DNA of 64,000 bases from Promicromonospora thailandica (GTDB taxonomy: Bacteria > Actinomycetota > Actinomycetes > Actinomycetales > Cellulomonadaceae), in NCBI RefSeq assembly GCF_024171955.1, contig NZ_JAMTCS010000006.1, forward strand, positions 62,001 through 126,000, read 5' to 3'. This document shows, one piece after another, positions 1-64,000 of the stretch (position 1 is its first letter; every line of letters starts with the position of its first letter). Position numbers and translations under genes: made by a program. Under the pieces are notes generated by a model that was not told the origin of the DNA, ran no database searches, and saw nothing but the letters and a program-made list of their open reading frames with translations.

Positions 1-266
1 AGAAGGGCCCCTTCGTCGACGACCACCTCCAGAAGAAGGTGGACGCGCAGAACGAGAAGGGGACCAAGAACGTCATCAAGACCTGGTCCCGTCGGTCGGT
101 CGTCACGCCCGACTTCCTCGGTCACACCTTTGCCGTGCACGACGGTCGCAAGCACGTCCCGGTCTTCGTGACCGAGTCGATGGTCGGCCACAAGCTCGGC
201 GAGTTCGCTCCCACGCGGACCTTCCGCGGCCACGTGAAGGACGACAGGAAGGGCCGTCGCCGCTGA
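1..266 (+). CDS. rpsS: Ribosomal protein S19, 5' truncated
   Basis: This is the C-terminal 87 codons of S19, open from base 3 and ending at TGA 264-266. The first visible residues [13 protein letters not shown] match the conserved N-terminus of S19, so only about five or six residues lie outside the window. S19 sits in the head of the 30S subunit and contacts 16S rRNA with S13. The C-terminus ends in a basic KGRRR tail. The order S19-L22-S3-L16 that follows is the normal S10 operon order. Confidence 0.97.
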
Positions 267-334
267 GGCGTGGGGTTTCCCCTCGCTGAAGCAGTGATGA
301 CCCGGACTGTCTGAGAAAAGGAAGCAGGACAGCA

Positions 335-706
335 ATGGAAGCCAAGGCGCAGGCGCGGTTCGTCCGTGTCACGCCCCAGAAGGCCCGGCGCGTCGTGGAC
401 CTCATCCGTGGCAAGCAGGCCTCTGAGGCCGTCGCGGTGCTGAAGTTCGCACCGCAGGCCGCCAGTGAGCCGATCCGCAAGGTCGTGGAGAGCGCGATCG
501 CCAACGCACGGGTGAAGGCCGACCGCGCGAGCGAGCGCTTCGACGAGGGCGACCTGGTCGTCTCCGCCGCGTTCGTGGACGAGGGCCCGACCCTCAAGCG
601 GTTCCGCCCGCGGGCTCAGGGACGTGCTACGCGCATCCTCAAGCGCACCAGCCACATCACGGTGGTGCTCGCCGACAAGCAGACCGTCAAGGAAGGGGCC
701 CGATAG
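335..706 (+). CDS. rplV: Ribosomal protein L22
   Basis: L22 is a 50S protein whose long beta-hairpin lines the peptide exit tunnel. The 123-residue product has the family length. It shows the typical start ([21 protein letters not shown]) only in part as written here and the [14 protein letters not shown] stretch of the tunnel hairpin. The ATG is preceded by AAAGGAAG at about the right distance. The TAG stop shares its last G with the GTG start of rpsC, so translation of the two is probably coupled. Confidence 0.97.
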
Positions 707-1533
707 TGGGACAGAAGGTTCACCCGCACGGGTACCGCCTCGGTATCACCACCGACCACCGGTCGCGCTGGTTCGCCGACAGCACCAAGCCTGGTCAGCG
801 GTACCGCGACTACGTCCGCGAGGACGTGCAGATCCGCAAGCTCATGGGCACCGGCCTCGAGCGGGCCGGCATCTCCAAGGTCGAGATCGAGCGCACCCGT
901 GACCGCGTCCGCGTGGACATCCACACGGCGCGTCCGGGCATCGTGATCGGCCGCCGGGGTGCCGAGGCCGACCGCATCCGCGGCGAGCTCGAGAAGCTCA
1001 CGGGCAAGCAGGTCCAGCTCAACATCCTCGAGGTCAAGAACGCGGAGATCGACGCGCAGCTGGTTGCTCAGGGCATCGCCGAGCAGCTCGCGAGCCGTGT
1101 CTCGTTCCGTCGTGCGATGCGCAAGGGCATGCAGTCCGCCCAGCGCGCCGGCGCGAAGGGTATCCGCGTCCAGGTCTCGGGCCGCCTCGGTGGCGCCGAG
1201 ATGAGCCGCTCGGAGTTCTACCGCGAGGGCCGCGTGCCCCTGCACACGCTCCGTGCGTACATCGACTTCGGCTTCTACGAGGCCCGCACCACCTTCGGCC
1301 GTATCGGCGTCAAGGTGTGGATCTACAAGGGCGAGGTCACCGAGAAGGAGTTCGCCGCTCAGCAGGCCACCGCCGCTCCCCGTCAGGGTCGTGGCCGTGG
1401 TGACCGCGGTGAGCGTGGCGGCGAGCGTCGTGGCGGCCGTCGCAACGAGCGTCCGGCCGAGCGCAGCGCCGAGACCGCCGCCCCCGCGGCGGAGGCTGCT
1501 GCTCCGGCCGCTGAGACCGGAACGGAGGCCTGA
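706..1533 (+). CDS. rpsC: Ribosomal protein S3
   Basis: S3 lies at the mRNA entry channel of the 30S subunit. The GTG start overlaps the rplV stop by one base. [13 protein letters not shown] at the N-terminus is diagnostic. A KH domain with the loop IGRRG is near residues 81-85, and the S3 C-terminal domain follows. After about residue 215 the protein carries a low-complexity tail, first Arg/Gly-rich and then Ala/Glu-rich, which makes it 275 residues. Such tails are common in actinobacterial S3 and absent from the E. coli protein (233 residues). Confidence 0.97.
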
Positions 1534-1535
1534 CC

Positions 1536-1952
1536 ATGCTGATCCCGCGCAGGGTCAAGCACCGCAAGCAGCACCACCCGTCGCGCTCCGGCGCGGCCAA
1601 GGGTGGCACCCAGATCGCGTTCGGCGACTTCGGCATCCAGGCTCTGGAGCCGGCGTACGTCACCAACCGCCAGATCGAGGCGGCGCGTATCGCAATGACT
1701 CGCCACATCAAGCGTGGCGGCAAGGTGTGGATCAACATCTACCCGGACCGTCCGCTGACCAAGAAGCCTGCCGAGACCCGCATGGGTTCCGGTAAGGGTT
1801 CGCCGGAGTGGTGGGTCGCCAACGTCAAGCCGGGCCGCGTCGTCTTCGAGCTGGCCGGTGTTGACGAGTCCCTTGCTCGCGAGGCCATGCGCCGCGCGAT
1901 GCACAAGCTCCCGATGAAGTGCCGTTTCGTGGTGCGCGAGGGTGGTGTCTGA
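1536..1952 (+). CDS. rplP: Ribosomal protein L16
   Basis: L16 binds 23S rRNA near the A site of the 50S subunit. The 138-residue product starts [14 protein letters not shown], the family signature, and contains the conserved region [18 protein letters not shown]. It begins two bases after rpsC. Its TGA stop overlaps the ATG of rpmC in the ATGA arrangement, which usually means coupled translation. Confidence 0.97.
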
Positions 1953-2191
1953 TGGCTATCGGTACGCAGGGGCTCGCCCCGATCGATCTGGATGGCATGG
2001 ACGACGAGACTCTCGTCGCCAAGCTGAAGGAAGCCAAGGAGGAGCTGTTCAACCTCCGTTTCCAGTCGGCGACCGGCCAGCTCGAGAGCCACGGCCGACT
2101 GAAGGCCGTGCGTCGTGACATCGCCCGGATCTACACGATCCTGCGCGAGCGCGAGCTCGGTATCCGTACGGCTCCGAGCGTGAGTGAGTGA
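1952..2191 (+). CDS. rpmC: Ribosomal protein L29
   Basis: L29 sits near the tunnel exit of the 50S subunit and helps form the docking site for the signal recognition particle and trigger factor. I chose the ATG at 1952, which overlaps the rplP stop; an upstream in-frame ATG at 1919 lies inside rplP and is unlikely. The 79-residue product has the core [19 protein letters not shown] followed by [15 protein letters not shown]. It is about 10-15 residues longer than typical L29, with additions at both ends. Confidence 0.95.
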
Positions 2192-2195
2192 GGCA

Positions 2196-2483
2196 ATGAG
2201 CGAGAACACGACTGCTGAGGCCGCGCAGGCCCAGCGCACGACGCGCAAGGTGCGCCGTGGCTACGTGGTCAGCGACAAGATGGACAAGACCATCGTGGTC
2301 GAGGTCGAGGACCGGGTGAAGCACCCGCTCTACGGCAAGGTCATCCGTCGCACCAACAAGGTCAAGGCGCACGACGAGCAGAACACCGCCGGCATCGGCG
2401 ACCTGGTCGTCATCATGGAGACCCGCCCGCTGTCCGCGACCAAGCGGTGGCGCCTGGTGGAGATCGCCGAGAAGGCCAAGTAA
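2196..2483 (+). CDS. rpsQ: Ribosomal protein S17
   Basis: S17 is a primary 16S rRNA-binding protein of the OB fold. The ATG at 2196 gives 95 residues with the core [22 protein letters not shown] at 2184 would add four residues but lies inside rpmC. TGAGG just upstream of 2196 is the better ribosome binding site. The first 20 residues are an Ala/Thr/Gln-rich extension seen in actinobacteria. It is the last gene of the S10 operon. Confidence 0.96.
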
Positions 2484-2496
2484 GACTTCTCATCCC

Positions 2497-2539
2497 GCTG
2501 GGGGCGGTGCGTGACACACGTACGCGTGGCGCCCCCGGC
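2497..2539 (+). terminator. Hairpin at S10/spc operon boundary
   Basis: GCTGGGGGCG at 2497-2506 pairs with CGCCCCCGGC at 2530-2539, ten pairs with one G-T wobble. No T-run follows. It occupies the 133-bp gap between rpsQ and rplN, where the S10 and spc operons meet. It may be a partial terminator or an attenuator. I see no convincing promoter in the rest of the gap. Confidence 0.5.
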
Positions 2540-2616
2540 ACAGCAACTATCCGTTCGACCAGGCTCGCCGGAAGCAGTCCGCGCGAGAACCAGTTCGACG
2601 TCAGGAGTTCATTCAA

Positions 2617-2985
2617 ATGATCCAGCAGGAGTCGCGACTTCGGGTCGCCGACAACACGGGTGCCAAGGAGATCCTCTGCATCCGCGTTCTCGGTGGCTCC
2701 GGCCGTCGCTACGCCGGTATCGGCGACACCATCGTCGCCACCGTCAAGGACGCGATCCCGGGCGGCAACGTGAAGAAGGGCGACGTCATCAAGGCTGTCG
2801 TCGTCCGGACCGCCAAGGAGCGCCGTCGTCCGGACGGTTCCTACATCAAGTTCGACGAGAACGCCGCCGTCATCCTGAAGAACGACGGCGAGCCTCGCGG
2901 CACCCGCATCTTCGGCCCGGTCGGCCGTGAGCTGCGCGACAAGCGGTTCATGAAGATCATCTCGCTGGCTCCGGAGGTGCTCTGA
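2617..2985 (+). CDS. rplN: Ribosomal protein L14
   Basis: L14 is a 50S protein at the subunit interface. At 122 residues it has exactly the family length. [18 protein letters not shown] and the later [13 protein letters not shown] are the conserved regions. AGGAG lies seven to eight bases before the ATG. It heads the spc operon and is followed two bases later by rplX. Confidence 0.98.
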
Positions 2986-2987
2986 CC

Positions 2988-3329
2988 ATGGCGAAGATCA
3001 AGAAGGGCGACCAGGTCATCGTGATCTCGGGTCGCGACAAGGGCAAGACCGGCCGCGTGCTGGAGGTCCTCAAGGACTCCGACCGTGTCGTGGTCGAGGG
3101 CGTGCAGCGCGTCACGAAGCACACCAAGGTGGGCCAGTCGCAGCGCGGCACCCGCACCGGTGGCATCGAGACGGTCGAGGCGCCGATCCACGTGAGCAAC
3201 GTGATGATCGTCGACCCGGAGACCAAGAAGGGCACCCGCGTCGGGTACCGCCTCGAGCAGGTGGAGCGTGACGGTCGTACCAAGACCGTCCGGATCCGCG
3301 TCGCGAAGCGCTCCGGGAAGGACATCTGA
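2988..3329 (+). CDS. rplX: Ribosomal protein L24
   Basis: L24 is an assembly-initiating 50S protein. Its N-terminal KOW motif ([20 protein letters not shown]) is in residues 4-23. The 113-residue length is normal for actinobacteria. The stop overlaps the rplE start at 3329 (TGATG), and the spacing to rplN is two bases, so the three genes form a tight unit. Confidence 0.97.
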
Positions 3330-3901
3330 TGACCGAGACGACCATCGAGGCCCCGGCCCAGCCGCGCCTCAAGCAGAAGTACCGCGAGGAGATCCTCCCG
3401 GCGCTGATCGAGGAGTTCGGCCACTCCAACCTGCACCAGGCCGGCGGTCTGACCAAGATCGTCGTGAACATGGGTGTGGGCGACGCGGCCAAGGACTCGA
3501 AGCTCATCGAGGGCGCCATCCGCGACCTCTCGGCGATCACCGGTCAGAAGCCGCAGGTCACCAAGGCTCGCAAGTCGATCGCGCAGTTCAAGCTGCGCGA
3601 GGGCATGCCGATCGGCGCGCACGTGACGCTCCGCGGCGACCGGATGTGGGAGTTCCTCGACCGCCTGCTGGCGATCGCGCTGCCGCGTATCCGCGACTTC
3701 CGCGGCCTGTCGCCCAAGCAGTTCGACGGGCACGGCAACTACACCTTCGGTCTCACGGAGCAGTCGATGTTCCACGAGATCGACCAGGACAAGATCGACC
3801 GGGTCCGCGGTATGGACATCACGGTCGTGACGACGGCGACGACCGACGACGAGGGCCGCTCCCTGCTGCGCCGTCTCGGCTTCCCCTTCAAGGAGAACTG
3901 A
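3329..3901 (+). CDS. rplE: Ribosomal protein L5
   Basis: L5 binds 5S rRNA and contacts the P-site tRNA from the central protuberance. The 190-residue product has the conserved block [11 protein letters not shown] and the loop region [19 protein letters not shown] (19 residues). It carries a short N-terminal extension of about 12 residues. The start overlaps the rplX stop by one base. Confidence 0.98.
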
Positions 3902-3902
3902 C

Positions 3903-4088
3903 ATGGCGAAGAAGGCCCTGATCAACAAGGCGGCCGGCAAGCCGAAGTTCGCGGTCCGCGCCTACACCCGGTGCCAGAAGTGCGGTCGCCCGCACTCCGT
4001 CTACCGCAAGTTCGGCCTGTGCCGCATCTGCGTGCGGGAGATGGCCCACCGCGGCGAGCTTCCCGGCGTCACCAAGAGCAGCTGGTAA
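3903..4088 (+). CDS. rpsN: Ribosomal protein S14, zinc-binding type
   Basis: S14 is a late-assembling protein of the 30S head. This is the short zinc-binding (type Z) form of 61 residues. It has two CxxC pairs, CQKC and CRIC, at roughly residues 24-27 and 40-43. The longer zinc-free paralog that many actinobacteria keep under Zur control is not in this window. The gene starts two bases after rplE. Confidence 0.97.
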
Positions 4089-4161
4089 CACAACTACGCC
4101 GTAGGTCCGTCCGGCCACCTGGCCGCCCGGATACCCCGGCGAGGAAGGGCACGAGCCCGAC

Positions 4162-4560
4162 ATGACTATGACCGACCCGATCGCAGACATGCTGACCCGT
4201 CTGCGGAACGCGAACTCGGCGCACCACGACACGGTCACCATGCCGTCGTCGAAGCTGAAGACGCACATTGCTGAGATCCTGCAGGCCGAGGGCTACATCG
4301 CCGGCTGGTCCGTGGAGGACGCCCAGGTGGGCAAGTCCCTCACGATCGAGCTGAAGTACGGCCAGAACCGGGAGCGCGCCCTCGCGGGCGTTCGCCGCAT
4401 CTCGAAGCCCGGCCTGCGCGTCTACCGCAAGTCCACCGATCTGCCCAAGGTCCTCGGCGGCCTGGGCGTGGCGATCCTGTCCACGTCCTCCGGCCTCCTG
4501 ACCGACCGGCAGGCACAGGCCAAGGGCGTGGGCGGCGAAGTCCTCGCCTACGTCTGGTAA
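4162..4560 (+). CDS. rpsH: Ribosomal protein S8
   Basis: S8 binds the central domain of 16S rRNA, and in E. coli it also represses the spc operon. The 132-residue product starts [18 protein letters not shown]; the second Met at 4168 is a possible alternative start. The C-terminal RNA-binding segment [12 protein letters not shown] is conserved. GAGGAAGGG lies about 15 bases upstream. A 73-bp gap separates it from rpsN, and I saw no S8-like RNA site in it. Confidence 0.97.
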
Positions 4561-4581
4561 TCCGGAAAGGAGAAAACGCCA

Positions 4582-5118
4582 ATGTCTCGAATCGGCAAGC
4601 TTCCCGTTCCGGTCCCGGCCGGCGTGGACATCACCGTCAGCGGCGCGCTGGTGACCGTGAAGGGCCCCAAGGGTTCTCTCGAGCACACCGTGCCCGCACC
4701 CATCAATGTCGCCCAGGAGGACGCCCAGCTCGTGGTGTCCCGTCCGGACGACGAGCGGAACTCCCGTGCGCTGCACGGCCTGACCCGCACCCTGATCGCC
4801 AACATGATCACCGGTGTGACCGAGGGCTACGAGAAGAAGCTCGAGATCGTCGGTACTGGTTACCGCGTCGTGGCGAAGGGCTCGAGCCTCGAGTTCGCGC
4901 TCGGCTTCAGCCACCCCGTTGTCGTCGAGCCCCCTGCGGGCGTCACGTTCGCGGTCGAGAGCCCCACCAAGTTCTCGGTCTCCGGCATCGACAAGCAGCA
5001 GGTCGGCGAGGTCGCAGCGAACATTCGCAAGATCCGCAAGCCCGAGCCCTACAAGGGCAAGGGCGTGCGCTACGCCGGCGAGAACGTCCGCCGCAAGGTC
5101 GGAAAGGCTGGTAAGTGA
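4582..5118 (+). CDS. rplF: Ribosomal protein L6
   Basis: L6 lies near the factor-binding region of the 50S subunit and is built of two similar domains. The 178-residue product starts [15 protein letters not shown] and ends with the signature [20 protein letters not shown] is positioned well before the ATG at 4582. Its stop is two bases ahead of the rplR start I chose. Confidence 0.98.
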
Positions 5119-5120
5119 CG

Positions 5121-5492
5121 ATGGCTATCAAGATCCTGGGCAAGGGCAAGTCCGTCGCTCGCCAGCGTCGCCACTCGCGCCTGCGCAAGAAGATCACCGG
5201 CACCGCCGTCCGTCCGCGTCTGGTCGTCACCCGCTCCTCGCGCCACATGGTGGCGCAGGTCGTGGACGACACCGTGGGCAAGACCGTCGCCTCCGCGTCG
5301 ACCCTCGAGGCCGACCTGCGTGCGTTCGACGGCGACAAGACGGCCAAGGCCCGCAAGGTCGGCGAGCTCGTCGCCGAGCGTGCCAAGGCTGTCGGCGTCG
5401 ACACCGTCGTGTTCGACCGCGGCGGCAACAAGTACCACGGTCGTGTCGCTGCAGTGGCCGACGGCGCCCGCGAGGGTGGTCTGGCCCTGTGA
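5121..5492 (+). CDS. rplR: Ribosomal protein L18
   Basis: L18 binds 5S rRNA together with L5. I chose ATG 5121 ([18 protein letters not shown]). A GTG at 5115 inside the end of rplF would add two residues. The 123-residue product has the conserved [18 protein letters not shown] and ends in the typical [20 protein letters not shown]. It is followed after 31 bases by rpsE. Confidence 0.97.
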
Positions 5493-5523
5493 TGACCTAC
5501 GCACGGAAGAAGAGGACTCTCTG

Positions 5524-6177
5524 ATGGCTGCAGGGCAGCGCAGCGGCGCCCCCCAGGGTGCCGCCACCGAGAACAAGGACCGTAACGACCGTCGTGGTGG
5601 CGGTCGTCGGGACGACCGTCGCGGCGGGCGCGAGGAGAAGAGCGCCTTCCTCGAGAAGGTCGTCACCATCAACCGCGTCGCCAAGGTCGTCAAGGGCGGC
5701 CGCCGCTTCAGCTTCACCGCGCTGGTCGTGGTGGGCGACGGCGACGGCACCGTCGGCGTCGGCTACGGCAAGGCCAAGGAGGTGCCCGCGGCGATCGCCA
5801 AGGGTGTCGAGGAGGCGAAGAAGAACTTCTTCCGCGTCCCTCGTATCCAGGGCACCATCCCGCACCCCATCCAGGGTGAGGCCGCCGCCGGTGTCGTGTT
5901 CCTGCGTCCGGCGTCGCCGGGTACCGGTGTGATCGCCGGTGGTCCGGTGCGCGCCGTGCTGGAGTGCGCGGGCATCCACGACGTCCTGAGCAAGTCGCTC
6001 GGCTCGTCCAACGCGATCAACATCGTGCACGCCACGGTCGAGGCCCTCAAGGGCCTCGAGGAGCCGGCCGCTGTGGCCGCTCGCCGTGGGCTCCCGCTGG
6101 AGGACGTGGCCCCGGCCGCGCTCCTGCGCGCCCAGGCCGCCGGTCGTGCCGAGTCGGCAGCGAAGGCTGGTGCGTGA
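5524..6177 (+). CDS. rpsE: Ribosomal protein S5
   Basis: S5 helps maintain decoding fidelity and the mRNA helicase activity of the 30S subunit. The ATG at 5524 follows AGAGGA. The double-stranded-RNA-binding-like N-domain contains [18 protein letters not shown]. The C-domain contains [19 protein letters not shown]. The first 40 residues are an Arg/Gly/Asp-rich extension, so the protein is 217 residues against about 167 in E. coli. The stop overlaps rpmD in an ATGA. Confidence 0.97.
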
Positions 6178-6359
6178 TGGCTCGTCTGAAGGTGACCCAG
6201 ACCAAGTCCGCCATCGGCGGCAAGCAGAACCAGCGTGACACGCTGCGGACGCTCGGCCTCAAGCGGATCGGCGACACCGCCGTGAAGGAGGACCGCGCGG
6301 AGATCCGTGGCATGGTCAAGACGGTGGCGCACCTCGTCGCCGTCGAGGAGGTCGAGTGA
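6177..6359 (+). CDS. rpmD: Ribosomal protein L30
   Basis: L30 is a small 50S protein missing from some bacterial phyla. The 60-residue product reads [19 protein letters not shown] and has the family length. The ATG at 6177 overlaps the rpsE stop. rplO starts two bases after its stop. Confidence 0.97.
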
Positions 6360-6361
6360 TC

Positions 6362-6814
6362 ATGGCGGAGAACAAGCCGCTGAAGGTCCACCACCTCCGT
6401 CCGGCTCCCGGCGCCAAGACCGCGAAGACCCGTGTGGGTCGCGGTGAGGGGTCGAAGGGTAAGACGGCGGGTCGTGGTACCAAGGGTACGAAGGCTCGTT
6501 ACCAGGTCCCCGCGGGCTTCGAGGGTGGGCAGATGCCTCTGCACATGCGCCTCCCGAAGCTGCGTGGGTTCAAGAACCCGTTCCGCGTCGAGTTCCAGGT
6601 CGTGAACCTGGACAAGCTCTCGGCGCTGTTCCCCGAGGGTGGCACCGTCACCGTCGAGGACCTCGTCGCCAAGGGGGCCGTCCGCAAGGGCCAGCCCGTC
6701 AAGGTGCTCGGCAACGGTGAGATCGACGTCAAGCTCGAGGTCGCGGTGGACCGCGTCTCGGCGTCCGCCAAGGAGAAGATCCTGGCGGCCGGCGGTACGG
6801 TCTCGGAGGCCTGA
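6362..6814 (+). CDS. rplO: Ribosomal protein L15
   Basis: L15 assembles late into the 50S subunit and has an extended N-terminal arm. The 150-residue product has the arm signature [17 protein letters not shown] and the conserved [19 protein letters not shown] 6362 is preferred over GTG 6356, which overlaps the rpmD stop. It is the last ribosomal gene before secY, and a hairpin follows its stop. Confidence 0.97.
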
Positions 6815-6822
6815 GACAGCTG

Positions 6823-6858
6823 ACAGGGCCGGCGGCGCGTGAGCGCGGCCGGCCCTGT
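6823..6858 (+). terminator. Hairpin after rplO
   Basis: ACAGGGCCGGC at 6823-6833 pairs perfectly with GCCGGCCCTGT at 6848-6858, and an inner GCGC/GCGC stem extends it. It lies nine bases after rplO and has no strong T-run. It probably reduces read-through from the spc operon into secY, which has a separate -10 candidate downstream. Confidence 0.6.
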
Positions 6859-6915
6859 GTGCTCTCTTGAGTATTTCCCGGAGCGAACGTGGTCCACGGA
6901 CCGGCGTGAGCAACG

Positions 6916-6921
6916 TAGAAT
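6916..6921 (+). promoter_or_regulatory. Candidate -10 box for secY-adk-map
   Basis: TAGAAT lies about 110 bases before the secY start, in a gap of 213 bp that holds no gene. No good -35 hexamer is visible 16-18 bases upstream. Together with the hairpin after rplO it suggests independent transcription of secY. Confidence 0.4.
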
Positions 6922-7027
6922 CCGACACGGTCTGGCTGCACCGTTGTGGTCTGGCCCACGTTCGACACACCTCGCCGGCGTCCTGCCGGCGACACTAGAT
7001 CCCGCAACGGCGGGCCAGGAGGATAGG

Positions 7028-8323
7028 GTGCTCAGCGCTTTCGGCCGGGCTTTCCGGACGCCAGACCTGCGGCGCAAGCTGCTGTTCACGATCGCGATCA
7101 TGGCGATCTTCCGGCTCGGGTCGTTCATCCCGACCCCCGGTGTGGACTATGCGAACGTGCAGCAATGTATCGCCCTGGCGGGTGACAACACGCTGCTCGG
7201 CCTGATCAACGTCTTCAGCGGCGGTGCGCTGCTGCAGCTGTCGATCTTCGCGCTCGGCATCATGCCGTACATCACCGCGAGCATCATCGTGCAGCTGCTC
7301 CGCGTGGTCATCCCTCGCTTCGAGGCGCTCCACAAGGAGGGCCAGTCGGGCCAGGCCAAGCTGACCCAGTACACGCGCTACCTCACGATCGCGCTCGCGA
7401 TCCTGCAGTCGACGACCGTCATCACGACGGCGCGCCAGGGTCTGCTGTTCACGGGCTGCGACCTCGACGTCATCGCGAGCGACAGCATCCTCACCTCGGT
7501 CTTCATGGTCATCACCATGACCGCGGGTACGGGCCTGGTCATGTGGCTCGGCGAGCTGATCACCGAGCGCGGCGTCGGCAACGGCATGTCGCTGCTCATC
7601 TTCACGTCGATCGCCGCGAGCTTCCCGACCTCCCTGTGGTCGATCGCCGGTGGCGCGAACGGCGTCCTGAACTTCACGATCATGATCCTGGTCATCATCC
7701 TGGTGATCGGCCTCGTGGTCTTCGTCGAGCAGTCGCAGCGCCGCATCCCGGTGCAGTACGCGAAGCGCATGGTGGGTCGCCGCATGTACGGCGGCACCAG
7801 CACCTACATCCCGATCAAGATCAACATGTCCGGCGTGATCCCCGTGATCTTCGCGGCGTCGATCCTCGCCATCCCCGGCCTGATCGCCCAGTTCGGCGAC
7901 CAGACGGAGGAGTGGGTCATCTGGATCTCCAACAACCTGGTCCAGCAGTCGTCGCCGCTCTACATCGCGATCTACACGCTGATGATCATCTTCTTCTGCT
8001 TCTTCTACACGTCGATCACGTTCAACCCGGACGAGGTCGCGGACAACATGAAGAAGTACGGCGGCTTCATCCCCGGCATCCGGGCCGGCCGCCCCACGGC
8101 GGAGTACCTGGACTTCGTGATCACCCGCATCACCTCCGCCGGTTCCCTGTACCTCGCGCTGATCGCGCTGATCCCGACGCTGGTGCTCGTCTTCCTGGGC
8201 GTCACCACCAACCTGCCCTTCGGAGGCAGCTCGATCCTCATCGTGGTCGGCGTCGGGCTGGAGACGGTCAAGCAGATCGACTCCCAGCTGCAGCAGCGCC
8301 ACTACGAAGGATTCCTCCGTTGA
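7028..8323 (+). CDS. secY: Preprotein translocase subunit SecY
   Basis: SecY forms the protein-conducting channel of the general secretion pathway in the cytoplasmic membrane. I chose GTG 7028, preceded by AGGAGG at 7018-7023; earlier in-frame starts would add a non-conserved extension. The 431-residue product has ten hydrophobic segments and the conserved start LSAFGRAFRTPDLRRKLLFT. It also has ALGIMPYITASIIVQLL and the cytoplasmic loop FNPDEVADNMKKYGGFIPG. The stop overlaps the TTG start of adk. Confidence 0.97.
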   Translation: MLSAFGRAFRTPDLRRKLLFTIAIMAIFRLGSFIPTPGVDYANVQQCIALAGDNTLLGLINVFSGGALLQLSIFALGIMPYITASIIVQLLRVVIPRFEALHKEGQSGQAKLTQYTRYLTIALAILQSTTVITTARQGLLFTGCDLDVIASDSILTSVFMVITMTAGTGLVMWLGELITERGVGNGMSLLIFTSIAASFPTSLWSIAGGANGVLNFTIMILVIILVIGLVVFVEQSQRRIPVQYAKRMVGRRMYGGTSTYIPIKINMSGVIPVIFAASILAIPGLIAQFGDQTEEWVIWISNNLVQQSSPLYIAIYTLMIIFFCFFYTSITFNPDEVADNMKKYGGFIPGIRAGRPTAEYLDFVITRITSAGSLYLALIALIPTLVLVFLGVTTNLPFGGSSILIVVGVGLETVKQIDSQLQQRHYEGFLR

Positions 8324-8961
8324 GCCAGACTCCCACCACCACCTCTCGCCGCGAGCTGCACGCTCGTCCGGACCAGGAGGGCCAGGTCACGCGCCTGGTC
8401 ATCATGGGCCCGCAGGGCGCGGGCAAGGGTACGCAGGCGGCCCGCCTCGCCGAGGTCTTCGGGATCGTCCCGATCTCCACGGGTGACATCTTCCGCGCGA
8501 ACATCGCGGGGAAGACCGAGCTGGGCCAGACCGCACAGGAGTACACGAACAAGGGCGAGCTGGTCCCGGACGAGGTCACCAACGCCATGGTCCGCGACCG
8601 CCTCGGGCAGGCCGACGTCAAGAACGGCTTCATCCTGGACGGGTACCCGCGCAACGCGGCCCAGGTGACCGAGCTGGACCAGATCCTGGCCGACCTCGGC
8701 TGGGAGCTGGACGGTGTCATCGAGCTGACGGCCGACCGCGACGAGCTCCTGGCCCGCATCGCCAGGCGCGCGGAGCAGGAGGGTCGCGAGGACGACACCG
8801 AGGAGGCCATCGCGCGGCGCCTCGACATCTACGCGGAGCAGACCGCTCCGCTGACCGCGGCCTACGGCGAGCGGAACCTGCTGGTGCGGGTCGACGGCCT
8901 GGGCGAGATCTCGGACGTCACCGACCGCATCGTCGCCTCGCTCGCGACGCAGCTGGGCTGA
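8320..8961 (+). CDS. adk: Adenylate kinase
   Basis: Adenylate kinase interconverts ATP plus AMP and two ADP in the cytoplasm. The P-loop GPQGAGKGT is near residues 30-38, and GYPRNAAQ is the conserved nucleotide-binding turn. The LID region is the short form typical of actinobacteria, without zinc cysteines. I chose TTG 8320 because GAAGGA lies eight bases upstream and it overlaps the secY stop. This gives a 25-residue N-terminal extension and 213 residues. The next in-frame start, ATG 8404, would remove the first beta strand. Confidence 0.92.
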   Translation: MSQTPTTTSRRELHARPDQEGQVTRLVIMGPQGAGKGTQAARLAEVFGIVPISTGDIFRANIAGKTELGQTAQEYTNKGELVPDEVTNAMVRDRLGQADVKNGFILDGYPRNAAQVTELDQILADLGWELDGVIELTADRDELLARIARRAEQEGREDDTEEAIARRLDIYAEQTAPLTAAYGERNLLVRVDGLGEISDVTDRIVASLATQLG

Positions 8962-8964
8962 GGC

Positions 8965-9852
8965 GTGGTCTTCGGCCGGGAGCGGATCGAGTACAAGACG
9001 CCGGACCAGGTGCGCCTCATGCGGCGCGCCGGTCTGGTCGTCGCGGACACGCTCGCCGCGGTCCGCGCGGCCGCCCGGCCCGGTCTCACCACGGCTGAGC
9101 TCGACGCGGTGGCCGCCCGGTCCATCGAGGACGCCGGTGCCGCCCCGTCGTTCCTCGGCTACCACGGCTTCCCCGGAGTCATCTGTACCTCGGTCAACGA
9201 GGAGGTCATCCACGGGATCCCGGGCAGCCGGGTCCTCGCTGCCGGGGACCTCGTCTCCATCGACTGCGGTGCCGTCGTCGAGGGCTGGCACGGTGACTCG
9301 GCGGTCTCGTTCGTCCTGGGCGCCGAGGGCGCCCTCGACCACAGGCTGCCCGACGACGACCTGGTCGCCGCCGGCGCGGACCTCGCCGACATCGCGCTCG
9401 TCCGGGCCACCGAGGCCGCCATGTGGGCGGGTATCGCCGCGCTGGCCTCCGCGAAGCGGCTGAACGCCGTGGGCGAGGCGGTCGAGGCGGCCGTCGAGAT
9501 GGCCGGTGAGTTCGTCGGCGTCGAGTACGGCATCGTCGAGGAGTATGTGGGGCACGGCATCGGCAGTGCCATGCACCAGCCGCCGGACGTCCACAACTAC
9601 CGGACGTCGGGGTCGGGTCCGCGCCTCCGGTCCGGCATGTGCCTGGCGATCGAGCCGATGATCACGCGGGGCGGAGCGGAGACTCAGGTGCTGGAGGACG
9701 GCTGGACCGTCGTCACCACCGACGGGTCCCGCGCGGCGCACTGGGAGCACTCGACCGCGATCACCGAGGACGGCATCGTGGTGCTCACCGCGGCCGACGG
9801 GGGAGCCGAGCGCCTCGGTGTCTTCGGGGTGACCCCGGTCGAGCCGGCCTGA
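8965..9852 (+). CDS. map: Methionine aminopeptidase, type I
   Basis: The enzyme removes the initiator methionine from nascent proteins and uses two metal ions. The metal ligands are visible as D100 and D111 (SIDCGAVVEGWHGD), H197 (GHGIG), E230 (AIEPM) and E261 (WEHSTAI), with substrate-binding H83. The GTG start is three bases after adk, so it belongs to the secY-adk-map transcript. At 295 residues it is slightly longer than E. coli Map, mainly in the loop around residues 118-140. Confidence 0.96.
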   Translation: MVFGRERIEYKTPDQVRLMRRAGLVVADTLAAVRAAARPGLTTAELDAVAARSIEDAGAAPSFLGYHGFPGVICTSVNEEVIHGIPGSRVLAAGDLVSIDCGAVVEGWHGDSAVSFVLGAEGALDHRLPDDDLVAAGADLADIALVRATEAAMWAGIAALASAKRLNAVGEAVEAAVEMAGEFVGVEYGIVEEYVGHGIGSAMHQPPDVHNYRTSGSGPRLRSGMCLAIEPMITRGGAETQVLEDGWTVVTTDGSRAAHWEHSTAITEDGIVVLTAADGGAERLGVFGVTPVEPA

Positions 9853-9894
9853 AGAACGTCACCCGCGGGTCTATTTAACTCGGAGTCAGTTGGC

Positions 9895-9900
9895 TACGAT
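9895..9900 (+). promoter_or_regulatory. Leaderless -10 box (TACGAT)
   Basis: TACGAT ends seven bases before the GTG at 9908. In this spacing transcription would start at or next to the start codon. Confidence 0.55.
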
Positions 9901-9907
9901 CGGCCGG

Positions 9908-10357
9908 GTGACCGACGATGCGCACACGCCCGCCTCCGGCCCCGTCACGCCTGCGTCGCGGGGCAGTGGTGACACGACGTACGCGGCGCCTGCGCACGCG
10001 GCGGGTGCCGAGCCGCGCGCCCCGTGGTACCGCCGGGCGGCGTCAGCCGTCGGCCGTGGGCTGCGGCGCCTCGGGCGCTGGGCCGGTGCGTGGGCCCGTC
10101 GCCTGGTGACCAGCCCGTTCCTGTGGGTGGGCATCGTGCTCGGTTTCGGCACGTCGCTGCTGGTCTGGGAATCGGTGCTCGTGCTCGGGATCCTGCTCTG
10201 GCTGGCCGGGGTCTGGCTCTGGGCGGCACGGGGCAGCACCGTGCTGGTCGCGCTGGGCCTCGGCGTCGTGCTCGGCTGGCTCCCGATGTTGTTCTTCTTC
10301 GTCGCCAGCCTGCCGCACACGATGATCGGCCCGCCCGGCGTCGAGTACGACCTCTGA
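9908..10357 (+). CDS. Small membrane protein of unknown function
   Basis: I do not recognise the family. The 149-residue product from GTG 9908 has a polar, Ala/Pro-rich N-terminus and then an Arg-rich amphipathic stretch (RRAASAVGRGLRRLGRWAG). Two or three hydrophobic helices between about residues 75 and 135 follow. The C-terminus is short and outside the membrane segments. The start is supported by a -10-like TACGAT seven bases upstream rather than by a Shine-Dalgarno site. It stands alone between map and the infA promoter. Confidence 0.7.
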   Translation: MTDDAHTPASGPVTPASRGSGDTTYAAPAHAAGAEPRAPWYRRAASAVGRGLRRLGRWAGAWARRLVTSPFLWVGIVLGFGTSLLVWESVLVLGILLWLAGVWLWAARGSTVLVALGLGVVLGWLPMLFFFVASLPHTMIGPPGVEYDL

Positions 10358-10424
10358 CCGCTGCGACCCGGTGGCACGTGGCGAGTCTCACCGCCTGCCG
10401 GGGCCGTGGACGGGTGCCTGCGCT

Positions 10425-10452
10425 TTGAATGCTTTCCGAAGTGGCGTAGGCT
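10425..10452 (+). promoter_or_regulatory. Promoter of the infA-rplQ (alpha) operon
   Basis: TTGAAT at 10425-10430 and TAGGCT at 10447-10452 are separated by 16 bases, which fits the main vegetative sigma factor. The predicted start near 10459 leaves a leader of about 200 nt before infA. The 305-bp gap between the membrane protein gene and infA holds no other gene that I can see. Confidence 0.6.
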
Positions 10453-10662
10453 TGACCGTTGGGTGTAGTCCGTTCAACGCCTCCAGTTCCTGACAAGGCG
10501 CCAGCAGTGCCTGCCGGTCCCCGCGCGAGCGGGGCGCAGGCCGGGCGCCGTGGTAGGCGGCACGCGGACGCACACGACATCCACACCCGACCGCCGGTCG
10601 CGCAGTTCATCTCTGCGACGGCGTGGGCGTGGAAGCAGTCACGACGAGAGTTAGCGGAGGAT

Positions 10663-10884
10663 ATGGCAAAGAAGGACGGTGTCATCGAGATCGAGGGCAG
10701 CGTGATCGAGGCTCTGCCGAACGCGATGTTCCGCGTGGAGTTGTCGAACGGTCACAAGGTTCTCGCGCACATCTCGGGAAAGATGCGTCAGCACTACATC
10801 CGGATCCTTCCCGAGGACCGCGTGGTGGTGGAGCTCAGCCCGTACGACCTGTCCCGCGGCCGGATCGTCTACCGCTACAAGTAG
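10663..10884 (+). CDS. infA: Translation initiation factor IF-1
   Basis: IF-1 binds the A site of the 30S subunit during initiation. The 73-residue OB-fold protein [20 protein letters not shown] has the family length. It retains the conserved [11 protein letters not shown] and [26 protein letters not shown] precedes the ATG by about four bases. It leads the alpha operon, and a long leader upstream could carry regulation. Confidence 0.98.
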
Positions 10885-11011
10885 TCAGTCCCCGGTCTGG
10901 GGCTATGTCACTCACGGCCTGGCCAGAGGTGACGTCGCCGCACGATCGACCACCCACGACACTGTTACGCCCGCGCCGGGACACCGGACGGACGTGGCGG
11001 AGGAAAATCCG

Positions 11012-11125
11012 ATGAAGGTCAAGCCGAGCGTCAAGAAGATCTGCGACAAGTGCAAGGTGATCCGCCGGCACGGTCGCGTCATGGTGATCTGCGACAACCT
11101 GCGCCACAAGCAGCGCCAGGGCTGA
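11012..11125 (+). CDS. rpmJ: Ribosomal protein L36
   Basis: This 37-residue gene lies between infA and rpsM. The product begins [19 protein letters not shown] and has the zinc ligands C11, C14, C27 and H32, so it is the zinc-binding (C+) form. GGAGG sits ten to eleven bases before the ATG. L36 is the smallest protein of the 50S subunit. Confidence 0.97.
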
Positions 11126-11300
11126 TCATCCTCCGGGCACCCGCCCGGGCCGGTGGCTGAGGCCACCACCAGCGCACCACCTCGAACCACTCCGCGTGAC
11201 GCGGGGCGGGGAACCCTCGGTCCGGAGGCCGGGGCCCGTGAGAACCACGGGATGGCGGTGCGGCAGACCTCCGACGAGCAGTACAGGAGCCGGAAGGCAC

Positions 11301-11675
<375 letters not shown>

Positions 11676-11748
11676 CAGCAGTCCGTGGAGCGGTCGCTCG
11701 CTGAGCTAGACCGCCCCGGTCCGATCAGACCAGGAGATTACAGAACAG

Positions 11749-12153
11749 ATGCCTCCCAAGACTCGCGCCGCCGCCGGCCGCAAGCCGCGCCGCAAGGACA
11801 AGAAGAACGTCCCGCTCGGCCAGGCGCACATCAAGTCCACCTTCAACAACACGATCATCTCGATCACCGACCCGTCCGGTGCCGTGGTGTCGTGGGCCTC
11901 TGCCGGCCACGTCGGCTTCAAGGGCTCCCGCAAGTCCACGCCGTACGCCGCGCAGATGGCCGCCGAGTCGGCTGCCCGTCGCGCGCAGGAGCACGGCGTG
12001 AAGAAGGTCGACGTCTTCGTGAAGGGCCCGGGTTCCGGTCGCGAGACCGCCATCCGCTCGCTCCAGGCCACCGGCCTCGAGGTCGGCTCGATCCAGGACG
12101 TGACGCCGCAGGCGCACAACGGCTGCCGTCCGCCGAAGCGTCGCCGCGTCTGA
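11749..12153 (+). CDS. rpsK: Ribosomal protein S11
   Basis: S11 lies on the platform of the 30S subunit near the E site. The 134-residue product has [18 protein letters not shown] and [18 protein letters not shown]. Its C-terminus is the usual [10 protein letters not shown]. In many bacteria rpsD follows here; in this window it does not. Confidence 0.98.
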
Positions 12154-12172
12154 TATCTGTTGCGGCCGGTCA

Positions 12173-12270
12173 CGGTCGCGGCCCTGGGGCCGCGACCGGG
12201 ACCGGATCGCGGCATCCGCTCACCTCGCGAGGTGAGCACCGCCCGGACGGTGACAGAGATCCGTCCGGGC
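12173..12270 (+). promoter_or_regulatory. Cluster of three hairpins before rpoA
   Basis: Three perfect hairpins occupy the rpsK-rpoA gap. They are 12173-12183 with 12188-12198 (11 bp), the palindrome 12218-12237 (10-bp arms), and 12241-12250 with 12261-12270 (10 bp). None has a T-run. They could be terminators, processing sites or protein-binding leader structures. Confidence 0.55.
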
Positions 12271-12331
12271 CGCGAGAGATCGCAGGCCGTGATGCGTCAT
12301 ATAGCGGACGCACACTGAAAGGACACCCACA

Positions 12332-13348
12332 GTGCTCATCGCACAGCGCCCCACGCTGACCGAAGAGGTCATCTCGGAGAGCCGTTCCCGCTTCTCCATC
12401 GAGCCGCTCGAGCCGGGCTTCGGCTACACGCTCGGCAACTCGATGCGTCGCACCCTGCTGTCGTCCATCCCGGGCGCAGCCGTCACGTCCATCCGCATCG
12501 ACGGTGTGCTGCACGAGTTCAGCACCGTGCCGGGCGTGAAGGAAGACGTCACCGAGATCATCCTCAACATCAAGAACCTCGTGGTCTCCTCGGAGAACGA
12601 CGAGCCCGTCGTGATGTACCTGCGCAAGCAGGGTGCTGGTGCCGTGACCGCCGCGGACATCGTTCCGCCGGCGGGGGTCGAGGTGCACAACCCCGACCTG
12701 CACATCGCCACCCTCAACGACAAGGGCAAGCTCGAGATCGAGCTGACCGTCGAGCGGGGTCGTGGGTACGTGTCCGCCGCGCAGAACAAGCAGTTCGACG
12801 CGGAGATCGGGCGCATCCCGGTCGACTCGATCTACTCGCCGGTCCTCAAGGTCACGTACAAGGTCGAGGCCACCCGAGTCGAGCAGCGCACCGACTTCGA
12901 CAAGCTCATCGTCGACGTCGAGACCAAGCAGGCGATCACGCCTCGCGACGCGCTCGCCTCGGCAGGCAAGACCCTGGTCGAGCTGTTCGGCCTGGCACGT
13001 GAGCTGAACGTCGAGGCCGAGGGCATCGAGATCGGCCCGTCGCCGACGGACACCGCGCTGGCCGCGGACCTGGCGCTGCCGATCGAGGAGCTCAACCTCA
13101 CCATCCGTTCGTACAACTGCCTCAAGCGCGAGGGCATCCACCAGGTGGGCGAGCTCGTGGCCCGCAGCGAGGCGGACCTGCTCGACATCCGCAACTTCGG
13201 TGCGAAGTCGATCACCGAGGTCAAGGAGAAGCTGGCGGAGCTCGGCCTCAGCCTCAAGGACTCGCCGCTGGACTTCGACCCGGCCGGCGCCTCCTACTTC
13301 GAGGCCGGCGACGCGGCTGCCTACAGCGGCGACGAGCAGTCGTACTGA
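12332..13348 (+). CDS. rpoA: RNA polymerase alpha subunit
   Basis: Alpha dimerises to nucleate RNA polymerase assembly, and its C-terminal domain contacts upstream promoter DNA and activators. The GTG at 12332 follows GAAAGGA. The N-terminal domain contains [19 protein letters not shown]. The linker ends near residue 245. The C-terminal domain contains [12 protein letters not shown] and [15 protein letters not shown], the DNA-binding helices. The length of 338 residues is standard, and the last 20 residues are an acidic tail. Confidence 0.98.
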
Positions 13349-13405
13349 CGTCCCGCGCCCGGCCCTCGGGCCAGGCGCGCGGAACCACTTCCAAGGAGAA
13401 AAGCA

Positions 13406-13942
13406 ATGCCTACCCCTACCAAGGGCGCGCGGCTCGGCGGTAGCCCCGCTCACGAGCGTCTGATCCTCGCGAACCTGTCGACCTCGCTCTTCGAGCACGG
13501 CCGCATCACGACCACCGAGACCAAGGCCAAGCGCCTGCGTCCGCTGGCCGAGCGCCTGATCACGTTCGCGAAGAAGGGCGACCTGTCCGCCCGCCGCCGT
13601 GTCCTCACCGTCGTGCGCGACAAGGGCGTGGTGCACACGCTCTTCACCGAGATCGCCCCGGCCATGGCCGAGCGCAACGGTGGCTACACGCGCATCACCA
13701 AGATCGGCACCCGCAAGGGCGACAACGCTCCGATGGCGGTCATCGAGCTCATCACCGAGCCCGTGAGCCCCAAGCAGGCCGTCGTCAAGGAGGCCACCAA
13801 GGCCACCGAGAAGGCCGCGCCGGTCGAGGACGCCAAGGTCGAGGACGCCCCGGTCGAGGAGACCCCCGCCGAGGACGCCACCGACGCCCCGGCCGAGGAC
13901 GCCGCCACCGAGGACACCGCTGAGGAGAAGAAGGAGGCCTGA
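13406..13942 (+). CDS. rplQ: Ribosomal protein L17 with acidic C-terminal extension
   Basis: L17 is near the tunnel exit of the 50S subunit. Residues 1-118 are the canonical domain ([19 protein letters not shown], then [19 protein letters not shown]). After residue 118 there is an extension of about 60 residues made of Ala, Glu, Asp, Thr and Pro in short imperfect repeats such as KVEDAPVEE and PAEDAATED. This acidic tail is unusual for a ribosomal protein and is likely disordered. A strong terminator follows. Confidence 0.97.
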
Positions 13943-13972
13943 GCCTCCCGCCTCCTGCGGGTTCCCTGCACC

Positions 13973-14014
13973 ACGCCGGGCCGCACCTTCCGTACGGAGG
14001 GTGCGGCCCGGCGT
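13973..14014 (+). terminator. Terminator of the alpha operon
   Basis: ACGCCGGGCCGCACC at 13973-13987 pairs perfectly over 15 bp with 14000-14014. It is 31 bases after the rplQ stop. Confidence 0.85.
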
Positions 14015-14041
14015 CGTCGTGCGTGGGAGGGGCGCGGTGGT

Positions 14042-14109
14042 CCCCGCCGACCCAGTCATTGTGCCCACCCCAGCCCGTGAATCTGGGCACGATGGCTGGG
14101 TGGGCGGGG
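14042..14109 (-). terminator. Long imperfect hairpin downstream of the ROK gene
   Basis: The 26-nt arms 14042-14067 and 14084-14109 pair with three non-Watson-Crick positions, two of which can wobble on one strand. The loop is 16 nt. It lies 13 bases beyond the stop of the minus-strand ROK gene and just after the rplQ terminator, so the convergent pair has two separate hairpins. Confidence 0.65.
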
Positions 14110-14121
14110 GTGGGCGCGGGG

Positions 14122-14880
14122 TCAGGACGGGGGGAGGTCCCAGGCACGCGCTCCGCCGACCAGGGCCGCCGAGTTGGGCACGATGACGACGTCGTCGCCC
14201 AGGCGGGCCAGCGCGGACGGCGTGATGCACCGCGAGTTGCCACCCCCGATGTAGAGCCGGTCCCAGTGGAACACCGGCCGCAGGCCGTCGACGACGGTGA
14301 CGACCCGTCGTGACCAGAGCCCGTCACCGAGCCTGCGACGCTCGGGCTCGCCGATGTACTGGTCGTAGGTGAGGCTCCGGCGCACCGGGGCGTGCGACCA
14401 CTCCAGGTGCGGGGCGATGCGGCCGCCGTGGAACATGGCGGTCCCCAGGCCCGTCCCGAGCGTGATCACCAGCTCCAGGCCCGACGCGGCGACGACGCCC
14501 GCGCCGTGCACCTCGGCGTCGTTCAGCACGAGCGCGGGCAGCCCCAGCCGCCGGGCCACGGCGGCACGCATGTCGAAGTTGTGCCACGCCTCCGCCAACG
14601 CCGGCACGACGCGCGACCGCGGTCCGGACCGGGTGATGTAGTGCGGCGTGTGCACGACGACGCCGCTGCGGATCATGCCCGGCATGCCGACCGTCACGCG
14701 GGCGGCCTCGGGCAGGTCCGTGGCGATCTTCGCGATCGTGTCGACGAGGAGCTCCGGCGGGAGGGGATAGGGCGTCGGCACGCGGACCGGCGTCGCGTGC
14801 GCGGTGCCCGACGCGTCCAGGACCGCTGCCTTGATCCCGCCGCCTCCGCAGTCCACGGCGAGCGTGAGGGTGTCTGCCAT
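14122..14880 (-). CDS. ROK-family sugar kinase, polyphosphate-glucokinase-like
   Basis: The 252-residue product has the N-terminal phosphate-binding loop AVDCGGGGIK, the motif VGMPGMIRSG, the catalytic-type LNDAEV and ITLGTGLGTAMF, all in the order seen in ROK kinases of the PpgK group. The usual ROK zinc motif CxCGxxGC is absent, as in PpgK. The substrate (glucose with polyphosphate or ATP) is an inference. The ATG is six bases after TACAGT on its strand, so the mRNA is probably leaderless. It is convergent with rplQ and divergent from truA. Confidence 0.8.
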   Translation of the reverse strand: MADTLTLAVDCGGGGIKAAVLDASGTAHATPVRVPTPYPLPPELLVDTIAKIATDLPEAARVTVGMPGMIRSGVVVHTPHYITRSGPRSRVVPALAEAWHNFDMRAAVARRLGLPALVLNDAEVHGAGVVAASGLELVITLGTGLGTAMFHGGRIAPHLEWSHAPVRRSLTYDQYIGEPERRRLGDGLWSRRVVTVVDGLRPVFHWDRLYIGGGNSRCITPSALARLGDDVVIVPNSAALVGGARAWDLPPS

Positions 14881-14886
14881 GACGTC

Positions 14887-14892
14887 ACTGTA
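14887..14892 (-). promoter_or_regulatory. Leaderless -10 box (TACAGT) for the ROK gene
   Basis: Read on the minus strand, TACAGT ends six bases before the ATG at 14880. Confidence 0.6.
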
Positions 14893-14951
14893 CGAGCCCC
14901 GGCACCCCGCGCCGCGCGGAGGTCGCCGCGGGAATCGGGGAGGATGGGGCC

Positions 14952-15872
14952 GTGAACGAGCTCATCAGGGTGCGCCTCGACCTGGCCTACGACGGCACCC
15001 GCTTCGCGGGCTGGGCCCGCCAGCCGGACCTGCGCACCGTGCAGGGCACGCTGGAGGCCGGCCTGGCCCAGGTGCTGCGTAGCGAGCAGCGCGGTCTGCC
15101 CGCGCCTCGGCTGACCGTCGCGGGGCGCACCGACTCCGGCGTGCACGCACGGGGCCAGGTGGCGCACGTCGACGTCGACCCCGAGGGCTGGGCCGCGCTG
15201 CCCGGCCGGTCCGACCGCTCGCCCGGGGAGTCCCTCGTGACGCGGCTCGGTGGCGTGCTGCCCGGGGACCTCGTCGTGCGCCGGGCGGCGCCCGCGCCCG
15301 AGGGGTTCGACGCGCGGTTCTCCGCGCTGCGCCGGCGCTACACGTACCGCATCGCCGACGCGCCCGGGCTGCGCGACCCGCTGCGCCGCGACCACGTGCT
15401 GTGGACCCGCAAGGCGCTCGACGTCGCCGCGATGGACGCGGCGGTGCGCCCCCTGGTCGGGCTGCGGGACTTCGCGGCCTACTGCAAGCCGCGCCCGGGG
15501 GCGACGACCATCCGCGAGCTGCAGCGCATCGCCTGGGAACGCCCGGCCGACGGGCCCGACGCCGGGCTGGCGGTCGCGCACGTGGTGGCCGACGCGTTCT
15601 GCCACAACATGGTGCGGGCGCTGGTCGGTGCGTCGATCGCAGTAGGGGAGGGGCGGCGCCCCGCGGGCTGGCCCGCCGAGCTCCTCGCGAGCAGACGGCG
15701 GGACGCCGGGGTCTTCGTCGTGCCGCCCGAGGGGCTGTGCCTGGAGGAGATCACGTTCCCGCCCGACGCCGAGCTCGCCGCCCGGGCCGACGCCGTGCGG
15801 GCCAAGCGCATGGACGAGGAGGTCTGGGACGAGCCGCGCCGGCCCCGCCGAAGTAGAACTGCAGCGAGATAG
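14952..15872 (+). CDS. truA: tRNA pseudouridine(38-40) synthase TruA
   Basis: TruA modifies positions 38-40 in the tRNA anticodon arm. The catalytic aspartate is D61 in AGRTDSGVHA. LAYDGTRFAGWARQP at the N-terminus and FCHNMVRALVGA near residue 220 are also typical. The protein is 306 residues with a GTG start. The last eight residues (RSRTAAR after PRR) and the TAG stop are encoded inside the left arm of the 47-bp hairpin at 15844, so the natural C-terminus has probably been replaced by the repeat. Confidence 0.95.
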   Translation: MNELIRVRLDLAYDGTRFAGWARQPDLRTVQGTLEAGLAQVLRSEQRGLPAPRLTVAGRTDSGVHARGQVAHVDVDPEGWAALPGRSDRSPGESLVTRLGGVLPGDLVVRRAAPAPEGFDARFSALRRRYTYRIADAPGLRDPLRRDHVLWTRKALDVAAMDAAVRPLVGLRDFAAYCKPRPGATTIRELQRIAWERPADGPDAGLAVAHVVADAFCHNMVRALVGASIAVGEGRRPAGWPAELLASRRRDAGVFVVPPEGLCLEEITFPPDAELAARADAVRAKRMDEEVWDEPRRPRRSRTAAR

Positions 15873-15941
15873 AACTCTGGCGTACCCCCTGACCAGGGGG
15901 TACGCCAGAGTTCTATCTCGCTGCAGTTCTACTTCGGCGGG
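15844..15941 (+). repeat. 47-bp perfect hairpin with GAGATAGAAC-type units
   Basis: Positions 15844-15890 pair without mismatch with 15895-15941 around the loop GACC. Each arm holds two 16-bp units, CCGAAGTAGAACTGCA and GCGAGATAGAACTCTG, related to the 16-bp tandem unit behind guaB at 61087. It lies between convergent truA and the DUF5709 gene and covers the end of truA. It will act as a bidirectional terminator at least. The shared unit points to a dispersed repeat family. Confidence 0.9.
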
Positions 15942-15945
15942 AGGG

Positions 15946-16371
15946 TTATGGTTCCTCGACCCAGTGGACCGCGGCCTCCTCGGCGCTCGCACCCGCGCCG
16001 TCGATGCCGGCGTCCGTGCCGTACAGGTCGTTCTCGCGGGTGCCGTCCTCGGCCGCGTAGCTGCCCGGGTCGGCGTCGGGGTCGGAGATCAGGCGGCCCG
16101 CGCGGGACGTGTCGGTGCGCTCGAGCGGGTCGGCCTGCCAGACGTCCGGCTCCTCCTCGCTGAGGCGCTGGTCCATGGGCTCGCGGTTGCGCTCCTCCCA
16201 CGAGGTCTCGCCCCAGTGGTTCGAGCGGGGCCGGTCCGGCGGGGAGTAGCCCTCGTCGAGGTGGTCCTTCGGACCGCGGCTGTACAGGGTGTCCTCGGCC
16301 GGGAGCTGGTCGGTGTCGCCCTCGGCGATCCCGCCCGGCTCCGGCATGGTGGCTGGGGTTTCCTCGGTCAT
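15946..16371 (-). CDS. DUF5709-like acidic protein
   Basis: I chose the ATG at 16371 (MTEETPATMPEPGG), giving 141 residues; an earlier in-frame start would add 12 residues without similarity. The protein is hydrophilic and acidic with no membrane segment. It contains DTLYSRGPKDHLDEGYSPPDRP, in part characteristic of the actinobacterial DUF5709 family, followed by SWEERNREPMDQRLSEEEPD. No biochemical role is known for this family. The gene ends four bases from the right arm of the large hairpin. Confidence 0.75.
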   Translation of the reverse strand: MTEETPATMPEPGGIAEGDTDQLPAEDTLYSRGPKDHLDEGYSPPDRPRSNHWGETSWEERNREPMDQRLSEEEPDVWQADPLERTDTSRAGRLISDPDADPGSYAAEDGTRENDLYGTDAGIDGAGASAEEAAVHWVEEP

Positions 16372-16476
16372 GGTCCTACGGTGGCACCAGTTCCCCGCGG
16401 ACGCCACAGTGCCGCCGTCCCGGTGGCGACGTGGTGAACGTCATGGTCCCCTGGCGCGTGCGCGGGCCCTCTCGCT

Positions 16477-16506
16477 TTGACCCCCGGGGAGAGCGCTGGG
16501 TATCCT
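16477..16506 (+). promoter_or_regulatory. Promoter of rplM-rpsI
   Basis: TTGACC at 16477-16482 and TATCCT at 16501-16506 are separated by 18 bases. The predicted start near 16513 leaves a leader of about 155 nt before rplM, long enough for an autoregulatory RNA structure. I could not define one by eye. Confidence 0.65.
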
Positions 16507-16668
16507 ATTGAGTCGTTGTGCTCTGTCACGGTGTTCCTGCGTCTGCACCGCGCCCACTCGCGTGCCGACGTCCGGCCCGGACGCCAACCTGACTCCCGCG
16601 CACAACGACCTGACTCATCGGGCGCCGCTTCTCGCCCGACGACACCGCAAACGAAAAGGTTACGAACC

Positions 16669-17118
16669 GTGCGTACGTACACCCCCAAGCCCGGCGACGT
16701 CCAGCGCGACTGGTACGTCGTCGACGCGACCGACGTCGTCCTGGGCCGCCTGGCCAGCCAGGTCGCCAATCTGCTGCGCGGGAAGCACAAGCCGACCTTC
16801 GCCCCGCACGTCGACGGCGGTGACTTCGTCATCGTCATCAACGCGGAGAAGGTCGCGCTGAGCGGCAACAAGCGTCAGACCAAGCTGGCGTACCGCCACT
16901 CGGGCTACCCGGGTGGCCTCACGGCCACCCCGTACGGCGAGCTGCTGGACACCAAGCCGGAGCGCGCCATCGAGAAGGCAGTGCGCGGCATGATCCCCAA
17001 GACCTCGCTCGGTCGGACTCAGCTGACCCACCTGAAGGTCTACGCAGGCCCTGAGCACCCGCACACGGCGCAGCAGGCCAAGCCGTTCGAGATCACCCAG
17101 GTTTCGCAGCAGGCCTGA
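16669..17118 (+). CDS. rplM: Ribosomal protein L13
   Basis: L13 is an early assembly protein of the 50S subunit. The GTG at 16669 follows AAAAGG and gives 149 residues with [18 protein letters not shown] and the HSGYPGGL signature. Earlier in-frame codons upstream have no similarity to L13. rpsI follows after 43 bases, the usual L13-S9 operon. Confidence 0.97.
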
Positions 17119-17161
17119 GGCCGCTGCCGGATCGCAACGCGAAGGACGCGAGGACACCACA

Positions 17162-17647
17162 GTGGCTGAGACCACCGTCGACATCGAGCAGGGCGCCGAG
17201 ACGCCCAGCACCTACACCACCGAGACGGCTGCGCCCGCAACGCGCGGCTCGTCCATCACCGCCCCGGCCCAGGCCCTCGGGCGCCGCAAGGAGGCCGTGG
17301 CGCGCGTGCGCCTGGTCCCCGGCACCGGCACCTGGAAGATCAACGGCCGCACCCTCGAGGACTACTTCCCGAACAAGGTGCACCAGCAGCTGGTCAACTC
17401 CCCGCTGACGCTGGTCGAGGTCGAGGGCCGCTTCGACGTCATCGCCCGCATCACGGGTGGTGGCACGTCGGGCCAGGCCGGCGCCCTGCGCCTGGGCATC
17501 GCCCGCGCGCTGAACGCCATCGACGCCGAGGCCAACCGCCCCGAGCTCAAGAAGGCCGGCTTCCTGCGCCGCGACGACCGCAAGGTCGAGCGCAAGAAGG
17601 CCGGTCTCAAGAAGGCCCGCAAGGCTCCGCAGTACAGCAAGCGCTGA
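17162..17647 (+). CDS. rpsI: Ribosomal protein S9
   Basis: S9 extends its C-terminal tail to the P-site tRNA. The 161-residue product ends in the conserved [12 protein letters not shown] and has [17 protein letters not shown]. The first 38 residues, rich in Thr, Ala and Glu, are an extension common in actinobacteria. The start is GTG, and GGACGCGAGGA lies upstream. Confidence 0.97.
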
Positions 17648-17666
17648 TCGCAGCGCCTGCTCGGAC

Positions 17667-17705
17667 GGCCCCGGGGAACAGTGTCGACACTGTTTCCCCG
17701 GGGCC
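17667..17705 (+). terminator. Terminator of rplM-rpsI
   Basis: GGCCCCGGGGAACA starting at 17667 pairs with TGTTTCCCCGGGGCC ending at 17705, with one bulged base and the palindromic GTGTCGACAC at the tip. It is 19 bases after the rpsI stop. Confidence 0.85.
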
Positions 17706-17771
17706 ATCCGCATTTCTGCACGCACTGAACGCCCACTACGGTGGGACGCGGACGATCTGAGGAGAAGCGGT

Positions 17772-19136
17772 ATGGGCAGGCTGTTCGGCACCGACGGGGT
17801 TCGGGGTCTCGCCAACAAGGACATCACGGCGGAGCTGGCGCTGGAGCTGGGCGTCGCCGCAGCGCGGGTGCTGACCGCGCAGGGCGAGCTGCTGGGCCCG
17901 CGGCCCCGGGCCGTCGTCGGGCGGGACACCCGGGCGTCGGGCGAGTTCCTCGCGGGCGCCGTCGCGGCGGGGCTGGCGTCGGCGGGTGTGGACGTGGTGA
18001 TGCTCAACGTGCTGCCCACGCCCGCGCTGGCCTACCTCGTGACGGAGCTGGAGGCCGACCTCGGGGTCATGGTCTCCGCCTCGCACAACCCGATGCCCGA
18101 CAACGGCATCAAGTTCTTCGCGCGCGGCGGGCTCAAGCTCGACGACGCGGTCGAGGACGCGATCCAGGCCACGCTCGGCGAGGAGTGGGAGCGGCCCACG
18201 GGCGCCGACGTCGGGCGGATCCGCACCGACGGCCAGGCCGCCGCGGAGCGCTACGTACGGCACCTCACCGACAGCGTCGGCACCACCCCGGACCGCCGTC
18301 CGCTCGAAGGGCTGCGCATCGCGCTGGACTGCGCCAACGGCGCGGCCAGCGAGGTGGGCCCCGAGGCGCTGCGCGCGGCGGGCGCCGACGTCGTGGTGAT
18401 GAACGCCAGCCCCGACGGCCGGAACATCAACGAGAAGTGCGGCTCCACCCACCCGGAGCAGCTCCAGGCCGTCGTCGTGGCGTCCGAGGCGGACTTCGGC
18501 GTCGCGTTCGACGGCGACGCCGACCGGTGCCTCGCCGTCGACCACACGGGAGCCATCGTCGACGGCGACCAGATCCTCGGGATCCTGGCCACCGCGCTCA
18601 AGGAGGAGGGTCGCCTGCCCGGTGACACCCTGGTGGTCACCGTGATGAGCAACCTCGGCCTGATCCTCGCCATGCGGGAGCGGGGGATCACCACGGTGCA
18701 GACCGCCGTGGGCGACCGGTACGTGCTCGAGGAGATGCGAGCCCAGGGGTACAGCCTGGGCGGCGAGCAGTCGGGGCACATCATCCTGGCCGACCACGCG
18801 ACGACGGGCGACGGCGTGCTCTCCGCGCTGCACCTCGCCGCGCGGGTCAAGGCCTCGGGCAAGCGCCTGGCCGACCTCGCGGGTGAGATCGAGCGGCTGC
18901 CGCAGACGCTCGTCAACGTGCGCGGCGTGGACAAGTCGCGGGCCGGTACCGACGAGGGCGTGCAGGAGGCCGTGGCCGGCGCGACGGCGCTGCTGGGCGA
19001 CACGGGCCGGGTGCTGCTGCGGCAGTCCGGCACGGAGCCACTGGTGCGGGTCATGGTCGAGGCGCCGTCGCAGGACGAGGCGGACAAGGTGGCCGAGGAC
19101 CTGGCCGCCGTGGTGCGGGAGCGGCTGGCTCTCTAG
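17772..19136 (+). CDS. glmM: Phosphoglucosamine mutase
   Basis: GlmM converts glucosamine-6-phosphate to glucosamine-1-phosphate on the way to UDP-GlcNAc and peptidoglycan. The phosphorylated serine is S104 in SASHNP, the metal loop is DGDADR, and the sugar-binding loop is GEQSGH. The phosphate-binding loop [12 protein letters not shown] is near the C-terminus. GAGGAG lies before the ATG. It shares the window with glmS, which makes its substrate, but in a separate transcript. Confidence 0.97.
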
Positions 19137-19184
19137 GCCCAGCCGTGAACACCGCGTGAAACCTTGGGAAGCGGGGTTCTTCCA

Positions 19185-19216
19185 GGGGGACCCCTGATGC
19201 CGTTCAGGGGTCCCCC
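19185..19216 (+). terminator. Terminator of glmM
   Basis: GGGGGACCCCTGA at 19185-19197 pairs perfectly with 19204-19216 around a six-base loop. Confidence 0.85.
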
Positions 19217-19293
19217 GTGCGTAGGCTGGCCGCAGGCACTAAGAGGTGCCGTCCCGCACCCGGGTAGTGCCCGGCCGAGACTTCAGAGGTCCC

Positions 19294-20070
19294 GTGCTCG
19301 AACTCATCTCAACGATCCTGAGCGCCACCGAGGCATGGATCCTCGCGATGGCGGCCTCGCCGTGGATCTACCCGGCCATGTTCGCGTTCGCGACCATCGA
19401 CGGCTTCTTCCCGCCGCTGCCCAGCGAGTCCGTGGTGATCACGCTGACGGTCTCGGCGCACACGACAGGGACGCCGTGGATGTGGCTGGTGCTCCTGACG
19501 GCGGCCGCGGGCGCCTGGGTGGGTGACCAGATCGCCTACCAGATCGGCCTCATGATCGGCACCGACCGGGTGCCCTTCCTGCGCGGCCCGCGCGGACGGC
19601 GCGCCGTGGCCTGGGCGGAGCGGGCCCTGACCCGTCGCGGTGCCTCGTTCATCCTGGCGGCGCGCTACGTGCCGATCGGCCGGGTGGCCGTGAACATGAC
19701 GGCGGGCGCCCTCGGCTATCCGCGGCGGCGGTTCATGGTGATCGCCGCGATCGCCGCGGTCATGTGGGCGCTGTACTCCGCGGGGATCGGACTGGTCGCG
19801 GCGCAGTGGCTGGGTCACGAGCCGCTGCTCGCCATCGTCATCGGCGTGGTGCTCGGCGTCGCGATGGGCTTCCTGGTCGACAAGGTGGTCGGTTGGTTCT
19901 CGCACCGGGAGGTCGTGCTGGAGCCCGGCGCGGCCGGACCGGGTCCCCTCGACCCGGGTCCCGTCGACCCGGAGCCCACGGGCCCGGGACCCGTCGACCC
20001 GGACTCCGCCGCGCCGGACCCTACTGAGGCGGACCCGGTGAAGGTGCCCGTACCGCCGTCCGCCGCCTGA
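19294..20070 (+). CDS. DedA-family membrane protein
   Basis: DedA proteins are VTT-domain membrane proteins involved in lipid-carrier (undecaprenyl phosphate) flipping and membrane homeostasis; the substrate here is not known. The GTG at 19294 follows AGAGG and gives 258 residues. The acidic re-entrant motif FFPPLPSE is near residue 40, and the basic motif RYVPIGRVAVNMTAG is near residue 130. About five hydrophobic segments are present. The last 45 residues are a Pro/Asp/Gly-rich cytoplasmic tail with imperfect PGPVDP repeats. Confidence 0.88.
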   Translation: MLELISTILSATEAWILAMAASPWIYPAMFAFATIDGFFPPLPSESVVITLTVSAHTTGTPWMWLVLLTAAAGAWVGDQIAYQIGLMIGTDRVPFLRGPRGRRAVAWAERALTRRGASFILAARYVPIGRVAVNMTAGALGYPRRRFMVIAAIAAVMWALYSAGIGLVAAQWLGHEPLLAIVIGVVLGVAMGFLVDKVVGWFSHREVVLEPGAAGPGPLDPGPVDPEPTGPGPVDPDSAAPDPTEADPVKVPVPPSAA

Positions 20071-20095
20071 GCCTCACGGGTACGTACAGGCGGTC

Positions 20096-21091
20096 TCAGA
20101 GCTTGCGGAGCCGGACCCGCTGCACCGCGTGGTCGGAGCCCTTGGTGAGCACGAGCGTGGCGCGGCCCCGCGTGGGCAGGATGTTCTTCTCGAGGTTCGG
20201 CGCGTTGATCGACTCCCAGATCGACAGCGCCTTGGCGGTGGCCTCCTGGTCGGACAGCGAGGCGTACCGCCGGAAGTAGGAGTCCGGCTTGGTGAACGCC
20301 GTGCGCCGCAGCTCCAGGAACCGGTCCACGTACCACTGCCGGATGTTCCGGGTGCGGGCGTCGACGTAGATCGAGAAGTCGAAGAAGTCGCTCACCGCCA
20401 CGGTGGACTCGTCCACGGCGCTGGGCCGCGCCGGCTGGAGCACGTTGAGGCCCTCGACGATCAGCACGTCCGGCTTGCGCACCACGACCTCCTCGCCCGG
20501 GACGATGTCGTAGATGGTGTGCGAGTACACCGGGGCACGGACCTCGTCCTGGCCCGCCTTGATGCGCGACAGGAAGCGGATCAGGGCCCGCCGGTCGTAC
20601 GACTCCGGGAAGCCCTTGCGCTCCATGAGGCCGCGGCGGGCCAGCTCCGCGTTCGGGTAGAGGAAGCCGTCGGTCGTGATGAGCTCGACGCGCGGGGTCT
20701 CGGGCCAGCGGGCGAGCATCTCGCGCAGCACGCGCGCCGTCGTCGACTTGCCGACGGCCACCGAGCCCGCCACCCCGATGACGTACGGCGTGCGGGGCGG
20801 CTCCTCGTGCAGGAAGGTCGACGTCGCGTCGTGCAGGCCCCCGGTGGCCTGCACGTACAGGTTGAGCAGGCGCGACAGGGGGCGGTAGATCGCGTCGACC
20901 TCGGCGAGGTCGATCGGGTCACCGAGCCCGCGCAGGCGCTCGACGTCGTCGTCGGTCAGCGGCAGCGGGGTGGACGCCGACAGGCGGCTCCACGCCGCCC
21001 GGTCGAGGTCCACGTAGGGTGAGGACGGAGCGAGGGCGAGCAGGTGCTCGCTGAGGTCCGTCGACGAGAACTGGGAAACCACCTGCAGCAT
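20096..21091 (-). CDS. coaA: Pantothenate kinase, type I
   Basis: CoaA phosphorylates pantothenate in the first step of coenzyme A synthesis and is usually feedback-inhibited by CoA. The P-loop is [12 protein letters not shown], and [21 protein letters not shown] and FSIYVDA follow as in the family. The start is uncertain. ATG 21091 gives 331 residues and GTG 21121 gives 341; neither has a clear ribosome binding site. The gene is convergent with the dedA-like gene and divergent from glmS. Confidence 0.95.
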
Positions 21092-21177
21092 TGTGCCGCA
21101 CGCCGGCGCGGGGATCGCCACGGGCCACGGGTCGCCGGCCTGTGAGCGCGGTCATGGGGGCGGTGCCGGGCGGTCGA

Positions 21178-21183
21178 TAGACT
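21178..21183 (+). promoter_or_regulatory. Leaderless -10 box (TAGACT) for glmS
   Basis: TAGACT ends seven bases before the glmS ATG, and no Shine-Dalgarno sequence lies between them. No glmS ribozyme would be possible with a leaderless start. Confidence 0.65.
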
Positions 21184-21190
21184 CGCGCTC

Positions 21191-23080
21191 ATGTGTGGGA
21201 TCGTCGGTTACACCGGAACAGCAGCCGCCGCGGCAGGCGGCGCCCTCGCGCCGTCGGGCACGCCTCTCGACGTCGCGATCGAGGGCCTGCGGCGCCTCGA
21301 GTACCGCGGCTACGACTCGGCCGGTGTGGCGCTCGTCGCGCCCGGCCTGGACGGCGTCGCCTGGGCCAAGAAGTCGGGCAAGCTCGCCAACCTGATCGAG
21401 GTGCTCGACCAGGACCCGTTGCCCGCCGCGACGGCGGCGATCGGGCACACCCGCTGGGCCACGCACGGTGGACCCACCGACGCGAACGCCCACCCGCACC
21501 TGGCCGACGGCGACCGCCTCGCCGTGATCCACAACGGCATCATCGAGAACTTCAGCGGACTGCGCGCCGAGTTGCTGGCCGACGGCGTCGTGTTCCGCTC
21601 CGAGACCGACACCGAGGTGGCCGCCCATCTCGTGGCCAAGGCCTACCGCGAGACCAAGGACCTCACGGCCGCCATGACCGCCGCGGCCCGCCGCCTGGAG
21701 GGCACCTTCACGCTGCTGGCCGTGCACGCCGACGCGCCCGACACGGTGGTCGGGGCCCGGCACGACTCCCCGCTCGTGGTGGGGCTGGGCGAGGGCGAGA
21801 ACTTCCTGGGCTCCGACGTGGCCGCGTTCATCGCGCACACCAAGGAGGCGCTGGAGCTCGGCCAGGACCAGGTGGTGACCATCACGCCCGCGTCGGTGAC
21901 CGTGACCGACTTCGACGGCAGGCCCGCCGAGGCCAAGCGCTACACCGTGGACTGGGACGCCGCGGCCGCCGAGAAGGGCGGCTTCGACTCCTTCATGGAC
22001 AAGGAGATCCACGACCAGCCGCAGGCCGTCGCCGACACGCTGCTGGGCCGCACGGACGCCGCGGGCGCGCTGGTGCTGGACGACCTGCGCATCGACGAGT
22101 CCGTGCTGCGCGCCGTGAACAAGATCATCGTGGTCGCGTGCGGCACCGCTGCCTACTCCGGGCACGTGGCGAAGTACGCGATCGAGCACTGGTGCCGCAT
22201 CCCCGTCGAGGTCGAGCTGGCGCACGAGTTCCGCTACCGCGACCCGATCGTCGACGAGCGCACGCTCGTGGTGGCCGTGACGCAGTCCGGCGAGACCATG
22301 GACACCCTGATGGCCGTGCGGCACGCGCGCGAGCAGGGCGCCAAGGTCATCTCGATCGTCAACACCCACGGCTCCACCATCCCGCGCGAGTCCGACGCCG
22401 TGCTGTACACGCACGCGGGCCCCGAGATCGCCGTCGCCTCGACCAAGGCCTTCCTGGCGCAGATCACCGCCGCCTACGTGCTCGGCCTCTACCTGGCGCA
22501 GCTGCGCGGCAACAAGTTCCCCGACGAGATCGGCGCGCTGCTCGACGAGCTGCGGGCCATGCCGCGCAAGATCCAGACGGTCATCGAGCGCGGGGAGTAC
22601 GTGCGCGCGACGGCGCGGTCGATGGAGAAGTCCGACAAGGTGCTGTTCCTCGGCCGGCACGTCGGGTTCCCCGTGGCGCTGGAGGGTGCGCTCAAGCTCA
22701 AGGAGCTCGCGTACATCCACGCCGAGGGCTTCGCGGCCGGCGAGCTCAAGCACGGCCCGATCGCGCTGATCGACGAGGGCCAGCCGGTGTTCGTCGTGGT
22801 GCCCTCCCCGCGCGGACGGGACTCGCTGCACTCGAAGGTGGTCTCCAACATCCAGGAGATCCGGGCGCGCGGGGCGCGCACCCTGGTCATCGCCGAGGAC
22901 GGCGACGACGAGGTGCGGAAGTACGCCGACGAGATCTTCTGGATCCCGCAGGCGCCCACGCTGCTCCAGCCGCTGCTGGCCGTGGTGCCGCTGCAGATCT
23001 TCGCGATGGCGCTCGCCACCGCGAAGGGTCTGGACGTGGACCAGCCGCGCAACCTCGCGAAGTCCGTCACCGTCGAGTGA
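21191..23080 (+). CDS. glmS: Glutamine-fructose-6-phosphate aminotransferase
   Basis: GlmS makes glucosamine-6-phosphate from fructose-6-phosphate and glutamine. Cys2 in MCGIVGY is the N-terminal glutaminase nucleophile, and GHTRWATHG is the glutamine-site loop. Two SIS domains follow in the C-terminal half (VACGTAAYSGH, TQSGETMDT), and the protein ends NLAKSVTVE, as all GlmS do. It is 629 residues, with a small Ala-rich insertion after residue 9. The gene appears leaderless. Confidence 0.98.
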   Translation: MCGIVGYTGTAAAAAGGALAPSGTPLDVAIEGLRRLEYRGYDSAGVALVAPGLDGVAWAKKSGKLANLIEVLDQDPLPAATAAIGHTRWATHGGPTDANAHPHLADGDRLAVIHNGIIENFSGLRAELLADGVVFRSETDTEVAAHLVAKAYRETKDLTAAMTAAARRLEGTFTLLAVHADAPDTVVGARHDSPLVVGLGEGENFLGSDVAAFIAHTKEALELGQDQVVTITPASVTVTDFDGRPAEAKRYTVDWDAAAAEKGGFDSFMDKEIHDQPQAVADTLLGRTDAAGALVLDDLRIDESVLRAVNKIIVVACGTAAYSGHVAKYAIEHWCRIPVEVELAHEFRYRDPIVDERTLVVAVTQSGETMDTLMAVRHAREQGAKVISIVNTHGSTIPRESDAVLYTHAGPEIAVASTKAFLAQITAAYVLGLYLAQLRGNKFPDEIGALLDELRAMPRKIQTVIERGEYVRATARSMEKSDKVLFLGRHVGFPVALEGALKLKELAYIHAEGFAAGELKHGPIALIDEGQPVFVVVPSPRGRDSLHSKVVSNIQEIRARGARTLVIAEDGDDEVRKYADEIFWIPQAPTLLQPLLAVVPLQIFAMALATAKGLDVDQPRNLAKSVTVE

Positions 23081-23113
23081 GCCCGTCGGCCTGGCTGTGG
23101 CACCCTCGTCGGC

Positions 23114-23470
23114 GTGGAACTTGAGCAGCTCTCCGACGAGGTCGAGGTCATCAGCCGGGTCTACGCGCGCGTGCACGGCGTCGAACGCACCGACGACTGG
23201 CTCGTGCTGAAGCTCCAGGAGGAGATCGGCGAGCTGACGCAGGCGTTCCTGACCCTGTCCGGGCGCTCGCGGGACCGGGGGCTCACCGAGGACGAGATGC
23301 GCACGGCCTTCCGCGGTGAGGTCGCGGACGCCCTGGCGCAGCTGCTGCTCGTGGCCCGGCGGTTCGACGTGGACCTCGGCGAGGAGCTGGAGCGCAAGTG
23401 GTTCCGCTGGCGGCACCTCGTACGGCCGGAGGACACCGCGGGGATCCGGGATGTCGGTGGCTCCGTCTAG
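23114..23470 (+). CDS. MazG-like nucleotide pyrophosphohydrolase
   Basis: The 118-residue product is a single all-alpha domain. It contains the paired acidic motif LQEEIGEL and EVADALAQLLLVARR, which form the metal site in MazG/dUTPase-type NTP pyrophosphohydrolases. The substrate is unknown; house-cleaning of non-canonical nucleotides is the family role. The start is GTG, and a weak -10-like CACCCT ends seven bases upstream. It is 33 bases after glmS and could also be co-transcribed with it. Confidence 0.75.
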   Translation: MELEQLSDEVEVISRVYARVHGVERTDDWLVLKLQEEIGELTQAFLTLSGRSRDRGLTEDEMRTAFRGEVADALAQLLLVARRFDVDLGEELERKWFRWRHLVRPEDTAGIRDVGGSV

Positions 23471-23495
23471 TCTCGGGTCCGACGAGAGGGGCGGT

Positions 23496-24329
23496 ATGCC
23501 GTACGTGGAGGTCGACGGGGTCACGGTGCACTACGTGGAGGAGGGCCCGCCGCGGGGCGCCGGCGTGCCGACGGCGGTGCTGGTCCATGGGTTCCCGGTG
23601 GACCACCGTCTGATGGTGGGAGCGTTCGAGCCGGTGTTCGGCGCCCGCGCGACCGGCTGGCGCCGGGTCTACGTGGACCTGCCCGGCATGGGGCGCACCG
23701 CGGCGGGTGACGTCGCGGGGACGGACGACGTGTTCCGGGTGCTGCGCGGCGCGGTCCGCGAGCTGGTACCCGAGGGGCCGTACGCGGTGGTCGGGCAGTC
23801 CTACGGCGGGTACCTGGCGCGCGGGCTGGCCGCGGCCGACCCCGGCCGGGTCGCGGGCCTGGCCGTGCTCGTGACGGTCGTCGACCCGGTGCACGAGCGC
23901 CGGGACGTCCCGGCGCACCGCGTGCTGGTGCGGGAGCCCGCCCTCACCGAACAGGTGGGGACGGCCGTGCTCGACGCGGAGGACGTGCTCGTGGTGCAGA
24001 CGGGCACCACCTGGGAGCGGACCCGCCAGGAGGTCCATCCGGGGGAGGCCGCGGCCGACCCGGAGGCCGTCGCCCGGATCGCGGCGGACTACGCGGGCAC
24101 GTTCGCGGTCGAGGCGCAGCCGTTCGAGAACCCGGCGTTGGTGCTGGTCGGCCGGCAGGACTCCGTGACGGGGTACCGCGACGCCTGGGGCCTCCTGGAG
24201 CACTACCCGCACGCCACCTACGCCGTGCTGGACCGTGCCGGTCACGCCCTGCACCTCGAGCAGCCAGACCTCTTCGGGGCCCTGGTCGAGGAGTGGCTGG
24301 ACCGCGTCGAGGGGGCGCTCGCGGAGTGA
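23496..24329 (+). CDS. Alpha/beta hydrolase
   Basis: A 277-residue alpha/beta-hydrolase-fold protein. The oxyanion HG motif is LVHGFPVDH, the nucleophile elbow is GQSYGG and the catalytic His is in AGHALHLEQPD. I chose ATG 23496 because GAGAGGGG lies before it; ATG 23451, overlapping the previous gene, would add 15 residues. The substrate cannot be told from sequence. It follows the MazG-like gene closely and may share its transcript. Confidence 0.85.
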   Translation: MPYVEVDGVTVHYVEEGPPRGAGVPTAVLVHGFPVDHRLMVGAFEPVFGARATGWRRVYVDLPGMGRTAAGDVAGTDDVFRVLRGAVRELVPEGPYAVVGQSYGGYLARGLAAADPGRVAGLAVLVTVVDPVHERRDVPAHRVLVREPALTEQVGTAVLDAEDVLVVQTGTTWERTRQEVHPGEAAADPEAVARIAADYAGTFAVEAQPFENPALVLVGRQDSVTGYRDAWGLLEHYPHATYAVLDRAGHALHLEQPDLFGALVEEWLDRVEGALAE

Positions 24330-24348
24330 CGGCGCAGGTGCGTCGCCC

Positions 24349-24459
24349 TCAGCTCGCCGTCGCGACGAAGACCAGGAGGGTGATGATCGCGGCGATCACG
24401 ACGCCGAAGACGACGACCATGACCACGGGGAAGGGGAGCTTGTCGTCGTCCTCCGGCAT
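24349..24459 (-). CDS. 36-residue single-pass membrane protein
   Basis: A short open frame on the minus strand begins at ATG 24459, with GGAGG five bases upstream, and ends at TGA 24349-24351. The product begins MPEDDDKLPFP and continues with an uninterrupted hydrophobic helix of about 22 residues made of Val, Ile, Leu and Ala, ending VATAS. The acidic start and the helix suggest a small membrane-inserted regulator or subunit. No function is assigned. It is convergent with the hydrolase. Confidence 0.7.
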   Translation of the reverse strand: MPEDDDKLPFPVVMVVVFGVVIAAIITLLVFVATAS

Positions 24460-24605
24460 GGCAACCTCCGCGGCGTGAACAGGAATCTCGGCATGAAAAG
24501 TGGCGCGCTGCGCAGTGCAGGCGCCACCTTTACCTCTGCATTACGCGCATATGGTGCCGCAAAACGGTCATGTCACGCAAGGCCGTCGCTGTGGTGCGCC
24601 CGGCC

Positions 24606-24611
24606 TAGGCT
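24606..24611 (+). promoter_or_regulatory. Leaderless -10 box (TAGGCT) for acpS
   Basis: TAGGCT ends six bases before ATG 24618. The stretch CTAGGCTGGGCCC is nearly identical to the one before tsaD at 53743. Confidence 0.65.
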
Positions 24612-24617
24612 GGGCCC

Positions 24618-24968
24618 ATGATCATCGGGACGGGCATCGATGTGGTCGACGTGAACCGGTTCATGGAGACCCTCGACCGCACGCCCCGGCTGCGCGAGAA
24701 GCTGTTCACCGAGGTCGAGCGGGAGCTGCCGGCCGCGTCGCTGGCCGCGCGGTTCGCCGCCAAGGAGGCCATCGCCAAGTCGCTCGGCGCGCCGGGGAAC
24801 CTGCGCTGGCACGACGTCACGGTGCACCGCACCGTGGGGGGCCCGCCCCGGATCGACGCCACCGGCACCGTCGCCGCCCGCGCCGCCGAGCTCGGCGTGC
24901 GCACCTGGCACATCACGATCTCGCACGACGCGGGCATCGCGTCGGCGATGGTGATCGCGGAGGGGTGA
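24618..24968 (+). CDS. acpS: Holo-[acyl-carrier-protein] synthase
   Basis: AcpS transfers phosphopantetheine from CoA to acyl carrier protein. The 116-residue product has the two family motifs: the magnesium site [12 protein letters not shown] and [13 protein letters not shown]. The C-terminal substrate strand HITISHD is also present. Its length is typical, and it is probably a trimer. With coaA nearby it connects to CoA metabolism, but the two genes are in separate transcripts. Confidence 0.95.
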
Positions 24969-24999
24969 TCGCGCAGGGGTGATCGCGGGGCAGCGAGCG

Positions 25000-25031
25000 C
25001 GCCGGGCGGGAGCGCACGGTCCCGCCCGGCG
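25000..25031 (+). terminator. Bidirectional terminator between acpS and the F420 oxidoreductase
   Basis: CGCCGGGCGGGA at 25000-25011 pairs perfectly with 25020-25031 around an eight-base loop, between two convergent genes. Confidence 0.85.
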
Positions 25032-25037
25032 GCGCCG

Positions 25038-26009
25038 TCACTGCAGGTGCGGGATGACCTGCTTCTCGAACAGCTCGATGCCGCTCTGGTCGTAGGCCGC
25101 CTCGAGGAAGTACGTGATCGCGTACCCCAGGCCCAGGTCGCGCATGCCCTGCAGCCGCTCGACGAGCTGCTCGGGCGTGCCGACGAGGAGACCGCCGCGC
25201 CAGGTGGCGATCTCCCGCTCGGCCTGGTCGGGCGTCGTCGCGCGCAGGTGTGCCTCGACCCACGCCATCCGCTCGGCGACGTCGGCCTCGGTCTCGCCGA
25301 TCACCACGTTGTAGTTGGCCGAGCGGGTGATCTCGCCGAAGTCGCGCCCCAGGTCCTTGCAGTGCCCCTCCAGCACGCCCGACTTGTGGGCGAAGCCCTC
25401 CGGCGTCCCGACGAAGTTGGTGTACTGGGCGTGCCGCGCGGCGATGCGCAGCGTCTTCTGCTCGCCGCCGCCGGCGATCCACAGCGGGATCGAGGGCACC
25501 TCGGCGCCGCCGTCGCCGACCGGCAGCTGCTGCAGCGGCTGCGGGTAGCACAGCGCGCCGTCGACCTGGTAGCGCGTGCCCTCGAACGTGCCCGAGGATC
25601 CGGTGCGCCACATGTTCGCCATGATCTGCACGCCCTCGTCGAGCGCGCGCAGGCGCTCGCCCGCGCTCGGGAAGCCGTACCCGTACGCCCGCCACTCGTG
25701 CTCGTACCAGCCCGCACCGATGCCCATCTCGATGCGGCCGCCCGAGATCGTGTCGATCGTGGAGGCGACCTTGGCCAGGTACGTCGGCTCGCGGTACGCC
25801 ATGCAGGTGCACATCTGGCCCAGCCGGATGCGCTGCGTCGCGGCCGCGAACGCCGCCATGAGCGACCAGGCCTCGTGCGTGGCCTCGGTCGACGGCACGG
25901 GTGTGGTGTGGAAGTGGTCGTACACCCAGGCCGACTCCCAGGCGAACTCGCCGCCCGGGACGGCCTCGCCCGCGGCCTGGTTCTCGGCGCGGTGGACGAG
26001 GGACAGCAT
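25038..26009 (-). CDS. LLM-class F420-dependent oxidoreductase, start region damaged
   Basis: The product is a luciferase-like TIM-barrel enzyme of the F420-dependent group (WVYDHFHT, GRIEMGIGAGWYEHEWRAYG, LWIAGGGEQKTLRIAA). The first available start, ATG 26009, gives 323 residues. The preceding 26 codons stay open and encode RFGLFIPQGWRHDLVG, the normal N-terminal strand of this family, but they contain no ATG, GTG or TTG. The codon at 26085-26087, exactly where the initiator Met should be, is AGG. TAGGGT lies six bases before it. Upstream is TAG at 26097-26099. The gene is therefore either mutated, mis-sequenced or starts late. Confidence 0.8.
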   Translation of the reverse strand: MLSLVHRAENQAAGEAVPGGEFAWESAWVYDHFHTTPVPSTEATHEAWSLMAAFAAATQRIRLGQMCTCMAYREPTYLAKVASTIDTISGGRIEMGIGAGWYEHEWRAYGYGFPSAGERLRALDEGVQIMANMWRTGSSGTFEGTRYQVDGALCYPQPLQQLPVGDGGAEVPSIPLWIAGGGEQKTLRIAARHAQYTNFVGTPEGFAHKSGVLEGHCKDLGRDFGEITRSANYNVVIGETEADVAERMAWVEAHLRATTPDQAEREIATWRGGLLVGTPEQLVERLQGMRDLGLGYAITYFLEAAYDQSGIELFEKQVIPHLQ

Positions 26010-26093
26010 GGTGGCCCACTGGTCGGCGGGCGCGACGCCGACGAGGTCGTGGCGCCAGCCCTGCGGGATGAAGAGTCCGAATCGCCTGGTCCG

Positions 26094-26099
26094 ACCCTA
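26094..26099 (-). promoter_or_regulatory. Leaderless -10 box (TAGGGT) pointing at an AGG codon
   Basis: On the minus strand TAGGGT ends six bases before the AGG at 26087, the same geometry as at other leaderless genes here. The box marks where the start codon should be. Confidence 0.5.
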
Positions 26100-26219
26100 T
26101 GCCGACCTGCCCGTGCGGGGCAGGACGGTCCATCCCGGCAGTCGGGCCGGCGGTGCCCGGTGTCGCATCGTTACCCGGTTCTGTACCGGCGACAGAGGTG
26201 GAGGCGGCACTATAGGACC

Positions 26220-28004
26220 GTGAAGGACGCGTGGAGCTCGGACGAGATACGCAAGGCGGAGGAGCCGCTGATCGCTGCCGGCGAGCCGCTCATGGCACGG
26301 GCGGCGTACGGGCTGGCCCAGGTGGTGCTGCGGGAGGTGGCGCTCCGGCGTGCGGAGGGCAGGGCCGGTACGGCCGACGGTGCGCGGCAGGGCCGGGCCA
26401 GGCTGCGGGGCAGCCTCGGTTCGGACGGGCTGCCCGGGCAGGCCCGGGTGCGGCCGGGCCGGGTGGTCGGCCGCCGCACCGCGGACGCTGGCGCGCCCGG
26501 AGGCCGGGGTGACGTCCGCGGGGCGCACGCCGTGCTGCTCGTCGGGCCCGGGAACAACGGCGGCGACACCCTGTTCGCCGGCGCGCACCTCGTCCGGCGC
26601 GGCATGACGGTGACCGCCGTGCTCGCCTCGGCGCGTGCGCACGAGGCGGGCCTCGCCGCCTTCCGCGCGGCCGGCGGACGGGCGGCGAGCCTCGCCGACG
26701 TGCGGGTGCCCGCCGTAGTGGAGCTCGCGCTCGGCGCCGACGTGATCCTGGACGGCCTCGTCGGGGTCGGCGCGCGCGGCGCCCTCCGGCCACCCGCGGG
26801 CGGCCTGGTCCGGGCGCTCGCCGACGCCCGGGACGCCGCCGCCGACCGGTGGCCGTACACCGTCGCGGTGGACATCCCCAGCGGCATCGGCGTGGACGAC
26901 GGCGCGGTGCCCGGCCCCGTGCTGCGCGCCGACCGGACCGTGACGTTCGGCGCGCTCAAGCCCGGCCTGCTCCTGCCGCCCGCCGCGCAGACGGCAGGCG
27001 AGGTCGAGCTGGTCGACGTCGGCTTCCCCGCCTCCCCGGCCTCCGGCGCGGCGCGGCGCAACGGTGTGGCCCGCCACGCCTGGGGCACGACGGACCCGGC
27101 GGCGGGCCGCGTGCTGCGCCTGGAGCCCGCCGACGTGGCCGCGCTGTGGCCCGCGCCCGGCGCGCGCGACCACAAGTACACGCGGGGCGCGGTCGGCGTG
27201 GTCGCCGGCACGAGCACCTACCCCGGCGCGGCGGTGCTGGCCGCCTCGGGCGCCGTCCTGTCCGGCGCCGGCATGGTGCGCTACCTCGGGCCCGAGGTGG
27301 TCGGCACGCGCGTGCTCCTGGCCCGGCCCGAGGTGGTCGTGGCCGGCGGCCGGGTCCAGTCCTGGGTGCTCGGGCCCGGCGTCCCCGCGCTCGACCCGGA
27401 CGACGAGGGCCCGGACGACGACGGCCAGGCCCGCCGGATCTTCGGGGCGCTCGCGGCTGTGACCGGCGTGCTGTCCGAGGACGTGACGGGCGGGAGGATG
27501 CCCGCCGTCGTCGACGCGGGGGCGCTCACGATGCTGGAGCACCGGCTCCCGCCCTCGGTGGTGCTGACCCCGCACGCCGGCGAGCTGGCCGAGCTGCTGC
27601 GCGGGCTGGGGCACGAGGTGGACCGAACCGCGGTGGAGGCCCGGCCCCTGCACTGGGCGCGCACGGCCCACCAGGCGACGGGCGGCACGATCCTGCTCAA
27701 GGGTGCCGTGACCGTCGTCGCCGGACCGGGTGACGTGTACGCGCAGGCCGACGCGCCCGCGTGGACCGCCACTGCGGGTGCGGGCGACGTGCTCGCGGGC
27801 ATCCTCGGGACGCTGCTCGCCGGCCGGTCGCGGGCCGTGGTCGAGGACGAGACGCTGGCCGCGCGCCTCGCGGCCGCCGCCGTGCTGGTGCACGGGCGGG
27901 CCGCCGCCCGCGCGTCCGCCGGCGGCCCGGTGGCCGCCCTGGAGATCGCCCGGGCGGTGCCCGCGGTCGTCGCGGAGCTGCTGGCCGGAGCGGACCCCGC
28001 CTGA
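26220..28004 (+). CDS. nnr: Bifunctional NAD(P)H-hydrate epimerase / ADP-dependent dehydratase
   Basis: The enzyme repairs hydrated NAD(P)H. The N-terminal epimerase domain carries GPGNNGGDTLFAGAHL near residue 105, and the C-terminal ribokinase-like dehydratase carries LTPHAGELAELL, ILLKGAVTVVA and TAGAGDVLAGILG. GTG 26220 gives 594 residues. Between the first helix (residues 1-42) and the GPGNNGGD loop there is an Arg/Gly/Ala-rich insertion of roughly 50 residues, not usual for the family. CACTAT ends six bases before the start and may be a leaderless -10. It is divergent from the F420 oxidoreductase. Confidence 0.93.
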   Translation: MKDAWSSDEIRKAEEPLIAAGEPLMARAAYGLAQVVLREVALRRAEGRAGTADGARQGRARLRGSLGSDGLPGQARVRPGRVVGRRTADAGAPGGRGDVRGAHAVLLVGPGNNGGDTLFAGAHLVRRGMTVTAVLASARAHEAGLAAFRAAGGRAASLADVRVPAVVELALGADVILDGLVGVGARGALRPPAGGLVRALADARDAAADRWPYTVAVDIPSGIGVDDGAVPGPVLRADRTVTFGALKPGLLLPPAAQTAGEVELVDVGFPASPASGAARRNGVARHAWGTTDPAAGRVLRLEPADVAALWPAPGARDHKYTRGAVGVVAGTSTYPGAAVLAASGAVLSGAGMVRYLGPEVVGTRVLLARPEVVVAGGRVQSWVLGPGVPALDPDDEGPDDDGQARRIFGALAAVTGVLSEDVTGGRMPAVVDAGALTMLEHRLPPSVVLTPHAGELAELLRGLGHEVDRTAVEARPLHWARTAHQATGGTILLKGAVTVVAGPGDVYAQADAPAWTATAGAGDVLAGILGTLLAGRSRAVVEDETLAARLAAAAVLVHGRAAARASAGGPVAALEIARAVPAVVAELLAGADPA

Positions 28005-28024
28005 CCGGACTGATCAGGCGAGAC

Positions 28025-28062
28025 ACGAGCGGGCCCCGGTTGAAGATGCCGGGCCCGCTCGT
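28025..28062 (+). terminator. Terminator of nnr
   Basis: ACGAGCGGGCC at 28025 onward pairs with the complementary arm ending at 28062, with one bulged C, and TTGATGT follows. Confidence 0.8.
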
Positions 28063-28192
28063 TTGATGTAATGAAAAGGGCATTCCGGAATTACTTCCGT
28101 ACCACAGTCACAATCTGCACGATTCATCTCCTGCCATAGACTCCTGACGCGCTGCTCATCAATATTCATGGAAGTCGCGAATTGGGGTTTGC

Positions 28193-30610
28193 GTGCCATC
28201 AAGCTACGGGCCTTCCGTGGCCGTGCCCCCGGCATTGCCGGAGAACGTCGCGGTCCAGGGAGGAAGCAGGGGGAGGGACCACGTGGTCCACGGGCGTGAT
28301 CGAGAGCTGCGGGTCATCGGGCACTTCGCGACCGACCTGGACCCGACGGTCCTGGTCGTGCGCGGGCTGAGCGGGATCGGCAAGACCGCGACGGTGCTGC
28401 AGGCGCTGAGGCAGGTCGGCGCCGGGTCGTCGGCGGTGCGGGTCGTCCGGCCGTGCTCGACCCGGCCCTCGGCCCACGACCTCGACAACAACCGCCGCAT
28501 CGACCTGTCCGCGTGGTCCGTGCCGGACCACCTGGAGCACGACGCCGACTTCGACGCGGCGGGCTTCCTGCGCGCCGTCTCGGCCGGGGCCACGGACGGC
28601 ACCTCCGGCCCGCGCGTGCTCTTCGTCGACGACGTCGGGGTGCTCACCGCCGACCGCGCGCGCTGGCTCCAGCACCTCGCCGACGAGGCGTACAGCCTCG
28701 ACTGGCGCGTGATCGCCGCCGTGCGGAGCATCGCCGCCGAGCCGCTCTCGGACGACGTGGAGGTGCTCGAGCTCGGCCCCCTGGACCGGGTCTCCCTGCG
28801 CCGGGTGCTCGACCTGGAGCTCAGCACCCCGGTGGCCGCCGACGTCGTCGAGCACCTGCGCTGGTGGAGCGCCGGCAACCCGCGGCTCGCGCTCGAGCTC
28901 GCCGGGTCGCTGAGCCCCGCCGAGCTGCGCGGGGACGCCGCCTGGGCCGGTCCCGACGGCGTGGGCTCGGCAGCGCGCCGTGCCTACCGGGCGCTGCTGG
29001 CCGGGCTCGACCCGGCCACGACGGCGGCCCTGGCGGCGGCCCCGCTGAGCCCGACGTCCGCCCACCGGGACGAGCGGGCGGTGCGGCACCCGCTGCTGGC
29101 GCTGCTCTGCCGGGAGGCCCGGGAGGCGGACAGCCTCGGCGCACGCGAGGCGGAGACCCCCGTCGCGGTGGCCGGCCGGCCCCGCGTGGCCCAGGACGCG
29201 CTCGACGGCCTGCACCTCGACGAGCTGCCCGCGCGCACCTGGGCCGTGGTGGCGGCGTCGCGCCGCCCGCGCGTGGCCGCGCGTGCCGTCGGGGTGTCCC
29301 TGCTGACCGGCCGCGCGTGGACCGACCACGCCGCCGGCCCGCTGGTGCCGTCCGGCGTCGGCCCCGAGTGGACCGACCACCTCTGGTGGCGGGATCCCGA
29401 CGGCATCGCCGAGCCGGTGCGCGCCGCGGGCGCGCGAGCCGCGGCGGCGCTGCTGCGGCTGGAGGAGTCCGGCTCGCTGGCCGACCCCGCCGCGCTGCGG
29501 GCCGACCTGCGGCTGATCGGACCGACGCCGGGTCAGGACTGGGTGGGCGTCGAGACCCAGGTGCGCGCGCTGCTCCTGCTCGGGGACGTCGTGGGCGCCC
29601 GTGCGCTGCTCGCCGACCACTCCGGCCCGGCCGCGGACCGGACGGTCGCCGAGATCGTCGCCCGTGACCTCGCGGCGGCCCGCGTGGCCGCGTTCGACGG
29701 CCGGGCGGCCGACGTCCGTGCGCACCTCGCGCACGCGGCCGAGCTGCGTCCGTCGGTCGACGGGTGGCTGCCCGCGCGCGGCATGCGCGCGGCGGCGGAC
29801 GCCGTCGTCGACGGGACCGTGCCCGTGAGCACGATGCCGGCGCAGGCGGGCAGCTGGTCGGCGCGCGCCCTTGGTGAGTACGCGGCGGACCTCGGCGCGG
29901 CGCACCTCGTCGTCGGGCAGGCCGAGGGCGCCGTGGCGCTGCTGACCATCGCGCTCGAGCACTGCGCCTGGCCGTACCGCGGCCGGGTGCAGGTGCGCTG
30001 CGACCTCGTCGAGGCCGTCCTGACCTCGACGCCGCCCGGACAGGTGGGCCCGCGGGCCCAGCGGCTCATCGACCCGCCCGTCGCCCCCGAGGAGCGCGCC
30101 GCGCCGGACGTGGCCGCCGCCTGGTCCCGGCTCTGCGCGCTGCTCGCCGACGAGGGCGCGCGCTCGACCGCGTTCGAGGCCGCGCTGCACACGCCTCCGG
30201 CGCCGATGTCGCCGTGGCAGCGTGTGCGCATGCTCGTCGCGTACGGCCGGTACGCCGTGACGCGCGGCGGTCGCACCGCAGGTGTCGCCATGCTCGACGA
30301 GGCCCGCACCCTGGTGCGCCTGGCCGGCATGACCGGGTGGATCAAGGGCATCGACACGTTCCTCGCCGAGACCGAGGCGAACGGCGGAGCCGGCCCCGAG
30401 TGGGAGGTGCTCGGCGGGCACGAACGGGAGATGGTGCGGCTCGCGGTGCACGGCGCGACCAACTCGCAGATCGCCCAGGCGACGTTCGTCTCGGAGCGGA
30501 CCGTGGTGAACCGGCTGCGCCGGGCCTACGCGACGCTGGGGATCCGGGACCGCCGGGACCTCGTGCGGCTCGCCGAGACACGTCCGCCGGCGTGGCTCGC
30601 CGGTAGTTGA
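28193..30610 (+). CDS. STAND ATPase transcriptional regulator with LuxR HTH
   Basis: An 805-residue protein with a P-loop GLSGIGKT at residues 58-65, a Walker B-like LFVDD near 143-147, and a long helical middle region that could hold TPR-type repeats. A LuxR-type helix-turn-helix ends it (GATNSQIAQATFVSERTVVNR, in part, then RRAYATLGIRDRRDLV). This architecture fits ATP-dependent STAND regulators of the MalT/LAL type, though the N-terminal sensor is not recognisable. The start is GTG. TAGACT at 28137 could be its -10. It reads toward the surface-protein gene 30926 and is a plausible activator of it. Confidence 0.82.
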   Translation: MPSSYGPSVAVPPALPENVAVQGGSRGRDHVVHGRDRELRVIGHFATDLDPTVLVVRGLSGIGKTATVLQALRQVGAGSSAVRVVRPCSTRPSAHDLDNNRRIDLSAWSVPDHLEHDADFDAAGFLRAVSAGATDGTSGPRVLFVDDVGVLTADRARWLQHLADEAYSLDWRVIAAVRSIAAEPLSDDVEVLELGPLDRVSLRRVLDLELSTPVAADVVEHLRWWSAGNPRLALELAGSLSPAELRGDAAWAGPDGVGSAARRAYRALLAGLDPATTAALAAAPLSPTSAHRDERAVRHPLLALLCREAREADSLGAREAETPVAVAGRPRVAQDALDGLHLDELPARTWAVVAASRRPRVAARAVGVSLLTGRAWTDHAAGPLVPSGVGPEWTDHLWWRDPDGIAEPVRAAGARAAAALLRLEESGSLADPAALRADLRLIGPTPGQDWVGVETQVRALLLLGDVVGARALLADHSGPAADRTVAEIVARDLAAARVAAFDGRAADVRAHLAHAAELRPSVDGWLPARGMRAAADAVVDGTVPVSTMPAQAGSWSARALGEYAADLGAAHLVVGQAEGAVALLTIALEHCAWPYRGRVQVRCDLVEAVLTSTPPGQVGPRAQRLIDPPVAPEERAAPDVAAAWSRLCALLADEGARSTAFEAALHTPPAPMSPWQRVRMLVAYGRYAVTRGGRTAGVAMLDEARTLVRLAGMTGWIKGIDTFLAETEANGGAGPEWEVLGGHEREMVRLAVHGATNSQIAQATFVSERTVVNRLRRAYATLGIRDRRDLVRLAETRPPAWLAGS

Positions 30611-30747
30611 CCGCCGCCGCAACGCAGATTTTTCACCCGCGGCCAGGTCCGGATTTCACCCGGCATTCCGGACGAGACTCACTTCTTGCGCACTCGCACC
30701 GATCAATGTCTTTGTCACGCCTCGGTATGTCCTGAACGCACCCGGAT

Positions 30748-30771
30748 GTGCGTTGTGTTGCGTCAACGCAC
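30748..30771 (+). promoter_or_regulatory. Inverted repeat, candidate operator
   Basis: GTGCGTTG and CAACGCAC form perfect 8-bp arms around an eight-base spacer. It lies in the 315-bp gene-free gap between the STAND-LuxR gene and the anchored surface protein. Confidence 0.5.
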
Positions 30772-30853
30772 GATTACCGCCCTGCCTGGCAGGTCCCTGT
30801 GAACCACTGTTCCCTGAACCCCGGGCCTTCGGTGTGCACGTGCCACCGCCCCG

Positions 30854-30888
30854 ACCGATCCGGACGTGATCACGTACCGATCCGGACG
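30854..30888 (+). promoter_or_regulatory. Direct repeats with central palindrome, candidate operator
   Basis: ACCGATCCGGACG occurs at 30854-30866 and again at 30876-30888, a 22-bp period or two helical turns. The 12-bp palindrome ACGTGATCACGT at 30864-30875 sits between them. It is 38 bases before the start of the surface protein gene and fits a dimeric activator or repressor site. Confidence 0.6.
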
Positions 30889-30925
30889 CTTTTCTTGAAG
30901 CGTGAATATGGAGGAGTGAGTTCTT

Positions 30926-33900
30926 TTGAACCGAACGCAAGTACCGTCCCGGCGCCGGAGGGGAAGCGTCCCGTGGCGCCGTACCCTGGCGACGGCCGCG
31001 GCATCGGCAGTCGTGGTCACGGCCACCGGACTTCCCGCGGTCGCTGCTGTGGACAACTACCCGGAGGAGCCGGCCGAGGCCGCCGCCAGCGTGCTGGACT
31101 CGACGCTCTTCCAGAAGGCCCTGCTCGCAGCGGCCTACTCGGACGCCGGCTCGGAGTCGAACCCCGGCCCCAACGAGGGCAACCTCAACGTCGAGCTGCT
31201 CGGCTCGGAGCTCATCCGTCTCGGTGACGTCGAGGTCCCCCTCGACGAGATCCTCGACTTCGGTCAGCTCGGCGCGCTCGCCAGCAAGAGCGAGGCGTCG
31301 TCCTCGCTCGACGCGTACGCGGTGTCCGGCCTCGCCGGCGCCGACGGCGGCGTGACCCTGGACGGCGAGACCGAGGACTTCGGCAAGGCGTCCGTGGACG
31401 TCCTGTCGGTCGCGCGCCTGCTGGGCGTCGACGGCCTCACGGACCAGATCGTCGACCAGCTCCTGCTGGAGGCGGGCGCCGGTGCGGCCGAGGTCAAGGC
31501 CGAGAACGGCGTGATCCTGGACCAGGACGGCGTGGGTGGCCTCGGCCAGTACCGCGTGGCCGACCTGGACCTCTTCCTGCACTCCCCGGTGATCGAGGAC
31601 GCCGCGTCCTCCATCTACGACATCGGCGGCAGCATCGACACCGCCGTCGAGAACCTCATCAACGAGAACCTCGACGACAGCGCCCTGACGGGCCTGTTCG
31701 ACGCGGTCCCCGGCGTCCCGACGCCGTCGATCACCGTCGACAGCAACATGCAGGAGAACCTCTTCCAGTCCGTCGTGGGTGAGCCGATCACCTCGGCCAA
31801 CCAGCTCATCACGATCGACCTGTCGACCGGTCAGCTGGAGATCCACCTCGACAAGCTGGTGGACAACCCGGACGAGACCGAGGGCGGCCTCAACGAGCTG
31901 CCCCCGAACTTCGAGCTCATCGACGACACGACCTACCCGCTGATCGCGGAGACCGTGCACGAGCTCATGCAGGAGGTCACCCGCATCCTCATCGGTGCGA
32001 TCGAGGACTCCCTCAACTCGGTGACGGTCAACATCGCGTTCTACGAGGAGGGCCCGCTCGGCACCCTCGACGTGTCGTGGTCGCTGCCCCTGGCGGACGC
32101 CGTGAACGGCAACTTCCCCGAGGTCGTCGACAACAGCACGGGCACCATGGCGCCGGTCGCCACGGTCCTGGTCAACACCATCAACACGCTCGGCCCGGCC
32201 CTCGCGCCGATCCTGGGCCCGGTGTACGACCTGGTGATCAGCGACGAGGGTGACAACATCTTCGAGCTGCTGATCAACGACCTGAAGACGGACTCCGTCA
32301 CCGCCCCGATCCGCGAGCTGCTCTCGCCGGTCTTCGACGTGCTGGCCCAGGTCCTCTCGATCACGATCAACCGTCAGGTCACCTCCGAGGGCGTGACCCA
32401 GACCTCCACCGCCGCCGCGGCCGCGGAGACGTCGTTCGAGCTGTCGGCGCTGAGCATCGCGCTGCTGCCCGCCAACGAGGTCGCCCGGATCAACCTGGGC
32501 AACGCCGCCGTGCGCATCGGTGGCGACGGCAGCGGCCCGGGCGAGATCGACCCGACCCTGTCCGTGAACCCCGACTCGGTGGCCCCCGGCCAGTCGACCG
32601 TGGCGACCGGTGAGGGCTACACGCCCGACTCGACCGCGACCGTCCAGCTCGTCGACCCCGAGGGCAACCCCGTGGGCGACCCCATCCCGGTCGAGACGGA
32701 CTCCGAGGGCGGCTTCAGCACCCCGGTGACGGTCCCGGCGGACGCCGAGCTCGGTGACTACACCGTGGTCGGCACCGACGACACGACGGGCGAGGCCGCC
32801 GAGGCTCCGCTGGCCGTCGTCGCCGGCTCGGACATCTGCGCCATGGACCCGACCCTCACGGTCGAGCCGAGCGCGGGCTACCCGGGCGACACCGTCTCCG
32901 TCGTGGGCCAGGGCTTCCCGGCCGGCGTGCCGGTCACGGTCCAGCTGCGCGACGCCGAGGGCAACCCGGTCGGCGACCCGATCACGGTCACCCCGGACGA
33001 GGCCTGCGGCTTCATCACCGACCTGACCATCCCCGAGGACGCCGAGCCCGGCGACCACACGGTGGAGGCCGAGCCGGAGGACGGCAGCGAGGGTGCCGAG
33101 GCGCCGCTCGAGGTGCTCGACCCGAACACCAACAACCCGGGTGAGTGCACCGACCCGACCATCACGGCCGAGCCGACCGTCGTCCAGGCGGGCGACGAGG
33201 TCCAGGTCACGGGCACCGGCTTCCCGGCCGGCGTGAACGTGGTCGTGCAGCTCTTCGACACCGAGGGCAACAAGATCGGCGAGCCGGTCACCGTGAAGGT
33301 GGACGAGGACTGCGGCTTCACCACCCCGATCACCGTCCCCGAGGGCACCGAGCCCGGCGTCATCATCGTCGACGCGGAGCCCGAGGACGGCAGCGAGGGC
33401 GCGCAGACCCCGATCGTGGTCACCGAGAACACCGGTGGCGGCGACGGCCGCGACCTGACGGCGCGCTTCGAGAAGCCGACCGTCACGCAGGGCGAGGAGC
33501 AGACGTTCTACGCGTCGGGCTTCGAGCCGGGCGAGGAGGTCGTGGGTCTCATCAACTCGACGTCCTTCGCGCTGCAGGCGCAGGCCGCTGACGAGGACGG
33601 CAACGTCCAGTGGACCTTCACGGTCGACGAGCGGCTCGACGTCGGTCGCCACCAGGGCCTCGCGGTCAGCACGGTCGCCGGCGACTCGGCGATGGCCACG
33701 TTCGACGTGGTCGCCGCTGCCGCGGGCGTCGGTGACGGCGACGGCGACGGTGACGGCGCGGGGGCCGGCGACGGCCCGCTCGCCAGCACGGGCGCCAACG
33801 TGACGGCCCTCATCGCCGCCACGGTCCTGCTCCTCGGTGCCGGTGCGGTCATGATCAAGCGTCGCCGGGAGATCAGCCAGGCGTTCGCCACGGCGATGGG

Positions 33901-33928
33901 TCGCTTCACCGACTCGCGCTCCGCGTGA
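30926..33928 (+). CDS. Choice-of-anchor G family cell-wall-anchored protein
   Basis: A 1000-residue exported protein. TTG 30926 is nine bases after GGAGGAG. Residues 1-41 are a long signal peptide with an Arg-rich start, ending PAVAA. Residues 42-530 form the anchor-G region (LGSELIRLGDVEVP, later EEGPLGTLDVSWSLPLADAV). From about 535 there are four Ig-like repeats of about 95 residues with GxGFPAG turns, then a GDGDGDGDG spacer. A LASTG sorting signal follows at 952-956, with a hydrophobic helix and a basic tail. LAxTG is the class E sortase signal of high-GC actinobacteria; no sortase gene lies in the window. Function beyond surface display is unknown. Confidence 0.88.
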   Translation: MNRTQVPSRRRRGSVPWRRTLATAAASAVVVTATGLPAVAAVDNYPEEPAEAAASVLDSTLFQKALLAAAYSDAGSESNPGPNEGNLNVELLGSELIRLGDVEVPLDEILDFGQLGALASKSEASSSLDAYAVSGLAGADGGVTLDGETEDFGKASVDVLSVARLLGVDGLTDQIVDQLLLEAGAGAAEVKAENGVILDQDGVGGLGQYRVADLDLFLHSPVIEDAASSIYDIGGSIDTAVENLINENLDDSALTGLFDAVPGVPTPSITVDSNMQENLFQSVVGEPITSANQLITIDLSTGQLEIHLDKLVDNPDETEGGLNELPPNFELIDDTTYPLIAETVHELMQEVTRILIGAIEDSLNSVTVNIAFYEEGPLGTLDVSWSLPLADAVNGNFPEVVDNSTGTMAPVATVLVNTINTLGPALAPILGPVYDLVISDEGDNIFELLINDLKTDSVTAPIRELLSPVFDVLAQVLSITINRQVTSEGVTQTSTAAAAAETSFELSALSIALLPANEVARINLGNAAVRIGGDGSGPGEIDPTLSVNPDSVAPGQSTVATGEGYTPDSTATVQLVDPEGNPVGDPIPVETDSEGGFSTPVTVPADAELGDYTVVGTDDTTGEAAEAPLAVVAGSDICAMDPTLTVEPSAGYPGDTVSVVGQGFPAGVPVTVQLRDAEGNPVGDPITVTPDEACGFITDLTIPEDAEPGDHTVEAEPEDGSEGAEAPLEVLDPNTNNPGECTDPTITAEPTVVQAGDEVQVTGTGFPAGVNVVVQLFDTEGNKIGEPVTVKVDEDCGFTTPITVPEGTEPGVIIVDAEPEDGSEGAQTPIVVTENTGGGDGRDLTARFEKPTVTQGEEQTFYASGFEPGEEVVGLINSTSFALQAQAADEDGNVQWTFTVDERLDVGRHQGLAVSTVAGDSAMATFDVVAAAAGVGDGDGDGDGAGAGDGPLASTGANVTALIAATVLLLGAGAVMIKRRREISQAFATAMGRFTDSRSA

Positions 33929-33935
33929 TCCCGTC

Positions 33936-33966
33936 GGGTTCACCGGGTCGCTGACCCGGTGAACCC
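33936..33966 (+). terminator. First terminator after the anchor-G gene
   Basis: GGGTTCACCGGGTC at 33936-33949 pairs perfectly with 33953-33966 around the loop GCT. Confidence 0.88.
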
Positions 33967-33978
33967 GGCACAGCAAGG

Positions 33979-34011
33979 CCGGCCCGGTGCGACCTCGTCG
34001 CACCGGGCCGG
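33979..34011 (+). terminator. Second terminator after the anchor-G gene
   Basis: CCGGCCCGGTGCGAC at 33979-33993 pairs perfectly with 33997-34011 around CTC, with TTTCC after it. Two perfect hairpins in tandem suggest strong insulation of a highly transcribed gene. Confidence 0.88.
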
Positions 34012-34047
34012 TTTCCGTAGGGGACCAGACCGAAGGGGGAGAGGGAC

Positions 34048-35427
34048 GTGCCAGAGCTCTCGCCGAGGCGCAGGATGCTGCCGACGGTGGTCGCGGCCGC
34101 GGCGATCCTCGCGCTCGTCGTGACCGCCGTGCTGATCGTGGAGCGCGCGATACCCGCGGCGCCGGCGCCCCGCGTGCAGGACCCGGCGGCCTCGGGTGCC
34201 GCCGACGTGGACTGCGCCGAGAACGACCCGGTGGCGCAGGAGCTGGGGAACGGTGCCACGTGGACCATGTGCTGGCGGGTCGACGCGGCACGCGGGCTCG
34301 TGCTCGAGGACGTGCACTTCACGCCTCCAGGCGCCCGGCCCGTGCAGGTGCTGGCCGAGCTGTCGATCGGGCAGCTCGAGGTGCCGTACGACACCGGCCT
34401 GCGCAACACCGAGGACATTACCACGCAGGGGTTCGGCGGCAGCCACATGATGTCGCTGAGCGAGACCGAGTGCCTGGGCGACCGCCTGGAGACGTACGTG
34501 CCGAAGATCGGCGACGGCTCGGTGGGCGGCGGGGGCGAGCGGCGGCCCGTGCTCTGCCAGGAGGAGGTCGACGGCGGCATCGCCTACCGCAGCGACGACG
34601 GCACGGGTGCCGCCACCGAGGTGGCCCGGCGCACGGAGCTGCGGCTCGCGACCGTCTCGAAGGTGGGCTGGTACGAGTACGTGAGCCAGTACTCGTTCGG
34701 CAGCGACGGCACCGTCCGGTCCGACCTGGGCGCGACGGGCGACCTCTCGCCCGAGGACTACGCGGACGACCCGGCGCACGGCTGGCCGGTCGGCCCCGGC
34801 GAGTCGGACTACGCCACCAGCCACTCGCACAACGCGGTGTGGCGGGTGCACTGGGCGCTCGGCGGGCCGGGCGGCCAGGTGGTCGAGCAGTACGACGCCG
34901 CGCCGACCGGTGAGCAGGGGCCGCGCGCGCCCCTCGTCGAGGGCGGCCTGACCCGCATCTCGCACGAGGGCACGGCGCGCGCGGCCGACCGCCGCTGGTG
35001 GCGCGTCGTCAACCCGGACGTGCTCAACGAGGACGGGCACCCGATCTCGTACCAGGTGGACCTGGGTGCGACCACGCCGTTCCAGCTCACGCAGGACCAC
35101 CACCACACCGACGGCGGCAGCGACGACGCCGCCGGCTACGCCGTCGCGTTCACCGAGGCCGACGACTGCCAGCTGTTCGCCACGTCCAACAAGGAGGGCA
35201 CCTGCGGGGCGGGCGTGCTCGACTTCGCGCAGGACGGGGCCGCGCTGTCCGACGTCGTCACCTGGGTCGCCGTCGGCTTCCACCACGTGGCGCGCGACGA
35301 GGACCAGAGCCCCATGGAGATGCACTGGCAGGGCTTCACCCTGACGCCGCGCGACCTGACCGCGCAGCGCGCCGACCCGCCGCCGGCTCGCCAGGACGTC
35401 AACGGCCGGCCGTCGCCGCCCCGCTGA
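34048..35427 (+). CDS. Copper amine oxidase-like membrane-anchored protein
   Basis: The 459-residue product begins with a basic segment and a hydrophobic helix at residues 11-31, so it is exported or membrane-anchored. The rest resembles the C-terminal catalytic beta-sandwich of copper amine oxidases without the N-terminal domains. Candidate copper ligands are H259 and H261 (SHSHN) and H412/H413 in VGFHHVARDED. Tyr209 in GWYEY aligns with the tyrosine that becomes the topaquinone cofactor, but the usual preceding Asn is Trp. AGGGGGAGAGGG precedes the GTG. Activity cannot be assumed. Confidence 0.6.
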   Translation: MPELSPRRRMLPTVVAAAAILALVVTAVLIVERAIPAAPAPRVQDPAASGAADVDCAENDPVAQELGNGATWTMCWRVDAARGLVLEDVHFTPPGARPVQVLAELSIGQLEVPYDTGLRNTEDITTQGFGGSHMMSLSETECLGDRLETYVPKIGDGSVGGGGERRPVLCQEEVDGGIAYRSDDGTGAATEVARRTELRLATVSKVGWYEYVSQYSFGSDGTVRSDLGATGDLSPEDYADDPAHGWPVGPGESDYATSHSHNAVWRVHWALGGPGGQVVEQYDAAPTGEQGPRAPLVEGGLTRISHEGTARAADRRWWRVVNPDVLNEDGHPISYQVDLGATTPFQLTQDHHHTDGGSDDAAGYAVAFTEADDCQLFATSNKEGTCGAGVLDFAQDGAALSDVVTWVAVGFHHVARDEDQSPMEMHWQGFTLTPRDLTAQRADPPPARQDVNGRPSPPR

Positions 35428-35428
35428 C

Positions 35429-36265
35429 TCACGCCCCGCCGGATCCGGCTGCGCGGGCCTCCAGCAGCGTGCGGCGGCTGTGGCACACGAAGGAGCCGTG
35501 CTCCTCGATGTGGTCGTGGAGCGCGCGGAGGCGCTCCCGGTAGCGGTCCACCGAGAAGTCCGGCACCGTCCACAGGACCTTGCGCAGGAAGTGCACGACG
35601 GCGGCCAGGGCGAAGAACTCCACCCGGGTCAGCGCGTCCTCGACCCGCACCACGTCCAGGCCGGCCCCGGTCACCCGCGCGCGGAGGGCGTCGACGTAGC
35701 CGGCGTCGTGGTTCTCCTGCGGCCCCATGAGGAACTCGTACAGAGCGCGGTTGGAGCCGGCGCCCACCTCCTGCACCAGGAGCGTGCCGCCCGGGGCCAG
35801 CACCCGGGCCGCCTCGCGGTAGGGGAACGAGACCGGGTGGCGGCTCGTGACCAGGTCGAACGTGCCGTCGTCGAACGGGAGGCGCGGACCGGCGGTGTCG
35901 ACCAGGGCCACCTCGCCGCCGAACGGCGCGAGCGCCGCGGCGGCCAGCCGGTGGTTGGGCGCCCAGCCCTCGGTGGCCCGCACGACGGCGGGCACCCGCC
36001 CGGCGCGCCCCAGCGCCTCCGCGAAGACCTCGCCGCCGCCGGTGTCGACGTCGAGCGCCGCTCCTGCCCGGCCGAGCCGCTCGCCGCACAGGCCCACGTA
36101 GCCCCAGCCGGGGCGCTCCTCGGTGGCCCGGCCCGCGAACCACGAGAAGTCCCAGCCGTCGGTGGGTACGGCCGCGCCCTCGGCGAGCTGTTCCTCGAAC
36201 CCGGCAGCCTCGAACCCGGCAGCGTCGAACCCGGCAGCCTCGAACCCGGTGGCGTCGATCGTCAT
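35429..36265 (-). CDS. SAM-dependent methyltransferase
   Basis: A class I methyltransferase-like protein of 278 residues. The SAM-binding loop ALDVDTGGGEVF is near residues 69-80, and VLAPGGTLLVQEVGAGS is the later family strand. The substrate is unknown. The first 24 residues are a pentapeptide repeat (AAGFE/D) coded by 15-bp DNA repeats. The start at 36265 is supported by TAGCGT six bases upstream, so the repeats are translated. It ends one base from the amine-oxidase-like gene on the other strand. Confidence 0.85.
   Translation of the reverse strand: MTIDATGFEAAGFDAAGFEAAGFEEQLAEGAAVPTDGWDFSWFAGRATEERPGWGYVGLCGERLGRAGAALDVDTGGGEVFAEALGRAGRVPAVVRATEGWAPNHRLAAAALAPFGGEVALVDTAGPRLPFDDGTFDLVTSRHPVSFPYREAARVLAPGGTLLVQEVGAGSNRALYEFLMGPQENHDAGYVDALRARVTGAGLDVVRVEDALTRVEFFALAAVVHFLRKVLWTVPDFSVDRYRERLRALHDHIEEHGSFVCHSRRTLLEARAAGSGGA
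36193..36252 (-). repeat. Four 15-bp tandem repeats in the methyltransferase N-terminus
   Basis: The unit CCTCGAACCCGGCAG (plus-strand sense) occurs four times in a row with one to three differences, and a partial fifth copy runs to 36260. In frame it encodes Ala-Ala-Gly-Phe-Glu/Asp. Confidence 0.9.
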
Positions 36266-36271
36266 GCGGCG

Positions 36272-36277
36272 ACGCTA
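36272..36277 (-). promoter_or_regulatory. Leaderless -10 box (TAGCGT) for the methyltransferase
   Basis: On the minus strand TAGCGT ends six bases before ATG 36265. Confidence 0.6.
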
Positions 36278-36388
36278 ACCACCGGGATCCCCCGGGTGCC
36301 AGCCGATATCCCCCGGCCGGGGGAGGGGCGCGCGGGCGGCCGGCGGAAGTGTGGAGGCACACCGCACGACCGACCGAGAGGGATCGTC

Positions 36389-37507
36389 ATGTCACACCTC
36401 ACCCGCGCCACGCTCGTCGGCGCCACCGTCGCGAGCGGCGCCACCGCGCTGCTCGGCCTGGCCTGGCTGCTCGGGCTCGGGCCCAACGCCTATGCCGTCA
36501 CGGGGGCCGCGCTCCTCGCCCAGCTGGCCGGTCCCGACGTCGCCACCGTGGTGCACGTCGTGACCACGCTGACCGGTGTCGCCGCCGGTATCGCCGCCCT
36601 CGCGGGGGCGCTCGGCGCGCGGGGCCGCGCGGCGACGGCCGTGCTCCAGCTCGTCGTGCTCGGCCTCGTGCTGCAGGGCACCGGGCCGCTGTCCACCATG
36701 GGCTACCTGGTCGCCATGGCGATGCCCGCCGCCGTGGTGGTGCTGCTCGTGCAGGTGGTACGCCGCTACCGCGTGGCGCGCTGGACCATCGGCGTCCCGG
36801 GCCTGGCCCTGCTGCTCGTGGGCGGGTTCGTGGCCCGGGACGCCCTCGCCGGGATCGTCCGGATGCTCGGCGCCGGGCTCGCCGAGCACCGCGCCGGCCT
36901 GCTCCTCTCGCTCCTCGTGCTGGTGACCGGCACCCTGTGGGCGGCCGTCGGGGTGCAGGCGCTCGCCGGGACGTCCGCCGCCGCACGTGCCACCGGCTGG
37001 GTGCTGCGGCACCGCACCGCCCTCACGGTCGTGGCCGCCACCGGGCCGCTCCCGTACGCGCTGGTCCGCCTCACCTGGTTCACGCCGTGGCCCCAGCTCG
37101 GCTTCGACCTGGACCTGTCGACCCGCATCTGGGGACTGACCCTGTCCAGCGGTGCCTGGCTCGGCGCGATCCTCACGCTCGGCCTGATCCGGCCCTGGGG
37201 CGAGGTTTTCCCGCGGTGGATGCCGGGCCTGGCCGGCCGCCGCGTGCCGGTCGCGGCGGCTGCCGTGCCCGGCGGCCTGATCGCCGTGACCCTGATCTTC
37301 TCGATCGTGCCCATGCTCGTGCTGTTCGGCAGCCAGACGCCCACCCAGGCGGTGGTCGGCGCCCTGGTGTTCCCCTGCTGGTACTGGGGTCCGGCCCTGG
37401 CGCTCGCCGTCTGGGGGTACGTGGCGCACCGCGTGCGGGCCGAGCGGGCCGTGGGTCGGACGCAGGACCCCGCCCTGGCGGGCGCCCCCGGCGAGCGGAG
37501 AGGATGA
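36389..37507 (+). CDS. Polytopic membrane protein next to a two-component system
   Basis: The 372-residue product has about ten hydrophobic helices and no domain I recognise. GAGAGGG lies upstream of the ATG. The histidine kinase starts four bases after its stop, so the three genes form one operon. The membrane protein could be the sensor partner, a transporter or the target of that system. Typical features are the early segment MSHLTRATLVGATVASG and a short basic C-terminus. Confidence 0.8.
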   Translation: MSHLTRATLVGATVASGATALLGLAWLLGLGPNAYAVTGAALLAQLAGPDVATVVHVVTTLTGVAAGIAALAGALGARGRAATAVLQLVVLGLVLQGTGPLSTMGYLVAMAMPAAVVVLLVQVVRRYRVARWTIGVPGLALLLVGGFVARDALAGIVRMLGAGLAEHRAGLLLSLLVLVTGTLWAAVGVQALAGTSAAARATGWVLRHRTALTVVAATGPLPYALVRLTWFTPWPQLGFDLDLSTRIWGLTLSSGAWLGAILTLGLIRPWGEVFPRWMPGLAGRRVPVAAAAVPGGLIAVTLIFSIVPMLVLFGSQTPTQAVVGALVFPCWYWGPALALAVWGYVAHRVRAERAVGRTQDPALAGAPGERRG

Positions 37508-37511
37508 CGTC

Positions 37512-38744
37512 ATGGCGACGACGCGGCGGCTGGTGCGAGCCCTCGCCCGGAGGTTCGCCTGGCACATGCTGGGCGCGGCGATCGGGCTGGCTCTGGTGCT
37601 GCTCGTCCACGGCCTGCTGAGCACGGCGACCGGCGGGGTCCCGGAGTGGGTGGTGGCGGCCGTCGCCGTGGCGGCGGCCGTCGCGCTCGGCCTGGTACCG
37701 GGCGCGCGGGAGCTGGAGGTCACGGCGGCGCGTGCCCTGCTGGACGTGGACGCGGAGCTCGTGGCGCCGGACGAGCCCCGCCTCGCGCACCGGGCCCGGA
37801 CCGCCGCCTGGGTGGTGCTGCACCTGGTCACCGGCCTCGTGGTGGCGTTCGGCCTGTTCGGCCTGGTGCCGGCCGCCGTGCTGATCGGCCTGGAGGCCGT
37901 CGCCGGCCGGTCCCTGGGCTCCGGGCTGCCGCTGCCGTCGGGTGCGGGCGAGGTCGTCGCGCGGCTCGCCCTGTGCGTCGCGGGCGGCCTCCTCGCCGCG
38001 GGTGCCACGTGGCCCCTCGGCGTGGCGGCCCGAACGCTCGCCCGGCGGGTGCTCGGCCCCACGGCGCACGACCGGATGGAGACCGCCCTGGCCCGCGCGC
38101 GCCGCGAGGCGGAGCACACGCGCCTGGCCCGCGAGCTGCACGACGGCATCGGGCATGCGCTCACCGTCGTCAGCGTGCAGGCGGCCGCCGGACGGCGCGT
38201 CGTGGCGGCCGACCCCGACGCGGCGGCCGGCGCCCTGGCCGCGATCGAGGACACCGCCCGGACGGCGCTCGCCGAGCTCGACCAGCTCCTGGCGGTGCTG
38301 CGGGACGACGCCGCCGACGACGCGCCGATGCGCCTCGGCCCCGCCCTGGGCGACGTCGTGGAGGCGCACCGGCGGGCCGGGCTCGACGTGCGCGACCGCG
38401 TCGACCTGCCGCCCGGGCTGCCGGCCCTGCTTGGCCGGACCGTGCGGCGGATCGTCACCGAGGCGCTCACCAACGCCCACCGGCACGGCGGGCCGGGTCC
38501 CGTCACGCTCGAGGTGGACCGGCACGGCGACCAGGTGCGGGTCGAGGTGGCGAACCCGCTCGCGGCGCGCGGCGGCGGCCGTCCGTCCGGCGGACGGGGC
38601 CTGGCCGGCGTCCGCGAACGGGTCGCGCTCTTCGGCGGTACGGTCACCGCAGGTCCCGACGGCGACCGCTGGGTGCTGCGGGCCACGCTGCCTGCCCCCG
38701 CGCCCGTGAGACCGGCCCCCGTGAGAAAGGACCCCGATGCCTGA
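37512..38744 (+). CDS. Sensor histidine kinase, HisKA_3 (NarL-partner) type
   Basis: The 410-residue product has four to five membrane helices in residues 15-175 and no large extracellular domain. The phosphorylated His is H210 in [14 protein letters not shown], the HisKA_3 dimerisation helix. The ATPase domain follows with [10 protein letters not shown] and [17 protein letters not shown]. This type partners with LuxR/NarL regulators, and the next gene is one. Their reading frames overlap by eight bases. Confidence 0.95.
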
Positions 38745-39378
38745 CGCGCCGGTCCGGGTGCTCGTCGCCGACGACGAACCCCTCGTCCGCAGCGGCCTGC
38801 GCCTCATCCTGGACGCCGAGCCCGACCTGGAGGTGGTCGGTGAGGCCGGGGACGGTGCGCGGGCGGTGGAGCTGACCCGCGCCCTGCGGCCCGACGTCGT
38901 CTGCATGGACGTGCGCATGCCGGGCGTGGACGGGCTGCGGGCCACGGAGCTCGTGCTGCGCTTGCCCGACCCGCCGCGCGTGCTGGTGGTCACCACGTTC
39001 GAGCACGACGGCTACGTGCTCGACGCGCTGACCGCGGGGGCGTCGGGGTTCCTGCTCAAGCGCGCCGGCGCCGACGAGATGGTGCAGGCGGTGCGCACGG
39101 TCGCCGTCGGGCAGAGCCTGTTGTACCCGCAGGCGCTGCGCGAGCTGGTCCGGACGCGGCCGCGGGCCGCGGCCGGCGCGCCCGCGCTGACCCCGCGCGA
39201 ACGGGAGGTGCTGGGCCTGGTGGCCGAGGGGATGACGAACGCGGAGATCGCGGCCGAGCTCGTGGTCGGGGTCGAGACGGTGCGCACGCACGTGGCGTCC
39301 GTGCTCGCCAAGCTCGGGGCCCGGGACCGTACCCAGGCCGTGGTGCTCGGGTACCGGGCGGGTCTGGTCGAGCTCTAG
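38737..39378 (+). CDS. NarL/LuxR-family response regulator
   Basis: The 213-residue regulator has a receiver domain with the acidic pair DDE at residues 12-14 and the phosphorylated D58 in [10 protein letters not shown]-terminal LuxR helix-turn-helix follows ([20 protein letters not shown], then [15 protein letters not shown]). It overlaps the kinase gene by eight bases. Its stop TAG shares the palindrome CTAG with the stop of the convergent GNAT gene. Confidence 0.96.
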
Positions 39379-39845
39379 CCGCGGGGCAGGACCATCTCGA
39401 CCTCGTCGGGGAACGGCGGGTACTCCGCCGCCTGCCTGCGGCCCGTGCGCTGCCATCCGAGGTGCTCGTAGAAGCCGATGGCCTGGTCGTTGTCGGCGAG
39501 GCACCACAGCCGGGGGTCCTCCATCCCGGCGACCGCCGCGTCCATCGCGGCGCGGGCCAGGCCGGAGCCCCAGCGGGACGGGTGCACGGCCAGGTGCCGC
39601 AGCAGCCGCCGGTCGTGGGCCACGAAGCAGGCCAGCCGCCCGGTGTCGTCGTCGTCCAGGACCAGCACCCGGACGTCCGGCTCGGCGAGCGCCGTCTGCC
39701 ACTTGGCCAGGACCTCGTCCGCCGGGAACGGGTACAGACCGGGCGGGAAGATGTGGCCGAGCGCCGCGATCCCGGCGGCACGCTCGACGTCGAGGAGCGC
39801 GGGGGCGTCCTCGGGAGTGGCCTGCCGGAACCGGTCGGGGTCCAT
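39375..39845 (-). CDS. GNAT-family N-acetyltransferase
   Basis: A 156-residue GNAT-fold protein. The acetyl-CoA-binding segment is [20 protein letters not shown], and [20 protein letters not shown] is the C-terminal family motif, quoted here only in part as evidence. The substrate is unknown. The ATG is six bases after TAGGCT on its strand, so the gene is probably leaderless. Its stop codon overlaps that of the response regulator in CTAG. Confidence 0.88.
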
Positions 39846-39851
39846 GCTCTC

Positions 39852-39857
39852 AGCCTA
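39852..39857 (-). promoter_or_regulatory. Leaderless -10 box (TAGGCT) for the GNAT gene
   Basis: On the minus strand TAGGCT ends six bases before ATG 39845. Confidence 0.65.
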
Positions 39858-39970
39858 CGGGCAGGCCCACGGCACGGCACGGCACGGCCGCCCGCACGGT
39901 CCATGCGAAGTGATGTGCAACATTCTCGCGAAGTGCTGTGACCTCGGCGCGGTTCGTGCGTCAAGGGTGC

Positions 39971-40273
39971 ATGACGGATACAGCATTCGGCGCGGTGATG
40001 TCCCGCCTGTCGGCACTCGACACGCTCTCCCTGCGGGTGAGCCAGGACTGGCTCGCGTTCGGCCTCGACCGGGTCGACGTGCTGGTCATCGACGTCCTGA
40101 CCATCTCGGAGCTCACGGCCGCGGAGCTGGTTCGGCGGCACCGGCTGGTCGAGCAGGACCCTCAGCCGGGCCGGGAGCTGGGCCTGACCCGGGTGTGGAC
40201 GGGGTGGCTCGGCGAGGCGTCCGACGTCGCCCCGGTCACCATGCGGCTCACGGTGGCGGCGGGTGACGGCTGA
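39971..40273 (+). CDS. Hypothetical protein, 100 residues
   Basis: I do not recognise this protein. From ATG 39971 it has 100 residues, starting MTDTAFGAVMSRLSALDTL. It has no membrane segment and an amphipathic helical middle (LVIDVLTISELTAAELVRRH). AAGGG lies close to the ATG. Eleven residues more would be gained from an upstream start at 39938. A terminator with a 12-bp stem overlaps its stop codon, which supports it being a real transcription unit. Confidence 0.55.
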   Translation: MTDTAFGAVMSRLSALDTLSLRVSQDWLAFGLDRVDVLVIDVLTISELTAAELVRRHRLVEQDPQPGRELGLTRVWTGWLGEASDVAPVTMRLTVAAGDG

Positions 40274-40294
40274 GCGCGGCGCCCGCGCTCAGCC
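40268..40294 (+). terminator. Terminator overlapping the end of the 100-residue ORF
   Basis: GGCTGAGCGCGG at 40268-40279 pairs perfectly with 40283-40294 around CGC and includes the TGA stop. It lies between convergent genes. Confidence 0.75.
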
Positions 40295-40328
40295 GCGCCC
40301 GGTCTCGGGGTGCCGGGTACGTGCCGTG

Positions 40329-40811
40329 TCAGCGCGGCAGGTGCGTCTCGATCTCGCCGATGATCGCCGGGTCGTCCGGCAGGGTCTTGGGCGCGTACCG
40401 CCGCACCTCGCCGCCCGGCAGCACGAGGAACTTCTCGAAGTTCCAGCGGATCTTGCCCGAGTGCCCCGTGTCGTCCGCCGTCTTCTTGAGCTCGGCGTAC
40501 AGCGGGTGCGTGTGCCGGCCGTTGAGGCGGATCCGGTCGAGCACCGGGAACGTGACGCCGTACGTCATGGAGCAGAACTCGGCGATCTTCTCGTTCGAGC
40601 TCAGCTCCTGCAGGAACTGGTTGCTCGGGAAGCCCAGCACCGTGAACCCGCGGTCCTGGTACTTCTTCTGCAGCTCCTCCAGGGTCGCGTACTGCGGTGC
40701 CAGACCGCACCGCGAGGCCACGTTGACCACGAGCACGACGTCGTCCTTGTGCTCGGCCAGTGAGATCTCGGTGCCGTCCATGGTCTTGAACGGGATGTCG
40801 TAGAGGGTCAC
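40329..40811 (-). CDS. Glutathione-peroxidase-family peroxidase
   Basis: The cysteine-type GPx fold is clear. The peroxidatic Cys is C35 in NVASRCGLAPQY, Gln65 is in GFPSNQF and Trp123 is in IRWNFEKFLV. I chose GTG 40811, preceded by GGAGG, for 160 residues; ATG 40826 would add five. In actinobacteria such enzymes generally use thioredoxin rather than glutathione as reductant. Confidence 0.93.
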   Translation of the reverse strand: MTLYDIPFKTMDGTEISLAEHKDDVVLVVNVASRCGLAPQYATLEELQKKYQDRGFTVLGFPSNQFLQELSSNEKIAEFCSMTYGVTFPVLDRIRLNGRHTHPLYAELKKTADDTGHSGKIRWNFEKFLVLPGGEVRRYAPKTLPDDPAIIGEIETHLPR

Positions 40812-40866
40812 CCGCCCATCCTCCACCCGACGACAGGCCTGCGGAACCCTGTGCCACCGCGCGGGT

Positions 40867-40872
40867 TACCGT
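40867..40872 (+). promoter_or_regulatory. Leaderless -10 box (TACCGT)
   Basis: TACCGT ends six bases before GTG 40879 and probably drives the RluA-like-alr-tsaE unit. Confidence 0.6.
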
Positions 40873-40878
40873 GGCCCG

Positions 40879-41883
40879 GTGACCGTCTCCCGTCGCGGCC
40901 CCGCCCCCCACCGGCCCCCGCTCCCGGTGCGCGACGGCCTCAACCCCACGCGGATCGTGCTGCCGCACGACCCGGGCACCGTCGCCCGGTTCCCGTTCGC
41001 GCTCGACTACCTCCTGCACCGGTTCGCCGCCGACGAGGTGCGCCTGCGCGAGAAGCTCGCCCAGGGCGAGGTCGTCACCGGCCACGGGGAGCCCGTCGGC
41101 CCCACCACCCCGTACGAGCCGCGCGGCTTCCTCTACCTCTACCGGGACCCGCCCGCCCACGAGGAGCGGATCCCGTTCGAGCCCGAGGTGCTGCACCGCG
41201 ACGACGACCTGCTGGTCGTGGACAAGCCGCACTTCCTCGCCACGACGCCGCGCGGCCGCTGGGTCCGCGAGACCGTCCTGGTGCGCCTGCGCACCGCCCT
41301 CGACCTGCCCGAGCTCTCCCCGGCCCACCGCCTCGACCGCGGCACGGCGGGCGTGCTCGTGCTCACCGTGCGCCGCGAGGTGCGCGGCGCCTACCAGGAG
41401 GCGTTCGCCCGCCGGCAGGTCCGCAAGGTCTACGAGGCGGTCGCCCCCCTCGTCTCGGCAGGCGGCTCGCTGCCCGACGGCGTCCCGGTCGCCCCGGGCG
41501 AACCGCTGACCGTGCGCAGCCGCATCGTCAAGCACCGCGGAGTGACCCGCGCCGAGGAGGAGCCCGGCCAGCCCAACGCCGAGTCGGTGGTCACCCTCGC
41601 CGCCGCCGACCAGGCCCGCGGCCTGGGCCTGTACCGCCTCGAACCCCGCACCGGGAAGACCCACCAGCTCCGGCTGCACATGGCGTCCCTGGGGCTGCCG
41701 ATCCTGCACGACCCGTTCTGGCCCGAGCTGCGCGCCACCGACCCCGACGACCACGACCGGCCCCTGCAGCTCCTGGCCCGCTCCCTCGAGCTCACCGACC
41801 CGCTGTCCGGACGGCCCCGGCGCTTCGAGTCCCGCCGCACGCTCTCCGAGTGGGCGGGTCTGGTGCGAGAATCGAACGGATGA
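40879..41883 (+). CDS. RluA-family pseudouridine synthase
   Basis: The 334-residue enzyme has the catalytic motif HRLDRGTAGVLVL with the active Asp, LLVVDKPHFLATTP before it, and the C-terminal LEPRTGKTHQLRLHM. These define the RluA/RluC/RluD group, which modifies rRNA or tRNA; which uridine is modified is not evident. There is no S4 domain. The stop overlaps the alr start in an ATGA. Confidence 0.93.
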   Translation: MTVSRRGPAPHRPPLPVRDGLNPTRIVLPHDPGTVARFPFALDYLLHRFAADEVRLREKLAQGEVVTGHGEPVGPTTPYEPRGFLYLYRDPPAHEERIPFEPEVLHRDDDLLVVDKPHFLATTPRGRWVRETVLVRLRTALDLPELSPAHRLDRGTAGVLVLTVRREVRGAYQEAFARRQVRKVYEAVAPLVSAGGSLPDGVPVAPGEPLTVRSRIVKHRGVTRAEEEPGQPNAESVVTLAAADQARGLGLYRLEPRTGKTHQLRLHMASLGLPILHDPFWPELRATDPDDHDRPLQLLARSLELTDPLSGRPRRFESRRTLSEWAGLVRESNG

Positions 41884-43121
41884 GCACCACCCCCGTCTAC
41901 CCCGCCCGCGCGGTCGTCGACCTCGACGCGATCCGCGACAACGTGCGCGCCCTGCGGACGATCGCGCCGACCGCGCAGGTCATGGCCGTCGTCAAGGCCG
42001 ACGCGTACGGGCACGGGCTCGCGCCCGCCGCCCGGGCGGCCCTCGCGGGCGGCGCGACCTGGCTGGGCGCCGCGCAGACCCGGGAGGCGCTCGCGGCACG
42101 CGCCGCCGTCGGACCCGGACCACGGGTGCTGACCTGGCTCTACGCACCCGGCGCGCCCTTCGAGGACCTGGTCCGCGCGGACGTCGACATCGCCGTCGCC
42201 GCCGCCTGGGCCCTCGACGAGGTGGCCGACGGCGCCCGCGCCGCGGGCCGCGGCGCGCGCGTGCACCTCAAGGTGGACACCGGCCTGGGCCGCAACGGCA
42301 TCATGCCCGGCGACCTGCCCGGCGTGCTCGACCGGGCGGCCGCGCTGCAGGCCGAGGGCTCGGTCAGCGTCGTCGGCGTCATGTCCCACTTCGCGCTCGC
42401 GGACGAGCCGGACGACCCGTCCGTCAAGATGCAGTCGCACGCCTTCGACGAGGCGATCCGCGCCGTCGAGGCCGCCGGCCTGCCGGTGGAGGTGCGGCAC
42501 ATCGCCAACTCCGCGGCCACCCTGACCAACCCCGCGACGCACCACGACCTGGTGCGCCCCGGCATCGCCGTCTACGGGCTCTCGCCCGTGCCGCAGCTCG
42601 GCGCCCCGGGGGACTACGGCCTGCGCCCGGCCATGACGCTGGAGGCCCGCCTCGCCACCGTGAAGCGGGTGCCGGCGGGCCACGGCGTCTCGTACGGCCA
42701 CTTCTACACGACCGCGCAGGAGACCGTGCTCGGTGTGATCCCGCTCGGCTACGGCGACGGGATCCCCCGGCACGCCTCCGGCGGCACGCTCGGCCCGGGC
42801 GGGCCGGTCCTCGTCGGCGGCGGCGTGGGCGACGTCGCCGCACCCGACGCCGGGCTCGGCACCGCCCGCGTGCTGCGCATCGCCGGGCGCGTGTGCATGG
42901 ACCAGATCGTGCTCGACCTGGGCCCGTACGCTCCGGAGCAGGCCGGTGACGTGGTCACCCTGTTCGGGGCCTCGGACGGGCTCACCCGGGCCGGGGCGCC
43001 CAACGCCGAGGACTGGGCGCAGGCCGCGGGGACCATCAGCTACGAGATCGTGACGCGCCTCGGGGCGCGCGTGCCCCGCGTCTACGCGGGCACGGCAGGA
43101 AGGGAGACCACCGGTGACTGA
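41880..43121 (+). CDS. alr: Alanine racemase
   Basis: Alr supplies D-alanine for peptidoglycan. The pyridoxal-phosphate lysine is K39 in VVKADAYGHG, and the second catalytic residue is the Tyr in GVSYGHFYTT. Also present are RNGIMPGD and RVCMDQIVLDLG. At 413 residues it is longer than usual by about 30, partly from a Gly-rich insertion after IPRHASGG (GPGGPVLVGGGVGDVAAP). It overlaps the genes on both sides and is co-transcribed with tsaE. Confidence 0.96.
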   Translation: MSTTPVYPARAVVDLDAIRDNVRALRTIAPTAQVMAVVKADAYGHGLAPAARAALAGGATWLGAAQTREALAARAAVGPGPRVLTWLYAPGAPFEDLVRADVDIAVAAAWALDEVADGARAAGRGARVHLKVDTGLGRNGIMPGDLPGVLDRAAALQAEGSVSVVGVMSHFALADEPDDPSVKMQSHAFDEAIRAVEAAGLPVEVRHIANSAATLTNPATHHDLVRPGIAVYGLSPVPQLGAPGDYGLRPAMTLEARLATVKRVPAGHGVSYGHFYTTAQETVLGVIPLGYGDGIPRHASGGTLGPGGPVLVGGGVGDVAAPDAGLGTARVLRIAGRVCMDQIVLDLGPYAPEQAGDVVTLFGASDGLTRAGAPNAEDWAQAAGTISYEIVTRLGARVPRVYAGTAGRETTGD

Positions 43122-43668
43122 ACCGGTCAGCACCACCACGAGCACCGACATCACGCTCCGGTTGCCGGACGCCGACGCCACCCGCGCGCTCGGCACCGCG
43201 ATCGCAGGGCTGCTGCGCGCCGGAGACCTCGTGATCCTCACGGGCGACCTCGGCGCCGGCAAGACCACCCTGACCCAGGGCATCGGCGCGGCGCTGAACG
43301 TGCGCGGCCAGGTGGCCTCGCCCACGTTCATCGTGGCGCGCGAGCACCCGCCCCTGCCGCACGCCGACGGCACCCGCGGCCCAGGCCTCGTGCACGTGGA
43401 CGCCTACCGGCTGGGCGGACTCGGCGAGCTCGACGCGCTCGACCTCGACTCGTCGCTCGCGGACTCCGTGACCGTCGTCGAGTGGGGCCGGGGCCTGGCC
43501 GAGGCGCTGGCGGAGGACCGCCTGGAGATCGACCTGGAGCGTCCCCGCGGGGGCGCCGTCGACGGCGACGACCCGGCGGACGACCCCGAGGCAGGGACGC
43601 GGACCGCGACGCTGCGCGCGGTCGGCCCCCGCTGGGCCGGTGTGGACCTGCGCACGCTCGGTGCGTGA
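43114..43668 (+). CDS. tsaE: tRNA threonylcarbamoyladenosine synthesis ATPase TsaE
   Basis: TsaE is the ATPase that works with TsaB and TsaD to make t6A at position 37 of ANN-decoding tRNAs. The P-loop is GDLGAGKTT near residues 44-52, and ASPTFIVAREHP and VHVDAYRLGG follow. An acidic insertion near residues 145-160 makes it 184 residues. The GTG start overlaps the alr end by eight bases. Confidence 0.95.
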   Translation: MTEPVSTTTSTDITLRLPDADATRALGTAIAGLLRAGDLVILTGDLGAGKTTLTQGIGAALNVRGQVASPTFIVAREHPPLPHADGTRGPGLVHVDAYRLGGLGELDALDLDSSLADSVTVVEWGRGLAEALAEDRLEIDLERPRGGAVDGDDPADDPEAGTRTATLRAVGPRWAGVDLRTLGA

Positions 43669-43694
43669 CGGGCCGGGTCGACCCGGCGCCGTAA

Positions 43695-43700
43695 TACCCT
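43695..43700 (+). promoter_or_regulatory. Leaderless -10 box (TACCCT) for tsaB
   Basis: TACCCT ends six bases before GTG 43707, so tsaB-rimI may have their own promoter although tsaE is only 38 bases upstream. Confidence 0.55.
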
Positions 43701-43706
43701 GGTGAC

Positions 43707-44450
43707 GTGGCCGTACTCGCTCTCGACACCTCAGCAGCCGTCGCCGTGTCGCTCGTCGACGAGGACGGCGCGCGCCTCGCGTCCCGTTCGTCGGACGAGC
43801 GCCGCCGGCACGCCGAGTCGCTCGCGCCCCTGATCACCGAGGTCCTCGCCGAGGCGGGGACCGAGCGGACCGACCTGACGGCGGTCGTCGCGGGCACCGG
43901 GCCCGCGCCCTACACGGGCCTGCGGGTCGGGCTCGTGACCGCCCGGACGCTCGCGCTGTCGCTGGGCATCCCGGTGCTGGGCGTGCCCAGCCTGGACGCG
44001 CTCGCCGCGCAGGCGGTCAGCGACCTGGGCCTGCGGCCCGGCACGGAGGTCCTCGCGACCTCGGACGCACGCCGCAAGGAGGTCTACTGGGCCCGGTACC
44101 GCGTGGTCGCGCACGAGGGCCCGCACGGCGTCCCGGTCGTGGAGCGGCTCGCGGGCCCCGGCGTCGACCGTGCGGGCTTCGTCGCCCAGGCCCAGCTCTC
44201 CGGGGCCGGCACCGAGACGGGGGAGCAGCCCGTCGTCGTCGGCGAGGGGGCCATGCTCTACCCCGAGTTCCTCTCCGCGGCGGACGACGCCCCCGTGGTC
44301 CCCGACGCGACCGTCCTGGCCCGGCTGGCGCTCGTGCGCCGGGCCGCGGGCGAGGACCAGCCGTCCGAACCGCTCTACCTGCGCCGCCCCGACGTGCACG
44401 AGCCGGCTCGCGCGACCCCGGTGCCGCCCGCGGCGGGAGGCGCAGCGTGA
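43707..44450 (+). CDS. tsaB: tRNA threonylcarbamoyladenosine synthesis protein TsaB
   Basis: TsaB is the non-catalytic partner of TsaD and has the same ASKHA fold. LALDTSAAVAVSLVDEDG at the start and GTGPAPYTGLRVGLVTARTL are typical. The 247-residue product ends in an Ala/Pro-rich tail and overlaps the rimI start by four bases. TsaD itself is 9 kb downstream on the other strand. Confidence 0.93.
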   Translation: MAVLALDTSAAVAVSLVDEDGARLASRSSDERRRHAESLAPLITEVLAEAGTERTDLTAVVAGTGPAPYTGLRVGLVTARTLALSLGIPVLGVPSLDALAAQAVSDLGLRPGTEVLATSDARRKEVYWARYRVVAHEGPHGVPVVERLAGPGVDRAGFVAQAQLSGAGTETGEQPVVVGEGAMLYPEFLSAADDAPVVPDATVLARLALVRRAAGEDQPSEPLYLRRPDVHEPARATPVPPAAGGAA

Positions 44451-44974
44451 TCACCGAGGTGCGCCTGCGCCCCCTGCGCAGCGCCGACTTCGACCGGGTG
44501 CTGGAGCTCGAGCGGCAGATCTTCGGAGCGGGCGCCTGGACCTACGGCATGCTCGCCGACGAGCTCGCCGGCCTCGGCCGCTGGTACGTCGTGGCGGAGC
44601 CCGAGCGGCTCGACCGTGCGGGCGACCAGCCCGTGGTCGGCTACGCCGGGCTCTGGTTCGACGGCGACGTCACGCAGATCATGACCATCGGCGTGGACCC
44701 GGCGGTCCAGCGGCACGGCGTGGGCCGGCAGCTCATGACCGCCCTGATCGAGCGGTCCCGCACGCTCAAGGCGGGTGCGGTGCTGCTCGAGGTGCGCGTG
44801 GACAACCAGCCCGCCATCGAGATGTACCGCGACTTCGGGTTCGAGGTCCTCGGCGTGCGCAAGCGCTACTACCAGCCGGAGGACAAGGACGCCTACACGA
44901 TGCGCCTGGACCTCTCGGCCGCCCCGGACACGACGGCGGACGGACCGGACGACCGGGCAGGGGACGCGGCGTGA
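44447..44974 (+). CDS. rimI: Ribosomal-protein-S18-alanine N-acetyltransferase RimI
   Basis: A GNAT enzyme of 175 residues with the acetyl-CoA site IGVDPAVQRHGVGRQLM, the EVRVDNQPAIEMYRDFGF motif and the C-terminal RKRYYQPEDKDAYTMRLDL characteristic of RimI, quoted here in part. RimI acetylates the N-terminus of S18. It is commonly found between tsaB and tsaD, and here it follows tsaB with a four-base overlap. Confidence 0.93.
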   Translation: MITEVRLRPLRSADFDRVLELERQIFGAGAWTYGMLADELAGLGRWYVVAEPERLDRAGDQPVVGYAGLWFDGDVTQIMTIGVDPAVQRHGVGRQLMTALIERSRTLKAGAVLLEVRVDNQPAIEMYRDFGFEVLGVRKRYYQPEDKDAYTMRLDLSAAPDTTADGPDDRAGDAA

Positions 44975-45843
44975 GGGAACGAGTTCTGGTCGACGTCGCG
45001 GCGCTGGCCGCCGACCTGCAGGTCGGCGCCGGTGCGGACCCCGCCGAGGGGCGCCCCGTCGTGCTCGACGTGCGCTGGGCGCTCGGCATGACCGACGGCC
45101 ACGACCGGTACCGCGCGGGGCACCTCCCCGGCGCGGTCTACGTCGACCTCGAGACCGAGCTCGCCGCACACGCGTCACCCGCGCAGGGCCGGCACCCGCT
45201 GCCGTCGTCGGCCGCGTTCCAGGAGTCCGCGCGGCGCTGGGGTGTGTCGGCGGGCTCGCGTGTCGTCGTCTACGACTCCGTCGGCGGCACGTCCGCGGCG
45301 CGCGCCTGGTGGCTGCTGCGCTACTTCGGCGTCGCCGACGTGCGGATCCTCGACGGCGGGCTCGCCGCATGGACCGCGCAGGGGCTCGCCCTCGAGCCGG
45401 GCGACGTGACGCCGGAGCCGGGCGACGTCGTCGTGCGCCCCGGTGGGATGCCCGTGCTGGACGCCGACGAGGCGGCCGCCCTGGCCGACGGCGAGGGCGT
45501 GCTGCTGGACGCGCGCGCCGGCGAGCGGTACCGCGGCGAGGTGGAGCCCGTCGACCCGCAGGCCGGGCACGTGCCCGGCGCGGTCAGCGCGCCCACCACC
45601 GAGAACCTGCGCCCGGACGGGCGGTTCCTCTCGACGGCCGACCTGCGGCGCCGCTTCGCGGACCTCGGGGTCAGCGGCGGCGACGAGGGCGGCGCGTCCG
45701 TCGGCGTGTACTGCGGCTCGGGCGTGACCGCGTCGCACGAGGTGGCTGCGCTCGCGGTCGCCGGCGTGCCCGCCGCGCTGTACCCGGGATCCTGGTCGCA
45801 GTGGTCGAACGACCCGGTCCGCGAGGTCGCGACGGGCGCCTGA
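44971..45843 (+). CDS. Thiosulfate/3-mercaptopyruvate sulfurtransferase
   Basis: A tandem rhodanese of 290 residues. The N-terminal domain is catalytically silent, with Asp in place of Cys (VVVYDSVGGTSAARAWW). The C-terminal domain has active C248 in YCGSGVTAS; the CGSGVTA loop is the mercaptopyruvate-type form. The GTG start overlaps the rimI stop, so it is probably translated from the tsaB-rimI message. A link to tRNA thiolation is only suggested by position. Confidence 0.92.
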   Translation: MRERVLVDVAALAADLQVGAGADPAEGRPVVLDVRWALGMTDGHDRYRAGHLPGAVYVDLETELAAHASPAQGRHPLPSSAAFQESARRWGVSAGSRVVVYDSVGGTSAARAWWLLRYFGVADVRILDGGLAAWTAQGLALEPGDVTPEPGDVVVRPGGMPVLDADEAAALADGEGVLLDARAGERYRGEVEPVDPQAGHVPGAVSAPTTENLRPDGRFLSTADLRRRFADLGVSGGDEGGASVGVYCGSGVTASHEVAALAVAGVPAALYPGSWSQWSNDPVREVATGA

Positions 45844-45860
45844 CGGGCGCCCGGCCGGCC

Positions 45861-45880
45861 CCGAGCCGGTCAGGGCTCGG
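45861..45880 (+). terminator. Short hairpin between convergent genes
   Basis: CCGAGCC at 45861-45867 pairs with GGCTCGG at 45874-45880, overlapping the last codons of the minus-strand membrane protein. It is weak compared with the other hairpins here. Confidence 0.5.
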
Positions 45881-46592
45881 TGCGCTCGTCGTTGAGCACG
45901 GAGATCTTCTGCCACACCTTGCGGGACATGCTCATGGTGAGCGTCTCGATGGTGGACACCGTGTTCAGCACGATGTCGTCCTGCGACTCCTCGGCGCACA
46001 GCGCGGCCGCCTTGCCCACGATGGACAGCAGCTCGGTGCAGTACTCCAGGTAGTACTCGATCTGCTCGGGCGTGAGGTCGACGTCGTGCTCGTCCAGGCT
46101 GCCCGCGTAGGCGTCCCGGAGGCTCTCAGGTTCCTTGGTGAGCTGGTGCATGTCGATGATGTGCGCCAGGGAGCGCAGGCGGTGCAGCTTGGTGAGCAGG
46201 TCGGACCGCTGGACGCGCTGGGGCATGGAGTGCAGCACCACGACGGCGATCGCGACGAACACGAGGTCGTTCACGGCGCTCTCGATGAGCGGGAGCCAGT
46301 CCAGGCCGTTGTCCGGGGCCTCGGTGAAGGCCGAGTCGACGGCGAAGCCGAACGCGACCAGCGCGACGAGCACCACGAGGGTGATCAGCCCGTGCGACCC
46401 GGCCCGGACCAGGCGGCTGCGCCGGCGCGACTCGGCGGACGTGTCCGCCACCTGCTCGGTGAGTGCGGCCAGCTCCTGGGCGACCCGGTGGATCCCCCGG
46501 TCGGGGAACCGCGCGCCGATGCGGTCGCACAGGCGCCGCGCGGTCTCGATGACGGGGACCGGTTCCAGCTTCTCCAGCGCTCTGTCCGACAC
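45870..46592 (-). CDS. Two-helix membrane protein of unknown function
   Basis: I do not recognise this family. GTG 46592 is seven bases after TACGCT, which sets the start and gives 240 residues. A soluble helical N-terminus of about 70 residues is followed by two membrane helices (ITLVVLVALVAFGFAV and LVFVAIAVVVLHSM). The cytoplasmic helical C-terminal part is about 115 residues with four cysteine- and acid-containing helices (YYLEYCTELLSIVGKAAALC). It is divergent from the regulator at 46768, with 175 bp between them. Confidence 0.75.
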   Translation of the reverse strand: MSDRALEKLEPVPVIETARRLCDRIGARFPDRGIHRVAQELAALTEQVADTSAESRRRSRLVRAGSHGLITLVVLVALVAFGFAVDSAFTEAPDNGLDWLPLIESAVNDLVFVAIAVVVLHSMPQRVQRSDLLTKLHRLRSLAHIIDMHQLTKEPESLRDAYAGSLDEHDVDLTPEQIEYYLEYCTELLSIVGKAAALCAEESQDDIVLNTVSTIETLTMSMSRKVWQKISVLNDERTEP

Positions 46593-46599
46593 GACAGGC

Positions 46600-46605
46600 A
46601 GCGTA
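46600..46605 (-). promoter_or_regulatory. Leaderless -10 box (TACGCT)
   Basis: On the minus strand TACGCT ends seven bases before GTG 46592. Confidence 0.6.
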
Positions 46606-46767
46606 GAGCCTGCGGGGGCACGCGGCTGCGGGATGCCAGGTCTCGCCCGGGGCCGGGCGGGCCGGGGTGGGGTGAAAACAGATTCGGCGGCTCCGAGAAC
46701 TGTATGCACATTGATAGAGTCGACGCCCGCGGGCGCACGGGAACGTGGCCGCGGACAGGAGCGAACG

Positions 46768-47787
46768 ATGGCACGCCGGCTGAGCACGACCTCCGGCCTG
46801 TTCGGCGTCCTCGGCCTCGACCCGACGCAGGAGCTCGCCTACCGGCACGTCCTGTCCGTCGGTTCCGTCACCGTCACCCAGCTCGCCGCGGCGATGGAGG
46901 TGGCCGAGCCGGTGGCGGCGGCCTGGCTGGAGCGCCTCCAGGACCTGGGGCTGATCCTGCCCGTCGACGGCACCACCTGCTTCGCGTCCGTCGATCCGCG
47001 CAGCGCGCTCCGCTCGCTCACCGACAGCCACACCATGGACCTCAACCGGCTGCGCGAGCACATCCCGGAGCTCGCGTCGGTGTTCGAGGACGCCCGCCGG
47101 GGTTCGGACGCCCCGACGCTGACGCGGCTGCTGGCGGGGCACAGCGACATCGCGGACTGGTACGGCCGGCTCGGGCACGAGGTCGAGCAGGAGTTCCTCG
47201 GGTTCGACCGGCCACCGTACGTGGTCACCCCCACCGACGCGCTGGAAGAGCTCGCGATCTCGCGCGGCGTGGTGTGGCGCTCGGTCTACGGCGCGGCGTC
47301 GTTCGACCTGCCGGGCCGGCTGGACCGGGTGCGCCGGGACGTCGCGATGGGGGAGCGTGCCCGCGTGACCGCGGCGGTGCCGGTCAAGCTCGCCATCATC
47401 GACCGGCGCCTCGCGCTCGTGTCGCTCAACCTGTCGGAGGAGGCGCCCGAGGCGCTCCTGACCGAGTCGCCGCCCCTGGTGGAGGCGCTGTGCCTGATGT
47501 TCGAGAGCTACTGGGAGCGGGCGCAGCCGCTGCGGCAGTGGCGGTCCGACGTCGCGCACGAACCTCGGCCCGGTACCGGCCGCGCCCGCGACGGCCGTGC
47601 CCCCACGGCCGAGGAGCGGGAGCTGCTCGCCCTGCTGACGGCCGAGGTCAAGGACGACGTGATCGCCCGCGAGCTGGGGATCTCGGTGCGGACGCTCGGG
47701 CGCCGGCTGCGCGACCTGATGGACGCCCTCGGGGCCACGAGCCGGTTCCGTGCCGGGGCGGAGGCGGCCCGGCGCGGCTGGATCTAG
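46768..47787 (+). CDS. TrmB-like/LuxR-like transcriptional regulator
   Basis: A 339-residue regulator. Residues 20-75 form a winged-helix-like unit (SVGSVTVTQLAAAMEVAEPV) as in TrmB-type sensors. The middle is a mixed domain with VVTPTDALEELAISRGV, resembling PLD-like regulatory domains. The C-terminus is a LuxR-type helix-turn-helix (DDVIARELGISVRTLGRRLR). AGGAG precedes the ATG by six bases. TAGAGT near 46715 may be its -10. It is immediately upstream of the large protease gene and may control it. Confidence 0.8.
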   Translation: MARRLSTTSGLFGVLGLDPTQELAYRHVLSVGSVTVTQLAAAMEVAEPVAAAWLERLQDLGLILPVDGTTCFASVDPRSALRSLTDSHTMDLNRLREHIPELASVFEDARRGSDAPTLTRLLAGHSDIADWYGRLGHEVEQEFLGFDRPPYVVTPTDALEELAISRGVVWRSVYGAASFDLPGRLDRVRRDVAMGERARVTAAVPVKLAIIDRRLALVSLNLSEEAPEALLTESPPLVEALCLMFESYWERAQPLRQWRSDVAHEPRPGTGRARDGRAPTAEERELLALLTAEVKDDVIARELGISVRTLGRRLRDLMDALGATSRFRAGAEAARRGWI

Positions 47788-47974
47788 CCCGGCCGCCGGT
47801 CCGCCGCGGCCGGTTTCCCCGCGGTGACGACAGTGTTTCGCGCGTGGCCGATCCCTGCCAGCGTCGGGTACCGGACACGCCGGGGCATTGCGCCCGCAGT
47901 GTCGCGATCTGTACCAACGAGTCGAGCGACGGCGAGCACCGCCGTCCGCACCCCCCTGCGAAGGACGACTCCGC

Positions 47975-50900
47975 GTGCGCGTACCACCACCCCCCTCCCG
48001 GCACCTCCTCACCCGTCTGGCGGCCGCCGTGCTGCCCGCCGCGCTGGTCCTGAGCGGCGCCGCGGTGCCGGCCGCGGGCCTCGACGACGACGCCGAGCCG
48101 CCCCACGACGCCGTGGGCACGTCCGCCGCCGGGGCCGCAGGCGACCAGGACCCCGACCTCGGCGACGGACGGTACGTGGTGGTCCTGCGCGACCCGGCCG
48201 CCGCGACCTACGACGGCGGCATCGCCGGGCTGCGCGCGACCGCGGTGCCCGAGGGCGCCCGGCTGCGGGCGAGCAGCCCCGACGTGCAGGCCTACGACCG
48301 CTACCTCACGGGCCGTCAGGAGGACGTGGCGCGCGACCTGGGCGTCGAGGCGTTCGCGTCGTACACCACGACCACCAACGGCTTCGCGGCCGAGCTCACG
48401 GGAGAGCAGGCCGCGGCGCTGCTGACCGACCCGCGGGTGGCCGACGTCGTGCCCAACGAGATCCTGCACGTCGCGGACGAGGCAGCGGGCGCCGCCGGCG
48501 CGTCCGGCATGGCGACCTCGACCGACTACCTCGGCCTGTCCGGGGACGACGGCGTGTGGGCCTCCGTCGGCGGCCCCGACGAGGCCGGCGCCGGCACCGT
48601 GGTCGGCGTCGTCGACACCGGCATCGCGCCCGAGAACCCGTCGTTCGCGGGCGAGCCGCTGGGCACGGACCCGGGGGACGAGCCCTACCTCGACGGCGAC
48701 ACCGTCACGTACGAGCGGTCCGACGGCGGCACGTTCACCGGGCGGTGCACCACCGGAGCCCAGTTCGACGCCGACGCGTGCTCGACCAAGGTGATCGGCG
48801 CCCGGTACTACGTCGACGGCTTCGGCGCCGACTTCATCGGTGACGAGTCCGTGGCGGAGTACCTGTCGCCGCGGGACGGCGCCGGACACGGGTCGCACAC
48901 CGCGAGCACCGCTGCGGGCAACGCGGGGGTCGAGGTGACCTCGCCCGTCCCCGCCGTCGTCTCAGGTGTGGCACCGGCCGCCCGGATCGCCGTCTACAAG
49001 GCGTGCTGGTCCGGCCCGGACCCGGCGTCCACCGACGACGACGGCTGCGCGACGGCCGACCTGCTCGCCGCGATCGACGACGCGGTGGCCGACGGCGTCG
49101 ACGTCCTCAACTACTCGATCGGCGGCGCGCCGGGCAGCACCTTCTCGCTGACCGACCAGGCGTTCCTCGCCGCGTCGGCGGCCGGCGTCTTCGTCGCCGC
49201 GGCCGGGGGCAACTCCGGACCCGACGAGTCGACGGTCGACAACCTCGCCCCGTGGATCACGACGGTCGCCGCGACCACGTACCCGTCGTCCGAGGCCACG
49301 GTGCGGACCGGCAGCGGCGACGCGTTCGTCGGCGCCTCGGTGACCGTCCCCGAGGGCGGTGTCACCGGGCCTCTCGTCGACGCCGCCGACGTCGCCCTGG
49401 CCGGTGCCGACGAGCCGGAGCTCTGCGGTCCGGGCACGCTCGACCCGCGGCGCACCGCGGGAGCCGTCGTCCTGTGCCGGCGCGGCACGGTCGACCGCGT
49501 CGCCAAGTCGGCCGAGGTCGCGCGGGCGGGCGGCATCGGCATGGTGCTCGTCAACCCCGAGCCGAGCTCGCTCGACCTGGACGCCCACAGCGTGCCGACG
49601 GTCCACGTGGACAGCTCGGCCCTCGCGGCGCTCAGCGAGTACGCGGCCACCGGGGACGCCACGGTGACCCTGGAGGACGGCAACACCACCGGTCAGGAGA
49701 CCACCCCCGTGCCCCAGGTGGCCGGGTTCTCGTCGCGGGGTCCCGTCACCGTGGACGGCGGCGACCTCGTCAAGCCCGACGTCGCCGCACCCGGCGTCAA
49801 CGTGCTGGCCGCCGGCGCCAACCCGGCGGGCGCGCCGGGAGCGCACGTCTTCATGTCCGGCACGTCGATGGCGTCGCCGCACGTCGCGGGCCTGGCAGCG
49901 CTGTACCTCGGGGAACGACCCACGGCCTCGGTCGCGGAGGTGAAGTCGGCCCTGATGACCTCTGCCGTCGACACCGTGGGTCCCGACGGCGCGCCGCAAC
50001 CCGACCCCGCGGCGCAGGGCAACGGGCAGGTGGTCCCGGCGTCCTACCTGCGTCCCGGCCTGCTCTACCTCGCCGGGCTCGACGACTGGAAGGCCTACGT
50101 GCAGGGTTCGGGAGCGGGCGACCTGGGCGTGACCCCGGTCGACCCGTCCGACCTCAACCTGCCGTCGGTCGGCATCGGCGGCCTGGCCGGCACGCAGTCC
50201 GTGACCCGGACGGTGACCGCCGCGCAGGCCGGCACCTGGACGGCCGAGGTCTCCGGGCTGGCCGGCGTGGACGTCGCCGTGGAGCCGTCGTCCCTCGTGT
50301 TCGGGTCCGCGGGCGAGCAGCAGGACGTGACCCTGACGATCGCCCGGCGCGACGCGGCCCTGGGCGACCAGGTGACCGGGTACCTCACCTGGTCCGGCGA
50401 CGGGGTGCCCGCCGTGCGCAGTGCCCTCGCCGTACGCCCGGTGGCCCTCGACGTGCCGCCCGCGGTGGATGGTTCCGGCACGACGGGGAGCGTCGAGATC
50501 GCGGCGAACGTGGGGGAGACGGCGGACATCCCGCTGACCGCGGACGGCCTCGCCCGTGGCGAGTCCGTCGACGGCACCGGGACGGTGGGCGGGTCCACGC
50601 ATCGCTACGCGGTCGACGTCCCGGACGGCGCCGCGTTCGCCCGGTTCGCCCTCGACGCGGCCGACGACAGCGCGGACCTCGACCTGTTCCTGTACCGCGA
50701 GAGCGACACCGGCGGGTTCCTGCGGGTGGGGCAGTCGGCCACCGGATCGGCCGACGAGCAGGTCGACGTGACGCTGCCGGAGCCCGGCGCGTACCTCGTC
50801 GAGGTCGACTTCTACTCCGGCGGGACCGAGCAGCCGACCGAGCTCGGCTACACGTTCACGTCGTACGTGCTCGGCACGGGCGCAGGGGAGGGCGGCTTCA

Positions 50901-52639
50901 CCACCGACCCCGGGACGCTCGAGGGCACGCTGGGCGAGCGGGCGGTGGTGACCGCCTCCTGGCACGACCTCGCACCTGGCGCCTACCTCGGCGCCGTGAC
51001 CTTCGGGGACACCGGGCTGCGCACGCTGGTGACCGTCGACGCGGGGGCGGCGGCGCCGCAGGACCCGGCCGAGCCGGAGCTGACCGTGGGCCCGGAGTGG
51101 GCGCGCGCGGGCGGGGACGTCCGGGTGACCGCGTCGGGCCTGGCGGGCGGTGCCGTGCACGAGGTGGTCGTGGACGGCTCCACGACGCCTGTCCGGTCCG
51201 GGCGGTCCGCGGCGTCGGGCCGGCTGGACTGGTACGTGGCCCTCCCCGGCGACCTCGCCGAGGGGGAGCACACGCTCACGCTCCGGGGTGCGGGCACCGA
51301 GGTGTCGGCGCCGTTCCGGGTGTCGCCGCTGACGGTGAGCTCTCTCTGGGGGTACTCGGTCGGGGCCTGGGACGGCACCCCCCGGGCCGAGCTCGACGCC
51401 ACCTACTCGGGTTCGGGGTCCGTGCGCGCCACGATCGTGTCCGCGCGCAGCGGCGAGACCTACCTCGAGACGGTGGACCGGCTGGGCAGCGTCCCCGGCC
51501 TCCCCGTGCTGACGTACCAGACCGCACGGGTGCCAGCGGCGGCGGAGCCGCTCGTCGGCACCGTGACCGTGCTGCTCTCGGACGGCTCGGCCGGACCGAG
51601 CGTGAGCACGGAGTTCACGCCCGACGCGATCGAGCCCAGCGCGGTGACGTTCGCACCGCGGTCCGGTGATCCCGACCGTCTCGACGTGACGGTCGACAAC
51701 CGCTCCGGGACCGACCTGTACCCCCTGGTGCGCTACACCCTGTGCGACGGGGGCCGCATCGAGGCGGCGGCCTACGCCCGGGAGGGGGCCGGCACCGAGA
51801 TGTACGACCTCACCGGCGTCACGCGTATCGAGATCTTCGCGGACGGCGAGGCGGTCGGGACGTACGAGAACACGGACGGACCCAGCCGGTGCGCGGACGG
51901 GTCGCCCGAGGTGGCGCAGGACCTGTGGGTCCACCTGTCGGCCCCGGAACACCCGCAGGACGCCGCGCGGCCCGTCGCGTACGAGGTGAGCTTCCGCCAC
52001 GCCGCGTACTCGCCCGGGTTCCACCTCGACGTGGGTGAGGGTGCGCAGCGGTACGCGCAGGACCCGTTCCACAGCGAGGGCATCCCGACGGACGTCGTCA
52101 CGGAGCAGGGTCCCGTGGTCACGCGGGCGCTGTCGGTCCCCGAGGCCACCCCGGCGTGGGCGGTCGCGACGTACGAGGCGCAGACGCCGGTCATCCACTA
52201 CCAGGGCATGGCCTGGATCGAGACCAGCGCGGTGACCGTGGACGAGCTGCGGCCCGAGGAGCCGGGCGGGCCGGACCCGACGCCGGAGCCCACCCCGGAC
52301 CCGTCGACCGAGCCGAGCCCGGACCCGTCGACCGAGCCCAGCCCGGAACCGTCGACCGAGCCCAGCCCGGACCCGTCGACCGAGCCGAGCCCGGAACCCT
52401 CGGGGCCCGGGAACGGTGCCACGCCCGACCCGCAGCCCTCCGAGATCCCCGGACCCGGCAAGGGCGACCAGGCCGGTCCCGCGGACGGCGGGGAACCGGG
52501 CCCGCAGGGCCCCGACGGGCTCGCGACCACGGGCGCCGACGTGCTGCTGCTGGTCGGAGCGGCCCTCGTGCTGCTGGTCGTGGGCACCGGAGCGATCCTG
52601 TTCAGCCGGTACCGGCGGAGGACGGCGGCCGCGCGCTGA
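47975..52639 (+). CDS. Cell-wall-anchored S8 subtilase with PA domain
   Basis: A 1554-residue secreted serine protease from GTG 47975, nine bases after GAAGGA. In order it has a signal peptide of about 35 residues, an I9 propeptide (residues 65-165) and a catalytic domain with D214 (VVDTGI), H305 (GHGSHTA) and S631 (GTSMASPH). A protease-associated insertion (residues 455-560) lies within the catalytic domain, as in cucumisin-like enzymes. Fn3-like and pre-peptidase C-terminal-like beta domains and a TEPSPDPS repeat spacer follow. The LATTG sorting signal at 1516-1520 has a helix and basic tail. The substrate is unknown. Confidence 0.92.
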   Translation: MRVPPPPSRHLLTRLAAAVLPAALVLSGAAVPAAGLDDDAEPPHDAVGTSAAGAAGDQDPDLGDGRYVVVLRDPAAATYDGGIAGLRATAVPEGARLRASSPDVQAYDRYLTGRQEDVARDLGVEAFASYTTTTNGFAAELTGEQAAALLTDPRVADVVPNEILHVADEAAGAAGASGMATSTDYLGLSGDDGVWASVGGPDEAGAGTVVGVVDTGIAPENPSFAGEPLGTDPGDEPYLDGDTVTYERSDGGTFTGRCTTGAQFDADACSTKVIGARYYVDGFGADFIGDESVAEYLSPRDGAGHGSHTASTAAGNAGVEVTSPVPAVVSGVAPAARIAVYKACWSGPDPASTDDDGCATADLLAAIDDAVADGVDVLNYSIGGAPGSTFSLTDQAFLAASAAGVFVAAAGGNSGPDESTVDNLAPWITTVAATTYPSSEATVRTGSGDAFVGASVTVPEGGVTGPLVDAADVALAGADEPELCGPGTLDPRRTAGAVVLCRRGTVDRVAKSAEVARAGGIGMVLVNPEPSSLDLDAHSVPTVHVDSSALAALSEYAATGDATVTLEDGNTTGQETTPVPQVAGFSSRGPVTVDGGDLVKPDVAAPGVNVLAAGANPAGAPGAHVFMSGTSMASPHVAGLAALYLGERPTASVAEVKSALMTSAVDTVGPDGAPQPDPAAQGNGQVVPASYLRPGLLYLAGLDDWKAYVQGSGAGDLGVTPVDPSDLNLPSVGIGGLAGTQSVTRTVTAAQAGTWTAEVSGLAGVDVAVEPSSLVFGSAGEQQDVTLTIARRDAALGDQVTGYLTWSGDGVPAVRSALAVRPVALDVPPAVDGSGTTGSVEIAANVGETADIPLTADGLARGESVDGTGTVGGSTHRYAVDVPDGAAFARFALDAADDSADLDLFLYRESDTGGFLRVGQSATGSADEQVDVTLPEPGAYLVEVDFYSGGTEQPTELGYTFTSYVLGTGAGEGGFTTDPGTLEGTLGERAVVTASWHDLAPGAYLGAVTFGDTGLRTLVTVDAGAAAPQDPAEPELTVGPEWARAGGDVRVTASGLAGGAVHEVVVDGSTTPVRSGRSAASGRLDWYVALPGDLAEGEHTLTLRGAGTEVSAPFRVSPLTVSSLWGYSVGAWDGTPRAELDATYSGSGSVRATIVSARSGETYLETVDRLGSVPGLPVLTYQTARVPAAAEPLVGTVTVLLSDGSAGPSVSTEFTPDAIEPSAVTFAPRSGDPDRLDVTVDNRSGTDLYPLVRYTLCDGGRIEAAAYAREGAGTEMYDLTGVTRIEIFADGEAVGTYENTDGPSRCADGSPEVAQDLWVHLSAPEHPQDAARPVAYEVSFRHAAYSPGFHLDVGEGAQRYAQDPFHSEGIPTDVVTEQGPVVTRALSVPEATPAWAVATYEAQTPVIHYQGMAWIETSAVTVDELRPEEPGGPDPTPEPTPDPSTEPSPDPSTEPSPEPSTEPSPDPSTEPSPEPSGPGNGATPDPQPSEIPGPGKGDQAGPADGGEPGPQGPDGLATTGADVLLLVGAALVLLVVGTGAILFSRYRRRTAAAR
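52295..52390 (+). repeat. 24-bp tandem repeats in the subtilase wall spacer
   Basis: Four copies of a 24-bp unit beginning CCGGACCCGTCGACCGAGCC run in frame, with a partial fifth copy, and encode TEPSPD/EPS. This is the Pro-rich wall-spanning spacer before the sorting signal. Such in-frame repeats change copy number easily. Confidence 0.9.
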
Positions 52640-52645
52640 GTGTGT

Positions 52646-52685
52646 CGGCCGGGGTGCGTGCCGTCACCGGCGCGCACCCCGGCCG
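52646..52685 (+). terminator. Bidirectional terminator between the subtilase and tsaD
   Basis: CGGCCGGGGTGCG at 52646-52658 pairs perfectly with 52673-52685, with a smaller CCG/CGG stem in the loop. Confidence 0.85.
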
Positions 52686-52699
52686 GTGAATCCGGGTGC

Positions 52700-53743
52700 T
52701 CAGACGGTGATCGTCGTGAGCGGCATCGACGAGTCGACGGGGATGTCGAGGGTGCTCGGGGCCACCCCGGCACGCACGACGGCGGAACCCAGCGCCGCGA
52801 TCATCGCACCGTTGTCGGTGCAGTAGCGGATGGGCGGGATACGCAGGTCGATGCCCGCCTCGGCGCAGCGCTTGGCGGCCATGTCGCGCAGCTGGCTGTT
52901 GGCCGAGAACCCGCCGCCGATGACGAGGGTGTCGACGCCGTGGCGGTGGCACGCCGCGATGGTCTTGGCGGTGAGCACATCGGCGACGGCCTCGGCGAAG
53001 GACGCCGCGACGTCGTTCACCGGGATCTCCTGACCCGCGTCGGTGCGGGCCTCGACCCAGCGGGCCACCGCCGTCTTGAGGCCGGAGAACGAGAAGTCGT
53101 AGGCGTGCTTGGCCTGGTCCTTCGCTGCGGTGAGACCGCGCGGGAAGCGGATGGCGGTGGGGTCCCCCTCGCGGGCGAGCCGGTCGATGTGCGGGCCGCC
53201 CGGGTACGGCAGGCCGAGCAGCCGGCCGACCTTGTCGAACGCCTCGCCGGCCGCGTCGTCGAGCGTGGAACCCAGCTCGGTGACGTCGGTGGCGATGTCG
53301 TCGACGAGGAGCAGCGAGCTGTGGCCGCCGCTCACCACGAGGGCCATCGCCCGCTCGGGCAGCGGCCCGTCGACGAGCTGGTCCACGCACGCGTGCCCGA
53401 TCACGTGGTTCACGCCGTACAGCGGCTTGTTCAGGCCGATCGAGAGGGCCTTGGCGGCCGAGGCGCCGATGGTCAGCGGCCCGACCAGGCCGGGTCCGGC
53501 GGTCACGGCGATGGCGTCCACCTCGGACAGGTCGACGTCGGCGTCGCCGAGCGCCTTCTGGATGGTGGGGACCATGGCCTCGAGATGGGCCCGGCTGGCG
53601 ACCTCGGGGATGATGCCGCCGTAGCGCGCGTGCTCCTCCATCGAGCTGGCGACGGCGTCGACCAGCAGCTCGTCGCCACGGACCAGCGCCACGCCGGTCT
53701 CGTCGCAGGAGGTCTCGATGCCGAGGACCAGGGGATCTGCCAT
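52700..53743 (-). CDS. tsaD: tRNA threonylcarbamoyltransferase TsaD
   Basis: TsaD transfers the threonylcarbamoyl group to A37 of tRNA. The N-terminal [14 protein letters not shown] and metal-binding [11 protein letters not shown] with the later DNGAMIA are conserved, as is [17 protein letters not shown] 53743 gives 347 residues and is seven bases after TAGGCT, so it is leaderless. tsaE, tsaB and rimI lie at 43-45 kb, separated from it by about 8 kb of unrelated genes. Confidence 0.97.
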
Positions 53744-53750
53744 GGGGCCC

Positions 53751-53756
53751 AGCCTA
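53751..53756 (-). promoter_or_regulatory. Leaderless -10 box (TAGGCT) for tsaD
   Basis: On the minus strand TAGGCT ends seven bases before ATG 53743. Confidence 0.65.
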
Positions 53757-53806
53757 GTTGGTTGCCGTCTGATGGATGGTGTGGGGCTCGCTCTGTGGCG
53801 CGCCTC

Positions 53807-53826
53807 ATAGTTGAACATGGAACTAT
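53807..53826 (+). promoter_or_regulatory. Inverted repeat, candidate operator of the nitroreductase
   Basis: ATAGTT and AACTAT form perfect arms around GAACATGG. The site is 28 bases before the nitroreductase ATG in a short AT-richer patch. The size fits a winged-helix regulator, but no such gene adjoins it. Confidence 0.5.
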
Positions 53827-53854
53827 CGCCCGGGGCGCCGTTGTTGTCGTCCGC

Positions 53855-54469
53855 ATGACCGAGACTCTTGAGGCCACCGGCCTCGCCATCGACGACGCGA
53901 CGGCGGACCGCCTGTTCCGCACGGCGCGCACCGTGACGACCTTCGCTGACACCGAGGTGACGGACGAGCAGCTCGCCGCCGTGTACGACCTCGTCAAGTG
54001 GGGTCCGACGATGATGAACACCAGCCCGCTGCGGATGCTCGTCGTCCGCGACCCCGAGGCCCGCCGGCGCCTCGTGGAGCGCGTGCCCGAGGGCAACCAG
54101 GAGCGCGTGGCCAAGGCGCCCGTCACCGTCGTGCTCGCCTACGACACCGACTTCCACGAGCGGCTCGACGTCCTCGTGCCGCACATGCCCGGCGCGCGCG
54201 ACATGTTCGCGGGCGACGCCGGCGCGCGGGCCGAGGACGCGCGCACCAGCGCGCAGATCCAGGCCGGCTACTTCATCGTCGGCCTGCGCGCCGCCGGCCT
54301 CGCGGCCGGCCCGATGCACGGCAACTACGGCGAGATCGACGCCGAGTTCCTCGGCGACACCGCCTGGAAGAGCTTCCTGGTCATCAACGTCAGCGTGGCC
54401 GAGGGTGCGGACACGACCCGCCCCCGCGCGCCTCGCCTGAGCTTCGAGGACGCGGCCCGGATCGTCTGA
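53855..54469 (+). CDS. Nitroreductase, RutE-like (malonic semialdehyde reductase group)
   Basis: A 204-residue FMN-dependent nitroreductase-fold protein. It resembles RutE through its length, [19 protein letters not shown], the [11 protein letters not shown] region and the ending [10 protein letters not shown]. RutE reduces a product of pyrimidine breakdown, but no other rut gene is here, so the substrate is uncertain. It is divergent from tsaD, with a candidate operator between them, and convergent with the carboxylate-amine ligase. Confidence 0.85.
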
Positions 54470-54508
54470 CCGTCCGGCTCCTCCGACGGGCCGTCCGCTC
54501 CGACCGCA

Positions 54509-55690
54509 CTACGCGGACGGCAGCGGGCGGCCCTCGCGCATCTCCCGCAGCATCGCGCGCACGACGGCGGTCAGGTCGCCGTCGTGCGCCGCAGCCACCG
54601 CCTGCTGGCGCTGGTAGGAGGCGCCGGTGCGGACGATGTCCCGGATCCCGGCCAGCTCCGTCGCGCAGCCGATCCGCTGCGCGACGGGCTCCAGCTCGAC
54701 GAGGAGCTTCGCTATCGCGTCCGTGACGGGCCCCTGGTTGCCCTCGGCGTCCAGGATCACCGTGGCGTCGAGCCCGTACCGCGCCGAGCGGAACTTGTTC
54801 TCCTGCACGAACCACGGCGGCAGCACGGGCAGGTCGCGGCCCTGGTCCAGGAGGGTGGACAGGTGCTCCACCAGGCAGTGCACCAGGGCGGCCAGCCGGA
54901 GCGCCTCGGTCAGGTTGGTGGGGCCGTCGCAGACGCGCACCTCGAGCGTGCCGAGGGCGGGCGACGGCCGCACGTCCCAGTGCACCTCGTTGAACCCCTC
55001 GACCGCGCCGACGTGCTGCAGGTCGGCCGCGTAGGTCTCGAGCTCCTGCCACGTCTCGAACGCGACCGGCAGGCCCGAGCTCGGGATCTGCTGGAACAGC
55101 AGCGACCGGTTCGAGGCGTACCCGGTGTGCTCGCCCGCCCAGTAGGGGGACCCCGCCGAGAGCGCCTGCAGGTGCGGGAAGTAGGTGAGCATCGCCCGCA
55201 TCAGCGGCAGCGCCTTGTCCCGGTGCTCGACACCGACGTGCACGTGCAGGCCCCAGATGATCAGCTGCGCGCCCCAGATCCCGGTGCGGTCCATGATCCG
55301 CGCGTAGCGCTCCGTGTCGCCGACCTGCTGGTCGGCCCCGCGCGCGAACGGGTGCGTGCCGCCGCCCATGAGCTCCAGGCCGAGGGGGTCGGTGACCGCA
55401 CGCACGCGTCCCAGCAGGCGCTCCAGGTCGGCCCCGGCCTGGCCGACGGTCCGGCAGACCCCGCTGACCAGCTCGATCGTGTTCTTCATGAACTCGCCGG
55501 TGACCTGCGGGGCGGGGCCGCCGGCGGCGTCCGCGGAGCGTCCGGCGTCGTCCCGCGCGAGTGCCTCCAGCACCTGCGGGGCGGACTGGGCGAGATCGGC
55601 GCTGCCGGACTCGACGAGCCCGATCTCCCACTCGATGCCCACGGTGGAGCGCGGGGATGCGCCGAAGCCGAGCCGGGCCGGCGAGCTCAT
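54509..55690 (-). CDS. Carboxylate-amine ligase, YbdK/GCS2 family
   Basis: The 393-residue product belongs to the glutamate-cysteine-ligase 2 family: GIEWEIGLV at residues 18-26, GGGTHPFARG, IWGLHVHVGVEH and ASNRSLLFQQIPSSGLP. YbdK-type members have weak gamma-glutamylcysteine synthetase activity; a role in a low-molecular-weight thiol pathway is not certain in a mycothiol-type actinobacterium. The ATG overlaps the stop of the upstream methyltransferase by four bases, so the two are co-translated. Confidence 0.9.
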   Translation of the reverse strand: MSSPARLGFGASPRSTVGIEWEIGLVESGSADLAQSAPQVLEALARDDAGRSADAAGGPAPQVTGEFMKNTIELVSGVCRTVGQAGADLERLLGRVRAVTDPLGLELMGGGTHPFARGADQQVGDTERYARIMDRTGIWGAQLIIWGLHVHVGVEHRDKALPLMRAMLTYFPHLQALSAGSPYWAGEHTGYASNRSLLFQQIPSSGLPVAFETWQELETYAADLQHVGAVEGFNEVHWDVRPSPALGTLEVRVCDGPTNLTEALRLAALVHCLVEHLSTLLDQGRDLPVLPPWFVQENKFRSARYGLDATVILDAEGNQGPVTDAIAKLLVELEPVAQRIGCATELAGIRDIVRTGASYQRQQAVAAAHDGDLTAVVRAMLREMREGRPLPSA

Positions 55691-56955
55691 ACGCGTCCCA
55701 GCGGTTCGACGACGAGCACCTGTTGGGTCCCTGCCACACGTGTGAGCACGATCGTCGCCTCCTCGGTCCCGGTGAGCACGAGCTGCTTGCGAAGTTGTTC
55801 AGGCACCACGGCGGTGCCCCGCTTCTTGATGGTGACGCGCCCGACGCCGCGGTCGCGCAGGTACGACTTGAGCCGCTTGAGGCCGAACGGCATGGTGTCG
55901 AGCACCCGGTAGCCGGTCGCGATCGGGGCGGGAGCCCCGGCCGGTTCGGCGGGGCGGGCCGGCGGCAGGTCGGCGGGGGAGTCGGTGGTCACGTAGGCGA
56001 TGGTCGGGTCGACGAGGCGCCCGCCCAGCTCGGCGGCCGCCTGGGCCACCAGCCCGGCGCGGATGACAGCGCCGTCGGGCTCGTAGAGGTACTGGCCGAC
56101 GGCGCCGACGTCGGGCGCGTCGTCGTCGCCCCGCACGGTGCGGCTGAGCGTGTGCTCCTTGCCGTCGTCGTCGGTGAACGTGCGCAGCACGAGGGCGGAC
56201 CGGCCGGGGCCGTCGGGTGCGAGGGGGCCGAACCAGAGGCCGGCCTCGACCACGTCGCCGTCGACGGAGACCCACTGGGTCTCGGCGTCGTCCGGCAGGC
56301 CCTCGTGCGCGATGCCGGGGCCGACCTTGATGCCCACGGCGGGCACCGTCCCGCGCAGCGCCCAGACGCTGTCGAGCGGGGGTGCGTAGGCGCGCGGGTC
56401 GAAGACCCGCCGGCTGCGGCCGCCCGAGCCGCCTGCGGTGCGGCGCGCCGGGTCGGCGAAGACGCCGTCGATCCCCTCGGCCCGCAGGTCGAGCGAGAGC
56501 CCGTCCGCGTGCCGCACGTCGGCCTCGGGGAAGTGGCGCAGGTTCCACCGCGCGATGGCGGCGGTGCACTCGTCCAGGTCGGTCGCCACCACGCGCAGGC
56601 CGGTGCCGGCGAAGGCGAGCGAGTCGGCGCCGATGCCGGAGGTCAGGTCGGCGAGCGCGGTGGTGCCGGCCTCCAGGTAGCGTCGGGCGTGCAGCGCGGC
56701 GACCAGGAGCCGGGTGGCCTGCTCCAGGCCGTCGGAGGTGAACAGCATGCCGTCCGCGAAGTCGCCGAACTTGGCCCGGGCGCGGGCCCGCAGCCGGGAC
56801 TGCGTCACGACCGCAGCGGCGAGGTCCGGGGCCACGCCCTGGGCGCGCAGTGTCGTGACCGTCTTCATCGCCTGACGCTCGTCGTACGGCGGCAGGGCGC
56901 CAAGCAGGGCCCAACCCTCGGGGCTGAGGAGTTTGCTCAGAATCGCCGCATCCAT
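55687..56955 (-). CDS. THUMP-like-domain class I methyltransferase
   Basis: A 422-residue protein from ATG 56955. The SAM-binding loop is ALADLTSGIGADSLAFAG, and DGVFADPARRTAGG is a variant of the DPPY-type catalytic loop. The C-terminal region KKRGTAVVPEQLRKQL is the THUMP-like domain of this group. The substrate is unproven; nucleic acid is likely given the C-terminal domain. GGGAAGATC is a poor ribosome site. It leads a two-gene operon with the carboxylate-amine ligase. Confidence 0.85.
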   Translation of the reverse strand: MDAAILSKLLSPEGWALLGALPPYDERQAMKTVTTLRAQGVAPDLAAAVVTQSRLRARARAKFGDFADGMLFTSDGLEQATRLLVAALHARRYLEAGTTALADLTSGIGADSLAFAGTGLRVVATDLDECTAAIARWNLRHFPEADVRHADGLSLDLRAEGIDGVFADPARRTAGGSGGRSRRVFDPRAYAPPLDSVWALRGTVPAVGIKVGPGIAHEGLPDDAETQWVSVDGDVVEAGLWFGPLAPDGPGRSALVLRTFTDDDGKEHTLSRTVRGDDDAPDVGAVGQYLYEPDGAVIRAGLVAQAAAELGGRLVDPTIAYVTTDSPADLPPARPAEPAGAPAPIATGYRVLDTMPFGLKRLKSYLRDRGVGRVTIKKRGTAVVPEQLRKQLVLTGTEEATIVLTRVAGTQQVLVVEPLGRV

Positions 56956-57081
56956 GGGAAGATCTTTCCACGTTTGTCCTGGTCGTGGCGAGCAAGCGGG
57001 GACGACCTTTTCGTGGAGATGGTGAGATCCCGGGGTATCGGGCGGCCCGGGAGCGGCTGCGGCGTGACCAGGTTCACGCCG

Positions 57082-57108
57082 TTGGCACTCGCCTTGACCG
57101 AGTGCTAG
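57082..57108 (+). promoter_or_regulatory. CIRCE operator (HrcA site)
   Basis: TTGGCACTC, nine bases, then GAGTGCTAG: this matches the CIRCE consensus TTAGCACTC-N9-GAGTGCTAA with one change in each arm. It overlaps the -35 hexamer, so HrcA binding would block transcription of groES until heat shock. Confidence 0.93.
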
Positions 57109-57122
57109 CGCCGACCTAGATT
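57094..57122 (+). promoter_or_regulatory. groES promoter
   Basis: TTGACC at 57094-57099 and TAGATT at 57117-57122 are separated by exactly 17 bases. Transcription should start near 57129, leaving a leader of about 160 nt before the groES GTG. Confidence 0.8.
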
Positions 57123-57287
57123 TGGGGTTGTCCACCGCTGTGGCGCCCGGTCGCCGGGCCCGCGACGGAGGATCCAGACGTTCGTGCCCGCCGGCACCCG
57201 CGACGACGGCGGACCGTCGAACGTTCGAGCCACTCAGTCCATCCCGAAGCAGATCTCTCGATCCGCTCATGAAAGAGGAGGTCCGAC

Positions 57288-57584
57288 GTGTCGGTCCCCA
57301 TCAAGCCGCTCGAGGACCGGATCGTCGTCAAGGCTCTCGAAGCCGAGACCACGACCGCTTCCGGCCTGGTCATCCCGGACACCGCGAAGGAGAAGCCCCA
57401 GGAGGGCGAGGTCCTGGCCGTGGGCCAGGGCCGCATCGACGACAACGGCAACCGTGTGCCGCTGGACGTCGCCGTCGGTGACAAGGTGATCTACTCCAAG
57501 TACGGCGGCACCGAGGTCAAGTACGCGGGTGAGGACTACCTGGTCCTCTCGGCCCGTGACGTCCTCGCCGTGGTCGTGGGCTGA
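57288..57584 (+). CDS. groES: Co-chaperonin GroES
   Basis: GroES caps the GroEL folding chamber. The 98-residue product has [19 protein letters not shown], the mobile-loop region [15 protein letters not shown] and the C-terminal [19 protein letters not shown] lies eight bases before the GTG. A CIRCE element controls the promoter. A strong terminator follows directly and no groEL is adjacent, so the gene is monocistronic and its partner must lie elsewhere. Confidence 0.97.
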
Positions 57585-57608
57585 TCCAGCCCCCGGACCC
57601 AGGTTCGC

Positions 57609-57646
57609 GCAGAGGGCCCCGCACCGTTCGGTGCGGGGCCCTCTGC
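57609..57646 (+). terminator. Terminator of groES
   Basis: The 17-nt arms 57609-57625 and 57630-57646 pair perfectly around the loop GTTC. Confidence 0.9.
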
Positions 57647-57736
57647 CGTGCGCCGCTCCGTCACGGGCGCGTGCGGCCGTTGCCGATGGTCAGGCGGAGA
57701 CCAGGGTGGACAAGTTCGTCGAGCGGGCGAATCGCG

Positions 57737-58024
57737 TCAGGCCGAGACGGACTTGCCGGCGAGGATGGCGGACCGCTCGTCCTCGCTCAGGCCGCCCCAC
57801 ACCCCGTACGGCTCGCGCACGCGGAGCGACTGCTCGCGGCACTGCATCATCACGGGGCACGAGCGGCAGATCGCCTTGGCGGCCTCAGCGCGCCGGCGGC
57901 GCGTCGACCCCCGCTCGCCCTCGGGGTGGAAGAACAGGGTGTCGTCCGCGTCGCGGCACGCCCCCTGGTACTGCCATTCCCACAGCTCCATCACCGGACC
58001 GGGAAGCCTCGAGATCTCCGTCAT
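57737..58024 (-). CDS. whiD: WhiB-family iron-sulfur protein, WhiD/WhiB3 type
   Basis: Wbl proteins carry a 4Fe-4S cluster and act with the principal sigma factor as redox-responsive regulators. The four ligands are C23, C53, C56 and C62, and the GVWGG turn is at 74-78. SRLPGP at the start and LFFHPEGERG identify the WhiD/WhiB3 subgroup. ATG 58024 gives 95 residues; a start 36 bases upstream is possible but lies before the -10 box. The promoter is leaderless. The gene is divergent from the MerR-like regulator. Confidence 0.92.
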   Translation of the reverse strand: MTEISRLPGPVMELWEWQYQGACRDADDTLFFHPEGERGSTRRRRAEAAKAICRSCPVMMQCREQSLRVREPYGVWGGLSEDERSAILAGKSVSA

Positions 58025-58031
58025 GGCGAAC

Positions 58032-58060
58032 AACCTACAAGTTGTGCAGAAGTTGTTCAA
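58032..58060 (-). promoter_or_regulatory. whiD promoter, leaderless
   Basis: On the minus strand TTGAAC (58055-58060) and TAGGTT (58032-58037) are separated by exactly 17 bases, and the ATG is seven bases after the -10. This is the clearest complete promoter among the leaderless set. Confidence 0.8.
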
Positions 58061-58203
58061 GGGGCAATTCGCTCCAGATGTGTGCCGGATCGCGCCGGAG
58101 GCAAGCCGGTCAGTGCTGACCGGATTTGTTCGGATGTGAACCGAATTCCGCCGAGATCGGCGGCACGCCGGATTTCGCAGTGGCGCGGAGAGGTCCGGGT
58201 CGG

Positions 58204-58209
58204 CAGAAT
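58204..58209 (+). promoter_or_regulatory. Candidate -10 box (CAGAAT) for the MerR-like gene
   Basis: CAGAAT ends seven bases before ATG 58217, the spacing of the leaderless genes, but the first base differs from T. Confidence 0.4.
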
Positions 58210-58216
58210 CGAACCC

Positions 58217-59491
58217 ATGACTCCTTCGCGACCCGCCCAGAACTCGGGCGGGTCACGTACGTCCAGCCCCGGGTTGGCCGTCGCGGCTGTGGCCAGGCGC
58301 CTCGGGGTCGCTCCCGCGACCCTGCGCACCTGGGACCGCCGGTACGGCCTCGGCCCGTCGGGACGCACCGCCGGATCCCACCGTCGCTACACGCCGGACG
58401 ACGTCGCCCGGCTGCTGGTCATGCGCCGGCTCACCCTGGAGGGTGTCGCGCCCGTCGACGCCGCGCGGGCCGCCGTCGAGGCCGGTGACGCAGAGCTCGA
58501 GACCGCCGCGCGCACGGCCCCGGCGCTGCCCACGGTTCAGGTCCCGGGGCAGGGCGCGGACGAGCACCCGGGCGACGAGGGGGAGGAGCCGGAGGACGGG
58601 TCCGACGAGTTCGCCGAGCAGTTCCTGGGCACCGTCGAGGCGCCGGGTTCGGACGCCGAGGCCGCCGACGAGGACTCAGGCCCCGTGGCCGCCGGGCCGG
58701 CCGCCGTGCCACCCGCCGAGGAGCCGCGCGGACGGGCGCGCCTGCGCGCCCTGCCGGGCGGGGCGACCGGGGGCAGCGCCCCCGCCGGTGCTCCGGGTGG
58801 TCACGGACCGCGGCCGGCCGCGGGCGCGACGCCGACGTCCGGCCGGGTGTCCGCCCTCGTCGACGCGGCCCTGGCCTACAGCCGCACGGCCTGCGACAAC
58901 CTGCTGGTGCTCGGGCCCGACGGGGACCCCGCCACCTGGTGGACCGAGCTCGTGGAGCCCGCCTGGCTACGGCTGTCCGAGCGCACGGTCCTCGCCGGTC
59001 CCGGTGAGATGCCCGAGGTGGTGCTCGCGACGGCCGCCCTGCGCGCGCTGCGGCACTACACCGAGGAGTTCGAGCGGGCGATGGTCGAGGCGGGTGGCCC
59101 GCCGGCCAACCACCCCAGCCGCATGCGCAAGATCGTCCTGGTGTTCGCGGCCCCCGACGAGGTGGTCCCGCTGTCGGCCCACGCGCTCGCCGCGGCGCTG
59201 GCCGCGCAGGGTTCGATGGCGCGCATCGTCACGGGCCCGGCCAGCACGCACCGGTCGGTCGAGCTGGTCACCATGGTGCGCCCGACGGCGGTGGTGCTGG
59301 CCACCACGCAGAACAAGCCGGACCTCGACGTCGTCCACGCCGTGAACGAGAGCTACCCGGAGCTGCCGATCTTCGTGGGCCTGCGGGCCGACGCGGCCGC
59401 GACGGACCTGCCGTTCGGCCCCACGGTGCAGCGCGTGCGCTCGTTCACCGGCCTGCTGCACGAGGTGCTGGCGGTCATCAAGGCGAGGTGA
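58217..59491 (+). CDS. MerR-family regulator with degenerate B12-binding-like domain
   Basis: A 424-residue protein. The MerR winged helix is at residues 22-80 (VARRLGVAPATLRTWDRRYG, then SHRRYTPDDVARL). About 120 residues of acidic and Gly/Pro-rich linker follow. The C-terminal half resembles the helical and Rossmann modules of cobalamin-binding regulators of the CarH/LitR group. The cobalamin DxHxxG motif is not visible; the corresponding stretch is FAAPDEVVPLSAHAL. It may bind another ligand or none. It is divergent from whiD. Confidence 0.8.
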   Translation: MTPSRPAQNSGGSRTSSPGLAVAAVARRLGVAPATLRTWDRRYGLGPSGRTAGSHRRYTPDDVARLLVMRRLTLEGVAPVDAARAAVEAGDAELETAARTAPALPTVQVPGQGADEHPGDEGEEPEDGSDEFAEQFLGTVEAPGSDAEAADEDSGPVAAGPAAVPPAEEPRGRARLRALPGGATGGSAPAGAPGGHGPRPAAGATPTSGRVSALVDAALAYSRTACDNLLVLGPDGDPATWWTELVEPAWLRLSERTVLAGPGEMPEVVLATAALRALRHYTEEFERAMVEAGGPPANHPSRMRKIVLVFAAPDEVVPLSAHALAAALAAQGSMARIVTGPASTHRSVELVTMVRPTAVVLATTQNKPDLDVVHAVNESYPELPIFVGLRADAAATDLPFGPTVQRVRSFTGLLHEVLAVIKAR

Positions 59492-59546
59492 CGCACGCCT
59501 CGCGTGGGCATCACCACCCTGCCGGGATCACCCGCCGCGCCGGTCG

Positions 59547-61073
<1,527 letters not shown>

Positions 61074-61086
61074 TCCCCGCCCCTCC

Positions 61087-61223
61087 GCGAGATAGAACCG
61101 TGGCGAGATAGAACCGTGGCGAGATAGAACCGTGGCGAGATAGAACCGTGGCGAGATAGAACTGGGGCCGGGGCGCTGATCAGCGCCCCGGCCCCAGTTC
61201 TATCTCGCCACGGTTCTATCTCG
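61087..61223 (+). repeat. 16-bp tandem array ending in an 88-bp perfect palindrome
   Basis: GCGAGATAGAAC occurs at 61087, 61103, 61119, 61135 and 61151, a strict 16-bp period; the first four copies continue CGTG. Positions 61136-61179 pair without mismatch with 61180-61223 (44-bp arms, centre TGATCA), so the right half contains two inverted copies. The array lies between convergent guaB and the amine oxidase gene. It is related to the hairpin at 15844 by the core CGAGATAGAAC. Confidence 0.95.
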
Positions 61224-61237
61224 GCGGACCGCGCTGG

Positions 61238-62851
61238 TCAGTTCGCCATGACGCGGGCGTGCAGGGCCTGGACCGCGTAGCGGGCCGACCAGAACGCGCC
61301 GTGCTGCCAGGCGGACACCTCTGACATCCAGTCCCCGGCGAAGTAGACCTGCCCCACACCCTGCTGCAGCAGCCGGAACCCGGCCGACGAGGTGTCCGGG
61401 TAGGCCCACGCGCCCTCGATGTAGGGCACCTTGTGCCAGGCCACGGAGAAGGAGCTCTCCAGCTCGGTGCGGTACTTCTCGCCGTGGATCTTCACGCCCT
61501 GCGCCACCGCGCGCGCCTCGCGCTCCCGCGGGGCCAGGTCCGCGTACGTGCGGGCGTTCGCACCGGTGTTGTAGTACCCGACGACCAGGCCCCGGCGCTC
61601 CCCGTACCCGTAGGACGGGTACCAGACGTGAGCGAGGTCCATGTCCGTCTCGGTGATGCCGCCGTAGATCCGGTGGTCGTCCTCCCAGAACCGGGACCGG
61701 TACTGCAGCCCGATCTTGCCGGCGGGCGAGCCGACGGCGAACTCGCCCAGCGCCGTGTCGACCTCCGCACCCCAGTTGGTGTCCCACCGGCGCATGAGAC
61801 CGGCCGGCGCTGTGACGACGGCGAAGTCGGCGTCGAGCTGCCGGGGCCTGCCACCGCGCGGCGTGTACGTGACCCGGACCCCGCGGCTCGTGTTCTCGAC
61901 CGCCGTGACCGGTGAGCTCAGGTGCACGTTCTGCGCGCCGATGGCCCGCACCAGGTACCGGTAGGTGGTGTCCATGCCGCCCTTCGGCTGGAACATGAGC
62001 ATGGACTGCTCCCAGTTGATCTCGAAGGGGAAGTACTGCCCCACCTTCGAGGCGAGCACCTCCGAGACCGTGCCCGGACCGGGCAGCGGCGTGCCGTGCT
62101 CGTTCCACGCGGACGGGTAGACCGAGTAGCCGCGGTTGCTGCCGCCGGCGTAGGTGCCGTCCGACCGCAGCGACCCCCAGCTGCGCAGGAAGGACCGGAG
62201 GTTGTCCTTGTCCTGGTCGGTGAGGCGCTGGTCGAGCGCGCCCTGGTCGGCGGCCTGGTACAGCAGCTCCGACGTGTAGCCGAAGACGTCCGCCTTGGCC
62301 GTGCGGTAGCGCACCGGGTTGCCCGGGGTCGCGCCCGACCGCTCGTTGTAGAGGTAGGCGTCGGCGTTCGCGTTGGTGAACACCTCGTAGGGCACGCCCA
62401 GCTCCCGGAGGTAGTCCATGGTGACCATCCACTGCGCGATGCGGCCCGCCCCGGCGTTGAGGTACACGCCGTCGGCGAACCGCGCGGTCTGGGTGACTCC
62501 ATCGAGGTCCGTCTCCGAGTCCCCGCCTCGGATCGTCAGCGTGCGCCCGCCCACCCGGTGCCGGGCCTCGAGAACCGTCACGCGGTAGCCCGCCTTCTGC
62601 AGCTCGTAGGCGGTGGCGAGGCCCGCCGGGCCCGCGCCCACGACGACGACCTTCCTGGCCGAGCGGCCCGTCAGCGTGAAGTCGCCGGTGCGGGGCGGGA
62701 CCCACGACTCGGGCCGGGGCTGGGCGGACGCCGTGGGCGCGAGCCCGAGGGCGCCCATGGTGGCGAACAGGACGCCCGCGCTGGACCCCGCGCCGACGGC
62801 CTGCAGGAAGTTGCGACGGGTGACTCCGGAAGTGCTCTGCTCGATGACCAC
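61238..62851 (-). CDS. Secreted flavin monoamine / L-amino-acid oxidase
   Basis: A 537-residue FAD enzyme. Residues 1-43 are a twin-arginine signal (TRRNFLQAVGAGSS), so it is exported folded with its cofactor. The dinucleotide motif VVVVGAGPAGLATAYELQ is at about 68-85 with GGRT after it. C-terminal YFAGDWMSEVSAWQHGA binds the FAD tail, as in amine oxidases. The substrate is not determined. The start is GTG, with GAGAGG upstream. It is convergent with guaB and divided from it by the palindromic array. Confidence 0.9.
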   Translation of the reverse strand: MVIEQSTSGVTRRNFLQAVGAGSSAGVLFATMGALGLAPTASAQPRPESWVPPRTGDFTLTGRSARKVVVVGAGPAGLATAYELQKAGYRVTVLEARHRVGGRTLTIRGGDSETDLDGVTQTARFADGVYLNAGAGRIAQWMVTMDYLRELGVPYEVFTNANADAYLYNERSGATPGNPVRYRTAKADVFGYTSELLYQAADQGALDQRLTDQDKDNLRSFLRSWGSLRSDGTYAGGSNRGYSVYPSAWNEHGTPLPGPGTVSEVLASKVGQYFPFEINWEQSMLMFQPKGGMDTTYRYLVRAIGAQNVHLSSPVTAVENTSRGVRVTYTPRGGRPRQLDADFAVVTAPAGLMRRWDTNWGAEVDTALGEFAVGSPAGKIGLQYRSRFWEDDHRIYGGITETDMDLAHVWYPSYGYGERRGLVVGYYNTGANARTYADLAPREREARAVAQGVKIHGEKYRTELESSFSVAWHKVPYIEGAWAYPDTSSAGFRLLQQGVGQVYFAGDWMSEVSAWQHGAFWSARYAVQALHARVMAN

Positions 62852-63027
62852 GGGTCCCTACCTCTCGTGTCGACAGGGCTGACGCACTGCGGACCCGATA
62901 GGCCACCGGGAGCCACCGTCAGCGCCGTACAGGACGCTAGGGAGGGAAGGTCACCGTGGAGATTCTGTACCGTTTCATTCCAGTTGCTCCTGGTAACCAT
63001 GCTGTTTCTGCGGCACCGGCCGATCCC

Positions 63028-63753
63028 TCACAGCGGCCCTGCCGCGTGCTGCACCGGCCACGTCCCGGACGCGCCGGGACCCTCCAGCCCCTGCTCACGG
63101 CGCCAGTCGTTGAAGCTCACCGCCCACTGCCGGTGGGCACCGATCTGCTGCTGGTGGAGATCGGTCAGCGGCATGCGCGCGAGCTGCGGGAACCGCCGGG
63201 CCAGCGCTTCCAGCAGGTCGAGCGTGGCCAGCACGTCCACCTCGGCGGTGTGCAGGTCGCCCTCGGAGACGATGCCGTACCACTGCGACAGGTCGCCGAG
63301 GCGCCGCTTGCCCGGGCGGTACCGGTCCAGCCAGCGGTCGATCACGAGCGGGTCGATCACCGGCTCCACGGGGCGGCCCAGCCGCTGGGGCAGGGTCTTG
63401 AGCCCGTGGCGCACCAGCTCGGCGTCGAGCAGGGAGAGGTCGAACGCCGCGTTGTAGGCGACCACGGGCACGCCGTCGGCCAGGTGCTCGGCGAGACGGC
63501 CGGCGATCTCCTCGAGCGCCTCGAGGGGCCGGACGCCGTAGGCCCGCGCGTGCTCGGTGGAGATGCCGTGGATCGCGGCGGCCTCCTGGGGGATCTCGAC
63601 ACCCGGGTCGATCAGCCACGTGTCGACCTGTGTACCCACCCCTGGCGTGCGCAGCACGAGCGCCGCCGTGACGATGCGGTCGCCCGCGACGTCCACCCCG
63701 GTGGTCTCGGTGTCGAAACCCAGCAGCGGCCTGTCGATCCAGGTCTCGTTCAT
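63028..63753 (-). CDS. DnaQ-type 3'-5' exonuclease
   Basis: The 241-residue product is a DEDDh exonuclease. D14 and E16 are in GFDTETTG, the ExoII region is VVAYNAAFDLSLLD and the ExoIII region is DLHTAEVDVLAT. ATG 63753 has GGAGG nine to ten bases upstream; a longer form from 63840 is unlikely. It is a stand-alone domain of the DNA polymerase III epsilon type. The role (proofreading, repair or RNA) is not clear from position. Confidence 0.9.
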   Translation of the reverse strand: MNETWIDRPLLGFDTETTGVDVAGDRIVTAALVLRTPGVGTQVDTWLIDPGVEIPQEAAAIHGISTEHARAYGVRPLEALEEIAGRLAEHLADGVPVVAYNAAFDLSLLDAELVRHGLKTLPQRLGRPVEPVIDPLVIDRWLDRYRPGKRRLGDLSQWYGIVSEGDLHTAEVDVLATLDLLEALARRFPQLARMPLTDLHQQQIGAHRQWAVSFNDWRREQGLEGPGASGTWPVQHAAGPL

Positions 63754-63913
63754 GGTGTCCTCCCTGCTCGTCCGGGGTTTCGCGGTCCTCGTGCGGTGCG
63801 GCGCCCTGCCCCCCGGTGCGTTCACGGAGAACCTTGCCACCGGTCACTGACACTGCGGTCCACGCCACCCGCGCACATCACGGACCCCGGCGCGCCGTGT
63901 CGGCGGCGATGGG

Positions 63914-63919
63914 TAGGCT
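63914..63919 (+). promoter_or_regulatory. Leaderless -10 box (TAGGCT) for guaB3
   Basis: TAGGCT ends six bases before GTG 63926. Confidence 0.65.
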
Positions 63920-63925
63920 TGGCGG

Positions 63926-64000
63926 GTGAGCAACGAGATCGAGATCGGACGCGGCAAGCGTGGGCGGCGCGCCTATTCCTTCGACGACATCGCGGTGGTG
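63926..64000 (+). CDS. GuaB3-family IMP dehydrogenase-related protein, 3' truncated
   Basis: The first 25 codons of a gene that runs out of the window. MSNEIEIGRGKRGRRAYSFD is the characteristic beginning of the actinobacterial GuaB3 family, a CBS-less relative of IMP dehydrogenase often encoded near guaB. The GTG is six bases after TAGGCT. The function of GuaB3 is not settled. Confidence 0.85.
   Translation, partial: MSNEIEIGRGKRGRRAYSFDDIAVV

Follow-up and report, generated by a model that had tools for sequence, protein, structure and literature searches.

A genus-restricted family of palindromic 3'-end repeats built from a 16-bp module in Promicromonospora: candidate bidirectional terminators

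The closest described systems are the REP and BIME elements, which the available excerpt of one study portrays as dispersed palindromic intergenic repeats lying mostly at gene 3' ends, in convergent or codirectional gaps and often less than 20 bp from the ORF (PMC3733652). Published REPs are, in the excerpted part of a second study, hairpins of 20-40 bp that carry an unpaired tag, the GTAG types having a RAYT transposase (PMC2817692), and the CGTC types seemingly do without a dedicated transposase, as far as the first excerpt goes (PMC3733652). The family described here likewise lies at gene 3' ends (85 elements in convergent and 35 in codirectional gaps out of 120, none divergent), but each of its arms repeats a 16-bp module that is not palindromic and has no internal hairpin, two modules, a core and two further modules already measuring 90 nt, and its genus, Promicromonospora, has no detectable Y1 transposase (0/13 genomes). 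We class it with the dispersed palindromic 3'-end repeats, not as a REP. DNA uptake sequence (DUS) words are mostly single and occur also within genes, and inverted DUS pairs occur behind genes. Dialects of the DUS have been published (PMC3630211, in excerpt). Like the DUS of Neisseriaceae and Pasteurellaceae, the present family has a short conserved word with species dialects; unlike them, it forms strict 16-bp arrays, with no isolated TAGAAC copy in 337 kb. With intrinsic bidirectional terminators it shares a strong GC-rich stem right past the stop codons, common to converging genes, yet its stems are at least 90 nt long and belong to one modular, dispersed family with dialects.

We analyzed a window of 64,000 nucleotides from Promicromonospora thailandica (genome G000), in which the original prediction had singled out a 16-bp tandem array behind guaB. 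The features of this locus, and of a second one behind truA, are as follows.

59559..61073, plus strand: guaB, IMP dehydrogenase; its stop lies 13 nt ahead of the element
61087..61224, no strand assigned: whole element in the gap between guaB and the amine oxidase gene, five modules, core and two inverted modules, 138 bp
61087..61162, plus strand: left arm, one GCGAGATAGAAC module every 16 bp, five in all, with four CGTG spacers
61136..61223, no strand assigned: palindrome of 88 bp without mismatch or loop, each arm 44 nt
61163..61196, no strand assigned: 34-bp palindromic core, TGGGGCCGGGGCGCTGATCAGCGCCCCGGCCCCA
61197..61224, minus strand: right arm made up of two inverted modules; CTCGG, the terminus of the family, closes the outer module
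61238..62851, minus strand: flavin amine oxidase gene, convergent; its stop lies 13 nt beyond the element
15848..15937, no strand assigned: second element, two plus two modules, flanked by truA and a DUF5709 gene; the TAG of its second module is the stop of the truA ORF

The five copies at a strict 16-bp period that had been reported behind guaB are exact, with GCGAGATAGAAC starting at 61087, 61103, 61119, 61135 and 61151. The loopless 88-bp palindrome was likewise recovered to the base, its arms (61136-61179 and 61180-61223, 44 nt each) being 100% complementary, and a final unit, GTTCTATCTCGG, sets the end of the element at 61224. The longest perfect arm in this region was 44 compared to 10 in 300 mononucleotide shuffles, and the strand from 61074 to 61237 folds with an energy of -114.6 kcal/mol (z -11.8). 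Allowing up to one mismatch, CGAGATAGAAC occurs 9 times in the window, while 100 dinucleotide shuffles gave an average of 0.26 and a maximum of 2. Both elements had been placed between convergent genes, and the gene calls agree. Profile matches identify IMP dehydrogenase (TIGR01302, 5.3e-175, exceeding the cut-off), the flavin amine oxidase (PF01593, 2.7e-39), TruA (PF01416, 3e-29, above the cut-off; TIGR00071, 3e-40, at 138.3 bits against a cut-off of 142.85) and, facing truA, a DUF5709 protein. The same core had also been said to recur with 16-bp spacing in the truA hairpin. This hairpin is indeed a member of the family, but it carries the exact 11-mer just once per arm, the neighbor 16 bp outward being the variant CCGAAGTAGAAC. 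Rfam models had no match anywhere in the window.

Genome-wide, the exact 11-mer CGAGATAGAAC is present in 118 copies (reversed control, 0), and the inner inverted pattern TAGAACN{16,44}GTTCTA matches 74 times per strand, several times per element (control, 0). The prediction of a dispersed family at convergent gene ends is thus supported, and a search of the genome and its relatives found many further copies. The G000 sites studied, like those of the related genome G048, are a subset of each genome's elements drawn from the first 100 places listed; in G000 they comprise 41 arrays in 38 loci, two of the arrays being halves of one split element. The common plan consists of CCGARRTAGAAC, then repeated NNNN-GCGARRTAGAAC, a core, and a mirrored arm ending in GTTCTAYYTCGG. 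Across G000 and related loci, C is the first letter of the outermost module in 227/262 arms, inner modules start with G in 541/550 cases, the step between modules is 16 in 536 cases (the runner-up, 17, has 2), and eight words account for 480 of the 536 spacers. The near-invariant module word is CGARRTAG, in which the RR pair over 784 modules was AG in 265, GG in 207, GA in 201 and AA in 2. Counting every dialect, 337 kb of G000 contain 28 units, of which 25 are parts of arrays.

Two peculiar sites were observed in G000. At L151 2559-3910 (contig C1, ~167058-168409), an element is split by ~1.25 kb containing an ORF and a hairpin of its own. The ORF is weakly AbiEi-like, below the Pfam cut-offs; we rejected it as an autonomous element, given this weak similarity and the lack of a second between-arm copy in the examined loci. 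Close to two contig ends (C12 and C14), the elements at L187 and L188 have a common core, GCCGGCTCTTGCTAGC, and a common right flank, perhaps a repeat that broke the assembly.

The family is restricted to its genus, as judged by sequence matches. Modules fitting GCGARRTAGN7GCGARRTAG were found in 10/13 Promicromonospora genomes (in G516 as a single match) and in 0/208 genomes from 24 other genera of the family Cellulomonadaceae. The TAGAAC form was found in 8/11 sampled genomes of the genus, in 0/110 other genomes sampled from the family and in 0/395 other genomes of the phylum. Among the matches listed, the pattern occurs in 93 named stretches, 92 of them from Promicromonospora; the sole one from outside the genus (L082, a Shimia MAG) has no second unit or palindrome and was discarded as chance. 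A weak, 81% match to an element was also seen at G111:C1:677478-677566, although G111 has no pattern module.

Species differ in how they spell the module. In G048 it reads TAGTCA, less often TAGACA or TAGTCG (165 pattern matches; control, 0), and the arrays of the two genomes have the step, the CCG ends and the main spacer words in common; CGTG and CCTG lead among the G048 spacers, with GTTG and CTTG in addition. For 8 of 37 compared G048 arrays, a G000 element occupies the same site, each genome using its own dialect, where a rough extrapolation predicts between ~0.4 (counting every 3'-end gap) and 1.9 (counting convergent gaps alone) shared sites if the two were independent; the loci compared had been chosen for bearing elements, which biases this count toward shared sites. 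One-armed arrays made up 14/40 in G048, 2/41 in G000 (the split element) and 11/97 at named loci. Four of the 40 G048 arrays lie in apparently divergent gaps, three of them one-armed (L253, L255, L256 and L266), which could possibly reflect a gene-calling error or another role.

The position of the elements relative to genes was determined for two-armed, non-redundant, N-free elements from G000 and its relatives, of which there were 131, or 120 after excluding 11 at locus edges; the genes came from a codon-usage caller trained on the window rather than from annotation, and this caller may err in G048. None of the 120 elements was intragenic. Among 205 genes whose 3' ends face an element, 146 terminate 1-28 nt before it, 47 have as their stop codon the TAG in register of the first (42) or second (5) module, 4 stop inside the element at other codons, and 8 end farther off. 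By comparison, TAG stops in the background numbered 9/67 in the window and 36/287 in a G111 stretch. An explicit case is position 1692 of C6, where the repeat supplies the final codons together with their TAG; G111 has its own codons and a TGA there. Because 16 is a multiple of three plus one, TAG falls in successive frames along the modules, and 70 of 99 three-module arms have it in all three frames. These observations matter for annotation, since 47/205 genes adjacent to an element end at a TAG that belongs to the repeat.

We examined arm pairing in eight 90-nt elements, picked for equal length. In these, 98.0% of cells were paired and 18 of 43 pairs were altered on both sides; none of 500 shuffles equaled the observed pairing, number of two-sided changes or covariation score, and the number of further pair types was attained by 7/500. 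When G-U was counted, all 41 equal-armed elements together had 226/268 spacer cells and 1248/1296 module cells paired. Innermost spacers were identical from arm to arm in 57 of 114 elements (14.4 in shuffles, maximum 27) and outermost spacers in 54 (16.3 in shuffles, maximum 29); about half of the spacer pairs are mismatched, often because the arms contain unequal module numbers, and arms of unequal length are common. The purine arm comes first in 131/131 elements, and their median folding energy is -99.3 kcal/mol. Spacers and cores thus vary between sites, and the arms remain complementary. The stem is preserved while its sequence changes, a pattern that selection and template-switch copying fit equally.

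Orthologous sites revealed how quickly these sequences turn over. For the guaB gap, we recovered the two flanks in 12/13 genomes. The element is present in G000 and as a decayed copy in G516, and 9 other species have long hairpins of different sequence: GTGTCAGACCCACAGG-type in G097 and G105, GTGGGCGTGATCGTTGCGCC-type in G077, GAGCTTGTCGAGACC-type or variants thereof in G064, G031, G087 and G006, a palindrome containing the related word GCGAGGTAGTC in G117, and an unrelated hairpin in G048. In G111 the gap measures 3 nt in total. Three of the replacement hairpin words recur in named loci with up to one mismatch (14, 11 and 4 matches). The five element sites in the 337 kb of G000 were also followed elsewhere: in G111, three have a different hairpin and two have no hairpin; in G097, four have a different hairpin; and in G031, one still has this element, one a remnant of a single module and one a different hairpin, one (truA) has no hairpin and one lacks synteny. 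The truA site is without a hairpin in G111, G097 and G031. When G000 was compared with named species at gaps with both flanks, an element was found at the same gap in 18/20 cases, a proportion biased by the choice of loci bearing elements, and the modules, spacers and core of shared gaps usually differed. The remaining two comparisons gave one unrelated palindrome and one pair too far apart to compare. Position and hairpin outlast sequence at these sites. Long hairpins (arms of at least 18) occupy 12/51 convergent, 13/175 codirectional and 0/50 divergent gaps in the 337 kb of G000, and 0/51, 2/54 and 1/48 divergent gaps carry them in three other genome stretches.

Judging from sequence, we consider these repeats to be genus-specific, dispersed, module-built, bidirectional 3'-end hairpins, probably serving as terminators or transcript-end protectors. 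Position, pairing, covariation, polarity and replacement by other hairpins all back this assignment. Each element begins a few bases from a stop codon or itself provides the stop, and a transcript entering from either side could form a single, very long stem, which would end or protect the transcripts of genes running into it. The arms may lengthen and shorten through 16-bp tandem duplication, as the four identical 16-mers of the guaB left arm and the frequency of unequal arms suggest, and mismatches between arms could be excluded by selection on the stem, by template-switch copying from arm to arm, or by both. Of the three mechanisms originally offered (a terminator growing by tandem duplication, a protein-binding array and a non-autonomous mobile repeat), the first is the best-fitting candidate. 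Several observations speak against termination. A simple scan of 60800-61500 found 0 U-tract terminator sites, which also distinguishes this locus from intrinsic terminators, and the TAGTCA dialect has even fewer T past the core. The sites are dispensable, as in G111 behind guaB and in three genomes behind truA, and G048 has its one-armed arrays and apparently divergent gaps. Template-switch repair alone, without selection, could be the source of the covariation. Neither the invariance of the 12-mer nor the sharing of spacer words nor the existence of dialects follows from the stem alone; a constraint, perhaps a sequence-specific factor, may keep CGARRTAG, the step of 16 bp and the limited set of spacers in place. 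Restricted words together with a genome-wide dialect suggest either such a reader factor or strong concerted evolution.

The remaining explanations are taken in descending order of probability. A selfish or domesticated gene-end element is a doubtful but tangible option: a sequence-specific factor would read the module, build and repair both arms and co-evolve with the module, producing the switch from TAGAAC to TAGTCA at conserved sites, and TAG with a 16-bp step would close all three frames within three modules, making arrival harmless. It is unlikely that the repeats are non-autonomous palindromes moved by something other than a Y1 transposase, with gene ends as the least harmful place of insertion. 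Dispersal over unrelated gene-end gaps, discrete CCG...CGG ends with their outer C, gaps that are occupied or empty depending on species, and a TAG in each module, so that an insertion still closes the reading frame, would all suit movement. Against it, five sites compared with three genomes have no target duplication, the sites shared by G048 and G000 suggest that sites are old, and a mover was not found: Y1 transposase, the usual enzyme of such repeats (RAYT), and reverse transcriptase are each in 0/13 genus genomes, and IS110, in 4/13, does not follow module number, one of the four being G517, module-less by the pattern. The mobile repeat of the original prediction is possible, but its usual enzyme was found in none of these genomes.

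Also distinctly unlikely is a binding array, in which a DNA-binding protein would recognize the module once per 1.5 turns of the helix and the hairpin would arise incidentally. The near-invariant 12-mer and step, spacer words that are mostly the same in the other dialect, and the one-armed G048 arrays, some between divergent genes, are what such an array would display, but it has no need for mirrored spacers and cores, for a strict tail-to-tail order in all 131 elements, or for placement at gene ends. Very unlikely, in our estimate, is a purely mutational product, namely ordinary terminators that slippage and template switching at quasi-palindromes have converted to perfect arrays, the module sequence playing no role. 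Unit number, spacers and cores do turn over quickly at orthologous sites with the arms still matching, and unrelated perfect hairpins occupy the same gaps; however, local mutation does not explain why one 12-mer and one set of spacer words reappear in different species and at dozens of sites unrelated to each other. REP or BIME elements moved by a RAYT transposase are extremely improbable despite a location, beside 3' ends in convergent and codirectional gaps, that resembles that of REPs in the excerpted study (PMC3733652), since Y1_Tnp (PF01797) detects 5/14 control genomes and none of the 13 from the genus, and the modules do not themselves form small hairpins bearing an unpaired GTAG or CGTC tag. 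A DNA uptake sequence whose inverted pairs act as terminators would share the species dialects but can hardly be reconciled with array-bound units (25/28), the lack of isolated TAGAAC units and 0/120 intragenic elements.

Palindromic repeats at gene ends are already known, and it is the strict 16-bp module, the spacer vocabulary, the mirrored arms and the dialects that set this family apart. Among the matches listed for the 11-mer, its complement and a 10-mer, the titles were unrelated, and among those listed for Promicromonospora palindromes, terminators or repeats we noticed no report of it, which weakly suggests that the repeat is absent from print. With such a family, in a genus without detectable RAYT, one can test how terminator-like repeats scattered over a genome originate, keep their perfection and change in step with one another.

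Several of the long hairpins of G000 (arms of at least 18) are members of other repeated families. One such family, of TTCGAGACCGAGGTTGCTTCGCTTTGAG type, was seen at gene 3' ends at six places in the 337 kb of G000:

G000 contig C6, near 140690, 152098, 194403, 214829, 218434 and 228655 (loci L336-L340): TTCGAGACCGAGGTTGCTTCGCTTTGAG-type hairpins

A differently spelled form of this family is present at some orthologous G097 gaps. In addition, two related hairpins around CATTGTGCCCA / GATTGTGCCCA lie behind genes at window position 14052 and at ~262616 of contig C6, and these perhaps represent a further small family.
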